64,000 bases of DNA. Source: Bombilactobacillus apium (GTDB taxonomy: Bacteria > Bacillota > Bacilli > Lactobacillales > Lactobacillaceae). The notes under the pieces were generated by a model that did no database searches, had not been told where the DNA came from, and was given only the letters and a program-made list of their open reading frames with translations. Shown piece after piece: positions 1 to 64,000 of this stretch (position 1 is the first letter of the stretch; the number at the start of each line of letters is the position of its first letter). The DNA lies in the NCBI RefSeq assembly GCF_013385145.1, contig NZ_JABZEC010000003.1, positions 186,001-250,000 on the forward strand, read 5' to 3'. The position numbers and the translations under genes were made by a program.

Positions 1-173
1 TTGAACCAGCAGCGATTCGCTTGGCTCCGAGTCTCCAAGGTAAAATTGTCGGATATTACCATCCAGGGGAGCAGGTTTTTTACCAAGAACAATTACAAGC
101 TAATGGTTCCACTTGGCTCAAATATTCTACCCCTCTGGGGCAAAATTGTTATGTAGAAATTGCGTTGGAGTAA
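1..173 (+). CDS. C-terminal SH3b domain of a cell-wall-associated protein (partial)
   Basis: The window opens inside an open frame (codons in phase with position 3) ending at TAA 171-173. The last 56 residues hold the pattern of a bacterial SH3_5 repeat: GKIVGYYHPGE, then NGSTWLKY and NCYVEIALE at the end. Such domains bind peptidoglycan and usually sit at the C-terminus of secreted lysozyme-like, NlpC/P60 or amidase enzymes. The catalytic part lies outside the window, so the enzyme class cannot be given. A terminator follows at 208-244. Confidence 0.6.
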   Translation, partial: EPAAIRLAPSLQGKIVGYYHPGEQVFYQEQLQANGSTWLKYSTPLGQNCYVEIALE

Positions 174-207
174 TATTTAAAAAATCATCATAATAAGCAT
201 CGCTCAC

Positions 208-244
208 AAGTCCAAGGAAAAAGCTAATTCTCTTGGGCTTTTTA
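208..244 (+). terminator. Rho-independent terminator
   Basis: Arms AAGTCCAAG and CTTGGGCTT (208-216 and 232-240) are followed by T residues. It closes the SH3b-domain gene. The rest of the gap to aroD holds only a TATAAT box at 366-371. Confidence 0.75.
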
Positions 245-425
245 TATATTGGAAATATTCATCCACTTTAGGAAGCTTCTTTCAACCCCACTCTTTTAGT
301 GATTTGTACAATAATTCTTTTAAGAAAGCGGATTCATTTTTATTTCTCCTCGATTTTTAAAGTGCTATAATTCATAGTGAAATATTGAGCAATATTAACA
401 AATACTTTAGAAAGGTGTTTTTTCA

Positions 426-1190
426 ATGGAAAAGAAAATCGTCACCCTCCGCCGACTTCAACTTGGTTCGGGTCGACCTAAAATTGCCGTTCCTTTAACG
501 GGAGCGACTGATGATGATCTCTTAGACCAAGCCCAAGCTGCTCTAGAACAGCAACCAGATATTTTAGAATGGCGGCTTGATTTTTATTCTGCGCTCCAAA
601 AAGCTGAACAATTAGCGGCAAATGGGCACAAGTTACGCCAGTTACTGGGAGATATTCCCTTGATCGTTACCTTACGCTCCGGTCCAGAAGGAGGAAAAGT
701 TGAACTGGGCGACTTATCTTACCAGAATATCTATCATGATCTTTTAAAAAATGATTTTGCGGACGCGATTGATCTAGAACTCTTTCGAAGTCCCACGATC
801 ATTCAAGAACTGATTCAGCGCGCTCACCAACATGATTTAATTGTTATCTTGAGTAGCCACGATTTTCAGGGAACTCCTGACCAGCAACAATTAGAACAGC
901 GGATGCAAACAATGGCGCAAATGCAAGCCGATATTGTCAAAATTGCCGTTACCCCCCACAATTCAACGGAAGTCTTAACCCTCCTAAATGCAACTAACAA
1001 TATGCATCAAATTTTAAAACTTCCGTTGATCACAATGGCGATGGGCGATTTAGGTAAGGTGAGCCGTATTAGTGGTGAAGTTTTCGGTTCTTGTTTAACC
1101 TTTGCTGCCGTCCAAACCGTCTCAGCTCCCGGACAAATGAGCCTTTCTCGTTTGAAAAATGACTTAGCAGATTTAGCTTTAACTAGCTAG
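426..1190 (+). CDS. aroD: 3-dehydroquinate dehydratase, type I
   Basis: Type I dehydroquinase, interconverting 3-dehydroquinate and 3-dehydroshikimate through a Schiff base; cytoplasmic. The 254 residues match the usual length. Visible landmarks are EWRLDFY near residue 48, VTLRS near 81, the catalytic His in SSHDF near 144 and the Schiff-base Lys in VKIAV near 171. An AAAGGTG ribosome site precedes the ATG and TATAAT lies at 366-371. Two broken genes follow on the same strand, a flavoprotein reductase and aroE. That trio looks like a shikimate/quinate utilisation cluster rather than the biosynthetic aro operon. AroD itself is intact. Confidence 0.93.
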   Translation: MEKKIVTLRRLQLGSGRPKIAVPLTGATDDDLLDQAQAALEQQPDILEWRLDFYSALQKAEQLAANGHKLRQLLGDIPLIVTLRSGPEGGKVELGDLSYQNIYHDLLKNDFADAIDLELFRSPTIIQELIQRAHQHDLIVILSSHDFQGTPDQQQLEQRMQTMAQMQADIVKIAVTPHNSTEVLTLLNATNNMHQILKLPLITMAMGDLGKVSRISGEVFGSCLTFAAVQTVSAPGQMSLSRLKNDLADLALTS

Positions 1191-1205
1191 AAAAGGAGCA
1201 ATTAG

Positions 1206-2883
1206 ATGACCAAACAAAAGATCACTGGCCAGGCGCAAGCACATAACGGTGAAATCGACTATCAAATTGAAGTTCAAGATCAGAAGATTACCGACTTTAA
1301 AATTACCCACCACTCCGAAACTAAAGGGATCTTTGATCAGGTCATTGACCAAATTAAAGCCGAGGTTCTCAACCAACAAACTTTTGCCGTCGATACGATT
1401 AGCAGCGCCACCGTCATGAGCCAAACCCTCCTCGATTCGGCGCAAGAACAACTCGCCCACAATAATCTGCAAATAACTCCCCGAACCACAGCTCCGGCAG
1501 TTCCAGAAAACAAAAAGATCACCACCGAAGTTTTAATTATCGGTGGCGGAGAGGCTGGTCTGGTCGCGATTGTCAAGCTTTAGCTCAAGGACACCAAGTA
1601 ATCTTAATGGAAAAGAACAGCTACCTAGGGGGCGCGACTATTTTAAACGGCTCTGATGTAACCGCTACCAGATAACGCTTAGCCCAGCAAATTTTTGGTC
1701 AGCAAGAAGATACTCCCGAAAAGTTAGCCCAAGATGTCGCCCGAGAAAGTAAGAACACTAATCTACCGGCCTTGACCCACTTGATGGTCCAAAGTATTGG
1801 CCCAGCCATGGACTTTATTGCTGACTTTGCCCAATTGCCCTCGCAAACCCAAACGCCAGAACACTCGCTAGCCCGGCAAATTGAACTTCCAACCGCCAGC
1901 AGTTATGAATTTATTCAAAAAGTCGCGCAAGCTTTCCAAGACCACGGCGGCCAACTTATTTGCGGAGCCCGGGTTGAAAAATTATTGTTAGATGATCAAA
2001 AACAAGTCCAAGGAGTCCAAGCTCTTGGGAAAAATATTAGTTATGACTTATTTGCAACAACCGTCGTTCTAGCGGCGGGTGGGCACGGAGCCAATCAAAA
2101 AATGCGAGGACCAGAAAGTCAAGGTTTGAACTACTATGGTCCTTTAACCTCCACTAGTGACGCCTATAGTTTCAACAGGCCCCTAAACTTGGCGACGCAT
2201 AACTTAGATTGGTATAAAATTTATCCCCATGGTGTGGAAGTCGAACCCGGCGTGGCCAAATTAACCACCTATGCTTCCAAAAAAGCGACTGATTTGGGGG
2301 ACAATTTACGTCAACCAAGCGGGGCCAACGGCTCATTAACGAATCTGATGTTTATGCCCCTTTACGCGGCGCTATCTTGCAAGAGCCCAATCGGCGCGCC
2401 TATCTTTTGATGGATCAACGGACTTGGGAAGTAGTTTACCAGCTTTTAGTCTTACATGACTTTTCGGCGAGTGAAATCCAAGCTTACTTTGACCATCCTG
2501 ATCAACGACCAATCTTTGCTCGAGGTTCCTTAGCCACTGTCGCGCAGATTGCCCGGATTCCTGCTGGTCAGCTCCAAACAACTCTTACTAATTATCAAAA
2601 CTATGCGGCTCAAAAAAACGATCCTGAATTTCACCGGGACCCGCAGTATCTCCAAGCCTATCAAGGTGATACTTACTACTTGATGGAACAAGGCGATCGT
2701 TTCGCGACAACTTTAGGAGGTTATTTTATCGATCCCCAACATTTAAATCTGCAAACTAAGGATCAGACCTTGATTCCCAATTACTTCGGAGCCGGAGAAA
2801 TTATCGGGGGTGTCAACGGTAACGATTCCATGCCCAGCATGATTAATACTTGGGCAATCGCTTCTGCTTATGTTGCGGGGTAA
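1206..2883 (+). pseudogene. Fumarate/urocanate reductase-like flavoprotein (FMN-bind plus FAD_binding_2), broken
   Basis: The start carries an FMN_bind domain (SSATVMSQTLLDSA near residue 65), followed by the Rossmann motif TEVLIIGGGEAGL. After this the frame shifts at about 1570: the continuation QALAQGHQVILMEKNSYLGG is read in another frame. That frame meets a TAA at 1674, resumes to about 2335, then needs a one-base shift to reach GAILQEPNRRAYLLMD and the end GGVNGNDSMPSMINTWAIA. So there are at least three lesions. Intact homologues reduce a double bond such as fumarate, urocanate or acrylates using FMN and FAD. Placement between aroD and aroE suggests an enoate derived from shikimate/quinate as substrate, which is inference. 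Sequencing error cannot explain all lesions easily. Confidence 0.85.
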
Positions 2884-2936
2884 GCTGCTAGTAGGTATTT
2901 AGCTAGCCAAAATTAAATTCAAAAGAGACTTGACTC

Positions 2937-3814
2937 ATGTTAGAAGAACTCAACGGGTATACGATTTTAATTGGTCTCTTGGCGATCCCCATTCGCCATT
3001 CAATGTCCCCTACAATGCACAATGCTGCTTCTCATAAACTGGGACTTAATTATGCTTACTTGGCTTTTGAAGTTGGTAATAAACAACTGCCGCAAGCAGT
3101 GCAAGCCATTCGGACTCTAGAGATGCGCGGGGCCAATATCTCCATGCCCAACAAACAAGCAGTTATTCCTCTTTTAGACAGATTAAATCCGACTGCCGAA
3201 ATAATTGGGGCCGTTAACACGATTGTTAATGATCACGGGGTCTTGACCGGCTACACGACTGATGGATTGGCTTTATTCAAGCTCTGGTCGCCGAAAATAT
3301 TGATCTCCGAGGCGAAAAAATAACTCTCGCCGGAGTCGGTGGCGCCGGAACCGCGATTGCCATCCAGTCGGCCCTCGCTGGAGTTCGAGAAATTTCTGTT
3401 TTCAACTTAAAAGATCGTTTTTGGAACAATGCCGTCCGAACCGTCGATGTTATTAATAGTCAAACCCAGTGTCATGCTCAACTCTTCGATCTGCAAGATC
3501 AGACTACTTTTCACACGGAAATTCAAGCTAGCACCATCTACTGCGATGCCACGGGCGTGGAGATGAAACCTTTAGAAAACGAGACTTTGGTCAATGATCC
3601 CCAAGTCTTTCGTCCGGAAATGATTGTTTTTGATACCGTTTATGCTCCGCGGACCACGAAACTGATGCAAGTCGTCCAAGCCGCGGGCGTGCACCATATT
3701 TTCAATGGTTTGGAAATGATGCTTGAACAAGGAGCAGCTTGTTTCAAACTTTGGACCAAGCAAGAAATGCCGGTCGATTACTTGCGCCAATTGCTCTTCT
3801 CTGACAAAGATTAA
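2937..3814 (+). pseudogene. aroE: Shikimate/quinate 5-dehydrogenase, one frameshift
   Basis: The N-terminal half has the shikimate dehydrogenase substrate site: [12 protein letters not shown], the catalytic Lys in ISMPNKQAV and GAVNTIVND. At about 3266 one base seems to be missing (TTGGCTTTATT where TTG-GGC-TTT-ATT is expected). The frame then stops at 3322, while the other frame continues as [19 protein letters not shown] and the NADP-binding GVGGAGTA, ending at 3814. The full length would be about 290 residues, normal for the quinate/shikimate dehydrogenase group. The damage parallels that in the preceding flavoprotein gene, so the module has probably lost function; a single-base assembly error here would be the alternative. 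Confidence 0.88.
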
Positions 3815-3929
3815 CTGGGTCATTTCTTTAATCCCGCAGGAAGTTTGGCGTAATTTTACGATTTATTTTACAATATTTCTAAGTCGTGAGATGATTAAAG
3901 GCAGTACGCAAGGAATAGAGGTTAAAATA

Positions 3930-4259
3930 ATGGCGACAGCGAAATACAGCGAAACAGAAATGGCCGCTTTTCTGAAATTTTATGTGCATCATTTTCAGGA
4001 TAACGATTTAGAGGTGGTTTCCCAATACGATACCGATAATCACGATACCGAATTGAATTTCTTTATCAATCAGGATCGAAATTTTCGGATGAAAGATATC
4101 GTTCCCGTATTAGTCAAGAAGCATCCGCAAATTATTACCGCTTTGTTAGATGACGTGATTACTAATGCCCAAATCGACTTGGAACAATTCCCAGACGACA
4201 CTGCTTGGGAACAGTGGTACCGCGATCAAAAACAAGCGCTCACCGATCCCGATCGTTAA
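3930..4259 (+). CDS. Uncharacterised small protein, 109 aa
   Basis: I do not recognise this protein. The ATG at 3930 is chosen over the longer upstream frame because AGAGG lies just ahead of it and the upstream part overlaps the end of aroE. The product is acidic and soluble, without signal peptide or membrane segment, with charged helical stretches (ETEMAAFLKFYVHHFQDND, DDVITNAQIDLEQFPDDT). It stands alone and is followed by a clear terminator. Confidence 0.65.
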   Translation: MATAKYSETEMAAFLKFYVHHFQDNDLEVVSQYDTDNHDTELNFFINQDRNFRMKDIVPVLVKKHPQIITALLDDVITNAQIDLEQFPDDTAWEQWYRDQKQALTDPDR

Positions 4260-4262
4260 TTA

Positions 4263-4308
4263 AAAAAAGCAGATTATGCCGCAATTACGTCGCGTGATCT
4301 GCTTTTTT
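4263..4308. terminator. Bidirectional-looking terminator
   Basis: The arms AAAAAAGCAGAT and ATCTGCTTTTTT flank a 22-nt loop. It closes the 109-aa gene and can also stop transcription of the thioesterase gene from the other side. Confidence 0.8.
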
Positions 4309-4367
4309 GGTAGAGAAAATCAGCTTAAAAAGCAACCCTAAATTAAACTTTTTGAGTATAATAATAA

Positions 4368-4739
4368 TTAAGTTGAGTTGATAATGCTCAAAGTGACGGT
4401 ACTCAAGCTAGTCGTTTCTGCTGGACTTTTTTGGTAGGTTCGAGCTATCCAGACTTCTTGGCGGCGACCTTGCCGAACGGGAGTAGCTTGCACCCACAAC
4501 CAACCTTGGCGAACGGCGCACAAGTGGGATGTATTAATTTGACTACCCACAGCTTGTTGATTTTTGTCTAGCTGGTAACTGGCGCCCAAACTAGCAGCCG
4601 TTTCGGCAAGCACACAGTTGATTCCGCCATGAACTAGCCCCGCTGGTTGGCTAACTTGGGGAGTAACTGCCAAACGTAAACGGACCTTTTGGGCAGTTAG
4701 TTCGATTGTTTCAATTCCGAGATATTTAATTAAATCCAT
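4368..4739 (-). CDS. menI: Hotdog-fold acyl-CoA thioesterase (PaaI/MenI-like)
   Basis: The 123-residue protein carries the hotdog thioesterase signature [20 protein letters not shown] near residues 33-52, with the HGG turn and the Glu of the LAE motif. The start is ATG at 4739, because GAGGTG sits 4-8 nt ahead of it; the longer frame would put the ribosome site inside the gene. It is divergent from menB and menE with only 32 bp between starts, which suggests the DHNA-CoA hydrolase role (MenI). PaaI-type enzymes vary in substrate, so the symbol rests on context. Confidence 0.7.
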
Positions 4740-4771
4740 TTTGCACCTCATTTGAGAAAGGAAGTTTTTTT

Positions 4772-5590
4772 ATGTCCACTTACTGGCAAACAATTACTAC
4801 TTATTCAGAAATCCTCTTTGAACGGCACGAAAAGATCGCGAAAATCACGATTAATCGACCACAAGTCCGCAACGCCTTCACTCCCGACACAATTCAAGAA
4901 TTGATTGCCGCTTTTAACTATTGTCGCGATGATGCGACGATTGGCGTCATTATTTTAACTGGACAAGGTGATGAAGCTTTTTGTTCGGGAGGCGATCAAA
5001 AGGTGCGCGGAAACGGGGGTTACGTCGGCAAAGATCATATTGCCCGCCTCAATGTCTTAGACTTGCAACACTTAATTCGAATTATCCCCAAGCCGGTAAT
5101 CGCCATGGTGCGCGGCTGGTCCGTTGGCGGAGGGAATATTCTCCAGTTAGTCTGTGACCTGACAATTGCTGCCGACAATGCCAAATTCATGCAAACTGGC
5201 CCGAAGGTAGGTAGTTTTGACGCCGGCTATGGTTCTGCGTATCTAGCCCGGGTCATTGGTCACAAACGGGCCAAAGAAGTTTGGTTCCTCTGCCATCCTT
5301 ATACCGCTCAAGAAGCTTTCCAAATGGGTTGGGTCAATAAAGTCGTTCCGCTTGACCAAGTCGAAACCGAAACTATTTCTTGGTGTCAAGAAATCCTCCA
5401 GAAATCCCCGACGGCTCTGCGGTTCATTAAAGCCGCCATGAATGCTGATACTGATGGCTTGGCCGGACTGCAACAAATGGCGGGCGACTCGACGATGTTA
5501 TTTTATGAATCTGATGAAGCCAAAGAAGGTCGTGATGCTTTTCTAGAAAAAAGACATCCCGATTTTGATCAATTTCCTAAGTTTCCTTAA
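4772..5590 (+). CDS. menB: 1,4-dihydroxy-2-naphthoyl-CoA synthase
   Basis: Crotonase-fold enzyme that cyclises o-succinylbenzoyl-CoA to DHNA-CoA. The 272 residues match MenB length. Diagnostic pieces are [11 protein letters not shown] near residue 71 (oxyanion hole and DHNA-CoA synthase loop), GWSVGGGN near 115, the active-site stretch [10 protein letters not shown] near 150 and the C-terminal [22 protein letters not shown] precedes the ATG. menE follows after 20 bp. No menF, menD, menH, menC or menA is present here, so the pathway must be completed elsewhere, or be partial. Confidence 0.95.
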
Positions 5591-5610
5591 AAAAGGAGTG
5601 TGAATCAGCT

Positions 5611-7065
5611 GTGGAAAATTGGCTCACCAAACGAGCCCGTCTGTCACCTAAGCAGACTGCTCTCGTCTATCAAGGGCAAAAATATACTTTTCAAGAAGTC
5701 GCTCAAAAGGCGCGGCAGTTAGCCAAGCGCTTAGTTTCCTTGGGCATTACTCAGGATTCTCCCGTGGCTATTTTGGGTTTTAATAGTCGGACTACTTATT
5801 TTAACCTCTTAGCTCTGCAACAGCTGGGGGCCCGCCTTATTTTTCTCAACCCGCGCCTTGATCAAACCACTTTACAAACTCAAGTTCAACAGTCCCAAGC
5901 TAAGTGGTGTTTAGTTGACCGCCCAGAATTGGCCAGCTTAGTGTCGACTAGTTCGCAACTAACCTTGGTTACCTCGGCGATGCTTGCACAATTACCGGTT
6001 CAAGCCTACACTCCGGCCGACGTCCAACTCGAAGCTGTCGCTAGCCTGATGTATACTTCTGGCAGTACCGGCAAGCCCAAAGGGGTGCTCCAAACTTACG
6101 GAAATCACTGGGCTTCAGCCATGAATACTTTATTGAACTTTCAAGTCACGCAAGCCGATGCCTGGCTTTGCGTCGTCCCTTTATTTCATATTTCTGGTTT
6201 TTCCATTCTGCTGCGGTCGTTGATCTACGGGATTCCCATCTATCTAGAAAAACAATTTGATCCCCAACGCTGCCACAAGCTCTTAGTTCAAGAAGCAATT
6301 ACGATTATGTCGGTCGTTCCGACCATGCTCAAGGAACTTTTGCGAGTTAATCCCCAAAAACAAACTTACAATTCACAATTTCGGCTGATGTTTTTGGGTG
6401 GCGGACCTTTAGATGCCGGAACCCTAAAACAGTGCCAACAACAAGGAATTCCCACTATCCAATCCTATGGAATGACGGAAACTTGCTCTAATGTGGTTGC
6501 CCTTAAGCCCCAAGACGCCGCGCGGAAATTGGGTTCCAGTGGGCAGGCTCTTTTCAGCAACCAAATCCGTATTGCTCAAGCCAACGTCCAGGGACAAGGA
6601 GAAATTCAAGTTCAATCGCCGGCCCTCACTCCCGGTTACTGGCAACAGCCCGAGCTTTTTGTCCGGCAGCTGACTGCCGATGGTTGGTTCAAAACGGGGG
6701 ACGTGGGTTATCTTGACCCAGAAGGATTTTTGTATGTTCAAGGACGTTTAGATGAAATGTTTATTTCCGGCGGAGAAAATATTTTTCCTAATCAAATTGA
6801 AAATGTCTATCAAACTTATCCCGGAATCCAAGAAATTGCCGTTACTGACCAAACAGATTCCAAATGGGGAGCTGTTCCAATTGCCTATTATGTCGGAGAA
6901 GCTACTTTAACTGACATTCAGTTGCGTGAATTTGGTCGCCAACACTTGGCCCATTACCAAGTTCCAGTTGAATTTCGTCATGTGCAGCATTTACCGCACA
7001 CTGCCAGTGGTAAGTTACAAAAATCGCACTTAAAAGAACTTGCTTTTCAGGTTCTTTCTCATTAA
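5611..7065 (+). CDS. menE: o-succinylbenzoate-CoA ligase
   Basis: ANL-superfamily adenylate-forming enzyme that activates o-succinylbenzoate to its CoA ester, substrate of the upstream MenB. Seen: P-loop YTSGSTGKPKG near residues 147-157, the A5 motif SYGMTET near 285, GWFKTGDVGYLD near 353 and the catalytic Lys region ASGKLQKSHLK at the C-terminus. Start GTG 5611 is preceded by AAAGGAG. Length 484 is typical of MenE. The pairing with MenB makes the substrate assignment strong. Confidence 0.92.
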   Translation: MENWLTKRARLSPKQTALVYQGQKYTFQEVAQKARQLAKRLVSLGITQDSPVAILGFNSRTTYFNLLALQQLGARLIFLNPRLDQTTLQTQVQQSQAKWCLVDRPELASLVSTSSQLTLVTSAMLAQLPVQAYTPADVQLEAVASLMYTSGSTGKPKGVLQTYGNHWASAMNTLLNFQVTQADAWLCVVPLFHISGFSILLRSLIYGIPIYLEKQFDPQRCHKLLVQEAITIMSVVPTMLKELLRVNPQKQTYNSQFRLMFLGGGPLDAGTLKQCQQQGIPTIQSYGMTETCSNVVALKPQDAARKLGSSGQALFSNQIRIAQANVQGQGEIQVQSPALTPGYWQQPELFVRQLTADGWFKTGDVGYLDPEGFLYVQGRLDEMFISGGENIFPNQIENVYQTYPGIQEIAVTDQTDSKWGAVPIAYYVGEATLTDIQLREFGRQHLAHYQVPVEFRHVQHLPHTASGKLQKSHLKELAFQVLSH

Positions 7066-7106
7066 AATAGTTGCGTTATCAAATTAATTTAAAGACAGGT
7101 GAATCC

Positions 7107-7634
7107 ATGAAACGTTATACCCGCCAATTCCATTGGTATCGTTGGTTGCGGATCTTATTTTTATTCTTGGCCGGTACAATTATTGTTATTAATCCTGATC
7201 GAAGTTTAAATCTAATTTTATATTTAATTTCTTTTTATTTAACGGGCTTAGCCTTAATCGCCCTGCACGACGGCTGGCTTCTAACCCGCAGTCACAGTAA
7301 TAATACAACTCCTTACGCAACCGCGGTAATTTCTCTAATTTTGGCCTTCCTGATCTTTCCCGTGGCTCACCTGCTCTTGCCTCTTTTACCTTTAATTTTA
7401 GGAGTGCTTCTCCTAATCAACGGGGTTAACCAATTCTTCAATGCTTGGAGCGACCGGAAGTTTATTAACATCAATCCTTGGCTCGATTATCTGTATTCTT
7501 TTCTCTTGATTTTCGTCGGTTTCACTCTAATCTTTAATCCTTTTGATATGTTGCGCTTCTTCTTCCGAATTTTGGGTTGCGGTTTAATTACTTTAGCCGT
7601 TCTGGAATTTATCAATACCAAAATTTATAAATAA
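7107..7634 (+). CDS. DUF308/HdeD-like membrane protein
   Basis: A 175-residue integral membrane protein with about six hydrophobic segments arranged as pairs (RILFLFLAGTIIVI, LILYLISFYLTGLALIAL, AVISLILAFLIFPVAHLLL, LYSFLLIFVGFTLIF). Paired short helices with NP turns are typical of the DUF308 (HdeD-like) family. ATG 7107 is chosen because AGGTG lies ahead of it; the longer frame starts upstream without a site. It could be read through from menE, 41 bp upstream. Its function is unknown. Confidence 0.65.
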   Translation: MKRYTRQFHWYRWLRILFLFLAGTIIVINPDRSLNLILYLISFYLTGLALIALHDGWLLTRSHSNNTTPYATAVISLILAFLIFPVAHLLLPLLPLILGVLLLINGVNQFFNAWSDRKFININPWLDYLYSFLLIFVGFTLIFNPFDMLRFFFRILGCGLITLAVLEFINTKIYK

Positions 7635-7652
7635 CTTTAAATTATTTCTTCT

Positions 7653-7687
7653 AAAAAAGACGCTGGTGCAGTTGACCGGCGTCTTTT
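7653..7687. terminator. Shared terminator of convergent genes
   Basis: Arms AAAAGACGCTGGT and ACCGGCGTCTTTT around a 7-nt loop, with T or A runs on both sides. It serves the DUF308 gene and the PTS gene on the other strand. Confidence 0.88.
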
Positions 7688-7694
7688 CTCTTGC

Positions 7695-9044
7695 TTATGC
7701 GGCTGTTTCTGCCTGTTCTTGTTGAACTAACTTGCGATCATATAATTTAAAGAAAGGATAGTAAATCACAACGGAAAGAGCTAAGTTGACAAAGGCCACG
7801 ACTGCGGCCATTAAATTGCCGCTAGTTCCTAAGAAGGCTCCCATCCCGACGGGTAAAATCCAAGCAATCGAACTATTGACCACGCCGACTAAATGAAATT
7901 TAACGGCAGCATAGGCCACCGAGGCCAAAACTAGCGGATTGATAATAAAAGGTACCATCAAATAAGGGTTATAAACAATCGGCGCCCCAAAGATAACGGG
8001 TTCATTAATATTAAAAATAGCCGGGAGTAAGGCCGTTTTGCCGAGAGTCTTTAATTGCTGGGATTGCGCGAACCAAGTCATTAAAATTACTAGCCCTAAG
8101 GTCCCGCCGGCACCCCCAATAAAGACCCATATATTGATAAAATCACCGGCAAAAACATTATGGTGACCGTTAATATTTTCAGTCAAAGCAACTAACAAAA
8201 TTGGATTAATAAAACTGTTTTTGATAATTGCGGTCCCGTGGACTCCAACAACCCACAAGAGATGGATCAATAATAAGATCAACAACATCCCCAGCCAAGA
8301 ACCAGTCAGGTTTTTGACGAAGCCAAAGGGTGCTGCCAGCAACTGATGGAGGTCGGTGTGACACCAACTTAAAATAATATTTAAGCTAATCATTACAAAA
8401 GCAACAACCATTGCTGGCACTAAGGAAGCAAAGGAACGGCTGACCCCTTCTGGCACTCCAGCAGGCATCTTAATTGTCCAATGACGATTGATACAGACGC
8501 GGTACAATTGCACCACCAAAATTCCGGTGACAATCGCAATAAAGATTCCGACACCACCAAAACGTGTCAACCAGCCATTGGCAAAATTAATTCCGGCAAT
8601 TAATTGATTTTGCGGACCTAATTGCTTGGTTAATCCTTGGCCCCCCTGATTAGTCCAAGTAATAGCGGGAATCGTCAAGAGAAAGCCAAATAAGGCTAAT
8701 AAGGCACCGGTGAATGAATTTAACTCTTCTTCGCCGGCACGCCGATATTCTTCAACATAGTAGTAGCCTAAAGCTAGAGCATAGTAGATGGCAATCGAGC
8801 CTAAAGCCATCGTATTTCCTAACATATAAAAGCTACTAAAACGATTCAAAAACGGTTGGATACTGGCCGCCCAAAAAGGCAAAATCTGGGGAAGATTATT
8901 CAAGATCAAGAAAATCGAGGCCACAATCGTAAAGGGCACCGCCGCTAAGCTGGCGTTCATAATTCCCCGGATCGCTTTGGTATTAGCGAGTTTATTTAAC
9001 GGGGGAAATAAATATTGGTTTAAAAACTTAAAAAGTAGTTGCAT
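7695..9044 (-). CDS. PTS EIIC, lactose/cellobiose family
   Basis: Membrane permease subunit of a sugar phosphotransferase system, 449 residues with about ten hydrophobic segments. Family landmarks are the LLWVVGVHGTAII stretch near residue 262, FNINEPVIFGAPIVYNP near 340 (NEP.IFG is the hallmark of Lac-family EIIC) and a C-terminal loop lacking any EIIB domain. It is co-transcribed with the upstream 6-phospho-beta-glucosidase: the ATG at 9044 overlaps that gene's end by 17 bp. EIIA and EIIB are not in the window and must be shared from elsewhere. Confidence 0.92.
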   Translation of the reverse strand: MQLLFKFLNQYLFPPLNKLANTKAIRGIMNASLAAVPFTIVASIFLILNNLPQILPFWAASIQPFLNRFSSFYMLGNTMALGSIAIYYALALGYYYVEEYRRAGEEELNSFTGALLALFGFLLTIPAITWTNQGGQGLTKQLGPQNQLIAGINFANGWLTRFGGVGIFIAIVTGILVVQLYRVCINRHWTIKMPAGVPEGVSRSFASLVPAMVVAFVMISLNIILSWCHTDLHQLLAAPFGFVKNLTGSWLGMLLILLLIHLLWVVGVHGTAIIKNSFINPILLVALTENINGHHNVFAGDFINIWVFIGGAGGTLGLVILMTWFAQSQQLKTLGKTALLPAIFNINEPVIFGAPIVYNPYLMVPFIINPLVLASVAYAAVKFHLVGVVNSSIAWILPVGMGAFLGTSGNLMAAVVAFVNLALSVVIYYPFFKLYDRKLVQQEQAETAA

Positions 9045-10425
9045 TTCCGTTCACCTCACCGTGCTCAATCACTCCTTGATACCAGTAATAACTATCTTTA
9101 GGATAACGGTTTAAAGTCTTTAAATCTTCCTCCGTTCGGTCAACATAAATTAGACCGTAACGTTTTTTCATTCCTTCATGCACACTGACTAAATCAATTG
9201 CCGACCAGGGCAAGTAACCTTGGACATCTACCCCATTAACCATGGCCTCTTGAATGCTTTCCAAATGACTTTGGAGATAATCAATCCGATATTGATCATG
9301 AATTTTGTGGTCCGGAGTCAATTCATCATAAGCTCCGAGACCATTTTCCGTGATATAAATTGGCCGATGATAACGATCGTTAATTAATTCTAAAGTAGTT
9401 TGTAAACCAAGGGGATCAACAGTCCAGTTGAAATCATTTTTTTCCAAATAGGGATTGGTCAAACCCTTGTAAAAGTCTTTTTCATAAACATCTTCCGACT
9501 GTTGATCACTAATTCCATTTTGACGATCTTGCCCAGCTTGCGGATATTCGACGGTGACACTTGTATAATAATTAATCCCCAAAAAGTCCGGGAAATTATG
9601 GGTCACTAATTCTTGATCTTCGGGTAAAATCTGCAAATCGACGCCAGTTTTTCGTAAGTAAGCTTGCAACAAGGGATTGATCAATCCGCGCACCGAAAAA
9701 TCTAGATAGCCCCAATTCCGCACTGCGTTAAAGGTTGCCGCCGCCCGAATATCTTGCGGCCGACAACTTCCGGGATAAACATAAGAAATATTTGGGACGG
9801 GACCGATTTGCCCACCAGGAACCAATTGGTGACAAGCTTGAAAAGCCTTTTTTTCAGCAATCATTAAATTATAGAAAGCTTGATAACGTTCTTGGTGAGT
9901 GTAATGAAAGCCCAAAATCTTCTGATCCGCTAACAACATAATATTGGGTTCGTTAATCGTGAGCCAGTGGGAAACTTGATCGCCAAATTCCTGAAATAAG
10001 ACGCGCACATAATTTTCATAGGCGTCAACCGTGGCCCGATTAGTCCAGCCCCCTTGATCTTGGAGAACTTGGGGGAGATCAAAATGATAAGTCGTTACCA
10101 GGGGTTGAATTTGATATTCTTGCATCGTTTGAAAAACATTCCGGTAGTGGGCCACAGCCTTTTGGTTAACCTCGCTTACTCCATCAGGAATAATTCGCGT
10201 CCAAGGTAAGGATATCCTTAAAGCCTTGGCTCCCATTTGGGCTAATAATTTAATATCTTCCCGATAACGGTGATAATGATCACTGGCGACAGTAAAATCG
10301 GCAATTTGAGAATTACTCCGAGGTCTGGTATCTTGCACTGAAGGTGATTTACCATCTTCGTTGACTGCCCCCTCGGTTTGATGGGCTGACAAAGAAGCCC
10401 CCCAGAGAAAGTTGCTTGGAAACAT
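9028..10425 (-). CDS. 6-phospho-beta-glucosidase, GH1
   Basis: Glycoside hydrolase family 1 enzyme that cleaves phosphorylated beta-glucosides delivered by the adjacent EIIC. The 465 residues are complete: N-terminal FLWGASLSAHQTEGA, acid/base Glu in LTINEPN near residue 157, nucleophile Glu in YITENGLG near 360 and the phosphate-site region LVSVHEGMKKRYGLIYVD near 423. The Ser/Lys/Tyr-type phosphate loop supports a 6-phospho substrate. GGAGG precedes the start. A TATAAT at 10460-10465 (minus strand) with a cre-like site just downstream indicates carbon-catabolite control. Confidence 0.93.
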   Translation of the reverse strand: MFPSNFLWGASLSAHQTEGAVNEDGKSPSVQDTRPRSNSQIADFTVASDHYHRYREDIKLLAQMGAKALRISLPWTRIIPDGVSEVNQKAVAHYRNVFQTMQEYQIQPLVTTYHFDLPQVLQDQGGWTNRATVDAYENYVRVLFQEFGDQVSHWLTINEPNIMLLADQKILGFHYTHQERYQAFYNLMIAEKKAFQACHQLVPGGQIGPVPNISYVYPGSCRPQDIRAAATFNAVRNWGYLDFSVRGLINPLLQAYLRKTGVDLQILPEDQELVTHNFPDFLGINYYTSVTVEYPQAGQDRQNGISDQQSEDVYEKDFYKGLTNPYLEKNDFNWTVDPLGLQTTLELINDRYHRPIYITENGLGAYDELTPDHKIHDQYRIDYLQSHLESIQEAMVNGVDVQGYLPWSAIDLVSVHEGMKKRYGLIYVDRTEEDLKTLNRYPKDSYYWYQGVIEHGEVNGNATTF

Positions 10426-10441
10426 AAATTTTAACCTCCAT

Positions 10442-10465
10442 TGTTAACGCTTTATTAAAATTATA
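10442..10465 (-). promoter_or_regulatory. Promoter -10 box and candidate cre site of the beta-glucoside operon
   Basis: On the minus strand TATAAT (10465-10460) is followed by ATAAAGCGTTAACA (10455-10442). This matches the CcpA consensus TGWAARCGYTWNCW at 12 of 14 positions, missing only the leading TG. A site overlapping the transcription start would repress. No good -35 box is seen. Confidence 0.5.
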
Positions 10466-10496
10466 ACTCAAATTTTTAAATTTTGCTGCGAGGATC

Positions 10497-10543
10497 ATCA
10501 AAAAAATAAGCCCCTCACACCAGTTTTCTGCTAGTTTGAGGGG
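10497..10543 (-). terminator. pepO terminator
   Basis: Arms CCCCTCA and TGAGGGG (10511-10517, 10537-10543), followed on the minus strand by CTTATTTTTTT. Confidence 0.85.
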
Positions 10544-10560
10544 AAAGAAATCCTATTTTA

Positions 10561-12504
10561 TTACCAAATATTGACCCGCTTTTCAGGAGCCAACCACATG
10601 CCATCGTTTTCTGTTACCTTGAAGGTCGGATAAAAATCATCCATATTTTGGGCTTGGACATTAGCCCGGAAACAATCCGGTGCATGAACATCAATCTTGA
10701 GTAACATTTGCCCGTATTTTGGCTGCATCTTGACTTGCCAGACCCGAGCCCAGTTGATGAAGAAGGCTCGCAAATCAACATCAGCCTCACTCTTAACGGC
10801 TTCTAAGGCACAACTCAAACCACCAGCATCAGCAACATTTTCACTAACTGTTAACTTGCCGTTTACTTGACCACCATGGACAGATAAGCCATCAAATTCA
10901 TCAACCATCGCTTGGGTTAACTTTTCAAAGGTTGCATAGTCTTCCGGGGTCCACCAGTCATTTAAATTGCCGTATTCATCAAAATGCGAGCCGTTATTAT
11001 CAAAGCCGTGAGAAATCTCATGAGCAATAACGGCACCAATTCCGCCGTAGTTTTCACTAGAAGATTGTTCCAGACTGTAAAACGGAGCCTGTAAAATTGC
11101 GGCCGGAAAAGTGACATCGTTACACAAAGAATCATAACAAGCATTGACTAAGTGTCCCGGCATATCCCAACGCTTGCGATCAACTGGTTTCTGATAGCTG
11201 GCCCAACGATCATCCAAAAGGACTTGCTGGAGTTGTTGAATATTAGTTAATAGATCAGCCTGGGGATCAACCTTTAGCTGGTGATAAACAGCTTCCACTT
11301 CTTCGGGATAACCAATTTTCAGAATGATATGCTGCAATTTCTTGATTGCTTCTTGCTTGGTCGCCGTTCCCAACCAAGTATTATTTTCAATCCGTTGTTC
11401 ATAAACCGCGATCATCTTATGAATCATTCGTTCAACATCGGCTTTAGCTTGCGCTCCAAAATAAGTTTGCCCATAATACTGACCAATTGGTTCGGAAAAC
11501 ATTTGGTTGGTAATACTATAAGCTTGCTTAATTGGACTGCGTAATTCCTGAACTCCACTCAAGGCAAGGCTATACTGTCCGGCAATTTGGCGAAGTTCTT
11601 GACTCAAGTAAGAACTAACGCTAAAGACATATTGAACTAAAGTCCAGGCTTGAACTTGCGGGTAAGTTTGTTTATTAACTAGTTGCTTAAAGGCCGCATA
11701 ATAGCGGGGTTCAGTAACAATAACCTCTTCTACAGAAGTCTGAACTAAACCATCTAAGAGCGTGGCAAAGTCAATTTCGCCACCTTGAGCGGCAAAATCG
11801 GTCATTGTTTGTGGATTATACTCTTTGACATAGTCCGCGTGTTCTTCCGCACTTTTGACATACTTAACTAACGATTGGTCAAATTGCAGGGCTAAGTCCA
11901 GCAATTGGGTTGCTTGAGTAGCTGTTTCACCTGCTTTTTGTAATAATTGGATTCCTAGTTTGCGATACAAAGCTAATAATTGGGGACCTTGTTCATTATC
12001 AGCAGCATAGTAAGTGGTATCCGGTAAAATCAAACTGGGAGCAGATAAATACAATTTATGATGTTGTGTGTCTTTCATATCTGCTTCAACATTGACTCCG
12101 AAAGGAAGCGGATAAGCACTAGCTAACCACTGTGGCAATTGGGTCAAATACTGCTCCCAAGTGTTGGTCTGTTTAATTACATCATACTGCTTCTGCGCTG
12201 GGGTAAAACCGGCTTGATCTCGGCGAGAAATGTCACTCGCAATTCGATACAAAGCTACCGCTTGCGCTAATAAAGCATTGGGAATTTCTTTGTCTCCGCT
12301 GGCAAAGGCGGCAAAATCAGCCATCAATTGCTTCTCAACCCCGAGATCCAAAGTTCGAAAGCTCCCAATACTGGAACGATCCGCCGGAATTTCGGCTGTT
12401 TCCAACCATTTTCCATTCACGGCTAAGTATAAATTATCTTGATAACTCTTTACTTGAGCTTGGGCATTATCCCCCACACCCCCGGCAACTTGCGCTTTTT
12501 GCAT
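10561..12504 (-). CDS. pepO: M13-family zinc endopeptidase PepO
   Basis: Neprilysin-type oligopeptidase that trims peptides in proteolytic lactic acid bacteria; no signal peptide, so cytoplasmic. Landmarks: NACYDSLCNDVTFPA, the zinc motif HEISH within IAHEISHGFDNNG near residue 495 and the third ligand Glu in ENVADAGG near 555. The C-terminus ends ..PEKRVNIW as in family members. The start is ATG 12504, 7 nt after GAGGA; the in-frame TTG at 12510 is too close to that site. Length 647 fits PepO. A Usp gene lies just upstream and may share the transcript. Confidence 0.94.
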   Translation of the reverse strand: MQKAQVAGGVGDNAQAQVKSYQDNLYLAVNGKWLETAEIPADRSSIGSFRTLDLGVEKQLMADFAAFASGDKEIPNALLAQAVALYRIASDISRRDQAGFTPAQKQYDVIKQTNTWEQYLTQLPQWLASAYPLPFGVNVEADMKDTQHHKLYLSAPSLILPDTTYYAADNEQGPQLLALYRKLGIQLLQKAGETATQATQLLDLALQFDQSLVKYVKSAEEHADYVKEYNPQTMTDFAAQGGEIDFATLLDGLVQTSVEEVIVTEPRYYAAFKQLVNKQTYPQVQAWTLVQYVFSVSSYLSQELRQIAGQYSLALSGVQELRSPIKQAYSITNQMFSEPIGQYYGQTYFGAQAKADVERMIHKMIAVYEQRIENNTWLGTATKQEAIKKLQHIILKIGYPEEVEAVYHQLKVDPQADLLTNIQQLQQVLLDDRWASYQKPVDRKRWDMPGHLVNACYDSLCNDVTFPAAILQAPFYSLEQSSSENYGGIGAVIAHEISHGFDNNGSHFDEYGNLNDWWTPEDYATFEKLTQAMVDEFDGLSVHGGQVNGKLTVSENVADAGGLSCALEAVKSEADVDLRAFFINWARVWQVKMQPKYGQMLLKIDVHAPDCFRANVQAQNMDDFYPTFKVTENDGMWLAPEKRVNIW

Positions 12505-12527
12505 CTTCAATTCCTCGCTTTACTTTA

Positions 12528-13004
12528 TTAACGGACAACGAGCACACTAATCGGTGCTTTTTCAGCAATTCTTTCAGCCTGCAAACCAATGGTTTTGCCA
12601 TTAATCTTCTTAGCTTCCGAACCAACAACTACCAAGTCGGGTTTAAAGGCAGGAATAACCTCTTCCAAAATGGCTTTCTCAGGAACTCCTTCTGCCAAAA
12701 GGGGATGGACGCCTTCCAAACCAAAGGCTTGCGCTTTTTTAACATACTCCAACAAAATATGGGCTGCTTCCAAACGCTTATCATCCATTTTGGCAGGTGA
12801 TAAACTGTCAAAAACACTAATATCATGACTTTCCACAACTGTTGTAATTCCTACTTCAGCCTGTTCTTGTAATGCCAAACTACAGCCATAATCAAATGCA
12901 GGCTGCGAAGAAGTAAAATCATCGACATCAATTGCTAGTAAGATCTTGTGATAGTGCCGGGCCTGAACCCGATATTCCTTGAGTTGTTGTTCGTCCTTAG
13001 CCAT
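12528..13004 (-). CDS. Universal stress protein (UspA family)
   Basis: A 158-residue single Usp domain. It opens with the typical ILLAIDVDDFTSSQPAFDYG, whose Asp contacts ATP in nucleotide-binding members, and ends with the VVGSEAKKINGKTIGLQAERIA..VLVVR segment. In ATP-binding Usps the last loop reads G-2x-G-9x-G-S/T; here it is GSEAKKINGKTIGLQAE, so nucleotide binding is uncertain. It lies between the ATP-grasp gene and pepO on the same strand with gaps of about 20 bp, consistent with an operon. Confidence 0.88.
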   Translation of the reverse strand: MAKDEQQLKEYRVQARHYHKILLAIDVDDFTSSQPAFDYGCSLALQEQAEVGITTVVESHDISVFDSLSPAKMDDKRLEAAHILLEYVKKAQAFGLEGVHPLLAEGVPEKAILEEVIPAFKPDLVVVGSEAKKINGKTIGLQAERIAEKAPISVLVVR

Positions 13005-13024
13005 TGTTGATACCCCCCATTATT

Positions 13025-14296
13025 TTATAAATCTTGTCCCTTGTTTTCCGCAAAATAACGCCGGAAGCGACCATGATAGCGATAAAACATATAATTCATC
13101 AGCAACCAGCGCTTGAAGCTTAAATCACCTTTAAAAAAGACGGTTGTTCCATAACGATCTTGCCGCAACAGCTCTAAAGCATATTCTTTATATTTATTTT
13201 CTAAAGCATACTTTTTAAAGACGCCCGCGGGAACCCCTAACCAAAGTTGGTGTTGCGCCTTATTTTTATTTCCATAGATCGTTGGTGCCGGATCTAAAGT
13301 TTGGGTTACATAATCTTCAACCACCATTTGAGCTAAATTATAACCATTTAAAGTAACGTAAAAACTACTCCGTCCTTGCCGGAGATTAATTTCAAAAAGT
13401 TTAAATTCTTGATCACGATCATCGTACTTCATGTCAAAATTAGCAAAACCAGTATAATTGATTTCCTCTAAAAAACGCTGCAGACGATCGTATAATTTTT
13501 GATTATATTCCGGTAAAATCGCCACATAATTACCAATTGATTGCGGGGTAGGATCCTCTAATAAGGGATGACCCAAACACATCATTTTCACATGATGGTA
13601 CTGGTCAACATAAGCATTAACCACTCGCATGTGCGAATCATCACCCGGAATAAATTCCTGTAAGATCAAGTCGGAAGTATAACCGTGGTCATAAATCTTG
13701 GCCACAATATCTTGATACTCTGCCAGTGAATGAATTGTAAAGGCCTTCTTGCGCCCTTCAAAACGAATTGAGAGCCATTCAACACTATTAGTCGGCTTCA
13801 AAGCTACTGGAAAAGCAAATGGCACTTCAAGATCCGTTTGCGTTAAATACATTTCTTTCGTGATAATTTTTGTCTTTGGATGTGGCAATTCATATTGTTG
13901 ACAAATTTCATAAAAAGATTCTTTATTATTTAATTTTCGTAATAAGTCATAGTCGACATATGGGCAAATAAAAACCTGCGCAAGTTCTGCCTTATGTTTC
14001 GCAATTAATTCTGCGTAACCATCACCCATGGCCAGTAAAATAACTGGTTCTAAATGATCTGCATACTGCCGCATTAATTCCCGCATCTTAGTCATAAAAC
14101 CGGGATCTTCTTTAAATCCCGCTTGTAAATGAAGATCAATGATTTTGGAATACTTAGTGGGTGCTAGGGCTTCTTCCGCATAAGCTTGCACCGGTTGATG
14201 TGTAATCTCATAAAATGAACGCGCAAATCCATAAGCATTAATATCACTGCCTAAAATGAGAGGTGTAAATTGAGGTAAACTCTGATTATCGATAAT
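13025..14296 (-). CDS. ATP-grasp carboxylate-amine ligase-like protein with apparent AUU start
   Basis: ATP-grasp fold: FPVALKPTNSVEW near residue 155 binds ATP, DLILQEFIPGDDSHMRV near 206 and the metal motif FKLFEINLRQGRSSFYV near 288 follow. The frame has no ATG, GTG or TTG near its natural beginning. Family-like N-terminal sequence (FTPLILGSDINAYGFARSFYE) extends 35 codons above the first possible GTG (14191), up to an ATT at 14296 placed 9 nt after AAAGGA. I therefore take ATT 14296 as the start (423 aa). Substrate unknown; relatives join amino acids or peptidoglycan-type precursors. Convergent or co-directional neighbours give no pathway. Confidence 0.75.
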   Translation of the reverse strand: MIDNQSLPQFTPLILGSDINAYGFARSFYEITHQPVQAYAEEALAPTKYSKIIDLHLQAGFKEDPGFMTKMRELMRQYADHLEPVILLAMGDGYAELIAKHKAELAQVFICPYVDYDLLRKLNNKESFYEICQQYELPHPKTKIITKEMYLTQTDLEVPFAFPVALKPTNSVEWLSIRFEGRKKAFTIHSLAEYQDIVAKIYDHGYTSDLILQEFIPGDDSHMRVVNAYVDQYHHVKMMCLGHPLLEDPTPQSIGNYVAILPEYNQKLYDRLQRFLEEINYTGFANFDMKYDDRDQEFKLFEINLRQGRSSFYVTLNGYNLAQMVVEDYVTQTLDPAPTIYGNKNKAQHQLWLGVPAGVFKKYALENKYKEYALELLRQDRYGTTVFFKGDLSFKRWLLMNYMFYRYHGRFRRYFAENKGQDL

Positions 14297-14369
14297 AGTT
14301 CACGTTCCTTTGTGTTAGTCTACGTACTTGCATTATAGCAAATGTACTCAATCTAAGTTAAACTTAAAT

Positions 14370-15647
14370 TTAGACTTTAAATTTTCGCACAGGGCTGGCA
14401 GCCCCATATCCCCAGACATATAGCCAACCCGTCTGCGGATTCAAATTAACCACATAACCGGCAAACTCGGATACTTCCCCTAGCTTGCGATCCCAAGCCC
14501 GGTTATAACGTGTCGTCAAACCATGCCGACGACCCATTAAAGCAGAATTATTTAAAATAATATAATTAATCTGATCAACTTGAAAATTGGTTTCTAAATG
14601 GCGATGTCCGGCTAAACAAGCTCGAATTCGCCCCGTTTGGTTCGTCCGAAAATCAAAGCTTGCTTGCACATCAAACTTTGATTCTGCCTCATGATGATCG
14701 ACTCGCCCGCTTAATCCTTGATTAAAAGCTCGTAACAAATCATGGACTAATTTACCATTATGTTGCAAACCATTTCGACCCTTAGCGGTCACTAGATTAG
14801 CGTGACTACAAATTAAAATCGTGCGATTGGCAGAGTCTTCCAAGACTTTAATTAGCGCTTGAATCTGGCGCTGTTGCATTCCTAAAACTAATTTATGATC
14901 GTAAATTCGCCGCCCCTGTGGGGTTAGCGTAAAAGGCACATCTGAAGTATTTAGAAAAATCACTCGGACTGATCCATGATCCCAGTAGCCAAAACCCGGA
15001 ACTTGCTCAACTGTCTGAACAGCTGTTTGTTGAAGTTGCAAATTCCCAATATAATGTTCAAAAGTATCCGCGGTGAAGGTCGCCCGATGCCCCGGCTGAT
15101 GTTCATCAAACTTATCATGATCATCGTGATTGCCCTTCAAGATCCAGAAGGGCTTTTTTTGTTGGTCAAAGCTTTGGCCGACTTGTTGTAAAAACTGGCG
15201 ATCAGTGGTCGGATTATCACTACCATCGATCACATCCCCCAAATGAAGCAACAAATCGCTGGGCAATTTTTGACTTAAAGTAAAAAATTCTTGTAAATGT
15301 TGCCAACCATTAAAGCCGTAATAACTCCGACTCGGAGTAAATTTAATATGGGTATCCGTGATCACCGCTAAAGTAGCTGACTCCGGCGCTAACTGAGGCG
15401 CAATAGTCGCTGTAACTTCTTGAAAATAATCAGCTACATAGCTCCGTAAATTTGCGGGAACCTTTTGCCAACGCCAATGCCACGGTGAACGGTAATAAAT
15501 CGGCCCCGAAGTTAGTGGCCAGAGGATTTGAAAATTCCGCGCATTTTGTAATTGGTAAGCCTGTCCCTGATGAGTAACAGGCACCACTCCGGAACGCGCT
15601 TGTTGACGATCATGAAAAATTCGTTTCGACCAAAGACGAATCGGCAC
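14370..15647 (-). CDS. Calcineurin-like metallophosphoesterase
   Basis: Shows the full metallophosphoesterase motif set: DTHIKF (D-x-H) near residue 100, LHLGDVIDGSDN (GD) near 135, KGNHDDHDKF (GNHD) near 174, ICSHANLV near 276 and CLAGHRHLETN (GH-x-H) near 334. About 90 residues precede the catalytic domain. The start is GTG 15647, 10 nt behind AAGGAG; the longer frame would bury that site. 425 residues, no signal peptide visible. Substrate cannot be inferred: the family includes nucleotide phosphatases and phosphodiesterases. Confidence 0.85.
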   Translation of the reverse strand: MPIRLWSKRIFHDRQQARSGVVPVTHQGQAYQLQNARNFQILWPLTSGPIYYRSPWHWRWQKVPANLRSYVADYFQEVTATIAPQLAPESATLAVITDTHIKFTPSRSYYGFNGWQHLQEFFTLSQKLPSDLLLHLGDVIDGSDNPTTDRQFLQQVGQSFDQQKKPFWILKGNHDDHDKFDEHQPGHRATFTADTFEHYIGNLQLQQTAVQTVEQVPGFGYWDHGSVRVIFLNTSDVPFTLTPQGRRIYDHKLVLGMQQRQIQALIKVLEDSANRTILICSHANLVTAKGRNGLQHNGKLVHDLLRAFNQGLSGRVDHHEAESKFDVQASFDFRTNQTGRIRACLAGHRHLETNFQVDQINYIILNNSALMGRRHGLTTRYNRAWDRKLGEVSEFAGYVVNLNPQTGWLYVWGYGAASPVRKFKV

Positions 15648-15712
15648 GGATTCATCACTCCTTCCTCTCACTAATTAACTAACTACTGCCCGAGTTATGC
15701 AATCCAACTTTA

Positions 15713-16231
15713 TCAAATAAACTTCTGATAAGCAAAACAAGGTGTGTGTAAACTATCTTCTAAACGGCCACACTGTTGAAAACCATTCTTTAAAATCACA
15801 TGTTGCATCGGTACATTATCAACATGGGTATCAATCCGAATATCTTTAAAGTCCGCCACGGCGGCGACCGAGAGTAAATGTTGAATAAAAGTGGAGGCTA
15901 GACCTTCTCCCTGATGTCCCTGACAAATAGCTACCCGATGAATAACCGCATACTGCTCTTTGGAGTCTTTGGACCAAGACCCTTCAATTAACTGTTCATA
16001 ATGAGCCTCACCTTGATCTTCCAAAGCAGCGACTCCGACAATTTGTTCATCACAAATTAAAAAGTAAGCAATTTGGCGAGCAATATCATCTTTTAAAACG
16101 GTTTGATCAGGATAACCCTTTTGCCATAGATCAACATTTCGACTTTGGAGAACCTGCTTAGCTTCATTAATGATCCGAACCACAGTCTTTAATTCGGCAG
16201 CTCGCACTTTACGTACATAAGTGATCGCCAT
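15713..16231 (-). CDS. GNAT-family N-acetyltransferase
   Basis: A 172-residue GNAT protein. The acetyl-CoA-binding motif A is seen as VIHRVAICQGHQGEGLASTFIQHLL (read as Q-x-x-G-x-G/A), with preceding ALEDQGEAHYEQLIEG and the C-terminal HVDNVPMQHVILKNGFQQCG typical of the fold. Substrate is unknown. It lies 60 bp downstream of a gap with no terminator and reads the same way as the phosphoesterase gene that follows it. Confidence 0.88.
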   Translation of the reverse strand: MAITYVRKVRAAELKTVVRIINEAKQVLQSRNVDLWQKGYPDQTVLKDDIARQIAYFLICDEQIVGVAALEDQGEAHYEQLIEGSWSKDSKEQYAVIHRVAICQGHQGEGLASTFIQHLLSVAAVADFKDIRIDTHVDNVPMQHVILKNGFQQCGRLEDSLHTPCFAYQKFI

Positions 16232-16306
16232 GATAACCCTCCGAAATAATTTTAATTTAAATAATCATCTTAAATAATTTAGTCAGAAATTGCAAATAAC
16301 CTTTAT

Positions 16307-16801
16307 TTAGTCTTGTTGCCAAGCTTCAATTGCGTGAACCGCTAAACCGATCGAAAGGACCGCATCTGCTGATAAAGTCTGGGCAATCACGGTTCCATCA
16401 GTATTGGCAGCAACTGCTCCCAAAACCGACAAGGCATATTCGACAACGTGTAAATCAGTCGTCACCAAATATTCTCCATCTACAAACGGATTTTCATGAT
16501 TATAACTAAAATTCAATTGGACGGGGGCTAAACTACCATCAACATGGTTGACTAAAACTCGATCAGCCAGTTCTTCCAATGCTTGCTGATCATTTTGTAA
16601 AGTTAAACGGTGATCAGATTCCGTTTGGTCATAATTAGCTTCCGTCATTTTCCAATATTCCGTGAGCGGCCGTTTTAGAACTTGGAGTTGATTTAAGGCC
16701 GCATAAATTGAGTTACAATCTAGCTGTACTTCTCGATCAGCTACGGCGGTGCTGTGTTCTTCTAGCCAATCAGCGACTTGGCTTAAAACTTCTGTTTTCA
16801 T
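16307..16801 (-). CDS. Uncharacterised protein, 164 aa
   Basis: I do not recognise the family. ATG 16801 is preferred because GGAGG lies 7 nt ahead of it; the longer frame begins at 16816. The product is acidic, soluble, with a helical N-terminal half (VLSQVADWLEEHSTAVADRE) and an Ala-rich C-terminal half (YALSVLGAVAANTDGTVIAQ). No cysteines of a metal site stand out beyond one. It is a single gene flanked by AT-rich gaps. Confidence 0.6.
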   Translation of the reverse strand: MKTEVLSQVADWLEEHSTAVADREVQLDCNSIYAALNQLQVLKRPLTEYWKMTEANYDQTESDHRLTLQNDQQALEELADRVLVNHVDGSLAPVQLNFSYNHENPFVDGEYLVTTDLHVVEYALSVLGAVAANTDGTVIAQTLSADAVLSIGLAVHAIEAWQQD

Positions 16802-16965
16802 TTTAGAATCCTCCATGGAGCTTTTCCATAATCAAATCAATTATAGCTTTTTCCCCCAGCGCTGACTAGTTACCCTGCTTAATTGATCTCCAAAAACTTC
16901 GTTAGAAAAATCTCTCTCGAAGGTCTTCGATCAAAGACCACCGAAAAAAGACTAATCTACTTCAA

Positions 16966-17016
16966 AGCAGACGAAAATTCGAACAAAAATTATTTTTATT
17001 CGAATCTTCGTCTGCT
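16966..17016. repeat. Long inverted repeat downstream of the lipoyl operon
   Basis: Arms AGCAGACGAaaATTCGAA and TTCGAATcTTCGTCTGCT are nearly perfect over 18 bases around a 15-nt AT-rich loop. No T-run follows on either strand, so it is not a standard terminator. It lies 79 bp past the end of the lipoyl-carrier gene and may stabilise the operon's 3' end. Confidence 0.6.
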
Positions 17017-17094
17017 TGCTCTATTTAAGTTTCCTTTACCTTGGCCGTGTAATTTTCCTGTCTTGATTTTATCTTAAATCTTTATCTTTTAATC

Positions 17095-17418
17095 TTAGTA
17101 CAATTCAACTAGCCAATTCAATTTTTGATCAGTTGCATTAAGTTGCTCGGGATGTTCCAACAAGGCAACATTGAGTTTTGCTACTTTTCCCGCTATTGGG
17201 GTATACAAATCCAAGACAGACTTGGAACTTTCCACGGAAGCCAGGACATCACCAACTTGTAAACTAGTCAAATCATCCGGATAGTCAACAAAGGAGACCT
17301 CTCCAACTTCATCTTGACCTTGAGCATTCAAGCCGAGGCGCAAATGGCCGTTCGCTTGCTTTTCTTGCCAAAAATATTGGGCATCAGTTGTCGTCGTGGA
17401 ATCTAAATTTGTTTGCAT
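17095..17418 (-). CDS. GcvH-like lipoyl carrier protein
   Basis: A 107-residue single lipoyl/H-protein domain, shorter than glycine-cleavage H protein (about 125-130). The hallmark loop is VESSKSVLDLYTPIAGKV near residues 62-79, with Lys66 as the predicted lipoylation site, matching ESVK.V.D.Y.P.sG in GcvH. Its ATG overlaps the stop of the upstream lyase gene (TAATG, 1 nt shared), so the two are translationally coupled. lplA is two genes upstream. No gcvT, gcvP, lpd or 2-oxoacid dehydrogenase gene is in the window, so it is not an ordinary glycine-cleavage component. It presumably shuttles a lipoyl-bound group for the lyase-like partner. Confidence 0.85.
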   Translation of the reverse strand: MQTNLDSTTTTDAQYFWQEKQANGHLRLGLNAQGQDEVGEVSFVDYPDDLTSLQVGDVLASVESSKSVLDLYTPIAGKVAKLNVALLEHPEQLNATDQKLNWLVELY

Positions 17419-18806
17419 TAGTTAAAAACCTCCTGGAATAATTGCTGATGATGCTCTTGAAATAATTGTAAAATTTGGTCTACTTTAGTGACCGCATTGG
17501 GAATTCGTTCTACTTGGGGAGTCATAATATCCGTTAATTGCTCCGCTGATAAAACTTGCGTAATCTCCGGACTTTGTAAAATACTAGTTCGCAAGGAAAT
17601 CCCTTGAGCTTCAGCCGTTAAGCGAGCTTGATACAAATAAGCATGAGCTTGTCGACGTCCGACATGAGGTGTCAAAGCGTTCATAATCGCTCCCGAATAC
17701 ATGGTTCCATCATCGCGATCCAAATTAGCTCGCATCTGCTCTAAGTTAAACTGACCCTTGTTTAATAAAGTTCCTAGGTAATTCAGCTGTCCGGAAAGGT
17801 ACATCATAATTTCTGGAAGGGCTACATATAAATTACGCCAAACCGTGGTATCTTTATCGCCATGAACTTGCATTTGTTCATACATCAAAGTCATTTCATT
17901 GCGAATCACCTTACTTAAGTTAACTACCGATTCACATAAATACGGGCAACGGGAGGTGGGAATAACGGTTGAACCCTGCCGCTCGGGCGCGTAAGGTTCT
18001 TGAAACTCCCGCACCAAAGTCTGACTCATATAAAGCAACTCTTGCCCCAAACGGCCTCCCACCTGCGCAATTTCCGTGACTAAATGAGTATAATCAACAA
18101 AACGCTCGCGTTGAGTATGCCAGTACATTTCCGGAACACCAAGCCCCAGTAATTCGCAAAATTTAGCTTCCACCGCTTGATATTGGGGACCAATCATCTG
18201 CGACAAACCATCCGCATTGGCTAAACTCCCACAAAAAGTCTGCTGTGTCTGCTTTTCCAAAGCCGTTAAAAGATGCTCATACTCGTTTAAAAAAATTCCC
18301 AGTTTGAAGCCCAAAGTTGTATAAGAACCATAAATCCGGTGAGTTACACAAGCCGTCAAGGAAGATTGATAACGCCGAGTCAATTGTGCCAACCGTTTAA
18401 TCACAATCTCTAAATAACGGATTAAAATGGGGTGGGCCGCCTGCAATTGTAAAACGTAGGCCGTATCTTCAATATCTTCACTGGCTGCTCCTTGGTGGAG
18501 ATATTGTTCACCTCCATTTTGAAAACGCGGTTGCACATAAGCCATTAAGCCGGCTAAATAGTGGCCTCGACGAGCAACTGACAGCCGCAATTTTCGCAGA
18601 TTAAAGGTTTTCGGCTGCAGAACTTGAGCGATTTCTTGGGCCGCAGCTGCGGGAATCAATTGCTGGGAAGCCATAGCCTGAGCCAAAGCTGTTTCACAGC
18701 GACAAATACATCGCAAACGGCTCTCATCAGTCCAAACTGCCCGCATTGCTGCTGTCGAATATTCATTTTGGTTAAAAATTGAACTGAGCATTTCTCCGCC
18801 AGCCAT
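17418..18806 (-). CDS. PcaB/PurB-like protein of the fumarase/aspartase superfamily with altered catalytic loop
   Basis: 462 residues aligning end to end with 3-carboxymuconate cycloisomerase-type lyases. Conserved: YLHQGAASEDIEDTAYVLQL near residue 85 (family GATS.DI.DT), VTHRIYGSYTTLGFKLG near 151 with the His of the TH motif, WHTQRERFVD near 232, DRDDGTMYSGAIMNAL and GRRQAHAYLYQA in the C-terminal part. The signature GSSxMPxKxNP reads GSTVIPTSRCP near 277-287: catalytic Ser is Thr, and the substrate-binding Lys and Asn are Ser and Cys. So it either runs different chemistry or is not a lyase. Start ATG 18806 follows AGGAGG by 6 nt; one base separates it from lplA. Substrate unknown. Confidence 0.85.
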   Translation of the reverse strand: MAGGEMLSSIFNQNEYSTAAMRAVWTDESRLRCICRCETALAQAMASQQLIPAAAAQEIAQVLQPKTFNLRKLRLSVARRGHYLAGLMAYVQPRFQNGGEQYLHQGAASEDIEDTAYVLQLQAAHPILIRYLEIVIKRLAQLTRRYQSSLTACVTHRIYGSYTTLGFKLGIFLNEYEHLLTALEKQTQQTFCGSLANADGLSQMIGPQYQAVEAKFCELLGLGVPEMYWHTQRERFVDYTHLVTEIAQVGGRLGQELLYMSQTLVREFQEPYAPERQGSTVIPTSRCPYLCESVVNLSKVIRNEMTLMYEQMQVHGDKDTTVWRNLYVALPEIMMYLSGQLNYLGTLLNKGQFNLEQMRANLDRDDGTMYSGAIMNALTPHVGRRQAHAYLYQARLTAEAQGISLRTSILQSPEITQVLSAEQLTDIMTPQVERIPNAVTKVDQILQLFQEHHQQLFQEVFN

Positions 18807-18807
18807 C

Positions 18808-19860
18808 TTAGACCTCCTCATCATATTGAGTTTCGAGCAACATTTCTGCTAATTCTGCTGGTTGAAAAGCGCCTAAATTATGCTTTAAGTCGGCTTGTTG
18901 CAAGGCTTCAACTAAATTTTCTTTGTGGAAAGGAACCCCCAACAATTGGGCTTCGACTAGCTGCAGATTCCCAGAGGCTAAAGAAAAGTCCCCATATAGT
19001 TTCAACTGAGTTAAGATCCCTTTTTCGACCGAAAAACTAGCTTCGACTGTTCCCAGTCCCGCAAAATGACGGGCATGAAACTGGGTTCCCGGGCGTTTTG
19101 GTCCTTGGATCCAAGCTGGGGAACCATATTTCTTTTTAGCTAGAGCTAACATCCGTTCCCAATCAGCAGTCTGCATACGATAGGTAGGAACTTGGGCTAA
19201 ATCAGTAACCCCAAAAGCTTTTTTGATGAATAAAGTTTGTAACTCCTCTAGGGTAATATCTTGATATTGCGGGGCAAAATACTGCCGCAAATTGGTGACC
19301 CGACTATGGACCGATTTGACACCCTTCGAGCGTAACTTGGCTTTCAGGGGATGTAAGGCCAAAGAGGCAGCGTCCAAATCAACATCGACCATCAAGGTTC
19401 CCCCGCAAGAGAAACGATCCCCGACTCGCGCAGAGGACATCCCTGAAAACTTTTTCCCGTCCACCGTTAAATCATTGCGACCTCCCATTTCTGCGGGAAC
19501 TCCTAATTCCTGTAAAAGTGCTAGCGCAGTCTGCGCATAGTAAGCAAAATTTTGATAATTATTTCCCCGATCCGTGTCGACAAAACAATAGGTCAAATTA
19601 CCCGGATCGACATAGACAGCTCCACCACCAGCTCCGCGACGCATTACCGTAATATCATGCTCATGAATATAATCTAAATTTAATTCGGCCTCTAAATCCT
19701 GATTAACTCCACAAATTACAAATTTTTGAATCGGATGAAAGAAGTACAGTAAAGTTTGATCGCCAAACTGAGTCTCACTTTCAAAAAATTCCGACATTGC
19801 TTGACTGATATAGGGGTACTTTAAGTACTCCGCCCCGTTTGATAAATCAATATATAACAT
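18808..19860 (-). CDS. lplA: Lipoate-protein ligase A family
   Basis: Attaches lipoate to a lysine of carrier domains through lipoyl-AMP. Motifs: TVMRRGAGGGAVYVDPGN near residue 68 (RR.sGGGaVyhD in LplA), GRNDLTVDGKKFSGMSSA near 130 with the catalytic Lys, and the C-terminal accessory domain starting YGSPAWIQGPKRPGTQF. ATG 19860 gives an N-terminus like other LplAs (MLYIDLSNGAEYLKYPYISQ); the site ahead is only GGGGAAG. First gene of a three-gene operon with the PcaB-like protein and the lipoyl carrier, which is its obvious substrate. Confidence 0.93.
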   Translation of the reverse strand: MLYIDLSNGAEYLKYPYISQAMSEFFESETQFGDQTLLYFFHPIQKFVICGVNQDLEAELNLDYIHEHDITVMRRGAGGGAVYVDPGNLTYCFVDTDRGNNYQNFAYYAQTALALLQELGVPAEMGGRNDLTVDGKKFSGMSSARVGDRFSCGGTLMVDVDLDAASLALHPLKAKLRSKGVKSVHSRVTNLRQYFAPQYQDITLEELQTLFIKKAFGVTDLAQVPTYRMQTADWERMLALAKKKYGSPAWIQGPKRPGTQFHARHFAGLGTVEASFSVEKGILTQLKLYGDFSLASGNLQLVEAQLLGVPFHKENLVEALQQADLKHNLGAFQPAELAEMLLETQYDEEV

Positions 19861-19923
19861 AAATTCTTCCCCATCTTCCAAATCGTTTCCAACAATTACC
19901 AAAATAAAACTGGGTTACCCCAG

Positions 19924-20382
19924 CTATTCTTCTCGACTTGGACGCACAACCATGACATCAGTCAATGCGTTTCGCGTCACATAGGCGGAAACTGAACCGA
20001 CTAATAAACGTTCCACCGCATTGAGACCAGTTGAACCAATAACAATCAAGTCTTCATGATAATCTTTCAAAAAATCTAAGGCAATTACGGTCTTGGGATC
20101 GCCAAAACGACTATGAATCTTCACTTGGTCTTCTTTGAGACCCGCAGCCAAAGCCTTTTTTTGCATTTCATCTAAATAAGATTTGGAATCTTCTGCAATC
20201 CGGTAAATCACATCATGAGTCAACAAATTACCATAGGATCCAGAAAATTGCCGGGTATCTAAAACGTTTAAAATATCAAGTGTCGCCTGATTCTGCTGGA
20301 CAATTTGGACGGCGCGAGTGACCGCTAAATCTGCTTCTTTGGAACCATCAACAGGAACTAAAATTCTCTGATATTCATGCAT
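19924..20382 (-). CDS. Universal stress protein (UspA family, ATP-binding type)
   Basis: Single Usp domain of 152 residues. It opens RILVPVDGSKEADLAV, with Asp for the adenine site, and ends VIGSTGLNAVERLLVGSVSAYV.RNALTDVMVV, which matches the G-2x-G-9x-G-S nucleotide motif. It is therefore probably an ATP-binding Usp, unlike the paralogue at 12528. ATG 20382 lies 8 nt after GAGGG. It is upstream of and co-directional with the lplA operon, 63 bp away. Confidence 0.92.
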   Translation of the reverse strand: MHEYQRILVPVDGSKEADLAVTRAVQIVQQNQATLDILNVLDTRQFSGSYGNLLTHDVIYRIAEDSKSYLDEMQKKALAAGLKEDQVKIHSRFGDPKTVIALDFLKDYHEDLIVIGSTGLNAVERLLVGSVSAYVTRNALTDVMVVRPSREE

Positions 20383-20519
20383 TATCTTCACCCTCTCTAC
20401 TTTATTACAGAATACGTCTCCCGATGAGGAATTTCAAATATTCTTTCTAAATATTTAGGATATTTTTTTCGGAATTTTTTTGCTAGAATAAGGAGAATAA
20501 ATTGCGGAGGTATTTTAAA

Positions 20520-21344
20520 ATGGAATCTAAGCAAACTTTAAAATTAGAAGCTGGGATCAATTTTCGGGAATTAGGCGGTTACCAAACCCAAACTGGTCAA
20601 AAGATTAAAAGTCATAAGTTAGTTCGTTCGGCCAGTCTGGGTCATCTATCCCCGGCTGACTTAGATTTTTTAAACAATTATCAAATCGCCTATGATATTG
20701 ATTTTCGTTCCAGTGAAGAAAGTCAACAAGTTCCCGATCGGGTTCCAGATTCAGCTGAATATGTCTTCAACCCCGTCTTTCGGGAAGATTTAACTCAGGC
20801 TTCAAAATTTGCGGATGATCAGCCGGAAGAACAACCGGAACACGATATCGAAGGAATGTCTAAAGTTCCTTTGAATGGTCACCGCCAAATGATTCAAACT
20901 TATCGGGAATTAATTACTAATAGCTCAGCACAAAAGGCTTACCGAACTTTCTTCGATAAACTCCTAGCCAATGACCAAGAAGGCCACGCCCTTTTGTTCC
21001 ACTGTACTGCTGGTAAAGACCGGACCGGAATGGGAGCCATCTTTATTTTGACAGCTTTAGGCGTTGATCGTGAAACCATCGTCCAAGATTACCTACTAAC
21101 TAATACGACTTCCAAGCCTTTTATCAATGAAACCCTCCAAAAGTTAAGTACTGTCAATAATGTCAGCGATCAAATGTATGATTCAGTCAAATCTCTTTTG
21201 ACCGTCCACGAAGAATATTTACAGGCTGCTGACGAAGAGGTTCAAAAAATGTCCGGCAGTTGGTTTAATTATCTCCAAAAGGTCCTCAAAGTTGATGATG
21301 CGCAAATTGCCCAATTGCGATCCATCTATTTAGAAGCCAAATAA
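20520..21344 (+). CDS. Protein-tyrosine/lipid phosphatase, LptpA/TriAP (Y_phosphatase3) family
   Basis: 274 residues with the C(X)5R active site LFHCTAGKDRTGMG near residues 158-171 and the N-terminal FRELGGYQTQTGQKIKSHKLVRSA characteristic of Y_phosphatase3 enzymes (dual phospho-Tyr and phosphoinositide activity in relatives). The general-acid Asp and the DIDFRSSEE loop are present. ATG 20520 is preceded by GCGGAGG. A second family member lies at 45078-45848 in this window. Cytoplasmic; substrate unknown. Confidence 0.92.
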   Translation: MESKQTLKLEAGINFRELGGYQTQTGQKIKSHKLVRSASLGHLSPADLDFLNNYQIAYDIDFRSSEESQQVPDRVPDSAEYVFNPVFREDLTQASKFADDQPEEQPEHDIEGMSKVPLNGHRQMIQTYRELITNSSAQKAYRTFFDKLLANDQEGHALLFHCTAGKDRTGMGAIFILTALGVDRETIVQDYLLTNTTSKPFINETLQKLSTVNNVSDQMYDSVKSLLTVHEEYLQAADEEVQKMSGSWFNYLQKVLKVDDAQIAQLRSIYLEAK

Positions 21345-21433
21345 GGATAATTATTTATCCCGATTGGTCTGTCAATAATCTATGCCTAATTTGTCTTAAA
21401 TTAATAGCAATAATTCTCTTCTAGAGACCACAA

Positions 21434-21478
21434 AAAAGAATCAGTCGAAAACGAAAGTTTTCCAACTGATTCCTTTTT
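21434..21478. terminator. Shared terminator of phosphatase and phosphoketolase genes
   Basis: Arms AAAAAGAATCAGT and ACTGATTCCTTTTT with an inner GAAAAC/GTTTTC extension; T-runs on both strands, between convergent genes. Confidence 0.88.
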
Positions 21479-21498
21479 AATTACAACTATTAAAAGAA

Positions 21499-23865
21499 TT
21501 AATCTTGAAAGCCGTGAAATTGCCAGGCTTCCACTTCCGGTAAATCATCACCGTAAGTGCGAATATAATCGTGATGCGCTTGGAGTTTTTGATCCATTGT
21601 GGTCACAAAGTCTTGAGCTTGACTACCATAAACCAATTGAGCTGCATGGCGAGCCAAGTGGAAACGATCCATTTCGTTAACCACCCGCATATCAAATGGG
21701 GTCGTAATATCCCCATTCTCCCGGTAACCATGAGCGTACATTTGTGGTCGTTGCCGGTCATAGAAGATATCGCGAAGCAAGCCCTCATAACCATGGAAAG
21801 CAAAGATAATTGGCACTTCGGGCGTAAAGATCGTTTCAAATTGATCTTTAGTTAATCCCCGAGGATTTTGACTTGGAATTTGTAATTTCAATAAGTCCAC
21901 GACATTAACAAAACGCAGCTTCAAATCAGGGAATTGGGCGTGTAAAAGATCAATCGCTGCTAAAGCTTCTAAGTTCGGTTCCGTACCGGCAGCCGCAAAA
22001 ATCAAATCTGGCTTTTGCCCTTGATCATTAGAAGCCCAATCAATAACCTTCAAGCCTTGATCAACTAATTTTTCCGCTTCAGCCATGGAATAAAATTGTA
22101 AACGTGGCTGCTTGGAAGCTACGATCAAGTTAATTACTTCCTGATCATTCAAGACCCGATCAGCGACAGCTAGTAAAGTATTGGCATCTGCTGGTAAATA
22201 TTCGCGAATATACTGCGATTTCTTTTCTGCTAAATGAGTTAAAATTCCTGGATCTTGGTGCGTATAGCCATTGTGATCTTGTTGGAAAGAAGTCGAGGTG
22301 GCAATTACATTCAAAGCTGGATACTTCTGCCGCCAAGCTTGTTCATCAGCTTTGCGGAGCCATTTGAAATGCTGGGTTAACATCGAATCTACCACCCGCA
22401 AGAAAGCTTCGTAACTGGTAAAGATCCCGTGTCGACCAGTTAAAGTATAGCCTTCCAGCCAACCTTCAGCCTGATGTTCAGATAACTGAGCATCCAAAAC
22501 CCGACCTGCCGGAGCTTCAAATTGATCATTAGGTTCATGAATTGGCTCTAGCCATTGACGATCAGTGGCTTCAAAAATATGTTGCAAACGATTGGACATC
22601 GTTTCATCAGGACCAAAGAGACGGAAATTATGCGGATTTAATTTAATCAAATCTCGCAAGTAACTACCGAATTCAATCATATCTTGTGCCGTTCTAGTTC
22701 CCGGTTGGTCAATCGCTAACTGGTACTTCCGATAATCTGGGAGCTGCAAAGGCTGCGGATCTAGGCCCCCATTGGTAATCGGGTTCATGGCCATCCGTTG
22801 CTTACCCTCTGGCGTCAAGGCCTTTAATTCGGGAACTAAGTGACCTTGAGCATCAAATGCCGTTTCGGGATGATAAGATTTCAACCAGGCAGTTAAAGCT
22901 CCAACGTGTTCGAGATGCTTTTGATCAACGGGAATTGGAATCTGATGGGCTCTAAAGGAACCTTCAATCGGTGCGCCATCCCAAGTTTTCGGACCCGTCC
23001 AACCTTTAGGAGCTCGGAGAATAATTACTGGCCAAACTGGACGTTGAGCTTGATCAGCACCAGCTTTTCGAGCCTGAGTTTGAATTTCTTGAATTCGTGC
23101 CAGAGCCTGATCCATAACTTGCGCCATTTGCGGATGCATGACGGTTGGATCATCACCTTCAACAAAGAATGGTTCCCAACCCATTCCCCGGAAGTATTCA
23201 CTCAATTCTTGGTCAGTCTTGCGCGACAAGATTGTCGGATTAGAAATCTTGAAACCATTGAGATTCAAGATGGGGAGTACCGCGCCATCGTTTACTGGAT
23301 TGATAAAAACATTCGAGAACCAAGAAGTGGCTAAAGGACCGGTTTCCGCTTCACCATCACCGACAACTACGGCGGCAATAACGTCGGGATTATCCAAAAT
23401 AGCCCCTACTCCATGGGATAAGGAATAACCTAATTCCCCACCTTCATGAATTGAACCGGGAGTTTCGGGTGCGGCATGAGAAGCTACGCCACCAGGAAAA
23501 GAAAATTGCTTAAACAAGCGAGCCATTCCGGCTTCATCAGAACTAATTTCGGGATAAATTTCGCTGTAACTGCCATCTAAATAGGAATTAGAGACCATCA
23601 CTTGGCCACCATGTCCAGGACCTTCGATGTAGAACATATTTAAATTATTTTTCTTAATTAACCGGTTCAAATGGGTATAAATAAAGTTTTGTCCGGCGAT
23701 TGTGCCCCAGTGACCGATCGGATGGACTTTAACATCACTAGCGGTGAGAGGATGCTTTAATAAAGGATTAGCTTTTAAATATAATTGACCTACAGAAATA
23801 TAATTAGCGGCTTCAAAATAGCGCTGCATTAACTTGAAGTAGGCGGAGCTATTGTAGTCTGTCAT
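21499..23865 (-). CDS. xfp: Xylulose-5-phosphate/fructose-6-phosphate phosphoketolase
   Basis: Thiamine-diphosphate enzyme that splits xylulose 5-phosphate with phosphate into acetyl-phosphate and glyceraldehyde 3-phosphate. The 788 residues match the family. Seen: [20 protein letters not shown] near residue 79, [16 protein letters not shown] near 140, the ThDP motif [14 protein letters not shown] near 168 with [12 protein letters not shown] near 202, and [18 protein letters not shown] near 531. AAGGAG precedes the ATG. Class II aldolase is also in this window, so both glycolysis and the phosphoketolase route are likely present. A palindrome at 23932-23949 lies in its promoter region and a GntR gene is just upstream. 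Confidence 0.97.
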
Positions 23866-23931
23866 TGCTCAAAAATCTCCTTTTTTCTCTACCTGAAAGT
23901 TATTCTTAACTTTCATTTCAACTTGCCTTCA

Positions 23932-23949
23932 ACCAATATAATAATTGGT
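23932..23949. promoter_or_regulatory. Palindromic operator candidate between gntR and xfp
   Basis: ACCAAT-6 nt-ATTGGT, exact arms, lying 67 bp above the xfp start and overlapping a TATATT-like -10 sequence. It is a natural binding site for the neighbouring GntR protein, but that is inference. Confidence 0.45.
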
Positions 23950-23962
23950 ACGCTCCAATTTT

Positions 23963-24685
23963 TCAAGATAAATCGACTAAAGTGGCAAAATTTAAATATT
24001 GATAATGCAAACGCATACTAGAATATTCGAACGGCGTCCCATCATCTTGCAGAAAAATCCCGGTAATTACTCCCACGGGTTCCCAGTTTTCTAGGCGCAA
24101 GCGTTCTTGATCGTTTTGTGTCGAAGGTTCAGCTTGAAAATTTAAATAGGCTCGTTTGATAAGCCGATTTTCCTGATTTTCCAAGTAGTTAAACAAGGAT
24201 TGCTTTAACAATTGGCGGGATAGATTAGGGAATAAACGAACGGGAATATAACTTTGTTCAATTAGAATGGGGGTTGTGTCAATGCTTCGCAAGCGCTGAA
24301 AGCTGTAAACAAAATCATCGGCAGTTAAGAAAAGATTCTGCTGAATTTCAGGGGTCGGTAAAACAACATCCAAGGATAAAACTTCAATATGTTGTTCATG
24401 GCCGGGGGTCACCATCGAAGTAGTCAAACCCACATTATCACCATTGTAATTCAAGGCCGTCTGCTGTTTTAAAAATAAGGGATTAATGAAGTTTCCTGAC
24501 CCCTGCTTTTTAAAAACGATTCCCTGATCGGCCAATAATTGCAGGGCCCGTTTGATCGAGCTCCGACTCACCGCAAAAGTCTGGGTCAGCGTCCTTTCAT
24601 CCGGTAACTTCAGTTCTGGATAATGTTCATGAATAATATTGTCGCGAATAGTTTGGGCAATTTGGACATAAATTGGTTTCTTCAT
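23963..24685 (-). CDS. GntR-family transcriptional regulator, HutC subfamily
   Basis: 240 residues. N-terminal winged helix: YVQIAQTIRDNIIHEHY, then PDERTLTQTFAVSRSSIKRALQ near residues 27-46 and the wing KKQGSGNFI. The rest is a UTRA ligand-binding domain (SFQRLRSIDTTPILIEQSYIPVRLFPNL near 127). UTRA proteins sense sugar phosphates or related metabolites. It is transcribed toward xfp, 98 bp upstream of it, and separate from it by its own operator-like palindrome, which suggests control of xfp and possibly itself. Confidence 0.9.
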   Translation of the reverse strand: MKKPIYVQIAQTIRDNIIHEHYPELKLPDERTLTQTFAVSRSSIKRALQLLADQGIVFKKQGSGNFINPLFLKQQTALNYNGDNVGLTTSMVTPGHEQHIEVLSLDVVLPTPEIQQNLFLTADDFVYSFQRLRSIDTTPILIEQSYIPVRLFPNLSRQLLKQSLFNYLENQENRLIKRAYLNFQAEPSTQNDQERLRLENWEPVGVITGIFLQDDGTPFEYSSMRLHYQYLNFATLVDLS

Positions 24686-24861
24686 CTTTTAGTCTCCACA
24701 TTAAAAATTAAAACTTTATCTTTCTTGGACTTGAATAACTTTAGTTAGTAGTCTAAAGCTAGTTGGCAATTAATAGGGATTAATTCCGATTAAAATTGGG
24801 ATTCTTCAATTATCACTGGTATAATTTAACTTGAAAAAGTTTTAGAAATGAGGAATAACAG

Positions 24862-26238
24862 TTGTCTGATTCGCAGATACTATTTAATTTAGTTTGGATT
24901 GTCATTATTTTCGTTTTAGCTTTCTTCTTTATTTTAGCGGAATTTGCGCTAGTTTCAACGCGATCCAGCCAAATTGAAGATGCTCTGGCGCAAAAGAAGG
25001 GAAATCCGAAGCGACTTAAATTAGCTTTGCATATGGTGAACAACCTTAATGAATATTTATCCACGACTCAAGTCGGAACGACCGCTACCAGCCTAATTCT
25101 TGGTTGGATTGGCGAAGATACGTTGCGGTCTTTTTTTAACCATATTTTAGGGATTTCTCTCCAAAATTCAACCAGCTTGAAGGCGGTTAGTTCGGTCGTG
25201 GCCTTATTACTACTCACCTATTTACAAGTTGTTTTGACTGAAATCGTCCCCAAAAATATTAGTATTGATTTACCCCTGAAAATGCTCAATCTGACCGTTA
25301 CCCCTCTACACGTCTTTCATACCATTGCCTATCCTTTCGTCTGGTTACTCAATATCTCCGCTACCGGGATCGTGAAAATGTTAGGGATGAAACCAGCGGA
25401 CACGGAGAGTGAAGTCTTCACCCAATCGGAAATTCTCCGTTTGTCTCAGGCTTCCGTAACCAGTGGGCAGTTAGATAAAAATGACCTTCTTTACATGCAA
25501 CGGGCTTTTGACCTCAATGACAAGGTGGCCAAAGATATTATGATCGACCGGACCCGTCTCTATGTGGTCGATATCACCGATACTATTAAGGATGTCATCA
25601 AAGATTACTTGCAACAAGGTTTCTCTCGTTTTCCGGTTGTAGCTGAAAACGATAAAGATAAAATTCTCGGCTATGTTTACGCTTATGACTTTGTGCGTCA
25701 AAGCCAAGTTAATGATCAATTATCCATTAGTCATATCTTAAGATCTATTGTAACTGTTCCCGAAAGTATGCCCATTCAAAATATCTTAAAACAAATGATT
25801 GCTAAACAAACACCAATTGTCGTCGTTGTTGATGAATACGGCGGAACAAGTGGGATTGTTACCGACAAGGATATTTACGAAGAACTATTTGGAACTGTCA
25901 AAGACGAAGTCGACAATGTTTCCGAAGAGTATATTATTAAAAATAGTGATTTATCCTATACGGTTAGTGGAAAAACAACTCTCTATGATTTTCAACGTTA
26001 TTTTAAAACCGATATTCAAGAATTCAAGGAATCTGATAGTGTAACTTTAGCGGGTTATTTGATTGACAAGTATCCTGAATTACATCTCAATAGTCAAATC
26101 AAACTCGATCAATTTAGCCTGAAGGTGACCGAGTTTGAACATTCTTATGCCGACAAACTCTTAGTAACTATTCCGGCCGCTGCCAAGAGTTCTAACAACC
26201 AAAATCTAGTGGCTTTGAAAGACAACACCGAACAATAG
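24862..26238 (+). CDS. CNNM/CorC-family transporter-associated membrane protein (DUF21 + CBS + CorC_HlyC)
   Basis: 458 residues: an N-terminal DUF21 membrane domain with about four hydrophobic segments (VIIFVLAFFFILAEFALVSTRSS and others), two CBS domains (MIDRTRLYVVDITD near 220, VVVVDEYGGTSGIVTDKDI near 318) and a C-terminal CorC_HlyC domain. Relatives take part in Mg2+ or Co2+ efflux; annotation as hemolysin is historical. TTG 24862 is the start, behind GAGGAA. Monocistronic, with a strong terminator at 26256. Confidence 0.9.
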   Translation: MSDSQILFNLVWIVIIFVLAFFFILAEFALVSTRSSQIEDALAQKKGNPKRLKLALHMVNNLNEYLSTTQVGTTATSLILGWIGEDTLRSFFNHILGISLQNSTSLKAVSSVVALLLLTYLQVVLTEIVPKNISIDLPLKMLNLTVTPLHVFHTIAYPFVWLLNISATGIVKMLGMKPADTESEVFTQSEILRLSQASVTSGQLDKNDLLYMQRAFDLNDKVAKDIMIDRTRLYVVDITDTIKDVIKDYLQQGFSRFPVVAENDKDKILGYVYAYDFVRQSQVNDQLSISHILRSIVTVPESMPIQNILKQMIAKQTPIVVVVDEYGGTSGIVTDKDIYEELFGTVKDEVDNVSEEYIIKNSDLSYTVSGKTTLYDFQRYFKTDIQEFKESDSVTLAGYLIDKYPELHLNSQIKLDQFSLKVTEFEHSYADKLLVTIPAAAKSSNNQNLVALKDNTEQ

Positions 26239-26255
26239 TTAATTAAATAAAAATA

Positions 26256-26306
26256 TGGACTAGAACTTTCCGATCTCAATCAAGAAAGTTCTAGTCCACA
26301 TTTTTT
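26256..26306. terminator. Shared terminator
   Basis: Perfect 15-bp arms TGGACTAGAACTTTC / GAAAGTTCTAGTCCA, with T6 on the plus side. Serves the CNNM gene and the convergent rgg. Confidence 0.9.
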
Positions 26307-26327
26307 AATTACTCATTTATTTTTATT

Positions 26328-27173
26328 TTACTGAAGTTGGGCGTTAATCTTCTCCACAACCATCTGATCTTGATTATATTCAGCAAAGACTTGGGCCGTT
26401 TTTAAGAATTGACCTTTAGTCTCTGGTTGGAAATGAGCTAAAGTCAGATAGAAATCTTCTACAAACAGACTACTACGATGACTTTGACTAATTTGTAATC
26501 CGCGTTGCGCAATCTTTAAGCCCTTATTTTTATTATCAATCTTACAATAATGGCCACTACACTTCTTACACAAGAATAAAAGACGTTTAATATCTAAATC
26601 AGAGTAAGTTTCATGCTGAGCGGCATTAACTTTTTTGATAATTTCGTTAAAATAGTATTCAGCAGGATCTAACAACTGCTTTTGGCTATAAATATAACCT
26701 TTTAAAGCATAAGCCAACATCAAAGCCAAATCTTCGTCTTCTTGCGCCTGGATCTGATTCAATAATAAATCAACTTGGAAGGAGGCGTTATCTAATTCTC
26801 CTTGGTCCAGTAGGAGATAAGCTTTCAATAAGAAAGTTCGGGGATTGGTCTTCGCCGCTTTCACTTTGTTAAGGGCCCGTAATTTGGTCTTTACTTCGGC
26901 CAATTCTCCGTTATAATAACTTTCTTCAAGATCATTTAAGGTCAGCTCCAAATCATCTTGGGGATCTTGGGAAAATTCAGTAAAAACATCGTTCAAGGTG
27001 AGCTCCAAACGGCTACAAATCTTGGTTAAAATATTCACCGTAGGAGCAATATTATGATTCTCCAACTTAGAAATTGTATTTTGCGTACAGATCCCAGCAG
27101 CTAACTCAACTTGGGTTAAATTTTTGGCTCGCCGGGTTTCATAGATCACTTGGCTTTGAAACATTTTCTTCAA
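26328..27173 (-). CDS. Rgg/PlcR-like regulator (XRE HTH plus helical repeats)
   Basis: 281 residues. The HTH spans residues 5-60 (IYETRRAKNLTQVELAAGICTQNTISKLENHN). The remainder is TPR-like helical repeats of the RNPP/Rgg fold, which usually bind a short peptide. Family members control neighbouring genes; the orphan LytTR regulator at 27420 is divergent from it. A possible 19-codon frame overlapping the intervening hairpin (27323-27382) could be tested as ligand, though I think the hairpin is only a terminator. Confidence 0.88.
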   Translation of the reverse strand: MKKMFQSQVIYETRRAKNLTQVELAAGICTQNTISKLENHNIAPTVNILTKICSRLELTLNDVFTEFSQDPQDDLELTLNDLEESYYNGELAEVKTKLRALNKVKAAKTNPRTFLLKAYLLLDQGELDNASFQVDLLLNQIQAQEDEDLALMLAYALKGYIYSQKQLLDPAEYYFNEIIKKVNAAQHETYSDLDIKRLLFLCKKCSGHYCKIDNKNKGLKIAQRGLQISQSHRSSLFVEDFYLTLAHFQPETKGQFLKTAQVFAEYNQDQMVVEKINAQLQ

Positions 27174-27323
27174 CTCCGATTAATTTATAGTTTTATTACA
27201 TATTACCATATTCTATATTATATTTTTGGGATTAGAAATGTTATTTTCGCGACGGATTTATCACAAACTTTATGAAGTATGTTACTTTAAAGACATCTTG
27301 TAAGCATTTTAAAAGGTTATCCG

Positions 27324-27382
27324 AGTGTGCCACCCAAATAAACCCCATAGGATTTATGGTTTGTTTGCCTCGCACTTTTTTT
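27324..27382 (+). terminator. Strong terminator hairpin in the leader of the response regulator gene
   Basis: A two-part stem, AGTGTG/CGCACT and CAAATAAACC/GGTTTGTTTG, followed by T7. No gene lies upstream on this strand back to the divergent rgg start, so it would end a leader transcript 38 bp ahead of the regulator gene, as in attenuation, or a small RNA. Confidence 0.7.
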
Positions 27383-27419
27383 AATTTCTAATTCCTAAAA
27401 CCATTAAGGAAGGATTCTA

Positions 27420-28169
27420 TTGCTAAATATTTTTTTATGTGCCCAAAACCCACAGGTTTTGACTTTATACAAAATGTTAATTAAAGATTATGCTAGCTCG
27501 TACCCAGAAAAGAATATGCAGATAATTTTAGCGCTCAATAATCCGCAGCGCTTAGAAACTTTTATCGCCGCTAACCCGCATTTAGCAGGACTTTATTTTC
27601 TGGATCTGGGCTTCTCCCCTGCTCCAACTCGAGGATTACAACTTGCTGAAACTATTCGCTGTAATGATCATCGAGCTAAGATCGTCTTCATCACCAAACA
27701 CAAGGAATTCGCTTACCGCAGTATTGAAGCCAAAGTAGAACCGCTCGATTACATATTAAAAGATCAAACTTGGGAGCATATTCATGAACAAGTTATTCAA
27801 GATATTCGGATTGCCTTGGCTTCACAATTTGAAAAGGACCCGCAAACTCATTTCATTTACCAGACAGGGGCACAGACTCATGTCTTATCCTTAGAGCAAG
27901 TTGACTTTTTAGAAACCTCACCGAACCCGCATAAAATCATTCTCGTTACCAATCAGCAACGCCAAGAATTCCGAGGAAATCTTAGTGATGTTGTCCAGCA
28001 AGCCGCGGAACTTTATCGGGTTAGTAAAAGTTTAGTGGTCAATCTGCATAATATTCGAATCATTGATGCTCATGCTGCCAAAATTATTTTTGCGGACCAA
28101 AAGGAATGTTACCTACCTCGCAAAAAAATTAAGGCTCTCAAACAAGTCTTAGCACTTACCCCTAGGTAA
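27420..28169 (+). CDS. Orphan LytTR-type response regulator (AgrA/ComE-like)
   Basis: 249 residues: a receiver domain with acceptor Asp62 in YFLDLGF and conserved Lys in PLDYILKDQ near 112, then a LytTR DNA-binding domain from about 143 (ETSPNPHKIILV..RVSKSLVVNLHNI). TTG 27420 follows AAGGAAGG. Such regulators normally act with a HPK10-type histidine kinase and a peptide in quorum-sensing loci, but neither is nearby. A terminator just upstream suggests conditional expression. Confidence 0.9.
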   Translation: MLNIFLCAQNPQVLTLYKMLIKDYASSYPEKNMQIILALNNPQRLETFIAANPHLAGLYFLDLGFSPAPTRGLQLAETIRCNDHRAKIVFITKHKEFAYRSIEAKVEPLDYILKDQTWEHIHEQVIQDIRIALASQFEKDPQTHFIYQTGAQTHVLSLEQVDFLETSPNPHKIILVTNQQRQEFRGNLSDVVQQAAELYRVSKSLVVNLHNIRIIDAHAAKIIFADQKECYLPRKKIKALKQVLALTPR

Positions 28170-28185
28170 GACTGTTCAGATTAAT

Positions 28186-28221
28186 GAACCACCGAATGAT
28201 TTTAAGTTCATTCGGTGGTTC
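28186..28221. terminator. Terminator hairpin between convergent genes
   Basis: Perfect 14-bp arms GAACCACCGAATGA / TCATTCGGTGGTTC with an 8-nt loop. There is no long T-run on either strand. Confidence 0.7.
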
Positions 28222-28255
28222 TAGAAAGAATTATTTTCACTTTTTTACCGGACGC

Positions 28256-28813
28256 TTATTGACGATAATAACTACCCGTATTTTCATCTACCGTCACATA
28301 GGGTACAGTTCCGGTATCAACCTCATTTACCCACACGCCCCATTTACCATTACCTACGTTGACGTATTCCTTAGGAGTTACATGGTAGGTTGCTTTAAGG
28401 TCTTGTTCAAAATTCACGCGCCAATTAGCTGGAACATTATTTTTCGGTTGACTAGCCGAGTCCTGCTGTCCTTGAGCCGGAGCCTTAGGGGAGTCATTGT
28501 TCGTCTTATTTGTTGTCGTTCCATTATTGTTGGCCGGTTCTTGCTGATTAGCCGCCGAATTATCTGCAGCTGGTGATGAATTAGCCGCTGACTGAGACTG
28601 TGTTGAAGACTGAGAACTAGCTTGTTGTTCAGTCTGTTTTTGGATGGCTTCCTTCTTCTTAGAACTAGACTTTTTCTTCTTGTGATGCTGTTTTGTTTTT
28701 ACCTTAGTTGTAGAAACCTGGGATTTTTCCGAATCAGAATGTCCTGGAAAATTACAGCCTGTAAGCAATCCTAGGACACTTAAAGTTGCTAAAAAAGTCA
28801 TTAATTTTTTCAT
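28256..28813 (-). CDS. Secreted lipoprotein with Lreu_0056-like C-terminal domain
   Basis: Signal peptide with lipobox LLTGC (Cys20), so membrane-anchored on the outside. A Lys-rich patch (HHKKKKSSSKKK, residues 42-54) and a long Ser/Gln/Asn/Ala linker follow, then a compact domain of about 55 residues: NWRVNFEQDLKATYHVTPKEYVNVGNGKWGVWVNEVDTG. That domain recurs in the truncated gene at 29154. The Lys patch could bind teichoic acid, which is speculative. Function unknown. Confidence 0.82.
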   Translation of the reverse strand: MKKLMTFLATLSVLGLLTGCNFPGHSDSEKSQVSTTKVKTKQHHKKKKSSSKKKEAIQKQTEQQASSQSSTQSQSAANSSPAADNSAANQQEPANNNGTTTNKTNNDSPKAPAQGQQDSASQPKNNVPANWRVNFEQDLKATYHVTPKEYVNVGNGKWGVWVNEVDTGTVPYVTVDENTGSYYRQ

Positions 28814-29012
28814 TGTACTGATCTCCTTTAGTTGATATTATAGCTGATCCCTGATTTTTAAGATATCTGGGGTCTTTCTCCCCCTGTTCAAATTGTACCA
28901 TCTTTTATGAGGGTTTCAAATTACCCTTAGTCTTCAAAAAATTAATCTTTTATTGATAACTAATCCTTAGGATTTTAGGAAAACTTTCATTAAAAATAGA
29001 CTGCCCGTCACA

Positions 29013-29108
29013 AATAGCTAGAAGAAAATATGTAGTGATCCTCAAAAGTTGGACCAAAAATCTAACTTTTGAGGGTCGGTACAATAATTATTTTCTTCTA
29101 GCTATTTA
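29013..29108. mobile_element. 53-bp MITE-like element inside a hairpin loop
   Basis: Outer arms AAATAGCTAGAAGAAAATA and TATTTTCTTCTAGCTATTT are perfect 19-mers (29013-29031, 29090-29108). Between them sits 29032-29084, TGTAGTGATCCTCAAAAGTT..AACTTTTGAGGGTCGGTACA. Its ends resemble the two terminal repeats of an IS3/IS150-type element joined back to back. The flanking ATA on each side fits a 3-bp target duplication. A relative is at 39254-39304. Confidence 0.6.
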
Positions 29109-29153
29109 CTTTAATTAGGTAAGTTAACCTAGCTGTAGTTTTCTAAGCCAACT

Positions 29154-29510
29154 TTAGCCGTGACAATTACCCGTATTCTGGTTGACTGTTATGTATGGAT
29201 AAGCACCCGTATCGGCTTCTTTAACCCAAACTTGCCAGTAACCATTTCCAATATTGACATACTTACTTGGAGTTACATTGTAGTTATCTTTGAGACTTTT
29301 TTCAAAATTAGCCTTCCAGTTAGCATTACTTGCAGTTGCCCCGGTTTGCGTTTCTCCTTGCTGTTGAGCTGGCTGTTGTTGCTTATTATTAGCCGGAGCA
29401 TTAGGCGTTGCCGGAGCGGTAGAATCAGTGGTCTTATTAGCTGGTGCTTGTGAATCACCTTCAGCTACAGGCGACTGCTGTTTAGAATCGGCCGCTGGAT
29501 CGGGACGCAC
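29154..29510 (-). pseudogene. Lipoprotein paralogue, 5' end lost
   Basis: The 118-residue frame repeats the layout of the 28256 gene: Ala/Pro/Gln/Asn linker, then NWKANFEKSLKDNYNVTPSKY..GNGYWQVWVKEADTG, about 60 percent identical in the domain. The signal peptide and lipobox are missing: at about 29510 the sequence passes into the 5'-truncated NlpC/P60 gene read on the other strand. No ribosome site precedes the frame, so it is probably not expressed. Confidence 0.75.
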
Positions 29511-29937
29511 CTGCTATGTTGCTGTCGTCAACGGCGGTAGTTCTAGCAGTGGTAGCAACTCTGGCAGTGCCAATCCTAGCAACAAAGGACAACAAATTGC
29601 GAACATTGCGCGGTGCGATGCCGGTTACGGCTATGCTTGGGGTGGAGCAAGTCCCTCAATTGGTTTTGATTGCTCCGGTTTAGTTCAATACGTCTTTGGT
29701 CAAGCTGGCGTTTGGGTTCCTCGGACTTCTCAGCAACAAAGTAATGCTGGTTAGGGTGTCTCTCTTTCCAGTCTGCAACCCGGTGACCTCCTCTTCTGGG
29801 ATGGTCAAGGCAGTGCCTATCATGTCGCTATCTATTTAGGCTATAATTAATATATTCATGCTCCGCAGCCAGGACAAACAGTAACGATTCAAAGTATCTA
29901 TGCTTGGTATCCTAGTTTTGCTCGTCGTGTTATTTAA
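29511..29937 (+). pseudogene. NlpC/P60 peptidoglycan hydrolase remnant
   Basis: Reads as one frame to TAA 29935-29937 but with in-frame stops at 29752-29754 (TAG) and 29848-29850 (TAA). The C40 peptidase elements are clear: YGYAWGGASPSIGFDCSGLV with the catalytic Cys, YHVAIYLGY with the His, and YIHAPQPGQTV. A Ser/Gly/Asn linker precedes them. The N-terminal signal and binding domains are gone, cut at the same point as the lipoprotein gene. Intact homologues cleave wall peptides. Confidence 0.85.
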
Positions 29938-29955
29938 ATAAACCTTAATCCAAAG

Positions 29956-29988
29956 AAAAATCCGACTAATTCCCTAGTCGGATTTTTT
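29956..29988. terminator. Shared terminator
   Basis: AAAAATCCGACTA / TAGTCGGATTTTTT, bidirectional, between the NlpC remnant and asnA. Confidence 0.88.
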
Positions 29989-30008
29989 ATTGCTAATTTT
30001 AAATTATC

Positions 30009-31016
30009 TTACAGGATATGAATCTGGTGTTGTTCGCATTCCGCCAACATTTCTTCCGGCCAAACACTAGCTTGGACTTCTCCGATGTGCGCTTTACCTA
30101 ATAACAACATACATAAACGAGATTGCCCAATTCCCCCACCAATCGTATATGGCAACTGCTGATGCAAGATCATTTGGTGGAAAGGCAACTGGAGCCGTTC
30201 TTGGGCATCTAAGTCGGCCAATTGACGCACTAAGGCATCTTCATCGACTCGAATTCCCATACTGGAAATTTCCAAAGCTCGTTGAAGTGGTTCATACCAG
30301 AACAAAATATCGCCATTTAATTGCCAGTCATCATAGTCCGGTGCTCGACCATCATGACGTTCTCCCGTGGTCAACTTGCCCCCAATTTGCATGACAAAGA
30401 CAGCACCATATTCCTGACAAATTCGATCTTCTCTTTGCTTAGCCGTTAACTCAGGATATTGATCAGCCAATTCTTGGGTGGTCACAAAATGAATTTCTTC
30501 AGGTAGACGATAAATTGCATTCGGGTACCGATACCAAACTTCGTGTTCCAAATGCTTAATTACTGCAAAAATCTGTTTAACAGTTTGTTTCAAAGTGGTC
30601 AAGGTCCGTTCTTCTTTAGTGATTACCTTCTCCCAATCCCACTGGTCAACGTAGACTGAGTGGAGGTTATCCAATTCTTCATCTTTTCGGATGGCATTCA
30701 TGTTCGTATACAAACCTTCATGAACTTGAAAGTCATATTTCTGGAGAGCATAGCGTTTCCACTTCGCTAAGGAATGGACAATTTCTAAAGTTGCTCCCGG
30801 TAATTCCGGCATGGTAAAGGATACCGGACGTTCGATCCCATTCAAGTTGTCATTCAAACCCGTAGCTCGATCAACAAACATTGGTGCCGATAAACGTTCT
30901 AAATTTAATTTTTGACCAATTTCGGTTTGAAAAGTTTCCCGAATATAACGAATTGCGGCTTCAGTTTCCCGCAAGGAGAGCTTGGGATCATAGTCCTTAG
31001 GAATTACTAACTGCAT
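30009..31016 (-). CDS. asnA: Aspartate-ammonia ligase (asparagine synthetase A)
   Basis: Makes asparagine from aspartate, ammonia and ATP; class II aminoacyl-tRNA synthetase fold. 335 residues, typical length. Landmarks: [19 protein letters not shown] near residue 45, [12 protein letters not shown] near 79, [13 protein letters not shown] near 118, [10 protein letters not shown] near 220 and the motif 3 region [14 protein letters not shown] near 291. ATG 31016 follows GAGGAGG by 7 nt. Controlled by the Asn T-box upstream. Confidence 0.97.
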
Positions 31017-31047
31017 GAAAAATCCTCCTCTGAGCAAATCATTAACG

Positions 31048-31322
31048 AAAAAAAGAGCCCTTCTTCCCTCTCAAGGGACGAAGAACTCGCGGTACCACCC
31101 TAGTTGCTACGCACGTAGCCAACTTATTTCACAGACTAACATCTGCGACCAAAGATAACGGGCTGGTACCGACTCAATTTTGCATTAATTAACGACACAA
31201 CTGAGCAACTCCAGAAAGTGTTATTCAGATATCAATCACTGTTTGGTTTTCCACTAGCACCAATTCACTATCAGTATTGCCCTATCTTACTCGTCTTTCC
31301 GATTAGCTTTCATTTAACTATG
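31048..31322 (-). promoter_or_regulatory. Asn T-box riboswitch and terminator, with promoter
   Basis: The T-box core GGGTGGTACCGCG (31100-31088) is followed by a terminator stem ending CTCTTTTTTT at about 31050. Reading 5' to 3', GAATAACACTTTC contains AAC at 31222-31220 in the position of a specifier loop, consistent with tRNA-Asn and with asnA downstream. The promoter is TATAAT (31333-31328) with TTGCTT 16 nt upstream. The 190 bases beyond 31330 hold no gene. Confidence 0.9.
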
Positions 31323-31520
31323 GACTCATTATAACGAGTCGAATCCAAAAAGCAAGCTTTTTATTAAAAAGATTGGTTTTAGATTAATAACTGAAAATTT
31401 TTAAAACTGTCTTTTTTCCGACTGCTGACGATCTTCGCTAAATTTAGAGTTTCCGCCGAAATCTAGTAATAAATAGGTATCAGTACGCTATTAGCTGGCA
31501 AAAACAACAGCTGTTATCAC

Positions 31521-32714
31521 CTAACTATTCTGGTTTGACCCCAGAGGATACTTGGGAGTTATTAAACTGGACAAGTAAATCCCCAATCCTAATAAGATCA
31601 ATAATAAACAGGTTGGGCCCAAGAAGAAGTTAATTTTTTGTAAACCATAATAGCCGACCACGCCAATTAGCCACCAAATAAAGTTAACCGTCCACGATAA
31701 GCGTTGGTGAAGAACAAAAACACTAACGAAGACAATCGCAAACAGCGGTGCAAAAACGGCCCCGATAGCGTACAAGAAACTCTCATAATACTTCATCGAA
31801 ACTAAGAGCGCAATTAATAGTCCGAGAAGAGTAATCCCAATCGCTGCCCAATGGGGATTGATCCGGGGAAACAAGTTCCGCAGATTTACGCCCGCCGAAT
31901 AGGCATCAATAAAAGTGGTTGTGACCGTTGAAAAGACGACAATCAAAAGTGCGCCTAATCCTAATTGGGATTGAGCCAGAGCTCGACTTAAATCACTTTG
32001 CCCCGTGAATTGAACGATCACTAATCCTAAAATAAACATCACCAAACTACCCAAACAGTAGCCACTAACACTAACTAGGCTGATCTTGCGGGGCTGACGC
32101 GTTTGTTGGGTATAGTCACCAATCAACGGTAACCAAGATAAAGCCATGGTTACATTTAACTCCACGGCATTGCCAAAAGTGATTTTCGGCAGTGCTCCCT
32201 GGCTGGTCTGCGGACTACGAAGAAGCAGAGTTCCCAGAAAAACAAGCATCGCACCGGCTAGTAAGAGCACAAGCCAATTATTAACTTTTAATAACCAATT
32301 TTGTTTCAAAGACAAGATCAAAATGATCAAAACCGCGGCAATAACCGACATCATCAACACCGATTGGTAGTTAAATAATGATTGGGATAGACTATTCATC
32401 GCCAATTGAGCATTAACAATCATTACCGCTGTCCAGCCCAAAAGTTGGAGGACATTTAAAACCGAAAACAAACGGATCCCCGTCTTTCCAAAGGCTAGCC
32501 CTGTAGCTTGAATTGCCGTCCGATGGTAGCGGGCCGATAGATAGCCGGCCGGCCAGAGAAAAAGAAAACAGCCGATAAAATGTCCTAGAAAGATCGCCCC
32601 CAACGCGCGCCCAAATCCTAAAGGGGCTATTAAAGTTCCGGTTACAATTTCGGCAATTGAAATTGCCGCCCCTAGCCAAAGTAAGAATAAACTCCCAGAT
32701 TTACTTTCACCCAT
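31521..32714 (-). CDS. cytX: Hydroxymethylpyrimidine transporter CytX (NCS1 family)
   Basis: About 397 residues with roughly twelve hydrophobic segments. NCS1 family: FLLWLGAAISIAEIVTGTLIAPLGF at the N-terminus and MALSWLPLIGDYTQQTRQPRKISLVS near residue 200, both typical of cytosine/HMP permeases. The TPP riboswitch directly upstream identifies the thiamine-precursor transporter CytX rather than a cytosine permease. Start choice is uncertain between ATG 32723 and 32714; I prefer 32714 for its spacing to GGAGG. No thi biosynthesis genes are adjacent. Confidence 0.88.
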   Translation of the reverse strand: MGESKSGSLFLLWLGAAISIAEIVTGTLIAPLGFGRALGAIFLGHFIGCFLFLWPAGYLSARYHRTAIQATGLAFGKTGIRLFSVLNVLQLLGWTAVMIVNAQLAMNSLSQSLFNYQSVLMMSVIAAVLIILILSLKQNWLLKVNNWLVLLLAGAMLVFLGTLLLRSPQTSQGALPKITFGNAVELNVTMALSWLPLIGDYTQQTRQPRKISLVSVSGYCLGSLVMFILGLVIVQFTGQSDLSRALAQSQLGLGALLIVVFSTVTTTFIDAYSAGVNLRNLFPRINPHWAAIGITLLGLLIALLVSMKYYESFLYAIGAVFAPLFAIVFVSVFVLHQRLSWTVNFIWWLIGVVGYYGLQKINFFLGPTCLLLILLGLGIYLSSLITPKYPLGSNQNS

Positions 32715-32745
32715 GATCCTCATTGCCTCCATTTTTCTCAAAAAA

Positions 32746-32886
32746 AGAACTTTCCCGACCTGAGCCCAGAAAGTCCCCGAATTTTAAAAATTAATGGAGA
32801 ACTACACTTTCCTTCGCAAGTCTTAACTTAACAGGTTCAAAGGGATTGGCTTTTTGCCATCTCAGCTCTTTTGAGCACCCCTAGTG
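32746..32886 (-). promoter_or_regulatory. TPP riboswitch with terminator
   Basis: Minus strand reads CTAGGGGTGCT, then GCTGAGA, then CCCTTTGAACCTGTTAAGTT and CTTGCGAAGGAAAGTG, the conserved order of the THI element (32886-32804). A terminator with arms GGACTTTC and GGAAAGTTC and a T7 tail follows at 32776-32746. Thiamine pyrophosphate would switch off cytX. Confidence 0.93.
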
Positions 32887-33091
32887 TATGCGTTATCAAA
32901 TTCAGTTTAGCAACTCTTTCTTCTAAAAACAAGTGAAAATTTCTTCTTTTCCAAAAAGCATTTTTCTCCAATTATTAATTTGAAAAAGAATTTGAGTCAA
33001 ATTTCTTGTCAATTGCTAATTTATGTGCTAGCTTATAACCATACTAATTTTAAGAGGAAATTCCTAAAGTTAGTTGTCGTATTTGGGTGGA

Positions 33092-33127
33092 AATAAGGGC
33101 CGACTTTTAGTCGGTCCTTATTCTTTT
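33092..33127 (+). terminator. Isolated terminator hairpin upstream of the ASCH gene
   Basis: Arms AATAAGGGCCGAC and GTCGGTCCTTATT with TTCTTTT behind. No gene is seen upstream on this strand after the cytX leader, so it ends either a small RNA or a leader transcript. Confidence 0.6.
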
Positions 33128-33192
33128 GAAATTAATTAAGAATTTTTCTACTCTAACTTTAAATTGGTTGCTAAAACTAGGGGGAGAAAATA

Positions 33193-33723
33193 ATGACTTT
33201 AGAAACCATCCAAAATCTTTATAATCCTCAATTGCCCACCCTTTTTCTAGCCCTTCATCCGCAAGCAAGCACGACCATCAGTAGTGGAAAGAAAATTATC
33301 GAATATCGCAAACGATTCTCGCGCCGGGAAAGTCAAATCTTCACTTATACAACTGGAAAACAAGGCGCTGTCTCTCTTTTCCTACATACTGCTCCCCCTA
33401 TCAAAACTTCAATCACTAAACTAAAGCAGATCGGAACTCTTCTTCAGCAAGATCCACTAGACGAAATTGAAAGTTATTTTGCTGGCCACCTGCAAGGTTA
33501 TGCGTTACCAATTTTAGAAGTCAGCCAGCTGGCGCCAATTGCTCGTTCCACTTTACAAGAATACTATCCGCCACTGACCATCCCCCAAAGTTACTTTTTT
33601 CTTGATCGTCCCGAAAAAGAAAATTTAAAGAATTTCCTAATTAGCCAAGCAATTCAAAATCACCGGGTAAATCCTTGGAATTTTTGGAAAACTCAGATTG
33701 CAACCCTTTTACAAGATCCCTAA
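33193..33723 (+). CDS. ASCH/PUA-like domain protein
   Basis: 176 residues. The opening LPTLFLALHPQASTTISSGKKIIEYRKRF matches the ASCH fold, where a strand is followed by an (E)YRkRf stretch at the RNA/nucleotide-binding cleft. DEIESYFAGHLQGYALPILEVSQL near residue 90 fits its second half. ASCH proteins may bind or cleave RNA or modified nucleosides; this one's role is unknown. GGGGGAG precedes the ATG. Stands alone. Confidence 0.72.
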   Translation: MTLETIQNLYNPQLPTLFLALHPQASTTISSGKKIIEYRKRFSRRESQIFTYTTGKQGAVSLFLHTAPPIKTSITKLKQIGTLLQQDPLDEIESYFAGHLQGYALPILEVSQLAPIARSTLQEYYPPLTIPQSYFFLDRPEKENLKNFLISQAIQNHRVNPWNFWKTQIATLLQDP

Positions 33724-33825
33724 AAATATTTTCTGAGAAACAAATCCAAAGCCAAAGGAACGGGCCCTCAACCCTAAGACAATAAGTCCAACTAGGGATC
33801 CGCTTAAAATCATCCCTAATTAAAC

Positions 33826-33862
33826 AAAAAAATGGTGCCGAATTTAATCGGCGCCATTTTTT
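33826..33862. terminator. fba terminator
   Basis: AAAAAATGGTGCCG / CGGCGCCATTTTTT, bidirectional. Confidence 0.9.
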
Positions 33863-33881
33863 AATTAATTTAAATTGTAAT

Positions 33882-34748
33882 TTAGATAGAAGGTGTGTTG
33901 AACCAAGCAATCCGTTCTTTGACACAATCCTTGATTGCTTCAGTTCCTGGAGCCAATAATTTACGAGGATCGTAACCTTTAGCGTCAACATCTTGGTCAT
34001 GACCACCTTCGATGTATTCGCGGGTTGCTTTAGCAAAGGCCAATTGACATTCAGTGTTCACGTTAACCTTGGAAATACCCATGGAAACAGCTTTCACGAT
34101 TTGTTCCTTAGGAATACCGGAACCACCATGCAAGACTAATGGAGTCTTCACAGCAGCAGCAATTTCTTGCAAACGGTCAAAGTTCAAACCGGTCCAGTCA
34201 TCTGGATAAACACCGTGGATGTTACCAATTCCACAAGCCAAGTAGTCAACGCCAGTAGCAGCTAAAGTTTCAGCTTCTTCAACGCTAGCTAATTCACCAT
34301 CACCGGTAATTCCGTCTTCAGTTCCCCCAATGGAACCAACTTCGGCTTCAACAGAAATTCCCTTAGCATGAGCTAATTTAACAATTTCTTTAGTTTTTTC
34401 TAAGTTTTCTTCGAATGGTAAGTCATGACCATCGAACATTACAGAGTTGTAACCAACTTCGATACATTCTTTGGCAGCTTCGTAGTTTCCGTGATCCAAG
34501 TGCATAACAACAGGAACGGTAATTCCCATTGACTTGATAGTGTCTTGAACCAAATGTAAGCAAAGTTCATAGCCACCCATGTACTTAGCAGCACCCATTG
34601 ATGTTTGAATCAAGATTGGGGTCTTAGTTTCTTGAGCAGCACCTAAAATTGCCCGGGTCCATTCCAAGTTATTGGTATTGAAAGCACCGACAGCATATTT
34701 ACCAGCACGAGCTTTGTCAAAAATTTCGGTTCCATTTACTAAAGCCAT
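33882..34748 (-). CDS. fba: Fructose-bisphosphate aldolase, class II
   Basis: Zinc-dependent aldolase of glycolysis. 288 residues with the expected motifs: VPVVMHLDHGNYEA near residue 77 (catalytic Asp and zinc His), SIGGTEDG, LACGIGNIHGVY near 173, PLVLHGGSGIP near 204 and VSMGISKVNVNTE. GGAGG precedes the ATG. Monocistronic with a strong terminator. Codon choice is highly biased, as expected for an abundant protein. Confidence 0.97.
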   Translation of the reverse strand: MALVNGTEIFDKARAGKYAVGAFNTNNLEWTRAILGAAQETKTPILIQTSMGAAKYMGGYELCLHLVQDTIKSMGITVPVVMHLDHGNYEAAKECIEVGYNSVMFDGHDLPFEENLEKTKEIVKLAHAKGISVEAEVGSIGGTEDGITGDGELASVEEAETLAATGVDYLACGIGNIHGVYPDDWTGLNFDRLQEIAAAVKTPLVLHGGSGIPKEQIVKAVSMGISKVNVNTECQLAFAKATREYIEGGHDQDVDAKGYDPRKLLAPGTEAIKDCVKERIAWFNTPSI

Positions 34749-34867
34749 GTTAATCCTCCTAAAAAAGAATCATAGATTTAACGTACAAAGCTATTTTACC
34801 GCAAAAGTAAAACCCTGAACACCAATTCAAGAGATGTAATCGATTTCTACTTTCAGAAAGTCGAAAC

Positions 34868-35227
34868 TTATTCTCCAGAGACGATTTTCACAGGAACATT
34901 ACTATCAATAATCCCCGAATCATTTTGTAAAATAATTGCTGATGAACCGGCTTTTTGCGTTAATTTTAAATTCGAATCCAGATACATCTGGGAATTCTTC
35001 TTGACCCCGATCGGCCCCAAATTAGAATCGACCATTAAATAAAAATCGGGTAAGGAGACTTCCTTGGGTACTAAAAGAAGGCGGAAATTAACATCGAAGG
35101 AACAACTGAGGGCATGCCGTTCATCAAAAGCGGTCCCGTCCTCCAAATCCAGTAAAATATGATACTTGCTTAAATCTTTTTGCTCTAACTTAGCGACTAC
35201 TTCGGGTTGAAAATTAATTTGTACCAT
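34868..35227 (-). CDS. HesB/YadR-fold (FeS_assembly-like) protein
   Basis: 119 residues resembling HesB-fold proteins common in Lactobacillaceae (MVQINFQPEVVAKLEQKD, then LLVPKEVSLPDFYLMVDSN and KLTQKAGSSAIILQ). Only one Cys is present, so the iron-sulfur scaffold cysteines of IscA are absent and the function must differ. ATG 35227 is chosen because GAGGT lies 9 nt ahead. It overlaps the end of the hydrolase gene by 14 bp, so it is the last gene of that operon. Confidence 0.7.
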   Translation of the reverse strand: MVQINFQPEVVAKLEQKDLSKYHILLDLEDGTAFDERHALSCSFDVNFRLLLVPKEVSLPDFYLMVDSNLGPIGVKKNSQMYLDSNLKLTQKAGSSAIILQNDSGIIDSNVPVKIVSGE

Positions 35228-36158
35228 GATTTTTGACCTCATTTTGAAAATATTTTTGTGTCCATTGGATAACTTTTTGGCGATACTTTTGGGGCTGCAT
35301 TTGGTAGGACTGGGCATGTTTGGCTCCAGAAACTAACCAGAGTTTCTTTGGTCCGTGATTATTATCATAATTTATACGGGCATGTTTGGTAGGAACAAAG
35401 TCATCTTTGGTCCCGTGAATAATAAAGAGGGGAATTCGGTTCTGGCGCAAGGTTTTTTTAGTATCAGCGGCATAAAAGTCATAATGAGCGATCGTTTTCG
35501 CGAAGAGATTAGCGGTCGGCAATAAAGGGAAACTCGGCAGATGGAATAAAGATTGTAATTCATGTTGCAATTCGCCCTTGATGGAGGCATAACCACAATC
35601 TGTAATCGCGAACTTCACTTGTTTAGGCACCTTCAAGCCCAGATAATACATAACCTCAGCGGCGCCCATACTTAAGCCATACAAACCAATTTCTCCCTGC
35701 GGACCTTGTCTTTTTTGGACTTGTTTAATCCACCAGGCCAAATCGTCCCGATCTTGCCAGCCGTAACCAAGATACTTGCCTTGACTCATCCCTGCGGCCC
35801 GACCATCAGGTGTTAAAACATTATAACCAGCCTCATGGAATAATTGACTATACTGACCCACGGTTAAACTATTATCTCCATAACCATGGACAACGACAAT
35901 CGTTTTCTTAGTCGGCTGCGGGGCCGGATAATAACGGGCCTTCATTTTCAAACCATCAAAACTAGTTTGGGTCCATCTTTCCTGTTTTTGTTGACGGGCC
36001 CAGCGTTGAGTACTCGTTTCCGACGCATCAGAGCCCCGAGAACTATAGCCGCCCTTTTTGAAAGCAAAGTTAAACAAGTAGTAGGCTCCACCCAAGTCAG
36101 CTCCAACTAGTAAAACAATCAAGGTTCCCAAAGTAATTTTCCAAAATTTCTTTTTCAT
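35214..36158 (-). CDS. Alpha/beta hydrolase with N-terminal membrane anchor
   Basis: 314 residues. An N-terminal hydrophobic stretch (LGTLIVLLVGADLGGAYYLF) anchors it; the hydrolase domain faces outside. Seen: oxyanion HGYGDNS near residue 91, nucleophile elbow GLYGLSMGAAEV near 160, Asp in IIHGTKDDFVP near 247 and catalytic His in GAKHAQSY near 279. YqkD-like family, substrate unknown. Second gene of a HAD-hydrolase-HesB operon, 6 bp after the HAD stop. Confidence 0.85.
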   Translation of the reverse strand: MKKKFWKITLGTLIVLLVGADLGGAYYLFNFAFKKGGYSSRGSDASETSTQRWARQQKQERWTQTSFDGLKMKARYYPAPQPTKKTIVVVHGYGDNSLTVGQYSQLFHEAGYNVLTPDGRAAGMSQGKYLGYGWQDRDDLAWWIKQVQKRQGPQGEIGLYGLSMGAAEVMYYLGLKVPKQVKFAITDCGYASIKGELQHELQSLFHLPSFPLLPTANLFAKTIAHYDFYAADTKKTLRQNRIPLFIIHGTKDDFVPTKHARINYDNNHGPKKLWLVSGAKHAQSYQMQPQKYRQKVIQWTQKYFQNEVKNHGTN

Positions 36159-36164
36159 TAATTA

Positions 36165-36812
36165 TCACTTAACCTGTTCTACAACATCCAATGGTGTCTG
36201 GGCTAAGCTGACTACACCAGCATTTGTTAACTCTTCAGCTGAGCCAAAGCCATACAAAACACCAATGGTCGCAATTTGATTTTCTCGGGCACCTAAAACA
36301 TCGGTATCACGATCGCCAACCATCAAAATATCTTGCGGATCTGTTAATTTTTCCGCTTGCATTGCGTGAGCAATCACATCTGCTTTATGCATTGTCTCCG
36401 ATAAATCGGAACCATAAACTCCGGTAAAATAAACATTCAACTCTAAGTAATCAATAATTTGGTGTGCGAAAGATTCCGGCTTAGCGGTAGCGATATACAA
36501 GTTCTTGCCCCGTTCTTGCAACTGCTGTAACATAGGGACAACTTGCGGGTAAAGCTCCATTTCCTGCCAACCCTGACGACCATATTCTACTTGAAAATCT
36601 TTAATTAATTTATGCGCCAAGGGACTTTGTGCCTTAATTTGACTGTATTTTTCAAAACTTTCCGTCAAGGGCGGCCCAATAAACTTTCGCAAAACATTAT
36701 CTAAAGGAACCGTTAAATTCTCTTGTTGATAAATCTTACGCAAGGTATTCATAATCCCTTGGGCGCTATTAATAATGGTGCCATCTAAATCAAAAAACAA
36801 ATTTTGAGTCAA
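36165..36812 (-). CDS. HAD-family phosphatase (phosphoglycolate phosphatase-like)
   Basis: 215 residues. Motif I FFDLDGTIINS near 6-16 with the nucleophile Asp, cap domain, motif II TAKPE near 104, motif III and IV ILMVGDRDTDVLGARENQI near 166. This is the subclass I layout of Gph/PpaX-type enzymes. Substrate cannot be told. It heads the operon, divergent from the P-type ATPase gene. Confidence 0.88.
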   Translation of the reverse strand: MTQNLFFDLDGTIINSAQGIMNTLRKIYQQENLTVPLDNVLRKFIGPPLTESFEKYSQIKAQSPLAHKLIKDFQVEYGRQGWQEMELYPQVVPMLQQLQERGKNLYIATAKPESFAHQIIDYLELNVYFTGVYGSDLSETMHKADVIAHAMQAEKLTDPQDILMVGDRDTDVLGARENQIATIGVLYGFGSAEELTNAGVVSLAQTPLDVVEQVK

Positions 36813-36887
36813 TCTTATTCCTCTTTCATCAATTATTTTATTATATAATATTAGTGATTCTGACAGTGAAAATATTGAGGTGTAATC

Positions 36888-39212
36888 ATGGAAGAAACTA
36901 ATCTCACAACTGGTTTAACTACCGCTCAAGTGCAAGCGCAAAAGCAAGCGGGACAGTTAAACCAAACTCCGAACAATTCCACGCCAGTAACTATGATTAT
37001 ATCAAAAAATCTCTGCACATTATTCAACTTGATTAACCTAGTTTTGGCAGTCTTAATTTTTACAACCGGTAGTTACGCTAATCTGCTCTTTTTAGGCCCC
37101 GTTGTTGCCAATTTTTTAATCGGAACCTACCAAGAAGTCAAAGCCAAAAAAGAACTCGACCAAATGACTTTTCTCAATCGCCAACAAGTTACTACCCGTC
37201 GTAACCGCCAGGAAGTCCCGATTTTTCAAGACGAACTGGTTCGCGGCGACTTAGTTTACTTAAAACGCGGTGATCAAGTTCCAGCAGATGCTTTAGTACG
37301 CCAAACTCAACAAATTGAAGTTGACGAATCTAACTTAACGGGCGAATCGCGAGCAATTGCCAAGCAAGTTGGCGAGCAACTTCTTTCTGGAAGCATTATC
37401 ACCGGTGGCCAAGCTTGGCTGCAATTGACCGCAGTTGGCTCTGAAAGTTTTGCCAACCAATTAGCCGCCAATGCTCGCGATCAAAAACACGAAGTTTCCC
37501 AACTACTGCAGATCATCAACCGCATTATCCAATTAGTTACCTATACTATTATTCCTTTGGGCTTAATTTTATTTTTAACCGTCTATGGCCGCCACCATCA
37601 ACTAAATTCTGCTATCCTTGGCACTTCAGCTTCGATGCTTGGCATGATTCCCCAAGGATTAGTTCTTTTAACTTCGGTGGCTTTAGCCGTCGGGACAATG
37701 CACTTGAGCAAACACCAAGTGCTCGTTAAATCGATGACTGCTCTAGAATCTTTAGCACGCGTCGATACCCTTTGCCTCGACAAGACTGGCACGATCACCA
37801 CGGGTGATTTACGGCTGCATGAAGTTATCTCCACCGCAGCTATTTCTTCAGATCAATTACTGATTCGGGCACAGAAAATTATGTTAGCAACTCAGGAACA
37901 AAATGAGACCGCCCAAGCTATTTTAAAGAATTGTTCCTTCCAGCTTGATCTCCAACAGATCTTGAGTGTGGTGCCTTTTTCCTCGGAACGAAAATGGTTG
38001 GCAGCTAACTTTGTTGATCAAAATTACTGGGCCTTAGGGGCGCCAACTTTCCTCTTAACTGATCCCCAAGAATTAGCACAAGCTCAGCAATACGCGCAAC
38101 AAGGCTTTCGGGTTTTGGCCCTCGTGCAAGCCAGTCAAGAAATTCAGAGTCATTTAACTTCCGGGCAACTTCAAGGTTTCCTCCTGATTAACGATGAGGT
38201 CCGACCCACTGCCCAAAATACCTTTAGCTATCTACGGACGCAGGGAATTACCCTCAAAGTTATTTCTGGTGATGATCCTCAAACTGTATCCAAGGTAGCG
38301 CAACAAGTTAAGTTACCCCAAGCTGAGCAGTATGTCGATATGTCAGAAATCGGTGCCACCACTGACTTTAATGATCTCGTCGAAAAGTATACAATTTTTG
38401 GCCGGACTCTCCCCAACCAAAAACAAGAACTAATTACCGCTCTGCAAAACCAAAAGCACAAGGTCGCAATGACTGGAGATGGCGTTAACGACGTCTTGGC
38501 GATGCGCCAATCAGACTGTGGGATTGCGATTGCCGGCAACAGTGATGCTGCCGAAAGTGCCGCCGATTTTGTCTTGCTCAATCAGGACTTTGATTCCTTG
38601 ATTGAGGTTCTTAAAGAAGGACGACGGGTGATCAATAATATTGAACGTGTCGCTGCCCTATATTTAATCAAAACCATGTATTCAGCTGCTTTAACGATTT
38701 TCTTTATTTTGATTCATACCAGTTATCCTTTTTATCCGGCGCAAATGACGCCGGTTAATGCTATTACCGTGGGCATCCCGACTCTCTTCCTAGCTTTGCA
38801 ACCAGATTTTCGTCCTCCTGAGGGCCGCTTCTTTCGTAACGTTTTGCAAGTCGCCTTGCCCGCAGCTCTAGAAATTACGGCTTTAGTCATGGGAATCATC
38901 GCTTGTGGGCGCGGATTCAATTGGTCCTTTAGCCAAACCTCAACTTTATCAGTCTGGGTCATTAGCTTGGTCAGTTTTGCGGCTTTATGGACAACTTCTC
39001 GTCCTTGGAATCGAGCCAATGTCTCTTTATTTCTCGGGCTCTTCTTGCTCAACCTAACTATCTTTAGTTGGTGGGGGCGGTTCTTCAAAATTAGCGCCAT
39101 CTTCTCCCCTCAACTGCGAGAACCGATTTTAATCTTACTCCTAGCTTTTTATCCAATCTTTTTAATTGTCCGCGAGCTAATTGTTCGCTATGTTTTACGA
39201 GTAAAACGCTAG
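36888..39212 (+). CDS. Cation-transporting P-type ATPase (CtpE-like)
   Basis: 774 residues with actuator motif LTGES near residue 154, phosphorylation site DKTGTIT near 298, MTGDGVNDVLAMRQSDCGIAIA near 528 and about ten membrane helices. The M4 motif MIPQGLVLLTSVALAVG, instead of PEGLP, places it with CtpE-type ATPases (a Ca2+ uptake pump in mycobacteria by published work). So Ca2+ is plausible but the ion is not proven. Short N-terminus with no metal-binding domain. GAGGTG precedes the ATG. Confidence 0.88.
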   Translation: MEETNLTTGLTTAQVQAQKQAGQLNQTPNNSTPVTMIISKNLCTLFNLINLVLAVLIFTTGSYANLLFLGPVVANFLIGTYQEVKAKKELDQMTFLNRQQVTTRRNRQEVPIFQDELVRGDLVYLKRGDQVPADALVRQTQQIEVDESNLTGESRAIAKQVGEQLLSGSIITGGQAWLQLTAVGSESFANQLAANARDQKHEVSQLLQIINRIIQLVTYTIIPLGLILFLTVYGRHHQLNSAILGTSASMLGMIPQGLVLLTSVALAVGTMHLSKHQVLVKSMTALESLARVDTLCLDKTGTITTGDLRLHEVISTAAISSDQLLIRAQKIMLATQEQNETAQAILKNCSFQLDLQQILSVVPFSSERKWLAANFVDQNYWALGAPTFLLTDPQELAQAQQYAQQGFRVLALVQASQEIQSHLTSGQLQGFLLINDEVRPTAQNTFSYLRTQGITLKVISGDDPQTVSKVAQQVKLPQAEQYVDMSEIGATTDFNDLVEKYTIFGRTLPNQKQELITALQNQKHKVAMTGDGVNDVLAMRQSDCGIAIAGNSDAAESAADFVLLNQDFDSLIEVLKEGRRVINNIERVAALYLIKTMYSAALTIFFILIHTSYPFYPAQMTPVNAITVGIPTLFLALQPDFRPPEGRFFRNVLQVALPAALEITALVMGIIACGRGFNWSFSQTSTLSVWVISLVSFAALWTTSRPWNRANVSLFLGLFLLNLTIFSWWGRFFKISAIFSPQLREPILILLLAFYPIFLIVRELIVRYVLRVKR

Positions 39213-39223
39213 CTTAAATCAAT

Positions 39224-39335
39224 AAAAGAGCTCCTCAACTTTCTCGCTGTCCTTGTAGTAACTCCCAAAAACTAGACCCAAAATCTAACTTTGAGATCAG
39301 GACACTTAATAACGAAGAAATGAGGCGCTCTTTTT
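39224..39335. mobile_element. Terminator hairpin carrying a 51-bp MITE-like insert
   Basis: Outer arms AAAAGAGCtCCTCA and TGAGGcGCTCTTTTT form the shared terminator of the ATPase and TrpX-like genes. In the loop, 39254-39304 (TGTAGTAACTCCCAAAA..CCAAAATCTAACTTTGAG..GACA) is a relative of the element at 29032-29084. Confidence 0.6.
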
Positions 39336-39374
39336 AATTTTATTCAGGGAACTTTTTTCGGTGATTAATTTTTT

Positions 39375-40370
39375 TCAGTGAAAAACCTTTCCGGATGTTT
39401 CGGCTTCTTTTTGAAAGTCTGCCGGAATTTTTAAGCCTAACTTTTGGGCCTGCTTGAGATTCAAGACTGGTTCACCATGTTTAAGATATCTAATCGCTGT
39501 GGTGGCTGGCTTTTTGTCGCCCCGTAAAATGGCGGCTGTTAATTTACCACTTTCTTCACCCAACCGATATTGATTAATACTATAGGCCGCGACGCCACCT
39601 TGTTTAACCATCGTATCGACCGCTGGAAAAATCGGTTTGTGAACGGCATCGGCATTTTTTACCAAAGTCTGCATCGCCCCCGCGACCGTATTATCGGTAG
39701 TCACGATGACTCCTTCCACTTCGGTTAGCATTTGTTGGGAAACCTGATTCAAATCATTACTATTAGCAATTGAATATGCTTTTAATTCCACATTATGACG
39801 TTTAGCTTCTTTAACAAATTCCGCTTCTTCAGTAACTGCAGAATTATCATTAGAAGTATAGATAATTCCTAGCGTTTTAACATGCGGTAAAAACTTCAAA
39901 ATCAGCCGAAACTGTTCTTTAATCGGGGCCCGATCACTCACTCCCGTAATATTAGCTCCGGGACGCTGATTATTTTTCACTAAGCCAGCTCCTTGAGGAT
40001 TAGTTACTGCCCCCAAAACTACCGGAATCTTGGTTGTGGAGTTAGCTAAGGCTTGTGAAGCCGGGGTCGTAATCCCGAATAAAACATCTGCTCGATCACT
40101 GACTAATTTATGGGCCATCATTTGCAGGTTGCTTTGATCACCTTGCGCGTTCTGGTAGGCAATCGTTACATTCTTACCATCACGATAGCCTTCACGAGCC
40201 ATCTGTTTACGAAAACCGGCGTAAATCTGATCCAGAGCTGGATGATGCATTAAAGTTAAGACACCTACTCGCGGTTTCGAAATTTTATTTGCGGGTTGAT
40301 TACCCTTTTGGAAGTAACCTATTCCTAAACACAAAAGTAAAAGTGCAATTACGGTATACATTCTTTTCAT
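39375..40370 (-). CDS. trpX: ABC transporter substrate-binding protein (TrpX-like)
   Basis: 331 residues, ABC_sub_bind family (type 1 periplasmic fold): hydrophobic N-terminal anchor, RVGVLTLMHHPALDQIYAGF near residue 33, then VLFGITTPASQALANST and PVVLGAVTNPQGAGLV near 110. Its relatives in firmicutes include TrpX, the tryptophan-binding protein of TrpXYZ. A Trp-rich leader peptide and attenuator directly upstream support tryptophan as ligand. No permease or ATPase gene follows; a terminator comes after 40 bp. ATG 40370 is behind AGAGG. Confidence 0.82.
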   Translation of the reverse strand: MKRMYTVIALLLLCLGIGYFQKGNQPANKISKPRVGVLTLMHHPALDQIYAGFRKQMAREGYRDGKNVTIAYQNAQGDQSNLQMMAHKLVSDRADVLFGITTPASQALANSTTKIPVVLGAVTNPQGAGLVKNNQRPGANITGVSDRAPIKEQFRLILKFLPHVKTLGIIYTSNDNSAVTEEAEFVKEAKRHNVELKAYSIANSNDLNQVSQQMLTEVEGVIVTTDNTVAGAMQTLVKNADAVHKPIFPAVDTMVKQGGVAAYSINQYRLGEESGKLTAAILRGDKKPATTAIRYLKHGEPVLNLKQAQKLGLKIPADFQKEAETSGKVFH

Positions 40371-40427
40371 TATTAAATGACCTCTTTTCTTCAAAAATTC
40401 TGTCCATCAAAAACTATTTAAGCCAAG

Positions 40428-40459
40428 AAAAAAAAACCCGTACGTTAAATCCGTACGAG
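40428..40459 (-). terminator. Attenuator terminator ahead of the TrpX-like gene
   Basis: On the minus strand CTCGTACG-7 nt-CGTACGGG (8 bp, one T-G pair) is followed by nine T residues. It lies between the leader peptide and the coding start, so it would abort transcription unless disrupted. Confidence 0.85.
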
Positions 40460-40540
40460 CTTCCATGATTACTGGGTTAGCCGGCACAGATCCAATCTGA
40501 AAAAGTCTCAGACCGAATCCGCGCTTGCGGTCAATCCGAG

Positions 40541-40591
40541 TTACCAGCTTTGCCAGCTTTTATTTAGTTGAAAGATCCGATAATCTCGCAT
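40541..40591 (-). CDS. Tryptophan leader peptide
   Basis: ATG at 40591 lies 9 nt after AAAGGAG and opens a 16-codon frame, MRDYRIFQLNKSWQSW, ending in TAA 40541. Two of the last four codons are TGG, a rare codon. It is followed by hairpin-forming sequence and the terminator at 40428-40459, then trpX. That arrangement is that of ribosome-mediated attenuation: stalling at Trp codons favours read-through. Confidence 0.75.
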   Translation of the reverse strand: MRDYRIFQLNKSWQSW

Positions 40592-40621
40592 TGAATCAAA
40601 CTCCTTTAATTTATTGTTAGA

Positions 40622-40651
40622 ATTTTACGCCCGATTATGAGAAAAAGTCAA
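40622..40651 (-). promoter_or_regulatory. Promoter of the trpX leader
   Basis: TTGACT (40651-40646), 18-nt spacer, TAAAAT (40627-40622). The -35 box lies inside one arm of the 16-bp inverted repeat at 40644-40693. Confidence 0.65.
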
Positions 40652-40693
40652 CTAAAAAAACGCCTCTTGGAAGACGATTTTTTAGTTGACTTT
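40644..40693. repeat. 16-bp inverted repeat overlapping the trpX promoter
   Basis: Arms AAAGTCAACTAAAAAA and TTTTTTAGTTGACTTT are perfect, with an 18-nt partly paired loop. It can act as the terminator of the upstream (now broken) rgg gene or as an operator; each arm contains a TTGACT box. Confidence 0.6.
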
Positions 40694-40910
40694 AAATTAT
40701 TAGCTTCTGATTAACAATTATTCCCCTCAAGAAGCAAGTTCACATCTGACGAAATGTGACAATTTAAAAGCAAAATAATTTTAGTTTTCAATTTCCCTCG
40801 GAAAATCATCAACTAATTCGATTCTAGACTTTTATTTATCCAGAAAAATTCGAATTTCCAATTTGAAACTTAATTTATCAAAGAAAATTTAGATGAAGAG
40901 TTAATTAATG

Positions 40911-41696
40911 TTATTTAAAAAAACTTACTGCTAATTTTTCTGCTTTTGTATCTGCTAATATTTGAACAATTTGCTTAGAGAAATCAAAATCTTGTTGTAA
41001 AAGTGCCTCATAGTAATACCCCACCAAGCGATAGAAGAAAAATTCGGGTTGTGCTCTCAACTGACATAAATAATGAACTTCTGTCGTCGCCGAAATCAGG
41101 TGATCCTCTTGATAACAATGATGAACAAAATTAGCTAAGACCGCTACAAAATCAAGTTGATAACTTAGACTACGATCAGGTTTATAACGCACACACATTA
41201 ACTTGATTCATAATTCTTTCTGCGGTCGTTAAATTAAATAATTTTAAAGAACGACTCAAGAGCTGTAATAGGTTGTCTCTTGAAGTAAGCGCCCTCTTAA
41301 AAGCGTTCGCTGCTGTTGTGATGGGGCAACGGATTATGTTGCAAAACAGCTTGTGCCCAAACACAATCCAAAGCTAATTCTTGGACAAATGGTTTATCCT
41401 GCGGTAAGAGCTGGATTTTATATTGTAACTCGCGTAATCGCATCACATCCTGATCACACCAACAACAATAGCCCAAGTCACGCAAAGATGCTAATTGGGA
41501 CTAGGGATCCATCAATTCGCTGGCCACTTTATTAATCCCATTAAGGTTTAAAATTCGTAATAAATCATCGGCGTTAATATCCGTCTTACTGGTCTCAACT
41601 TTTGAATAAAAAGAAGTTGAAATCCCCCCTGAACCATCTGCTTTTGAGTTAACTCCCACTGCAGCCTTTCTTCAGTAGTTGTCCAATTGTCACCAT
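40911..41696 (-). pseudogene. Rgg/GadR/MutR-family regulator, multiply frameshifted
   Basis: Reading across frames gives MVTIGQLLK, LTQKQMVQ, STSFYSKVETSKTDINADDLLR and ILNLNGINKVA, an N-terminal XRE domain as in Rgg. Then helical segments follow: LQYKIQLLPQDKPFVQELAL, LFNLTTAERIMNQVNV and SYQLDFVAVLANFVHHCYQEDH. At least four shifts or stops break it. The rest of the 40371-41700 gap is the trpX leader region. Confidence 0.82.
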
Positions 41697-42004
41697 CTTT
41701 TGGGTCACCTTTACCTCTCCACAAACTCCGGTTGTCTTCCCCAAGCCAACCTTTACTTAATATTATAATAGTTTATCGCTCGCCAATTTACTAATAAAAT
41801 GTAATTTAAATTAAAATTCTTTTTACTTGAATTTCCTTTTACTTAAAATTCAAAATGAACTCTTTTACCGTTATTTTTTAATTTATTCGTGTAATTAGAG
41901 AACCTCCATGCTATAATAAAGCTATCGTTTGTCACTTTTAAAGTAATTATAAGATTGAATTCAATCTTTTCTCTAAGAAAGCACCTCAGACCTAAATTAG
42001 GTTT
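41697..42004. other. Gene-free AT-rich stretch
   Basis: It holds a TATTATAATAG run near 41760 that may be the former rgg promoter, TATAATAAAG near 41912, and a TGTCACTTTT near 41938 resembling the IS end at 42005. Nothing else is seen. Confidence 0.5.
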
Positions 42005-43527
42005 TGTCACTGATTTTCCAAAATATGCGTCCTGTTGAAGGACGCATATTTTGATTAAGCATAGGTTCTGCGGTATGGATATCGCTGTTCGGCTAAAATT
42101 TCTGCTTCTAGTCGATTAAAGTTCAATGAAGCTAGATAGTCTTGGTAATTTAAACATCGCCAAGGATGGGTGATTTTCGGAACTCGAGATCGTTTTACTG
42201 GGGATTTAACGGTTGATTCGGAATCAAATAACGCTGATTAAAATTGATATGTGGATATGCAGAAAAGATCATAAACTTCGTCTTGATCAGTGGTTAAATA
42301 TAACTTTCCAGTGAAACTCTTGATTACGAGCACTTTAGTATGTGGTTTGAGATAAACGTATTCTCCATTACGGATTGGCAAGTAACGTTTATTTTCAAAA
42401 CTGAGCCAATGACCTGAATTAATGATTGGTTCATTGGCAATAATTAAAATTTGATCAATTTCACGCGGAATTAGTTGCTTCTCAAAAACAGGCGTGCTAG
42501 GGTCAATGGGCTCTGCGAAGCGTTGATTAAAACGTTGAATAAACTTGGGTAAGAAGTTGTTCGCAGCGCTAATAGTTTTAATTGTGGTTAAACGTAGTTC
42601 ACTTAGGAGACGATCTTGCATCGTTTGGACTAAACGTGCTACTCGCCCTTTGGCTTGGGAGATACTAGTCGTCTTTAGTTCAGTACCGAGAGTTTTTCAG
42701 ACATAACTAAAACGTGTGAGCGGGTGATCCTTTGCGGGAGCACCCGTTTTTTAACATAATTAAAGGTGAGCCGATTGTCGGTGAGAAATTTTGCCGGAGC
42801 GCCAAAATCATGTAAGATTTGGACAAGGACGTGGTAATAACCTTGAAGGGTTTCTTCAGCTGCAAAGTGGGCTCCGACAACCATTCTTGAATGATCATCA
42901 ATCACTAGATGTAAGGTAGCTTTGTGGGATCCAAACCAAATTTCCTTGGAGGCATCCATTTGAACTAGTTCACCTGCATATTTCTTCCGTGGACGTTCTG
43001 GATGAGCTTTAACCGATTCAATTTCAGAAATTGCAGCTAAGGTAATGTGAGCTTGTTGAGATAAGTTATGGTTTCTTTTTTCTTTAGCTCGTAATTCGGA
43101 ACGAACATGACTACGAGTAGCTTTTCAAGCCTTGGGAGCTAGAATCTGGTGTTGGCGAAAGAGTTTTCGGAGAGTTAATTCAGAGATGGAAATCTGTTCT
43201 CGTTCTAAGAGAAATTCACGAAAGTGATCAAAGTTAAAGCCCTGAGATAAACTTTCGCGTCAAAGCCGGCGGAAGTTTATTTGCGGGAGAATGATTGGTA
43301 TTGCCATGAACAAAAGCAGCTTTACCTTGTTGCCAATATTTATTGCGGAGACGATAGATGGTTCGTGACAAGCAGTCAAGTTTAACTGCTGCCGTTAAGA
43401 TTGCAGTTGGTTGATTGGCTATGCGTTTAATCAAACGATAATGTTGTTCTTGATCTATAGATAATTCCACCTTTTTCATAAAAGACCCCTCTCAAATATA
43501 CTTCAGAGGATACTAGATTAAGTGACA
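42005..43527 (-). mobile_element. Degraded IS1202-type (ISNCY) insertion sequence
   Basis: Bounded by short inverted ends TGTCACT (42005-42011) and AGTGACA (43521-43527), 1523 bp, with one transposase reading leftward and an internal hairpin AAAATATGCGTCC/GGACGCATATTTT at 42020-42052. The flanks show no clear target duplication, which is a weak point: IS1202 relatives leave long duplications. The exact ends are provisional. Confidence 0.65.
42055..43479 (-). pseudogene. IS1202/ISNCY-family transposase, frameshifted
   Basis: From ATG 43479: MKKVELSIDQEQHYRLIKRI and a helix-turn-helix region (KLDCLSRTIYRLRNKYWQQGK). A DDE integrase core follows in other frames: QMDASKEIWFGSHKATLHLV with the first Asp and FLTDNRLTF with the second. 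The C-terminal part reads YLIPNQPL, then NFNRLEAEILAEQRYPYRRTYA to TAA at 42055. Several frameshifts and a TAG (CTTTTCAAGC region) disable it. Confidence 0.85.
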
Positions 43528-43689
43528 CTTTTCCTTACTGGATATCTATGACATTATCGCTTACAGATAACATTATTCTATATAGAAACATAGAATGTTT
43601 TTGACAGACTCTATGCAACAATTACCTTTAGCAAGTATTAACTAAGTGATTAATTAATAACTGACATATTATTTAAATTGAGGAAGAAA

Positions 43690-45081
43690 ATGGCGATGCT
43701 AACTAACGAAAACATGATTCCCTTTCCGGGGTCCAGTTACCATGTCAAATCAATGCGCGGTATTTTTAATAGTCCCAACGGTTTTTGTTATTATGAAGGT
43801 TATTACCATTTATTTTATCAATACCGTCTTCTTCCCGGTGACCTCCATCAATTAGTTTGGGGACATTTGCGTAGCCGGGACCTAGTTTACTGGCAAACAG
43901 TTCCGATTGATTTACCCGTCAAGAATCAATCCTTTACTGGACAATACTTTGCGGGCAGTGTCCTGATTAAAAAAGATGTTCTCTACTTAATTTATACTAG
44001 TACCCAACAAAATAGTAACTATAGCTTAACCTATAATCAAAATATCGCTTTTAGCCGGGACGCAGTGACCTTCACCCCTGACTATCATAATCCAGTACTT
44101 AGCTCAGCAGATCAACTTCACTGGCGAAAACTGAGTAATCCACAAATTTGGGAGCACGATGGTAAATATTTTCTCCTCTTAAAAGGAGTCGACGATCACC
44201 AGCAGCAACAGGCTCTAATTTACACCGCTAATAACTTACACCACTGGCTTTATTTAGGTGCCATTTTACCTCTGCCCCTCAAGGCTAAGGCCCAGGTTGA
44301 ATATCTTAATCTGCTCCACCTTAACGGTAAAGATATTCTACTTGTTTCTTATCTCGGGGCCAAAGATCAACACGGCCAGCATCATACCCAGAGTTACTAT
44401 TGTTACGGCAATTTAAATTACCAACAAGTCAGCTTCCAAAAACCAGAGTGGCAGCGCTTAGATTTCGGTCACAACTCAGGGATTACCCAAACTTTACTTG
44501 CACCTGATGGGCGTTACCTAATCATGGGCTGGCTAGACAATGATCCGACTTCTAACCAAGCCTGTGAAACGACCCGGTCTTTAATGTTGCCTCGAGAGTT
44601 AACCTTTGAGGAGGGTCACCTGTTCATGCACCCAATAGCGGAATTACAAGATTTGCGGCAAGAACTTTTGCAAGATTGCCAACTAATTCCCCAAAAACAA
44701 CAAATTATTTTGCAAAATCAACTCAACTTTGAACTTAACTTAAACTTGGATCTTAGCACTTGGTCTGGTCAAGAATTGACTCTCGATTGGTTAGATGCTC
44801 ATGACCAAGTCCTTTTGCAACTCCAATATCGGCGCGATCAAAAGCGTCTAGTTTTGCATCGTCACGATAGCACTAGTGATGCTCCCGCCACTTTGAAAGA
44901 TTCAGCAAGTCTAAAATTACAGATCTTTGGCGATCAAAACTCACTCGAAATTTTTGTCAACGATGGCTACTTAACTTTTTCTGAATCTTATCATTTTCTG
45001 ACTCCACCACAAATTCGTTTCAGCTGTGATCAACCACTGAAAACTCATTGCCAAGCTTATCAACTGGAAACTTTACCTTAA
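43690..45081 (+). CDS. GH32-like protein lacking catalytic aspartates
   Basis: About 463 residues following the sucrose-6-phosphate hydrolase/fructanase plan: five-bladed propeller then a C-terminal beta-sandwich. Signature sites are altered. WMNDPNG reads IFNSPNG near residue 28 (nucleophile Asp to Ser), FRDPKVW reads KLSNPQIW near 156 (transition-state Asp to Asn), and the ECPD region reads VEYLNL near 212. Yet the fold markers YHLFYQY, WGHLRSRDLVYW, LIMGWLD and LMLPRELTFEEG are kept. No signal peptide. Likely a sugar-binding or regulatory descendant rather than an active hydrolase. ATG 43690 follows GAGGA. It converges on the phosphatase gene with 4 bp overlap. Confidence 0.85.
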   Translation: MAMLTNENMIPFPGSSYHVKSMRGIFNSPNGFCYYEGYYHLFYQYRLLPGDLHQLVWGHLRSRDLVYWQTVPIDLPVKNQSFTGQYFAGSVLIKKDVLYLIYTSTQQNSNYSLTYNQNIAFSRDAVTFTPDYHNPVLSSADQLHWRKLSNPQIWEHDGKYFLLLKGVDDHQQQQALIYTANNLHHWLYLGAILPLPLKAKAQVEYLNLLHLNGKDILLVSYLGAKDQHGQHHTQSYYCYGNLNYQQVSFQKPEWQRLDFGHNSGITQTLLAPDGRYLIMGWLDNDPTSNQACETTRSLMLPRELTFEEGHLFMHPIAELQDLRQELLQDCQLIPQKQQIILQNQLNFELNLNLDLSTWSGQELTLDWLDAHDQVLLQLQYRRDQKRLVLHRHDSTSDAPATLKDSASLKLQIFGDQNSLEIFVNDGYLTFSESYHFLTPPQIRFSCDQPLKTHCQAYQLETLP

Positions 45082-45848
45082 GATCTCCGTGTTTGGGGTT
45101 CAGTATATAATTCAATTAAATGCTGGTAGTCAGCGGGAGTTAATTTTAAAACTTGTTGGCGAAATTGATTCCAGCTACCGTAGACGCTCAACAGGGCCTT
45201 TTCAACGGCCGCAATTGTTGCTTGATCGGCTGGCGTTAAATTAATTTGCTCCAACTGGGCATCGGCTGAATTACGGAGTCCCCGCAAATCCGAGTTTTGT
45301 TGATACATCAAATTGGTCAATAAATAGTCGCGGGTAATCACAGCTAGCGGTACTTTTAAAACAAATAAAAACAAAATAGCTAAGATTCCGGTGCGATCTT
45401 TCCCCGCTGAACAGTGAAATAAGACTACTTTTTCAGGTTGATCATTAGTCAATAAGAGCTGAAAAAAGGCTTGGAAGACCCGCTGACAGTGTTGATCCAA
45501 AACCACTGCTTGATACATTTGAGCTAAGCCCACTCCCTGAATGGCTGCCGGCAACTGATGATATTGTCTTTCTCCACTACCATCACCGGGATATAAAGGC
45601 CAATGATAATTATGCCAACTATCGACCGCCGGATCAGGCCAATTCTGCCGCTCATAATCTGAACGCAAATCAACGCAATAGCGCAGTCCATAGTCAGTCA
45701 AGAAGTTTTGTTCATCCTTGGTTAATTCACTTAAATAGCCCGCTCGCAGCAATTTATGCCAGCGCAATTGGCGCCCCATTTCTGTAGGATAGCCTCCCAG
45801 TTCGCGTAAATTATAAGTTTTTTGAAATGGAAAAATTCGGTTTGGCAT
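45078..45848 (-). CDS. Protein-tyrosine phosphatase, Y_phosphatase3 family (second copy)
   Basis: 256 residues with active site LFHCSAGKDRTGILA near 146-159 and N-terminal YNLRELGGYPTEMGRQLRWHKLLRAG as in the 20520 paralogue. The DLRSDYERQ loop is present. The two proteins share domain order but differ in linker length, so they are old paralogues, not a recent duplication. Substrate unknown. Confidence 0.9.
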   Translation of the reverse strand: MPNRIFPFQKTYNLRELGGYPTEMGRQLRWHKLLRAGYLSELTKDEQNFLTDYGLRYCVDLRSDYERQNWPDPAVDSWHNYHWPLYPGDGSGERQYHQLPAAIQGVGLAQMYQAVVLDQHCQRVFQAFFQLLLTNDQPEKVVLFHCSAGKDRTGILAILFLFVLKVPLAVITRDYLLTNLMYQQNSDLRGLRNSADAQLEQINLTPADQATIAAVEKALLSVYGSWNQFRQQVLKLTPADYQHLIELYTEPQTRRS

Positions 45849-45946
45849 AATTTATCTCCCCTGATTCATAATTCACCTCTGTAAAATCTCCTCCAAGTAA
45901 TGCAATTTGGAAACAATTCTTTTACAATATAAGTTAAGGTGATTAA

Positions 45947-46723
45947 ATGCCCAAATTAAGTATTATCATTCCATTATACAATGAAGCGGGGCACTTGATG
46001 AAAAATCTCCAATCATTACTTGCCCAAACTAACCCAGATTTTGAAGTTATCCTTGTCGACGATGGTTCAACCGACCAAACTAATGCTCTCGCTAGCAGTT
46101 GGGTACAAGAACACAGTCAGTTTCGACTTTTAACCCTCCCCAGCAATCAGGGAATTTCCAGTGCTCGTAACGCAGGAATTAAAGAGGCTCAAGGAGAGCT
46201 GATTACTTTTATAGACGGTGACGACTGGGTTGAGCCCAATTATACCGACTTTTTTTTGCGTTGCTTTACCTACTATCACCTTGATTTAGCGGTTTGTGGT
46301 TATATCAAGGAACCGCCGAAGAAGAATGCTAAAATTCCGACTACCACAATTCAAGGTTTCTGCGATCAAGCCGAAGTTATTCGTCAAATCACGAAAATGT
46401 CGGGATCTGTGATGGGCTATACTTGGAACAAAGTCTACCGGACGGATCTAATTCGTAAATACCAACTAGAGTTTGACCCTGATATTTCCTTAATGGAAGA
46501 TCAAATTTTCAATGTTCAATATGCTGTCCACGCACAAAATTTTTATATCCAATCCCCGCCGTTATACCATTACTGGCAACACGAAGATAGTGCTTCCCAC
46601 ACACATGATCTAGAAAGTGCCAAAAGTATCGGCTTAGCTAATTATCGAATTGCTAAAATCATCTTAGCCAATAAGAAAAGTAGCTCGAACTCCAATTCCC
46701 CTTCCGATTATGATTTTTCCTAG
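45947..46723 (+). CDS. Family 2 glycosyltransferase
   Basis: 258 residues, GT-A fold: LSIIIPLYNEAGHL at the start, nucleotide-sugar site VILVDDGSTDQTN near 36, QGISSARNAGI near 70 and the metal motif FIDGDDWVEPNY near 88, then EDQIFNVQY near 186 as the base region. No membrane segment; likely attaches a sugar in wall or exopolysaccharide assembly. The DUF1694 gene starts 10 bp later. Confidence 0.9.
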   Translation: MPKLSIIIPLYNEAGHLMKNLQSLLAQTNPDFEVILVDDGSTDQTNALASSWVQEHSQFRLLTLPSNQGISSARNAGIKEAQGELITFIDGDDWVEPNYTDFFLRCFTYYHLDLAVCGYIKEPPKKNAKIPTTTIQGFCDQAEVIRQITKMSGSVMGYTWNKVYRTDLIRKYQLEFDPDISLMEDQIFNVQYAVHAQNFYIQSPPLYHYWQHEDSASHTHDLESAKSIGLANYRIAKIILANKKSSSNSNSPSDYDFS

Positions 46724-46733
46724 GAGGTTCTAG

Positions 46734-47123
46734 ATGACCAATCTCGAAGATTATCTCAAAAAGAATGTCTTTGGTACTCCCCAGCTTAACCCTGACGAAA
46801 AGCGGCAATTTTTAGGCAACTTTCGTGAACGGGTTGCTCTAGCTTTAACAGTTGCCCAATTACGCAATCCAGCTACCTGGACGACAATTCAACAAGTGAT
46901 GCAACAATATCCCCAATACCATTTATTTATTAATGGTCGTTTGAATTCAACTCCGCGAACTAAATTACTAAAATTAGCTGTTCAACTCCACTATCAATTT
47001 ACAATTACTGACCAAAGTAAAATCCGCGTTAAAAATCAAGCCTTAGGCGAGCAAGAAATGGGTCTCGTGATCGCCGATGACAAACACCATATCTCCAAGC
47101 CAATTCTCTTAACCCGACACTAA
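46734..47123 (+). CDS. yueI: DUF1694 (YueI-like) protein
   Basis: 129 residues matching the YueI family by its opening LEDYLKKNVFGTPQLNPDEKRQFLG and FRERVALALTVAQL. Function unknown in all known members. AGGAGG precedes the ATG and the gene is in an operon with the glycosyltransferase. Confidence 0.8.
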   Translation: MTNLEDYLKKNVFGTPQLNPDEKRQFLGNFRERVALALTVAQLRNPATWTTIQQVMQQYPQYHLFINGRLNSTPRTKLLKLAVQLHYQFTITDQSKIRVKNQALGEQEMGLVIADDKHHISKPILLTRH

Positions 47124-47190
47124 AACGGGCTAGCCTAATTAAGTAGCTTTCCTTAACTTACCGCCAAAACGGTGGGTTTTTTGACGAAAT

Positions 47191-47248
47191 AAAAAATAGC
47201 TAACTCCTTTTGCCACTAATTAAAGTGGAAATCGAGTTAGCTATTTTA
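47191..47248. terminator. Shared terminator
   Basis: AAAATAGCTAACTC / GAGTTAGCTATTTT with a 27-nt loop. A small ACCG/CGGT hairpin with T6 precedes it at 47159-47181. Confidence 0.82.
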
Positions 47249-47260
47249 GTTTTTAGGTGA

Positions 47261-47794
47261 TTAATTGGAGTTACTTAAATAAATTCCCATCGGCAAACCA
47301 AGCTGTTGACTGATTTGTAAATATACCCGGACATCATAATGATGATGATAAAGTAAATGATAACGTTCTGGTCCATTCACCGTCATGAGCTGCGAATCCT
47401 GCAGACCATTACGCAAATAAAAAGCATACCGGCGCTGGCGTTGCTCAAAATTAGGGGCACTTTTTTCTACCAGTTCACTTTCCAGCATTAACCCCTGTGG
47501 AAAGACCTGTTTCAACTGTTGAACAACCTGTGAACCTAAATTTTGTCCCCGTTCTTCTGGACTAATCGCCAAATATACAACAAAACATTCCTGGACAGCA
47601 AATTGAACTCCAAATAAAATTCCCACGGGGCGCTGATCAGATTTGATAGTCTGTAATTGCATCCGCGAGTCAGTTTGAGCCAGCTCTTGAAGTTGGTTCC
47701 AAGGCAAACGTTCAACTGCGGGAAAAGCCTGTTCATACAACTGATGCCACCAAGTTAATTCAGTAGTTAACGTTGGCGTAATCTCGATTGTCAT
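47261..47794 (-). CDS. GNAT-family acetyltransferase
   Basis: 177 residues: VVYLAISPEERGQNLGSQVVQQL near 73 is the acetyl-CoA motif (R-G-Q-N-L-G), with RRYAFYLRNGLQDSQ near 121 as the usual C-terminal part. The start TTG/ATG pair has a poor ribosome site, so the N-terminus is uncertain. Substrate unknown. Confidence 0.85.
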   Translation of the reverse strand: MTIEITPTLTTELTWWHQLYEQAFPAVERLPWNQLQELAQTDSRMQLQTIKSDQRPVGILFGVQFAVQECFVVYLAISPEERGQNLGSQVVQQLKQVFPQGLMLESELVEKSAPNFEQRQRRYAFYLRNGLQDSQLMTVNGPERYHLLYHHHYDVRVYLQISQQLGLPMGIYLSNSN

Positions 47795-47866
47795 CAAAAG
47801 TCACTCACTTTATTTAAGTTTGCTTTCATTATATCAATAATTAGCCCAAAAATATATGCATCCTCA

Positions 47867-48715
47867 TTAGCTATTCACTCCGGGAGCGACTCGAGCTAAA
47901 CGTTGGATCTCATATAAAGCTTCTTGAGCTAAATCATGGGCTCCAATCTCTTCCAATAATTCACATTGAACCATCGCCGCATTGTACTGCTGAAGACATA
48001 ATTTTAAGCGTAGTTGGGCTAGAATCCAAAGATCGTAGCGCGGCAATTTCTGGGCTAATTTACCAGCAAATTGGAGCAAAATTTGCGTCTGCTTAAAATC
48101 TTGCGCGGCCAAAGTTATCGTCGAAGTATTCAAAACTAAGGCTAACTTCAATTCTCCTAACTGGGGATATTTACTCTGGAGCACCTTTAAAACTTGCAAC
48201 ATGACTTGTACCGCCATTTTAGAATCAAAAAAGTATAAAATATCATTGACTAAGTATAAATCTAACCTAGTCCATAAATTAAGCTCGGATAAATAATACC
48301 AAACGGGTTCTACCAAACGCCGTGCTGATGCATATTGGTGTTTTTTAACTTCTTGTAAAGCGGTAACCACAATCACCAAACGAGCGATATCTTGATCAAA
48401 ATTACGCTTTAAATAAGTTTGACAATCTCCGATAAATTGCTGCAGCTGGGTCCTGGAGCTCAAGAGCGAAAGTTGCGTAAAAGCTTGAATTAGCGCCTGT
48501 TTAGGACTTTGTTGACAGTTATTACGGATATATTCAAATTCTCCCACGGTTAAACCTAACTGTTCAATGAGGTAGAGAGCATTATTGTAAGAAGGTGTCG
48601 TTAAATTATTTTCAATCTTAGAAATTGACGTATGCGACAATTGGCCATAGGTTAAACTGGATTGTGTAATTTTACGCGATAATCGAATTTTTTTAAGTGT
48701 GTCCCCAAATTTCAT
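47867..48715 (-). CDS. Rgg-like regulator
   Basis: 282 residues, XRE helix-turn-helix at 3-55 (FGDTLKKIRLSRKITQSSLTYGQLSHTSISKIEN) followed by helical repeats as in Rgg/MutR. It is divergent from the deacetylase-like/DUF6056 pair with 124 bp between starts, so those two are the likely targets. Confidence 0.87.
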   Translation of the reverse strand: MKFGDTLKKIRLSRKITQSSLTYGQLSHTSISKIENNLTTPSYNNALYLIEQLGLTVGEFEYIRNNCQQSPKQALIQAFTQLSLLSSRTQLQQFIGDCQTYLKRNFDQDIARLVIVVTALQEVKKHQYASARRLVEPVWYYLSELNLWTRLDLYLVNDILYFFDSKMAVQVMLQVLKVLQSKYPQLGELKLALVLNTSTITLAAQDFKQTQILLQFAGKLAQKLPRYDLWILAQLRLKLCLQQYNAAMVQCELLEEIGAHDLAQEALYEIQRLARVAPGVNS

Positions 48716-48839
48716 AAAAATCTCCCCCAGGGTAATTACTGTGAATATAGTTTACTTTACAGGCAAATTAGCTACAAATATTATAGAATTAATTTTAAAC
48801 GACTTACTGTTAATTTTTTAACCACAAAGAAGGCTCTAT

Positions 48840-49715
48840 ATGAAAAAAACCGAACATCGGATCTTCTTCGTTGTTGCCTGTCTCCTGCTCCTACTCGCCT
48901 TTGGCACCACGATTGTCCAGTACCACAGCCAAAAAACTAGCCTTAATGATCTCAGTACTGGCCTGCTAGCTCCCCAAAAGTCAGGTCAGCCTGGAATTAT
49001 GATTTTAAGTTACCGACGAATTCTCAAACCTAGCCTTTCTACTAGTCTACTAACCTTAAAAAGTAGTGAAGAATTTCATCGTTATCTTAATACTACCCGA
49101 AATTTAAAAAAACAATTGGCCTATCTCCGGGCCCATCATGTGCGAATTATTAGTTTGGAAGAAGCTCTCAGCTTAATTCGTAAACGGCGGCCTCTTCACC
49201 ACCAATACGTAGTTCTCACCGTCGATGGTGCTGACCAGACAATCTATGATAACTGGCTCCCCATCATGCGCCAGCAACAGCTCCCATTCACAATTTTTGT
49301 CACGACCGGCAGTTTGGGTGATTATCAAAATGCAGTCAAAATGATGTCTTGGAAACAATTACAAAAGTTATTTGCTACGGGACTGGCGACCGTCGGTTCC
49401 AAAACCGATAGTATGAATTTTCTAGTTGATAATTATCCTGCCCTTACTGCGGTTGATTTTAACAGTCTGCAACTAGATTTCCAAAAGTCAATTCAGAAAA
49501 TCAAACGACATCTCCACGTCTCTGTGCGATACTTTGCCTATCCTTTTGGATATTATAATCAAGACTATCAAAAAACATTGGTAAAGGATAACTTTATTAC
49601 TTTTTCCTTAAAAAATCGAATTATCACTTCTAAATCTTCCCTGAGCCAACCTCTCCCTAGAATCTCAGTCGACAAGGAGAATTGGAACAATGTCATCACT
49701 AAATGGATTCATTAA
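48840..49715 (+). CDS. IcaB-like NodB-fold protein with degenerate metal site
   Basis: 291 residues: N-terminal membrane anchor (FFVVACLLLLLAFGTTIV), then a polysaccharide-deacetylase domain from about 120. The TFDDG motif reads LTVDGADQT (second, metal-binding Asp is Gly), and the H-x3-H motif of IcaB-type enzymes reads VGSKTDSMN with both His gone; the FAYPFGYYN motif is kept. So metal-dependent deacetylation is doubtful. It overlaps the DUF6056 gene by 26 bp, pointing to a joint role in surface polysaccharide. Divergent from an Rgg gene. Confidence 0.82.
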   Translation: MKKTEHRIFFVVACLLLLLAFGTTIVQYHSQKTSLNDLSTGLLAPQKSGQPGIMILSYRRILKPSLSTSLLTLKSSEEFHRYLNTTRNLKKQLAYLRAHHVRIISLEEALSLIRKRRPLHHQYVVLTVDGADQTIYDNWLPIMRQQQLPFTIFVTTGSLGDYQNAVKMMSWKQLQKLFATGLATVGSKTDSMNFLVDNYPALTAVDFNSLQLDFQKSIQKIKRHLHVSVRYFAYPFGYYNQDYQKTLVKDNFITFSLKNRIITSKSSLSQPLPRISVDKENWNNVITKWIH

Positions 49716-51162
49716 AAAATTACCAGCTCGATTTCCCCACTACTTAGCCTTGGGGTCCATTTTTCTGCTTACAGCGCTTTTGTTTTTTCACTTGAACGAT
49801 CTTTCGGGTTACGCTAGTGATGACTTTCTTTACCATTTTATGTTTCGCGGCGAATGGCCTCACGTTGATCAACATCAAATTAATAATTTCTTTGATTTAT
49901 TTATTTCCATTTATAATCACACCACGATTTGGAATGGTCGGATCGTGGCCCATACTCTGGCCCAGACTTTTCTACAATTTCCCAAACCACTTTTTAACGG
50001 GGCCAATACACTGATGTTTTTAATTATTGGCGTCCAAATAAACTTATTCTTAAAGCCTCAGTTAAAAGATCTCCATCCTTTCAACCTATCCTTGACCTAT
50101 CTCTTGATGTTTCTATTTCTTCCTGACTATGGTCATTCCATCATGTGGGAAACCGGGTCATTTAATTACTTATGGGCATCCTTCTTTTATTTAAACTTTC
50201 TGCTTCTCTTTCGTTGGCACTACCAGCCCCGTCGTCCTAGCCTGCCGATTACTTTAATTATTTTATTTCTCAGTTTCTGCGCTGGTAATACCAACGAAAA
50301 TATTGGACCCGTGGTTATTATTATCGGTTATTTATACTATCGCTCCAATCAGGCGCTGCCTTTATCCCAACACTTTTGGGGTCTTATTTCCTGTTTGATG
50401 GGATCAATTACCTTAATTACTCATAATAACGGCGAAAAGATGGCCCAAAACGGAGGTATTTTCAATATTTCTGGGATTATTGCTAGTACTTGGCGACTTT
50501 CGGGAGCCTTAATTTGCTTGATTTTCATCTTGATAATTATCATTACTTCGGCAATGCTCCAAAACCCTAAATGGGGTAAAAACCAATGGCGCAATATTTA
50601 CAGTCCTTGGTGGACAGCACTACTTTTAATTTTGGGAAGTGTTGTCAGTATTGGAGCCTTAGTTCTTTCACCACAACTGCCTGATCGAACTTGGTTTGGA
50701 AGTAACCTTTTTCTCATTATTACTTTTTTAGTCTTACTCAACGAATTACCCCAATTAGGTTATTACTATCCCGAAATTCACCAACAATTTCGGATCAGTT
50801 TACTAGCTGTACTTCTCCTCTTTAGCTACAGTACTTATTATCTTGCCAACCGAACCTTGGCCCACAATTATCAGGCCTTTAATACCGAAGTAGAAATTAT
50901 TAAACAAACTCCCCCAAAACTAAGTGCCAAAGTTCCCATCATGATTGATACCGAAAACAAATATAGTCCCTACTTTCGAACCGCCTTCCTAGAAGGAGGA
51001 AACGATCCCAATCATAAATGGGCTAATGCTTGGATGGCGAAATATTATGGGGTCAAGGCCGTCTTTGCTCGCTCAGATCAAGCACTCCTCCCTAACCCCA
51101 AGTTTTGCTTGTATAAATATCTTCCTTGGGCAGCTTGGATGAATTATTTTAATTTACAATAA
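49690..51162 (+). CDS. DUF6056-family polytopic membrane protein
   Basis: 490 residues with about ten membrane segments and an extracytoplasmic C-terminal part. The early SGYASDDFLYHFMFRGEWP and HSIMWETGSFNYLWASFFYL fit DUF6056/GtrII-like proteins, which are thought to transfer sugars from lipid carriers. AAGGAG lies ahead of ATG 49690. Co-translated with the NodB-fold gene. Confidence 0.78.
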   Translation: MSSLNGFIKKLPARFPHYLALGSIFLLTALLFFHLNDLSGYASDDFLYHFMFRGEWPHVDQHQINNFFDLFISIYNHTTIWNGRIVAHTLAQTFLQFPKPLFNGANTLMFLIIGVQINLFLKPQLKDLHPFNLSLTYLLMFLFLPDYGHSIMWETGSFNYLWASFFYLNFLLLFRWHYQPRRPSLPITLIILFLSFCAGNTNENIGPVVIIIGYLYYRSNQALPLSQHFWGLISCLMGSITLITHNNGEKMAQNGGIFNISGIIASTWRLSGALICLIFILIIIITSAMLQNPKWGKNQWRNIYSPWWTALLLILGSVVSIGALVLSPQLPDRTWFGSNLFLIITFLVLLNELPQLGYYYPEIHQQFRISLLAVLLLFSYSTYYLANRTLAHNYQAFNTEVEIIKQTPPKLSAKVPIMIDTENKYSPYFRTAFLEGGNDPNHKWANAWMAKYYGVKAVFARSDQALLPNPKFCLYKYLPWAAWMNYFNLQ

Positions 51163-51200
51163 GCTTAATTATTTAGAATCCGATTGCAAAATTTGAAAGC

Positions 51201-51248
51201 AAAAATAAAGTTCAGGGAGTAGACAAGCACTCGCTGAACTTTATTTTT
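51201..51248. terminator. Shared terminator
   Basis: AAAAATAAAGTTCAG / CTGAACTTTATTTTT with inner GAGT/CTC pairing; serves both flanking genes. Confidence 0.9.
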
Positions 51249-51256
51249 ATAAAAAT

Positions 51257-52180
51257 CTAAAAGTGATTCACCTGCGCGCCTCTTGTTACTCGCTGTTGAG
51301 TTACTTGGGCGGGACCGGTGTATTCAACTTTACTTGCATTCTTAGCTTGGATCTGCAATTCTTGTTGAGCATTAGCTATCACTCGACTTCCAACTGTTGC
51401 TTGAACACTTAGATCAGCAATTGGAACTTGCCCTGCTTGGACTTGGGAGGCCGTTCGAGCTGTAAGTTGTCCGTGGGCAATTACCGCTGCAGCTTGCTGT
51501 AAATTAATTCCCGAAGCACTCGTAGCTGTGGCTACCAAATCATCTGTTTGGAGCTGATTAACTTGCACTTGGGAAGCCGAGCTACTCTTAAGGTTTACTT
51601 GTGGTGCTTGGAGCTGATTAATTTGAGCTCGAGAAGCTGAGCTACTGGTAACATCCACTTGCTTAGCTTGGACTTGACCCAAGTTCATACTGCTAGCAGC
51701 AGTTGCCTTTATTTCCAAGGAACCCGAAGAATGAACTTTTTCTGCCGTTATTGTTGCACTACTGCTGGCCTTTAAGTTCTGAATTTCCGAAGCTGCTAAG
51801 AAAACGCGAATCGGTTGCGACGGCCGAATAAGTTTTCCATCACTTCGATCCAAATAAACGCTAACAGCGCCATTTTGATTTTCTACTTTAACCCGGCTCT
51901 GTAAGTTCTGATCGGTTTGGACGGTCCCAGTTTCCTGATCTTGATCAGTTAAAACAGCTTGAATTCCCTCACTGACCGTCAAAGAGTGAAATTGGCCGAC
52001 CGTTCTCGTAGTCGTCTCGATTTGACCATTCCCAACGATCGTTTCATTGGGCATCATCCCTTGAGAGCCTGAATTATTAATAATAATTGCTTGACCGACA
52101 GTCGGAGTTGCGATTGTACCAGCGAAACCCAAACAAGTGAGAGCTGTGGTCCCGAGCAAGATTGATTTCTTTATTGACAA
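51257..52180 (-). CDS. Secreted GIN-domain (DUF2807) protein
   Basis: 307 residues with a cleavable signal peptide (about 31 residues, ending near TVGQA). After TVGQFHSLTVSEGIQAVL comes the head-GIN beta-helix: repeated blocks of Ser/Ala/Gln turns such as KASSSATITAEK, TSSSASRAQINQLQA and KSSSASQVQVNQLQ, each about 20 residues. No wall-anchor motif. Surface or secreted protein of unknown role. AAAGGGGGA precedes the start. Confidence 0.85.
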   Translation of the reverse strand: MSIKKSILLGTTALTCLGFAGTIATPTVGQAIIINNSGSQGMMPNETIVGNGQIETTTRTVGQFHSLTVSEGIQAVLTDQDQETGTVQTDQNLQSRVKVENQNGAVSVYLDRSDGKLIRPSQPIRVFLAASEIQNLKASSSATITAEKVHSSGSLEIKATAASSMNLGQVQAKQVDVTSSSASRAQINQLQAPQVNLKSSSASQVQVNQLQTDDLVATATSASGINLQQAAAVIAHGQLTARTASQVQAGQVPIADLSVQATVGSRVIANAQQELQIQAKNASKVEYTGPAQVTQQRVTRGAQVNHF

Positions 52181-52290
52181 ATTATTTTCCCCCTTTCTGT
52201 TACTTATGATGTTTAGTGTAAACTACTCTCAATAATTATTCAAGATAATAGTAATAATTTGCTAAAAAGTAGTCCTAAAACAGTCGTTAA

Positions 52291-52326
52291 TAATAAAAAA
52301 ACCAGTTAGCAACTTTACTAACTGGT
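52291..52326 (-). terminator. nagA terminator
   Basis: ACCAGTTAG / CTAACTGGT with T7 on the minus strand. Confidence 0.85.
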
Positions 52327-52349
52327 AATTAGATCTCATAGTTTAAAAA

Positions 52350-53504
52350 TTAAACTTCGTAACGTTTGTTTCCATCTAAATAGGTTGCTTGTAAGTTCAT
52401 TTCGGGATCTAAAACGATAAAGTCAGCAGCCCGACCTGGTAAGATTGCCCCAGCTTGAGCACTAATTCCGGCACTTTGAGCTGGAGTTGCCGAAGCCATC
52501 CGAACGGCTTCTTGAGCGGTTGCAATATTCCAGAGATAGACATTTTTGACCGCGTCATTTAACTTCAGAATACTTCCAGCTAAATTGTGAGTTTCATCTT
52601 TCAAACGAGCAGTTCCGTTACCGACAACTACGGGCAATTCACCTAACATATAATCGCCATCGGGCATCATTCCAGCCGACATACAGTCTGTAACTAAGAC
52701 AATGTGTTCACTGCCCTTAACCTTAACCAAAATCCGAGCTGAATAAGGATTAACATGGTGGCCATCACAAATTAATTCATCATTGACTTCGCTCAAGCTC
52801 ATAGCTGCTCCAACCATTCCCGGAGCCCGATGATTCAAAGGACTCATGGCATTATAGGTATGGGTGAAAGTTGTAGCTCCGGCTTCCACACAAGCTTTGG
52901 CTTGCTCAAAAGTAGCTGAGCTATGACCCAAACAAACTACTGCACCACTGGCACTAACTTTTTCGCAGAATTCAACTGCTCCCTCACGTTCCGGAGCAAT
53001 CGTAATTTGCCGTAGTAAACCTTGTGCTGCTTCTTGCCATTCATTAAAAGTTTCCACATTCGGATCACCAAAATACTTAGGATTTTGCGCACCCTTATGT
53101 TCTGGGGTAAAGAAAGGTCCTTCAAAATTGATTCCGGCTACTTTAGCTCCGGTAAACTTGTCTTGATTTTGGGCAATGGTGGCACAAATATCCCTTAATT
53201 GTTCTTTAGAACCTGTAACTGTTGTTGGCAGCCAAGAAGTAACTCCGCATTGCAAAAGACCTTCTGCCATCGCGTTGATCCCGTCAGCGTCGTTATCCAT
53301 GACATCATGCCCCAACAAACCATGAATATGCGTATCTACTAGTCCGGGAGCAATATAAGATGTCCCATAATCAATAATCTCACCTTCAGGACGCTGGTCC
53401 TCTGGGAGATATCGACCAAATTTACCATCAGCCGTTAATTCTAAATACCCACCGTTTTCCGTAGTATTATGAAGAAAGAATTTTGCCGCATGTAAATACT
53501 TCAT
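52350..53504 (-). CDS. nagA: N-acetylglucosamine-6-phosphate deacetylase
   Basis: Deacetylates GlcNAc-6-P to glucosamine-6-P during amino-sugar use and wall recycling. 384 residues. Seen: APGLVDTHIHGLLGHD near residue 55, metal Glu in NFEGPFFTPEHKGA near 127, VCLGHSSATFEQA near 188, TFTHTYNAMSPLNHR near 206 and LVTDCMSAGMMPDG near 266 with the catalytic Asp. ATG 53504 follows AGGAGG; the longer frame lacks support. Palindrome ATTGG-6-CCAAT sits just upstream. nagB is not adjacent. Confidence 0.96.
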   Translation of the reverse strand: MKYLHAAKFFLHNTTENGGYLELTADGKFGRYLPEDQRPEGEIIDYGTSYIAPGLVDTHIHGLLGHDVMDNDADGINAMAEGLLQCGVTSWLPTTVTGSKEQLRDICATIAQNQDKFTGAKVAGINFEGPFFTPEHKGAQNPKYFGDPNVETFNEWQEAAQGLLRQITIAPEREGAVEFCEKVSASGAVVCLGHSSATFEQAKACVEAGATTFTHTYNAMSPLNHRAPGMVGAAMSLSEVNDELICDGHHVNPYSARILVKVKGSEHIVLVTDCMSAGMMPDGDYMLGELPVVVGNGTARLKDETHNLAGSILKLNDAVKNVYLWNIATAQEAVRMASATPAQSAGISAQAGAILPGRAADFIVLDPEMNLQATYLDGNKRYEV

Positions 53505-53520
53505 ATATAACAGCCTCCTA

Positions 53521-53536
53521 ATTGGTATATTCCAAT
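53521..53536. promoter_or_regulatory. Candidate NagR/DasR-type operator of nagA
   Basis: ATTGGTATATTCCAAT, 17 bp above the nagA start. It resembles the dre consensus ATTGGTCTAGACCAAT of GntR-family amino-sugar regulators. Confidence 0.5.
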
Positions 53537-53675
53537 TAGAATTGTACACGCTTGCGAAAATAATGTAAATTACTTTTAGTTTAATTTTTGAATTTCTTCT
53601 ATCTTACTAGAGACTGACGTAGACCCCAAATTGCGCTACAATAAAGTTAGATTATTAAATAAGAAGGCAGAAATA

Positions 53676-54149
53676 ATGGCAAAAGTAGAAAGTTTTACCC
53701 TAGATCATACGAAAGTTAAGGCTCCTTATGTTCGCCTAATCACCGTTGAGACCGGGAAAAAAGGCGATAAAATCGCCAACTACGATTTACGACTCGTCCA
53801 ACCTAACGAAAATGCAATTCCGACAGCCGGCTTGCACACCATTGAACATCTATTAGCAGGACTCTTACGTGATCAACTAGCCGGCGTGATCGACTGCTCA
53901 CCTTTTGGTTGTCGGACCGGTTTTCATTTAATTACTTGGAGTGAATATTCCACCACCGAAGTTGCGCAAGCTCTAAAAGTTGCTCTGACTAAAATTCGAG
54001 ATGAAATTCAATGGGACGACGTTCAAGGAACAACCATTGAAAGTTGTGGTAATTACCGCGATCATTCGCTCTTTTCCGCTAAGGAATGGTGTAAAAAGAT
54101 TCTGGACGAAGGCATTAGTGACCAGCCTTTCACGCGCCACACCGTTTAA
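53676..54149 (+). CDS. luxS: S-ribosylhomocysteine lyase
   Basis: Converts S-ribosylhomocysteine to homocysteine and DPD, the AI-2 precursor. 157 residues. Zinc ligands HTIEH near 55-59 and Cys in ESCGNYRDH near 125; catalytic Cys in [12 protein letters not shown] near 83. ATG 53676 is preferred (AAGAAGGCAG ahead); the longer frame begins at 53631. Confidence 0.97.
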
Positions 54150-54172
54150 AAAGCCAAGCTTCATTTAGATCT

Positions 54173-54209
54173 AAAAAGAGACACTCGAAAATTTTCGAGT
54201 GTCTCTTTT
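54173..54209. terminator. Shared terminator
   Basis: AAAAGAGACACTCGAAAA / TTTTCGAGTGTCTCTTTT, between luxS and ddl. Confidence 0.92.
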
Positions 54210-54211
54210 AA

Positions 54212-55276
54212 TTATTCAGCGTTATTTTGTTCGTAAATTCTTAATTTACTTTGAATAATCCGTTCGCAGAGATCTTCATAACTTAGATCAGCAGCGGCAG
54301 CTTCGCGGGGAATCAAAGACAAAGGTGTCATCCCTGGCAAAGAATTGGCTTCAATCACGTAAGGTTGTCCATCACGCACCAAGAAGTCAATTCGACCATA
54401 GTTCTGCATCCCTAAAGTCTGGAAAGTTTCCAAAGCTAAGTCCTTCATCTTTTGATGCAAGTCCTCACTGATATCTGGTGGCGTAATGAATTGCGTCTGG
54501 TCATTACTTTGGAATTTATGCTGGAAATCATACCAACCTTGAGTTACAACAATTTCTACTGCTGGTAAAGGTCGGCCATCCAAAATCGCCAAGGAAAACT
54601 CCCGACCTTGAATATACTCTTCGATCAAAACTTCCCTATCAAAGCGGAAGGCATCAGTTAAACAAGCTTCTAGATCTGCATACTGCTTGACAATATGCGT
54701 CCCAACACTGGACCCTCCACTGGCAGGTTTAATAACCACTGGAAAAGCAAAAGGAATCTGATCTTGCGCAATTGTGGCCGTCTTCGTGGTGATAAAGTCA
54801 GCTGTCGGAATTTGACTTTGTTGAAAAATTTGCTTTGAAACTTTTTTATTCATGGCCAAACCAGAGGCTAAAGTATCACTTCCGGTATAACGGATATTGA
54901 ATAAGTCTAAGACGGCTTGTACTTTACCATTTTCACCATCTTCACCATGAAGACCTAAATAAACAATATCAGCTGCCTGGCAAATATCCAAGACATTGGG
55001 ACCAAATAAACCATGAGCTCCGTGATCCGGGCGCAAAGCATTAATTCTTTCATTCGTTAAAACTTCGTCACTAATCAGCAATTGATCTTCAGGAGCCTTT
55101 TCTGTGGTAAAGAGCTCGGAAATCTGATTCGTGGTTGCTAACTCCTGACCCAAGAAAAGATCCACCAAAGCTACTTGGTAACCTCGTGACCGTAAGGCAT
55201 TAGCAATTTTGACTCCAGAAGATAAGGAAACATTTCGTTCGGTACTGCGTCCACCAGCTAAAACTACAATTTTCAT
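54212..55276 (-). CDS. ddl: D-alanine-D-alanine ligase family
   Basis: ATP-grasp enzyme forming the D-Ala-D-X dipeptide of peptidoglycan. 354 residues: VLAGGRSTERNVSLSSG near 5, YLGLHGEDGENGKVQ near 96, VVIKPASGGSSVGTHIV near 175, EEYIQGREFSLAIL near 214 and VIEANSLPGMTPLSL near 315. The Tyr/Phe residue near VGT that sets D-Ala versus D-Lac specificity cannot be judged safely here. AAGGAG precedes the ATG. Confidence 0.95.
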   Translation of the reverse strand: MKIVVLAGGRSTERNVSLSSGVKIANALRSRGYQVALVDLFLGQELATTNQISELFTTEKAPEDQLLISDEVLTNERINALRPDHGAHGLFGPNVLDICQAADIVYLGLHGEDGENGKVQAVLDLFNIRYTGSDTLASGLAMNKKVSKQIFQQSQIPTADFITTKTATIAQDQIPFAFPVVIKPASGGSSVGTHIVKQYADLEACLTDAFRFDREVLIEEYIQGREFSLAILDGRPLPAVEIVVTQGWYDFQHKFQSNDQTQFITPPDISEDLHQKMKDLALETFQTLGMQNYGRIDFLVRDGQPYVIEANSLPGMTPLSLIPREAAAADLSYEDLCERIIQSKLRIYEQNNAE

Positions 55277-55455
55277 CGTTTTAACTCCTTTATTATTTTT
55301 TGGGTAGCACCCATTTGTCTAGTTCTACAGAACCTTAAGTTTACCACAAAAACTGTTCCAAGCGGAATTTCAATCGTAAAATAGAGCTTTTTTCTGACTC
55401 CTGTTATAATAAAGTTGTTTCCAAATTATTTTTGTGAATCTAAGGAGTTGAACTC

Positions 55456-56412
55456 ATGAAAAAGTTACGCCGTTTTCTATTGATTAGTGGCCTTTGCGGG
55501 CTCTTAGCCTTTTTGCCATCCCAGCTTGCTCATGCCGATAATAACAACGATAACAACTGGCAAGAACCAGTAATGACTTTAGGAACCTCACTGACTAACG
55601 GTCAACGTCAAGGAACCATTAATGTCCTATCTGCTAAAATCAACAACCAAAATTTCCAACAATTACCCGTCACCGGAAATACTCTCGTGCAATATTTAAA
55701 TCCCGCGGGCAATACTTTCACCGACAGTTCTGGAGTTTGGTCCTCGGCTTTAATTGAAAAGACCCACTCTGGTCAAGGAATTAATGTTCAGATCTTGCCT
55801 TACGATGGCAAAAACAATATCACCACAATCACCGCCGACCAGTATCGTAATGCCGCTTTGACCGCCGGAATTAGCGATGCGAATATTTATGTAACTTCAG
55901 CAACCCCGATCGACGGTTCTGGTGCTTTAGCTGGAGTCTATGCTGCTTTTTCCCAAAAAGGCAACCAGCTCAATCAAGATCAGGTCAATGCTGCTCAAAA
56001 CGAGATGAAGACTCTTAGTGGGATTAACGAACAGAATAAGAATCAATCGGGTTATAGTGATGCGCAGTTAAATCATGCTGTTTCTCAAGCTAAGCAACAG
56101 ATGGCCCAAATTGGACCCAATATCAGCAATAACCAAATCACCAATATTGTCAACAATGTTCTTCAAGAAAATCACCTGACTAAGATTATTTCTGATAATC
56201 AAAAGCAGCAAATTATTAATATTCTCGTTCAGGTCCGGGACTCCGGTGCTTTAAAAAATGGCAACTTTAAGGAACAAGCGCAAAAAGTTAGTGCCAACAT
56301 TAAAGACCAAGCCCAAAAGATCTTTAACAAACTCAATACTCCCAAAAATCGAAACTTTCTCCAAAAAATTTGGGATCAAGTAGTCAATTTCTTCCATAGT
56401 ATTTTTGGTTAA
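55456..56412 (+). CDS. DUF1002 secreted protein
   Basis: 318 residues with a signal peptide (cleavage near AHA-DN). The first half reads VMTLGTSLTNGQRQGTINVL and ITADQYRNAALTAGISDANIYVTSATPIDGSGAL, characteristic of DUF1002 (YpuA-like). The second half is Asn/Gln-rich and helical, ending in an amphipathic FLQKIWDQVVNFFHSIFG tail that may touch the membrane. Function unknown. AAGGAG at the start. Confidence 0.88.
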   Translation: MKKLRRFLLISGLCGLLAFLPSQLAHADNNNDNNWQEPVMTLGTSLTNGQRQGTINVLSAKINNQNFQQLPVTGNTLVQYLNPAGNTFTDSSGVWSSALIEKTHSGQGINVQILPYDGKNNITTITADQYRNAALTAGISDANIYVTSATPIDGSGALAGVYAAFSQKGNQLNQDQVNAAQNEMKTLSGINEQNKNQSGYSDAQLNHAVSQAKQQMAQIGPNISNNQITNIVNNVLQENHLTKIISDNQKQQIINILVQVRDSGALKNGNFKEQAQKVSANIKDQAQKIFNKLNTPKNRNFLQKIWDQVVNFFHSIFG

Positions 56413-56470
56413 AATAAGCAGCTCTAACTTCAAAACGACCACCAGGATAACTGGTGATTGTTTCCTTTAT

Positions 56471-56626
56471 AAAAAGGTGGGACATAAACCGGTAGACAAG
56501 GAGTCTAACTAACGAAATCTCACAAAAAGTAGCCATTTTCCTGCGAGATCTCGGGTATTGGACAAACTTGTCTGATTTATGGAAGGCGTTTACTCAAATT
56601 TACTAAATTATGTCCCAGCCTCTTTG
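56471..56626. repeat. Long imperfect palindrome of LAB type (GGGACATAA..TTATGTCCC)
   Basis: Ends AAAAAGGtGGGACATAA and TTATGTCCCagCCTCTTT pair over about 15 bases; the 120-bp interior is also partly self-complementary (AGACAAG/CTTGTCT, GAGATC/GATCTC). Similar GGGACATAA hairpins recur after genes in other lactic acid bacteria. It probably also terminates DUF1002, together with a small CACCAG/CTGGTG hairpin at 56440. Confidence 0.6.
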
Positions 56627-56725
56627 CTAGCTAGGAAAATCTATCCTAGCTAGTTTAGTTTTATGCTTTATTTTTAAGAAGATAAGTTTGCTAAAAGAAT
56701 GATCTTTGCTAAATTTACGTATTAA

Positions 56726-56827
56726 AAGAAGCCCGACAGCAATCGGACTTCTTGACAGAGCCGTTTAAGACGGTGACTGCTTGGTATTAAATAACCGCTA
56801 GCTAATTCGAACTAGCGGTTATTTTTT
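56726..56827. terminator. Two terminator hairpins in tandem
   Basis: AAGAAGcCCGA/TCGGaCTTCTT at 56726-56753 and AATAACCGCTAG/CTAGCGGTTATT with T5 at 56789-56827. The second ends on the plus strand but can serve the convergent membrane gene. Confidence 0.75.
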
Positions 56828-56883
56828 AATTATTTCCATACAATATATACTGTTCAGAACAAGTCAAATTTTAGCTTGTTACA

Positions 56884-57207
56884 TCAAAATGTCTTATCAA
56901 AATATTTAACTGCTAGATATTCGATAAAGGATCCTAAACAAATACTGAATGTAAAAATCAGTAAGACAAGATTTAAACTAAGACTGATTTTTTGTGATGC
57001 AAATAGAGATCCTGTCATCACAATTGCTACAATGACAATCAATCCTTGATAGTAACATCTAACTAATCTATTAGCATGAAAACAGACTTGTTGCCATCGT
57101 TCATCATTATGATAACAACGTTTCAAACCATCAATTTTTCCCACCGAATAGAAATATAGCCCCATCACTAAAATAATAGCGACTAAAATACTCGTTTGAC
57201 TAATCAT
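56884..57207 (-). CDS. Small membrane protein paired with an XRE regulator
   Basis: 107 residues with three hydrophobic segments (ILVAIILVMGLYFYSV, GLIVIVAIVMTGSLFA, LSLNLVLLIFTFSICLGSFI) and a charged loop KIDGLKRCYHNDERWQQVC after the first. Its ATG overlaps the XRE gene's stop by 4 bp (ATGA), so the pair is coupled. It resembles DUF2178/DUF3796-type partners of YozG-like regulators. Function unknown. Confidence 0.75.
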   Translation of the reverse strand: MISQTSILVAIILVMGLYFYSVGKIDGLKRCYHNDERWQQVCFHANRLVRCYYQGLIVIVAIVMTGSLFASQKISLSLNLVLLIFTFSICLGSFIEYLAVKYFDKTF

Positions 57208-57407
57208 AAAATCCCCTCCAAATAGAAGATCTGTTCAATTGGTTGACCAAAAAGTCGGGCAATTTTAAAAGTAAGTTCAAGAGAAGGTAAGTACTTATAT
57301 TTTTCAATTGAAATAACTGCTTGACGTGAAATTTTTAAGCGGTCAGCCAATTCTGCTTGCGTCCAATTACGTTCGGCCCTCAAGACCTTGAGTCGGTTTT
57401 TTATCAA
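57204..57407 (-). CDS. Small XRE-family regulator
   Basis: 67 residues, almost wholly a Cro/C1 helix-turn-helix: RLKVLRAERNWTQAELADRLKISRQAVISIE then PSLELTFKIARLFGQPIEQIF, as in YozG/immunity-type repressors. It probably represses its own two-gene operon and may respond to the membrane partner. Confidence 0.9.
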   Translation of the reverse strand: MIKNRLKVLRAERNWTQAELADRLKISRQAVISIEKYKYLPSLELTFKIARLFGQPIEQIFYLEGIL

Positions 57408-57858
57408 AGTAGCACCATCTTTACAAAATGTAACTCTTTATTTACATACGTAGTGTATCATAGGATCCCCAACATTACTAGCATATTCTTTTAGACTGCC
57501 TGAATAAACTCACATGGTAGAACGTTGTGCTTTTTTAAAATATCAATAGCCAAAACATAAATAGATTTATTGGCGACTTGGTACAACTCTCTGGCGCCTC
57601 ATATTGGTTATACAACACGGAAATTTTTTGGCTAACTTGATTACTGTCAAAGGTTGACAATCGCCCACAATTAGGACATGGAAAATTATGTGCTACGATT
57701 TGACTTAATTATGGAATAGATAAACAATAAAGGCCTGTGCATGTCTGATAAGTTTTATAAAATGTCGTAGGTCACTTCAAGTAGACATGATGTTACCTGT
57801 TTGTTTTTAAGATTACATGTATAATAATTATGCAAATTATTTTTAATAAGGGGACTAT
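57408..57858. other. Intergenic region with a degraded coding fragment and repeat R1
   Basis: On the minus strand 57705-57491 reads CPNCGRLSTFDSNQVSQ, then after a shift RELYQVANKSIYVLAIDI and LKKHNVLPCEFIQAV before a stop: the tail of a zinc-ribbon-bearing protein I cannot name. Repeat R1 is at 57744-57769. A -10-like TATAATAATTATG region precedes phzF. Confidence 0.5.
57744..57769 (+). repeat. 26-bp direct repeat R1
   Basis: TCTGATAAGTTTTATAAAAT followed by GTCGTA. It matches R2 (58989-59014) at 23 of 26 positions and lies 1245 bp from it, with phzF between them. Confidence 0.7.
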
Positions 57859-58707
57859 ATGATGAATGTCAGTGTATATGTAGCCAGTGCTTTCAGCAAG
57901 AATGAGGCAGGCGGTAATAAAGCGGGCGTTGTTTTTATGGATCAACCATTACAGGTATCTCAAAAGAAAGAGATTGCTCGGCAATTAGGGTATGCAGAAA
58001 CTGCCTTTATTTCACAATCTAAAGTAGCTGATTTTAGACTAGAATACTTTACGCCTAAAGAAGAGGTAGACTTGTGCGGTCATGCTACTATCGCAACCTT
58101 TTCTATATTAAGGTACTTAAAAAATCTATCTAAAGAACAATATCGTATTGAAACTAATAGTGGTATTTTAGTGATTAATACTAAAGACTCAGTAGTTTTT
58201 ATGCAGCAAAATAAACCAACTTTTTATGAAGAATTATTACCAAGAGAATTGGTTGAGTGTTTTGATGTGGATTCTATTGATAGAAAATATCCAATTCAAA
58301 TTGTTTCAACAGGTTTAAAAGATATTTTAGTACCTATAAAGTCAGAACAAGCATTACATGAATTGCAACCAAACTTTGACAAAATTAAAGATGTTAGTGA
58401 GAAGCATGATGTGATTGGTATGCACTTATATACGATACAAGAAAACCGTATTGTGTGCCGAAATTATGCACCATTATACGATATTGATGAGGAATCAGCT
58501 ACGGGAACGTCTAGTTGTGCGGTAGCCGGTTATTTATATACTCATAACTATTTGCGACAAAACATGTATGTGTTTAATCAAGGTTATTCTTTGAATGCTC
58601 CTTCGGAAATATTGGTAAAATTGACTCATGATCAAGAAAATAATATTACTAGTATCTTTGCAGGTGGAAGGGGCTATTATTGTGAAACAAAACAGTTAAT
58701 TGTTTAA
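57859..58707 (+). CDS. PhzF-family isomerase/epimerase-like protein
   Basis: 282 residues of the diaminopimelate-epimerase fold: SVYVASAFSKNEAGGNKAGVV at the start, EVDLCGHATIATF near 74 and EESATGTSSCAVAGYL near 212. The conserved catalytic Glu of PhzF (YAETAF near 45) is present. The gene is clearly more AT-rich than the chromosome genes around it and is bounded by R1 and R2, so it was probably acquired. Substrate unknown. Confidence 0.9.
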   Translation: MMNVSVYVASAFSKNEAGGNKAGVVFMDQPLQVSQKKEIARQLGYAETAFISQSKVADFRLEYFTPKEEVDLCGHATIATFSILRYLKNLSKEQYRIETNSGILVINTKDSVVFMQQNKPTFYEELLPRELVECFDVDSIDRKYPIQIVSTGLKDILVPIKSEQALHELQPNFDKIKDVSEKHDVIGMHLYTIQENRIVCRNYAPLYDIDEESATGTSSCAVAGYLYTHNYLRQNMYVFNQGYSLNAPSEILVKLTHDQENNITSIFAGGRGYYCETKQLIV

Positions 58708-59071
58708 AACGACTAATTAATTCAAAAGCTTTTATTACGTAAAAGAGTATAACGCTTTTAAAATGGGAGCACATCAAGTAGATATAGATACAACAATTTA
58801 TAACGTTGTAATCTAATACAATCAGGTTACCACGCAATGTAACTTTTATCTAAAATGTAAGTATCATTAATAAATTAAAATAGACGGCTATGTATTGCAA
58901 ATATGAATATGTAGTCGTCTTTATGTTTCTGAAATAGATTATAAATTGATATACTGAGTAATAATATATCATTTGAAGATGTTTTATTTCTGATAAGCTT
59001 TATAAAATGGCATAAATTATCAACTAGGCAATGAAAATATTCAAAGTGTTTTGCGGGGTACTTGCCCCTAT
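58708..59071. other. Gene-free stretch with terminator and repeat R2
   Basis: AGACGGCTA/TAGTCGTCT at 58882-58920, followed by TTT, probably terminates phzF. R2 is at 58989-59014. Past about 59040 the base composition rises (GCGGGGTACTTGCCCC) at the border with the plasmid-derived block. Confidence 0.6.
58989..59014 (+). repeat. 26-bp direct repeat R2
   Basis: TCTGATAAGCTTTATAAAAT followed by GGCATA; partner of R1. Confidence 0.7.
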
Positions 59072-59566
59072 TCAGGACGATGCCAGTACAAGAACACTTA
59101 TTTTAGAAGTTGACGATGAACCAAAGAGAACATCGATAGTGCCTCCGGAACCACCAGTACCATAAGAAGGGCTTTTAGCCACGGTAGTTTTAGTATCAGC
59201 CCGATCAGAAAAGTATTGTTGGCTGGTATGATCTAAAGCATTATGAACTACGACATAGTGCATGTTATCCATGATGATTTTACGGCCAGTTTCCTGATAC
59301 AACTGATCTAATTGAGCTAATGACTGTAAAAGGATCATAACTGAAACGTTGCGAGAACGCAATGTGGAAATCGCATCAGCAAACGCTGGCAGATAGCCCA
59401 AACGTGGAAATTCGTCGAGGGCTAATAAAAGATTAGGTTGGGTTTTTTTAGGCCGTTGAGTTAGGTAACGGATAAATTGGGCCACAATTAAAGCTAAGTA
59501 GGGCTGGTAGACCTTTAATTTACTTTCCGGATATAAGCACCACTCTTTTATTTTTAATAAGAACAA
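59072..59566 (-). pseudogene. VirD4/TraG-type coupling ATPase fragment
   Basis: The recognisable part runs from PESKLKVYQPYLALIVAQFI through LLLALDEFPRLGYLPAFADA (Walker B: LALDEFP) and STLRSRNVSVMILLQSLAQLDQLY to NALDHTSQQYFSDRADTKT. This is the C-terminal third of a conjugative coupling protein. The Walker A half is missing, and the tail after KSPSYGTGG looks shifted. Its 5' end abuts the recombinase stop at about 59535-59566. Evidence of former conjugative plasmid DNA. Confidence 0.82.
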
Positions 59567-60154
59567 CTAACCAAAATCAATTTGATCGAGCATGGTCTCT
59601 TGACTAGCCTGGTCCAAGCCTAAGTAAGCTAAAGTCATGGCTTCACTGGAATGATTGAGTAAATGCATGACTAAACCAATATTATAATTAGATTGCGTAT
59701 AGACGCGATAAGCGCCCGTTTTACGCATGGTATGAGTGCCTAGATAATTGATTCCTAAAAGATCGCCGACCTTACTCATGACTTTGTAGAATTGTTTTTC
59801 CGTAATATGACGCTCGGAGTGTTGCAGAGAAGGAAACAACCAGTCAGAAACTAAATGATTTTCTTGCAGACAGGTTTGATAGGCTAATAAATCAGTTTGA
59901 ACCGGTTTTAAATAAAGTAGATTGGCTTTACCGGTTTTTTGATCGTGGATAAACGCATTCTGACGCACTGTTCCGTTTTCGTTGAAGACATCAGTCCAAC
60001 GAAGCTTCATAACATCGCTGACACGTAATAAGGTCGCTTTGCCTACTTGAAAGATGGTGTAATTGCGCCGACCAGCTTTAAAATTATGGAGTAAAGTATC
60101 TTGAACTTCTTTGAGTACATTTGAATCTTTGATGGGTAGAACGATTTGTTGCAT
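59567..60154 (-). CDS. Tyrosine recombinase
   Basis: 195 residues, complete catalytic domain without an N-terminal core-binding domain. Seen: Arg in TLLRVSDVMKLRW near 43, Lys in IHDQKTGKANLLYL near 73, H-x2-R in GTHTMRKTGAYRVY near 140, His in MHLLNHSSEAM near 164 and Tyr in AYLGLDQ near 176. Short XerC-like recombinases of this type are plasmid resolvases. AAGGAGAT precedes its start. Seems intact. Confidence 0.9.
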   Translation of the reverse strand: MQQIVLPIKDSNVLKEVQDTLLHNFKAGRRNYTIFQVGKATLLRVSDVMKLRWTDVFNENGTVRQNAFIHDQKTGKANLLYLKPVQTDLLAYQTCLQENHLVSDWLFPSLQHSERHITEKQFYKVMSKVGDLLGINYLGTHTMRKTGAYRVYTQSNYNIGLVMHLLNHSSEAMTLAYLGLDQASQETMLDQIDFG

Positions 60155-60191
60155 AAGTCATAATCTCCTTTGACGATACAATAGTTTATAA

Positions 60192-60221
60192 TTGACGTAC
60201 GCCATCATGTACGCCTATAAT
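60192..60221 (+). promoter_or_regulatory. Promoter and likely operator of the yefM-yoeB pair
   Basis: TTGACG (60192-60197), 18-nt spacer, TATAAT (60216-60221). The spacer holds two copies of GTACGCC 13 bp apart, well placed for antitoxin binding. Confidence 0.7.
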
Positions 60222-60248
60222 ATTAGATAAGTTGAGGAGGGGAACCAT

Positions 60249-60509
60249 ATGGAAAAAATTATTAATCCAACTACAGCACGAACCAATCTATTTTCACTTA
60301 TTAAAAACGCTAATCGGGACTCCCAACCGGTTATTATTGCAGGGTCTAATGATAGCCGTAGTGCCGTTTTGATGGGGAAAAAAGATTATGACGCATTACA
60401 GGAAACCATGAACTTAATGATGAATGGGCAGATTCAAACCACCCTTAGCCGTAAAGATGATGAGTCGGTTGATTTAGACGAAATGATCAAAGAAATTGAT
60501 CATGAGTAA
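60249..60509 (+). CDS. yefM: YefM/Phd-family antitoxin
   Basis: 86 residues: IINPTTARTNLFSLIKNANRDSQPVII at the N-terminus is the Phd/YefM DNA-binding fold, followed by SAVLMGKKDYDALQETM and a flexible acidic tail (KDDESVDLDEMIKEID) that would wrap the toxin. TTGAGGAGG is the ribosome site. Overlaps the toxin gene by 8 bp. Confidence 0.93.
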   Translation: MEKIINPTTARTNLFSLIKNANRDSQPVIIAGSNDSRSAVLMGKKDYDALQETMNLMMNGQIQTTLSRKDDESVDLDEMIKEIDHE

Positions 60510-60816
60510 TCGTTGGAAAGTAAAAATAAAATCATCAGCTAAAGGTGATTTAAAAAAAGTTTTAAGAAGCCCGTTACGTCAGTCATTTGAAGAAATACAA
60601 AGTGTATTGAAATCTGATCCATATAAACCAATACAGTCATTTGAAAAATTAACACCACCTGCGGCTGGTTACTATTCTCGAAGGATAAATGGACAGCATC
60701 GCGTCATTTATACCATTGATAAAGTAACTAAAATAGTCGAAATCTATTCATGTTGGGCCCATTATGAAAGTGGTAATCTTGAAATGAGTGGTAAATCTAA
60801 TTCTCGAAAAAACTAG
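60502..60816 (+). CDS. yoeB: YoeB-family mRNA interferase toxin
   Basis: 104 residues, RelE superfamily. YYSRRINGQHRVIYTI near 60 and EIYSCWAHYES near 83 carry the conserved Arg, His and Tyr of YoeB. It cuts mRNA at the ribosomal A site in studied members. ATG 60502 overlaps the antitoxin stop (ATGAGTAA). The tail of about 14 residues beyond HYES is longer than in E. coli YoeB. Pair appears intact and may maintain the plasmid-derived block. Confidence 0.93.
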   Translation: MSNRWKVKIKSSAKGDLKKVLRSPLRQSFEEIQSVLKSDPYKPIQSFEKLTPPAAGYYSRRINGQHRVIYTIDKVTKIVEIYSCWAHYESGNLEMSGKSNSRKN

Positions 60817-60852
60817 CGACTTAACATGAGTCATAAATCAAACATTACAACA

Positions 60853-60892
60853 AAATAGCCCCAACATCTATCTTATAGATATTGGGGGTTAT
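60853..60892. terminator. Terminator after yoeB
   Basis: AATAgCCCCAAcATCTAT / ATAGATaTTGGGGgTTATT, near-perfect stem. Confidence 0.85.
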
Positions 60893-60896
60893 TGTT

Positions 60897-61430
60897 TCAA
60901 TGTTTTTGAGGGGTGATTTGAGGATTATGAGTGGCAACTATAACTTGGCTCTCAGCGGACAAATCAGTAATAGTCTTGTGTAATCTATGAATAGCTTCTG
61001 GATGAAGAAGTTATGTAAAGACTTGAATTTCTATAAGAAAAATAAGGTCTACGAAATGGAGAATTGTTACTTATTGCGATTCGAACATCTGAAACTTTTG
61101 GAAGCCATTCAGCTAATTTAGGAGTTATTGAATCGGCTATGTCATTCACAGCATTTTGTTCTAATTTGAATAACTGTTTTATTAAAACTTTATATTCTTT
61201 ATCGTGGATAGTCTTGTTGATTCCTAGACGTAATTCTGAATCTATTATATTTTTGAATGTATCAGCAGTCCGTACGGCAGGAATATACGTTGTCTGAAAA
61301 TATCAACCTGAAAGTATTCTAGCCGTCCTTAGTAGGAGAAAGATCTTATAAAGCTATATCTTTCCATAGTAATATTTTTTGCACCTAAAATACTCCTATA
61401 ATTTGAAATGGTAAATTTTTGAATACGCAT
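60897..61430 (-). pseudogene. OLD/RecF-like AAA ATPase remnant
   Basis: The start MRIQKFTISNYRSILGAKN (ATG 61430) is the usual N-terminus of AAA_15/OLD-type ATPases, but breaks off before Walker A. Later pieces in other frames: TYIPAVRTADTFKNIIDSELR and LGINKTIHDKEYKVLIKQLF near 61250, then LHPEAIHRLHKTITDLSAES and QVIVATHNPQITPQKH to TGA 60897, the Walker B/D-loop end. Internal deletions leave about 180 codons of a gene of perhaps 400 to 600. Such ATPases occur in plasmid defence and maintenance loci. Confidence 0.75.
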
Positions 61431-61455
61431 ATTTATGAGCTCCTTTAAGAAAATA

Positions 61456-61981
61456 TCACCAAAAATGCCACCAACTTTTATGTATGTTCTTGTTTTTATT
61501 ATCAGTATCAACAACTTCATTTTTTAATGGCTTGTCGTTTTTATCCTTGATATCATTATGTTTCCGATTATTCGACAAGTTATTGTTCTTAACGTTTGCT
61601 TGTCGCTTTTCAGTTAAGCTGGAAGATTCAAGTAAATTGCTCAGTTTTTGAACATGGTCCTTTAATTGTCGATTTTCCGCAAGTGTTGCTAATTGTAGTT
61701 GCTGCTGATCCAAGGACTTTTGTAACTTGGAAATTTGCTGATCTTTAACATCAAGTTGCTTTAGCAAAACATCATTAATGTTAGTTTTCTTTTTATCTTG
61801 CTTGTCGTTTTTGCTTGTCGAAATCAGCAAGAATTTTAACACCCTGCTCGTCTATTTCCAGATGGTTTTTAACTTTATGAGTGTGCTTGCTTCGAAAGCC
61901 GTTAATACTAGATATACGCTGACTTATAGCTTGTTTTGATAACTGTAATTCTTCCGAGAGTTGTCGAATTGTCTTACCCAA
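61456..61981 (-). pseudogene. Plasmid DUF536-type protein, frameshifted in a poly-A run
   Basis: From TTG 61981 (GAGGTGG ahead): LGKTIRQLSEELQLSKQAI with a helix-turn-helix, then EIDEQGVKILADFDKQ. At the run CAAAAACG near 61813 the frame shifts; the second frame continues KNDKQDKKKTNINDVLLKQL, a coiled coil (QQISKLQKSLDQQQLQLATL) and the ending KSWWHFW. This layout is that of DUF536 proteins coded next to repA on Lactobacillus plasmids. The ATG at 61430 of the ATPase follows within 26 bp. Confidence 0.78.
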
Positions 61982-62650
61982 GAGTTTCACCACCTCAATA
62001 ATCCGTCTTAAATTATAAGTTAAAGACGAAAAGATCGCCAACCGACAAGTAAAAATAAAATCTGCTTGTCGTTCTTGTCGTTTTTTGCGCAAAAATTAAT
62101 TAATCAAACTAACCAATCAGTAAGATTACCCCACAATTAGGGTTTGCCGGCTAATAAGCGCTATGCTAAACTAAGATTAATTTAACAACTGGATAAAAAA
62201 ACATGCTAATAAACGAAAAAGATCTCAACCCACCAGGGATCAAGATCCTTTCCGCTTATTAGAAAGTAGCTATCAACCAGCTACTTAGATTCAGTCGATT
62301 TAGACCTGCAAGTTAAAATCGACTGAACATTGAATTCTAATTTAGAATTTATTGTACCGCAGGCTGGTCCACAAGGACAAGTCGCAGATAGTTAAAAAGT
62401 AAATTAAAGTCAATGGACTAAGTAGCTGGTAAGGCTGCCTAGTCCATTTTTATTTTGATTGTTGAATAAAAAAAGTTGCCGAAGGGGCAACCAGGAAAGA
62501 TCCATGCTGATGAATTATAAAGCCACCAGACCAATGAAAGCTTTGTAATTCAGTTAGAGCATATTAGATTTGTATTTTAAAGCAAATCAAATGTTTTAGC
62601 AACTCTCTTTTGAGCCAGCATTGGTTGGATATAGAAAGGGAGTTTTTATA
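61982..62650. other. Putative plasmid origin/leader region
   Basis: No gene. Several hairpins: AGTAGCT/AGCTACT (62265-62285), TTCAGTCGATTT/AAATCGACTGAA (62290-62326), a terminator AATGGACTA/TAGTCCATTTTT (62413-62452) and GTTGCC/GGCAAC (62475-62491). Placed between divergent DUF536 and repA genes, as in RepA_N plasmids, where antisense RNA or attenuation controls repA. Short GCTTGTCGTT-like repeats lie at 62045-62090. Confidence 0.5.
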
Positions 62651-62949
62651 ATGGATCAAGCAAATTTCAAGTTTCATCAAGCTGACAACGTTTATGGGGC
62701 CTTGTTCTTTCAGTTTCCTAAAGTATTGATGTATGGCGAAAAATATCGGTATTTAAGTAGTGAAGCCAAATTGACCTATATGGTGTTAAAAGATCGCCTG
62801 GAATATTCTTTACGCAACCACTGGGTCGACGAAGAAGGTCACGTCTACTTTATCAAAAAGCCATGCATTTTAATCCCAAAACTGACAAAAATGAACCGAA
62901 TCGACTTTACTTGGCTGAATTAGATATGCAGTCAACTGATGTCTATTAG
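62651..62949 (+). pseudogene. repA: RepA_N plasmid replication initiator, internally deleted and truncated
   Basis: ATG 62651 after GGGAG opens MDQANFKFHQADNVYGALFF, then FPKVLMYGEKYRYLSSEAKL and RDHWVDEEGHVYF-like sequence (read RNHWVDEEGHVYFI), the RepA_N winged-helix start. From about 62865 the frame changes to MHFNPKTDKNEPNRLYLAEL DMQSTDVY, a later part of the same family, stopped at 62949. So about 50 codons are deleted and the C-terminal half is absent. It is not able to support replication. Confidence 0.8.
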
Positions 62950-63236
62950 CTTATTTTTCTTTAATCAATCGGAATACAATTGTCATTAGTGTCAGCTTTT
63001 TAATTGTTTTTATGGGGCAATTTATTTCGGGAAGTTTACTGAACTCGGGAAAATTTGCTGGAATTATGAAATCGAATCCCCTCAACATGACTAATCTAAC
63101 TCGCCAATACTATAATTACCTGACCTACTATGAAACTAGCCGGCTCAGTATCAATCAACTTTTACTAGGAACAACCGTCTATCTTTTGTTGTTCTTCATC
63201 CTCGGTTATTTAGTTTTTCGTAAGAAACGTTTCTAA
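62940..63236 (+). pseudogene. C-terminal stump of an ABC-2 type permease
   Basis: The frame opens directly after the repA junction: LAYFSLINRNTIVISVSFLI, VFMGQFISGSLLNSGK, then GTTVYLLLFFILGYLVFRKKRF with TAA 63236. Two membrane helices, a loop and the positively charged end are typical of the last part of an ABC-2 permease (bacteriocin or drug export type). No start codon with a ribosome site is seen. It marks the point where plasmid DNA joins the chromosome. Confidence 0.7.
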
Positions 63237-63243
63237 TGGGCGA

Positions 63244-63283
63244 AAAAAGAGAAAGTCCCCGTATAATCGGACTTTCTCTTTTA
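63244..63283. terminator. Shared terminator
   Basis: AAAAGAGAAAGTCC / GGACTTTCTCTTTT; serves the permease stump and rnhA. Confidence 0.9.
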
Positions 63284-63285
63284 TT

Positions 63286-63963
63286 TTACGACCGACTCTT
63301 GGCCGTCATTTGATCCATCGTTTGGTTCAACAAACCATCCACAAAGTTATTTTCTGCATCTTGAGCATGACCCTTAGTCCAAGCGTAATGTAAATCAGAA
63401 AAAACGGCGATTTGTTGGGCCAATTTCCGCCATAATTCTTGATTGGCGACTACTTTTCCATCAGCCTTGCGCCATTGCTTTTGCTGCCAAGACTGCAGCC
63501 AACCCCGGGTCAGAGCATCTAAAACATAGCGCGAATCGGCTACTAAGAGCAATTTTTGCTCACTCAAACCCAAAGTTTGAGCCTGCAAGAGGCCTTGAAT
63601 CACAGCCGTCAATTCCATTTGATTGTTGGTTGCTCCCCACTGGCCGTTTGTTCCTTGATAACGTTTGGGACCAGCTTTAATTAAATAGGCCCAGGCTGCG
63701 GGATCATGATCGAGGACATGGCCACCCCGGTGATTACCATGATTGCGACTCCCCCCATCGGTATAAATAACCGCCGCGTAAGTCGCTAAATTAACTTCTT
63801 GCACCGGAGCTAACTTTTGCTGTAAAAAAGCTTGCGCGGACGCTAAATCGGGGAAACTTTTAAAAACCGCACCTTTAAAATGTTCCACTTGTTTCTTGGC
63901 TGCGGCCCAAGATTGATAGACTCCTGTTTGGCGGCCTTTTTGTACTGCATAATATTTCTTCAT
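63286..63963 (-). CDS. rnhA: Ribonuclease HI with N-terminal RNA/DNA-hybrid-binding domain
   Basis: 225 residues. N-terminal viroplasmin-type domain (MKKYYAVQKGRQTGVYQSWAAAKKQVEHFKG-like, residues 1-48) followed by RNase HI: Asp in AVIYTDGGSRNHG near 68, Glu in NQMELTAVIQGL near 110, Asp in LLVADSRYVLD near 140 and Asp in NNFVDGLLN near 207. Removes RNA from RNA-DNA hybrids. ATG 63963 follows GAGGTGG. Confidence 0.95.
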   Translation of the reverse strand: MKKYYAVQKGRQTGVYQSWAAAKKQVEHFKGAVFKSFPDLASAQAFLQQKLAPVQEVNLATYAAVIYTDGGSRNHGNHRGGHVLDHDPAAWAYLIKAGPKRYQGTNGQWGATNNQMELTAVIQGLLQAQTLGLSEQKLLLVADSRYVLDALTRGWLQSWQQKQWRKADGKVVANQELWRKLAQQIAVFSDLHYAWTKGHAQDAENNFVDGLLNQTMDQMTAKSRS

Positions 63964-64000
63964 GAAATCCACCTCAAATTGCTAGAATTACGACTCTAAT

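Follow-up and report, generated by a model that had tools for sequence, protein, structure and literature searches.

A lipoate–protein ligase, a fumarase-superfamily lyase with an altered dicarboxylate pocket and a lipoyl carrier as a candidate lipoate-dependent cassette of lactobacilli

What does a lyase of the aspartase/fumarase superfamily do when its gene lies between those of a lipoate–protein ligase and a small lipoyl carrier? This question is raised by three genes of Bombilactobacillus apium, found in the 64,000-nucleotide stretch of DNA analysed here (hereafter, the window). To our knowledge, few systems depend on lipoate, a vitamin-like cofactor, and its known chemistry would be widened by a mobile cassette combining its own ligase and carrier with a member of a superfamily that we found nowhere recorded as working with it. 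The three genes and two flanking elements are as follows.

18808-19860, minus strand: lplA, encoding a cassette-type lipoate–protein ligase (350 aa from ATG), assigned by Pfam and NCBIfam, its clade in the LplA tree, motifs and solved relatives
17418-18806, minus strand: gene for an aspartase/fumarase-superfamily lyase with an altered dicarboxylate pocket (462 aa), assigned by Pfam Lyase_1 and ADSL_C, an AF2 model and pocket comparison
17095-17418, minus strand: gene for a gcvH-like lipoyl carrier (107 aa) with a predicted lipoyl-Lys66, assigned by Pfam GCV_H and by this Lys being invariant and aligned
16965-17017, strand unassigned: 26-nt inverted repeat downstream of gcvH with arms 92% complementary, a likely transcription terminator
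19908-19925, minus strand: terminator-like stem in the gap between lplA and the usp gene that lies upstream, by consensus match only

The coordinates agree with the original prediction of three genes on one strand, with a 1-nt gap between lplA and the lyase gene and a 1-nt overlap between the lyase stop and the gcvH start (TAATG). The longest open reading frame for the lyase is 468 aa and opens at 18824, inside the end of lplA; the ATG at 18806 (stop at 17418) is favoured as the start, because homologues start at the same Met and an AGGAGG lies just upstream. The stem at 19908-19925 suggests that the cassette is transcribed as a separate unit. Since the gene order is kept in other genomes at lyase identities of 51-66%, the arrangement is more than chance.

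The first gene had been read as the operon's own lipoylation enzyme, and its LplA family membership was confirmed. The protein has the catalytic and C-terminal domains (Pfam LplA-B_cat, 3.5e-49; Lip_prot_lig_C, 9.7e-16) and the GRNDL..K motif, its closest solved relatives are lipoate–protein ligases, and it narrowly passes the NCBIfam lipoate-ligase equivalog TIGR00545 (281.6 bits vs. 280). The cassette LplAs form their own clade in the LplA tree, in which the lipoate-binding loop is altered. The motifs of the window copy read RRGAGGGAVYVD, GRNDL..GKKFSG and CGGTLM; the first replaces RRxSGGGAVYHD and the last replaces SHGTLM. In most cassette LplAs, the Ser of RRxSGGGAV is changed to Ala or Gly, the next His/Asp/Gln to Val, and SHGT to CGGT or similar.

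Cassette-type LplA was also observed next to a different enzyme, of the mandelate-racemase/muconate-lactonizing (MR_MLE) type, whose nearest NCBIfam family is galactonate dehydratase, with a score below the cut-off. There are four such loci (L137, 5612-10633; L199, 7348-9740; L200, 5504-9421; L201, 5514-9431). An OppA-like binding protein is adjacent in L137, L200 and L201, and gcvH is adjacent in none of the four. By genome, the pairing occurs in L. parabuchneri, L. raoultii and G255 with the OppA-like protein, and in G268 without it. These loci suggest that LplA–carrier modules have been combined with several proton-abstracting enzymes.

Judged from the sequence, the altered loop residues may admit something other than lipoate as cargo, in which case the lyase would act on a free acid and the divergent LplA would then mount this acid on the carrier. 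The replaced RRxSGGGAV and SHGT residues are what such a cargo would call for, and the sister ligases adjoining a dehydratase-like MR_MLE enzyme and an OppA-like binding protein point the same way. However, the ligase does pass the lipoate-ligase cut-off, if narrowly, GRNDL and GKKFSG are intact, and the other ligases of the lyase-bearing genomes also differ at the lipoate-loop positions, so that we consider this explanation quite unlikely.

The carrier matches Pfam GCV_H (3.5e-17) and scores 64 bits against the GcvH equivalog TIGR00527, whose cut-off is 115.85. Its Lys66, the residue originally predicted to be lipoylated, is invariant and aligns with the lipoyl-Lys of H proteins (VESSKSV/VESTKSV). 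The carrier had also been thought unusually short for an H protein, which turned out not to be peculiar, as GcvH-L of the SirTM operon likewise has no C-terminal helix (PMC11490716).

Three other kinds of carrier-like gene were noticed. In L. parakefiri (L028, 11193-12584), GcvH and LplA share one open frame of 463 aa, a possible natural carrier–ligase fusion. Another GcvH group occupies a conserved locus with FtsW-like, MreB-like and ATP synthase genes and no ligase (L126, L129, L133, L135 and L141). A third group (L131, 7317-7643; L136, 9770-10177; L138, 9086-9412) reads ESPNTV, with no Lys, at the lipoyl-Lys position and lies near an lplA–gcvH pair or lplA; it is perhaps a decoy or regulator.

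Does the carrier serve one of the ordinary lipoate users? In the nine lyase-bearing genomes, GcvT had no match and GcvP none above the cut-off, with two sub-threshold fragments only. The glycine cleavage system is thus ruled out, and the linked-system idea passes the check on whether such carriers sit mainly beside gcvT or gcvP. Each of the nine genomes has one 2-oxoacid dehydrogenase E2. That of the window genome sits in a pyruvate dehydrogenase (PDH) operon with an E3-like gene (identities read from the sequences), and PDH E1-E3 are present. Lipoyl synthase had no match in the window genome, and lipoate is therefore presumably scavenged. A remnant of glycine cleavage, or a surplus ligase that salvages lipoate for PDH, would fit a carrier that matches GCV_H and a genome with PDH. 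However, the first of these sits ill with the missing GcvT and GcvP, every lyase-bearing genome has several additional LplA-family genes that could serve PDH, and the lyase would be left unexplained, which makes this explanation scarcely credible.

The distribution of the lyase was determined in 398 Lactobacillaceae genomes with a profile built from two sequences. Eleven copies were found, in 9 of the 398 genomes and in two genera; most of these genomes are Lentilactobacillus (parabuchneri, raoultii, parakefiri, parafarraginis and hilgardii), with further occurrences as a fragment in L. farraginis and in Lactobacillaceae bacterium UBA5807. The lyase gene lies directly behind an lplA of the single cassette clade in all 11 copies and is directly followed by gcvH in nine. 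The cassettes at L024 and L026 have no adjacent gcvH, and both genomes hold another gcvH. In most copies the genes are tightly spaced or overlapping. Cassette-type LplA (E<1e-170) occurs in 13 genomes, nine of which have the lyase, and no lyase was found without cassette-type LplA among the sampled genomes. The lplA–lyase–gcvH linkage is therefore solid: the lyase does not occur mostly alone, as this part of the original prediction required, and the three-gene order recurs. The link is not exclusive on the side of the ligase–carrier pair, however, which is also found without the lyase.

The surroundings of the cassette differ, with at least five neighbourhoods among the 11 copies (usp/peptidase, EIIC_2 with an amino-acid-type ABC transporter, ABC-macrodomain, aldo/keto-reductase and others). 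There is no constant additional operon partner; the neighbours vary by lineage. At the aldo/keto-reductase site, G202, G313 and G255 carry ligase–carrier–ligase–lyase–carrier or remnants thereof, whereas G108 and G157 carry ligase–carrier only; these two vs. three genome states indicate that the triple is gained or lost as a unit. A search for plasmid- or phage-borne copies gave only distant, largely PurB-annotated matches and none on viral contigs, and an anti-phage defence role was set aside, as there was no PADLOC match.

A second, diverged GcvH of the window genome adjoins a PTS_EIIC_2 protein (C9; L005, 8953-10485), and a homologue of this EIIC_2 gene adjoins an lplA–lyase–gcvH cassette in the sister species G005 (L020, 11665-15642). 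The two neighbourhoods suggest that the cassette moved and one carrier was left behind.

Mobility also allows the lyase to be an ordinary metabolic enzyme hitch-hiking beside a mobile lplA–gcvH pair, with no functional link to it. The patchy distribution among the 398 genomes and the occurrence of lplA–gcvH without the lyase are in keeping with this. However, the lyase was found only next to this lplA, in 11/11 copies that span 51-66% identity and at least five neighbourhoods, and its pocket is rebuilt specifically in the cassette clade, as described below. We thus hold hitch-hiking to be improbable, at about one chance in eight or slightly lower in plain terms.

By fold and domains (Pfam Lyase_1 and ADSL_C), the lyase belongs to the aspartase/fumarase superfamily. 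Its top NCBIfam match is XcbD, 3-sulfopropionylcysteine synthase, at 265 bits against a cut-off of 600, and its scores are far below the equivalog or exception cut-offs of PurB, PcaB and XcbD alike. An AlphaFold (AF2) model has a mean pLDDT of 78, with residues 269-292 of the active-site loop below pLDDT 50. When folds are compared, its closest structures are trans-aconitate decarboxylase, CMLE and the fumarate lyase 3c8t of Mesorhizobium, with identities of about 16-26%; action on a protein-bound substrate is not described for any of the solved superfamily relatives that were found. Its nearest homologues in the rest of the phylum retain the canonical motifs. No lplA or gcvH lies beside the distant phylum-wide homologues, which occur in transporter-gene clusters, several with fumarase-like or fumarate-reductase-like genes (neighbours identified by eye).

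The catalytic residues of the superfamily, i.e., the Ser of the SS loop, the His and the acidic partner, are retained: Ser285 and His162 are invariant in 11/11 copies, and residue 323 is Glu (Asp in the window copy). In aspartase, T187, M321, K324 and N326 bind the second carboxylate of the substrate. This numbering was transferred via the signature loop GSSxMPxKxNP, which is firm, and for T187 via the neighbouring His188. The cassette lyases depart from this signature and read GSTV[IV]PT[SV]xxP. The K324 position is S or V and the M321 position I or V in all 11 copies; the T187 position is A in ten (T in the window), and the N326 position is C or E in eight (N in three). K, M and N are kept in 14/14 outgroup lyases. 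When the aspartase AspB was redesigned at these four positions (e.g., T187I or C, M321I, K324M/I/V and N326C), fumarate gave way to acrylate, crotonate or cinnamate as its acceptor (PMC11744663). The same second-carboxylate positions being changed in the cassette lyases, we infer that a dicarboxylate is no longer taken.

A catalytically dead scaffold or carrier regulator would also be expected to lose substrate contacts, and the substrate-binding Lys and Thr and the His-Glu-Arg motif are indeed altered. However, all copies have the catalytic Ser and His, with Glu or Asp as the acidic partner. In addition, the two pairs with unsaturated dS give dN/dS values of 0.046 and 0.112 for the lyase; this strong purifying selection argues against a decaying gene. 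A dead lyase is thus very unlikely.

These results lead us to favour, tentatively and at slightly less than even chances, a self-contained lipoyl-carrier cassette in which the lyase attaches a group to the dihydrolipoyl arm or takes one off, with an acceptor of the mono-acid type. Judging from homology, LplA would lipoylate the carrier at Lys66 at the expense of ATP, drawing on scavenged lipoate, and the dihydrolipoyl dehydrogenase of the genome's PDH operon would reduce the lipoyl arm. With Ser285, His162 and the acidic residue 323, the lyase would then form or cleave a bond in the beta position to a carboxyl-type group; in this step the dihydrolipoyl arm would be the thiol nucleophile or the leaving group, or else would carry the tethered substrate. 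As the pocket for the second carboxylate is gone, we predict an acceptor of the mono-acid or acyl type (acrylate-, crotonate- or cinnamate-like) rather than fumarate. All the chemistry of the cassette is deduced from sequence, and the specific reaction is offered as a proposal. Of the original suggestion of a lyase-like step on a lipoyl-bound group, the linked system has survived, whereas the step itself is still one that we infer.

Much the same chemistry could serve repair instead. The dihydrolipoyl-carrier might trap electrophilic enals or enoates, or become acylated, and a retro-Michael elimination catalysed by the lyase might undo this, in a stress module analogous to SirTM/OYE. Enzymes that clear acyl adducts from lipoyl groups exist, e.g., ABHD11, and the lyase pocket predicts mono-acid-type substrates. 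Furthermore, the SirTM operon, which is responsive to oxidative stress, combines the same LplA2–GcvH-L core with oxidoreductases (PMC4518038, PMC11490716). However, no regulator, oxidoreductase or stress gene is constantly adjacent to the cassette. The class of chemistry is the same as in the preferred reading, and the sequence separates the two poorly. We regard adduct repair as unlikely, with a chance of somewhat less than one in five.

The preferred reading, i.e., a lyase step on the carrier, would amount to a new lipoate-dependent reaction, namely, C-S formation or cleavage, or elimination, of a mono-acid-type group by a natural fumarase-superfamily enzyme on a lipoyl carrier protein; we consider this possible, again with odds a little short of even. 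If true, the lyase, MR_MLE and SirTM/OYE would be interchangeable enzyme modules on dedicated LplA–GcvH pairs in lactobacilli. The cassette is testable in culturable food bacteria (Lentilactobacillus), and no published description of it was found in the open-access literature searched.

Among known systems, the extended SirTM operon (LplA2, GcvH-L, Zn-macrodomain and SirTM, with OYE/LLM) is similar in its dedicated LplA and short GcvH-like carrier, in being tightly packed and independent of the glycine cleavage system, and in its occurrence in Lactobacillales. In contrast, the cassette has no sirtuin or macrodomain gene, with neither Zn-macrodomain nor SirTM lying between its gcvH and lplA, and its partner is a fumarase-superfamily lyase. 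L. parafarraginis, a lyase-cassette genome, also has a SirTM-type operon (L130, 6064-10456) with LplA, sirtuin-like, macrodomain, GcvH-L and OYE genes, of which the macrodomain and OYE were confirmed by family search and the sirtuin-like gene was recognised by eye and position. In the trees, the carrier and ligase of this operon group apart from those of the cassette, with long branches that make the exact placement unsure. A link to SirTM through a macrodomain gene near three Lentilactobacillus copies of the cassette (L022, L023 and L025) was rejected: this gene is read from the other strand, its product is of the O-acetyl-ADP-ribose deacetylase type, and no SirTM was noticed adjacent to it.

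The sHdr/LbpA system of sulfur oxidisers likewise stands apart from GCV and PDH and has a specific ligase for its GcvH-like carrier (PMC6067878). Its partner enzyme is different, and no Hdr-like genes were recognised by eye in the cassette or the neighbouring ORFs. Thus, dedicated lipoyl-carrier cassettes are a known kind of system, and what is new here is a partner enzyme for which we found no record in this role. The pairing of a rebuilt-pocket lyase with a lipoyl carrier suggests that lipoate has a use beyond those described to date.

On the side of the lyase, XcbD of the bacterial coenzyme M pathway is of the same superfamily, and its name implies thiol addition; with a score of less than half the cut-off, this addition may serve as a chemical precedent and a lead, not as membership. 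CMLE/PcaB, trans-aconitate decarboxylase, 3c8t and PurB share the fold, the catalytic Ser and the partner Glu/Asp with the lyase, whereas the pocket Lys, Met and, mostly, Asn are changed in the cassette clade. The engineered AspB variants are altered at the same pocket positions and in a similar direction; AspB is an engineered amino-lyase, whereas the cassette lyase is natural, with S/V at K324 and, in most copies, Glu at N326. The cassette lyase would thus be the natural counterpart of aspartase variants engineered for beta-substituted mono-acids.
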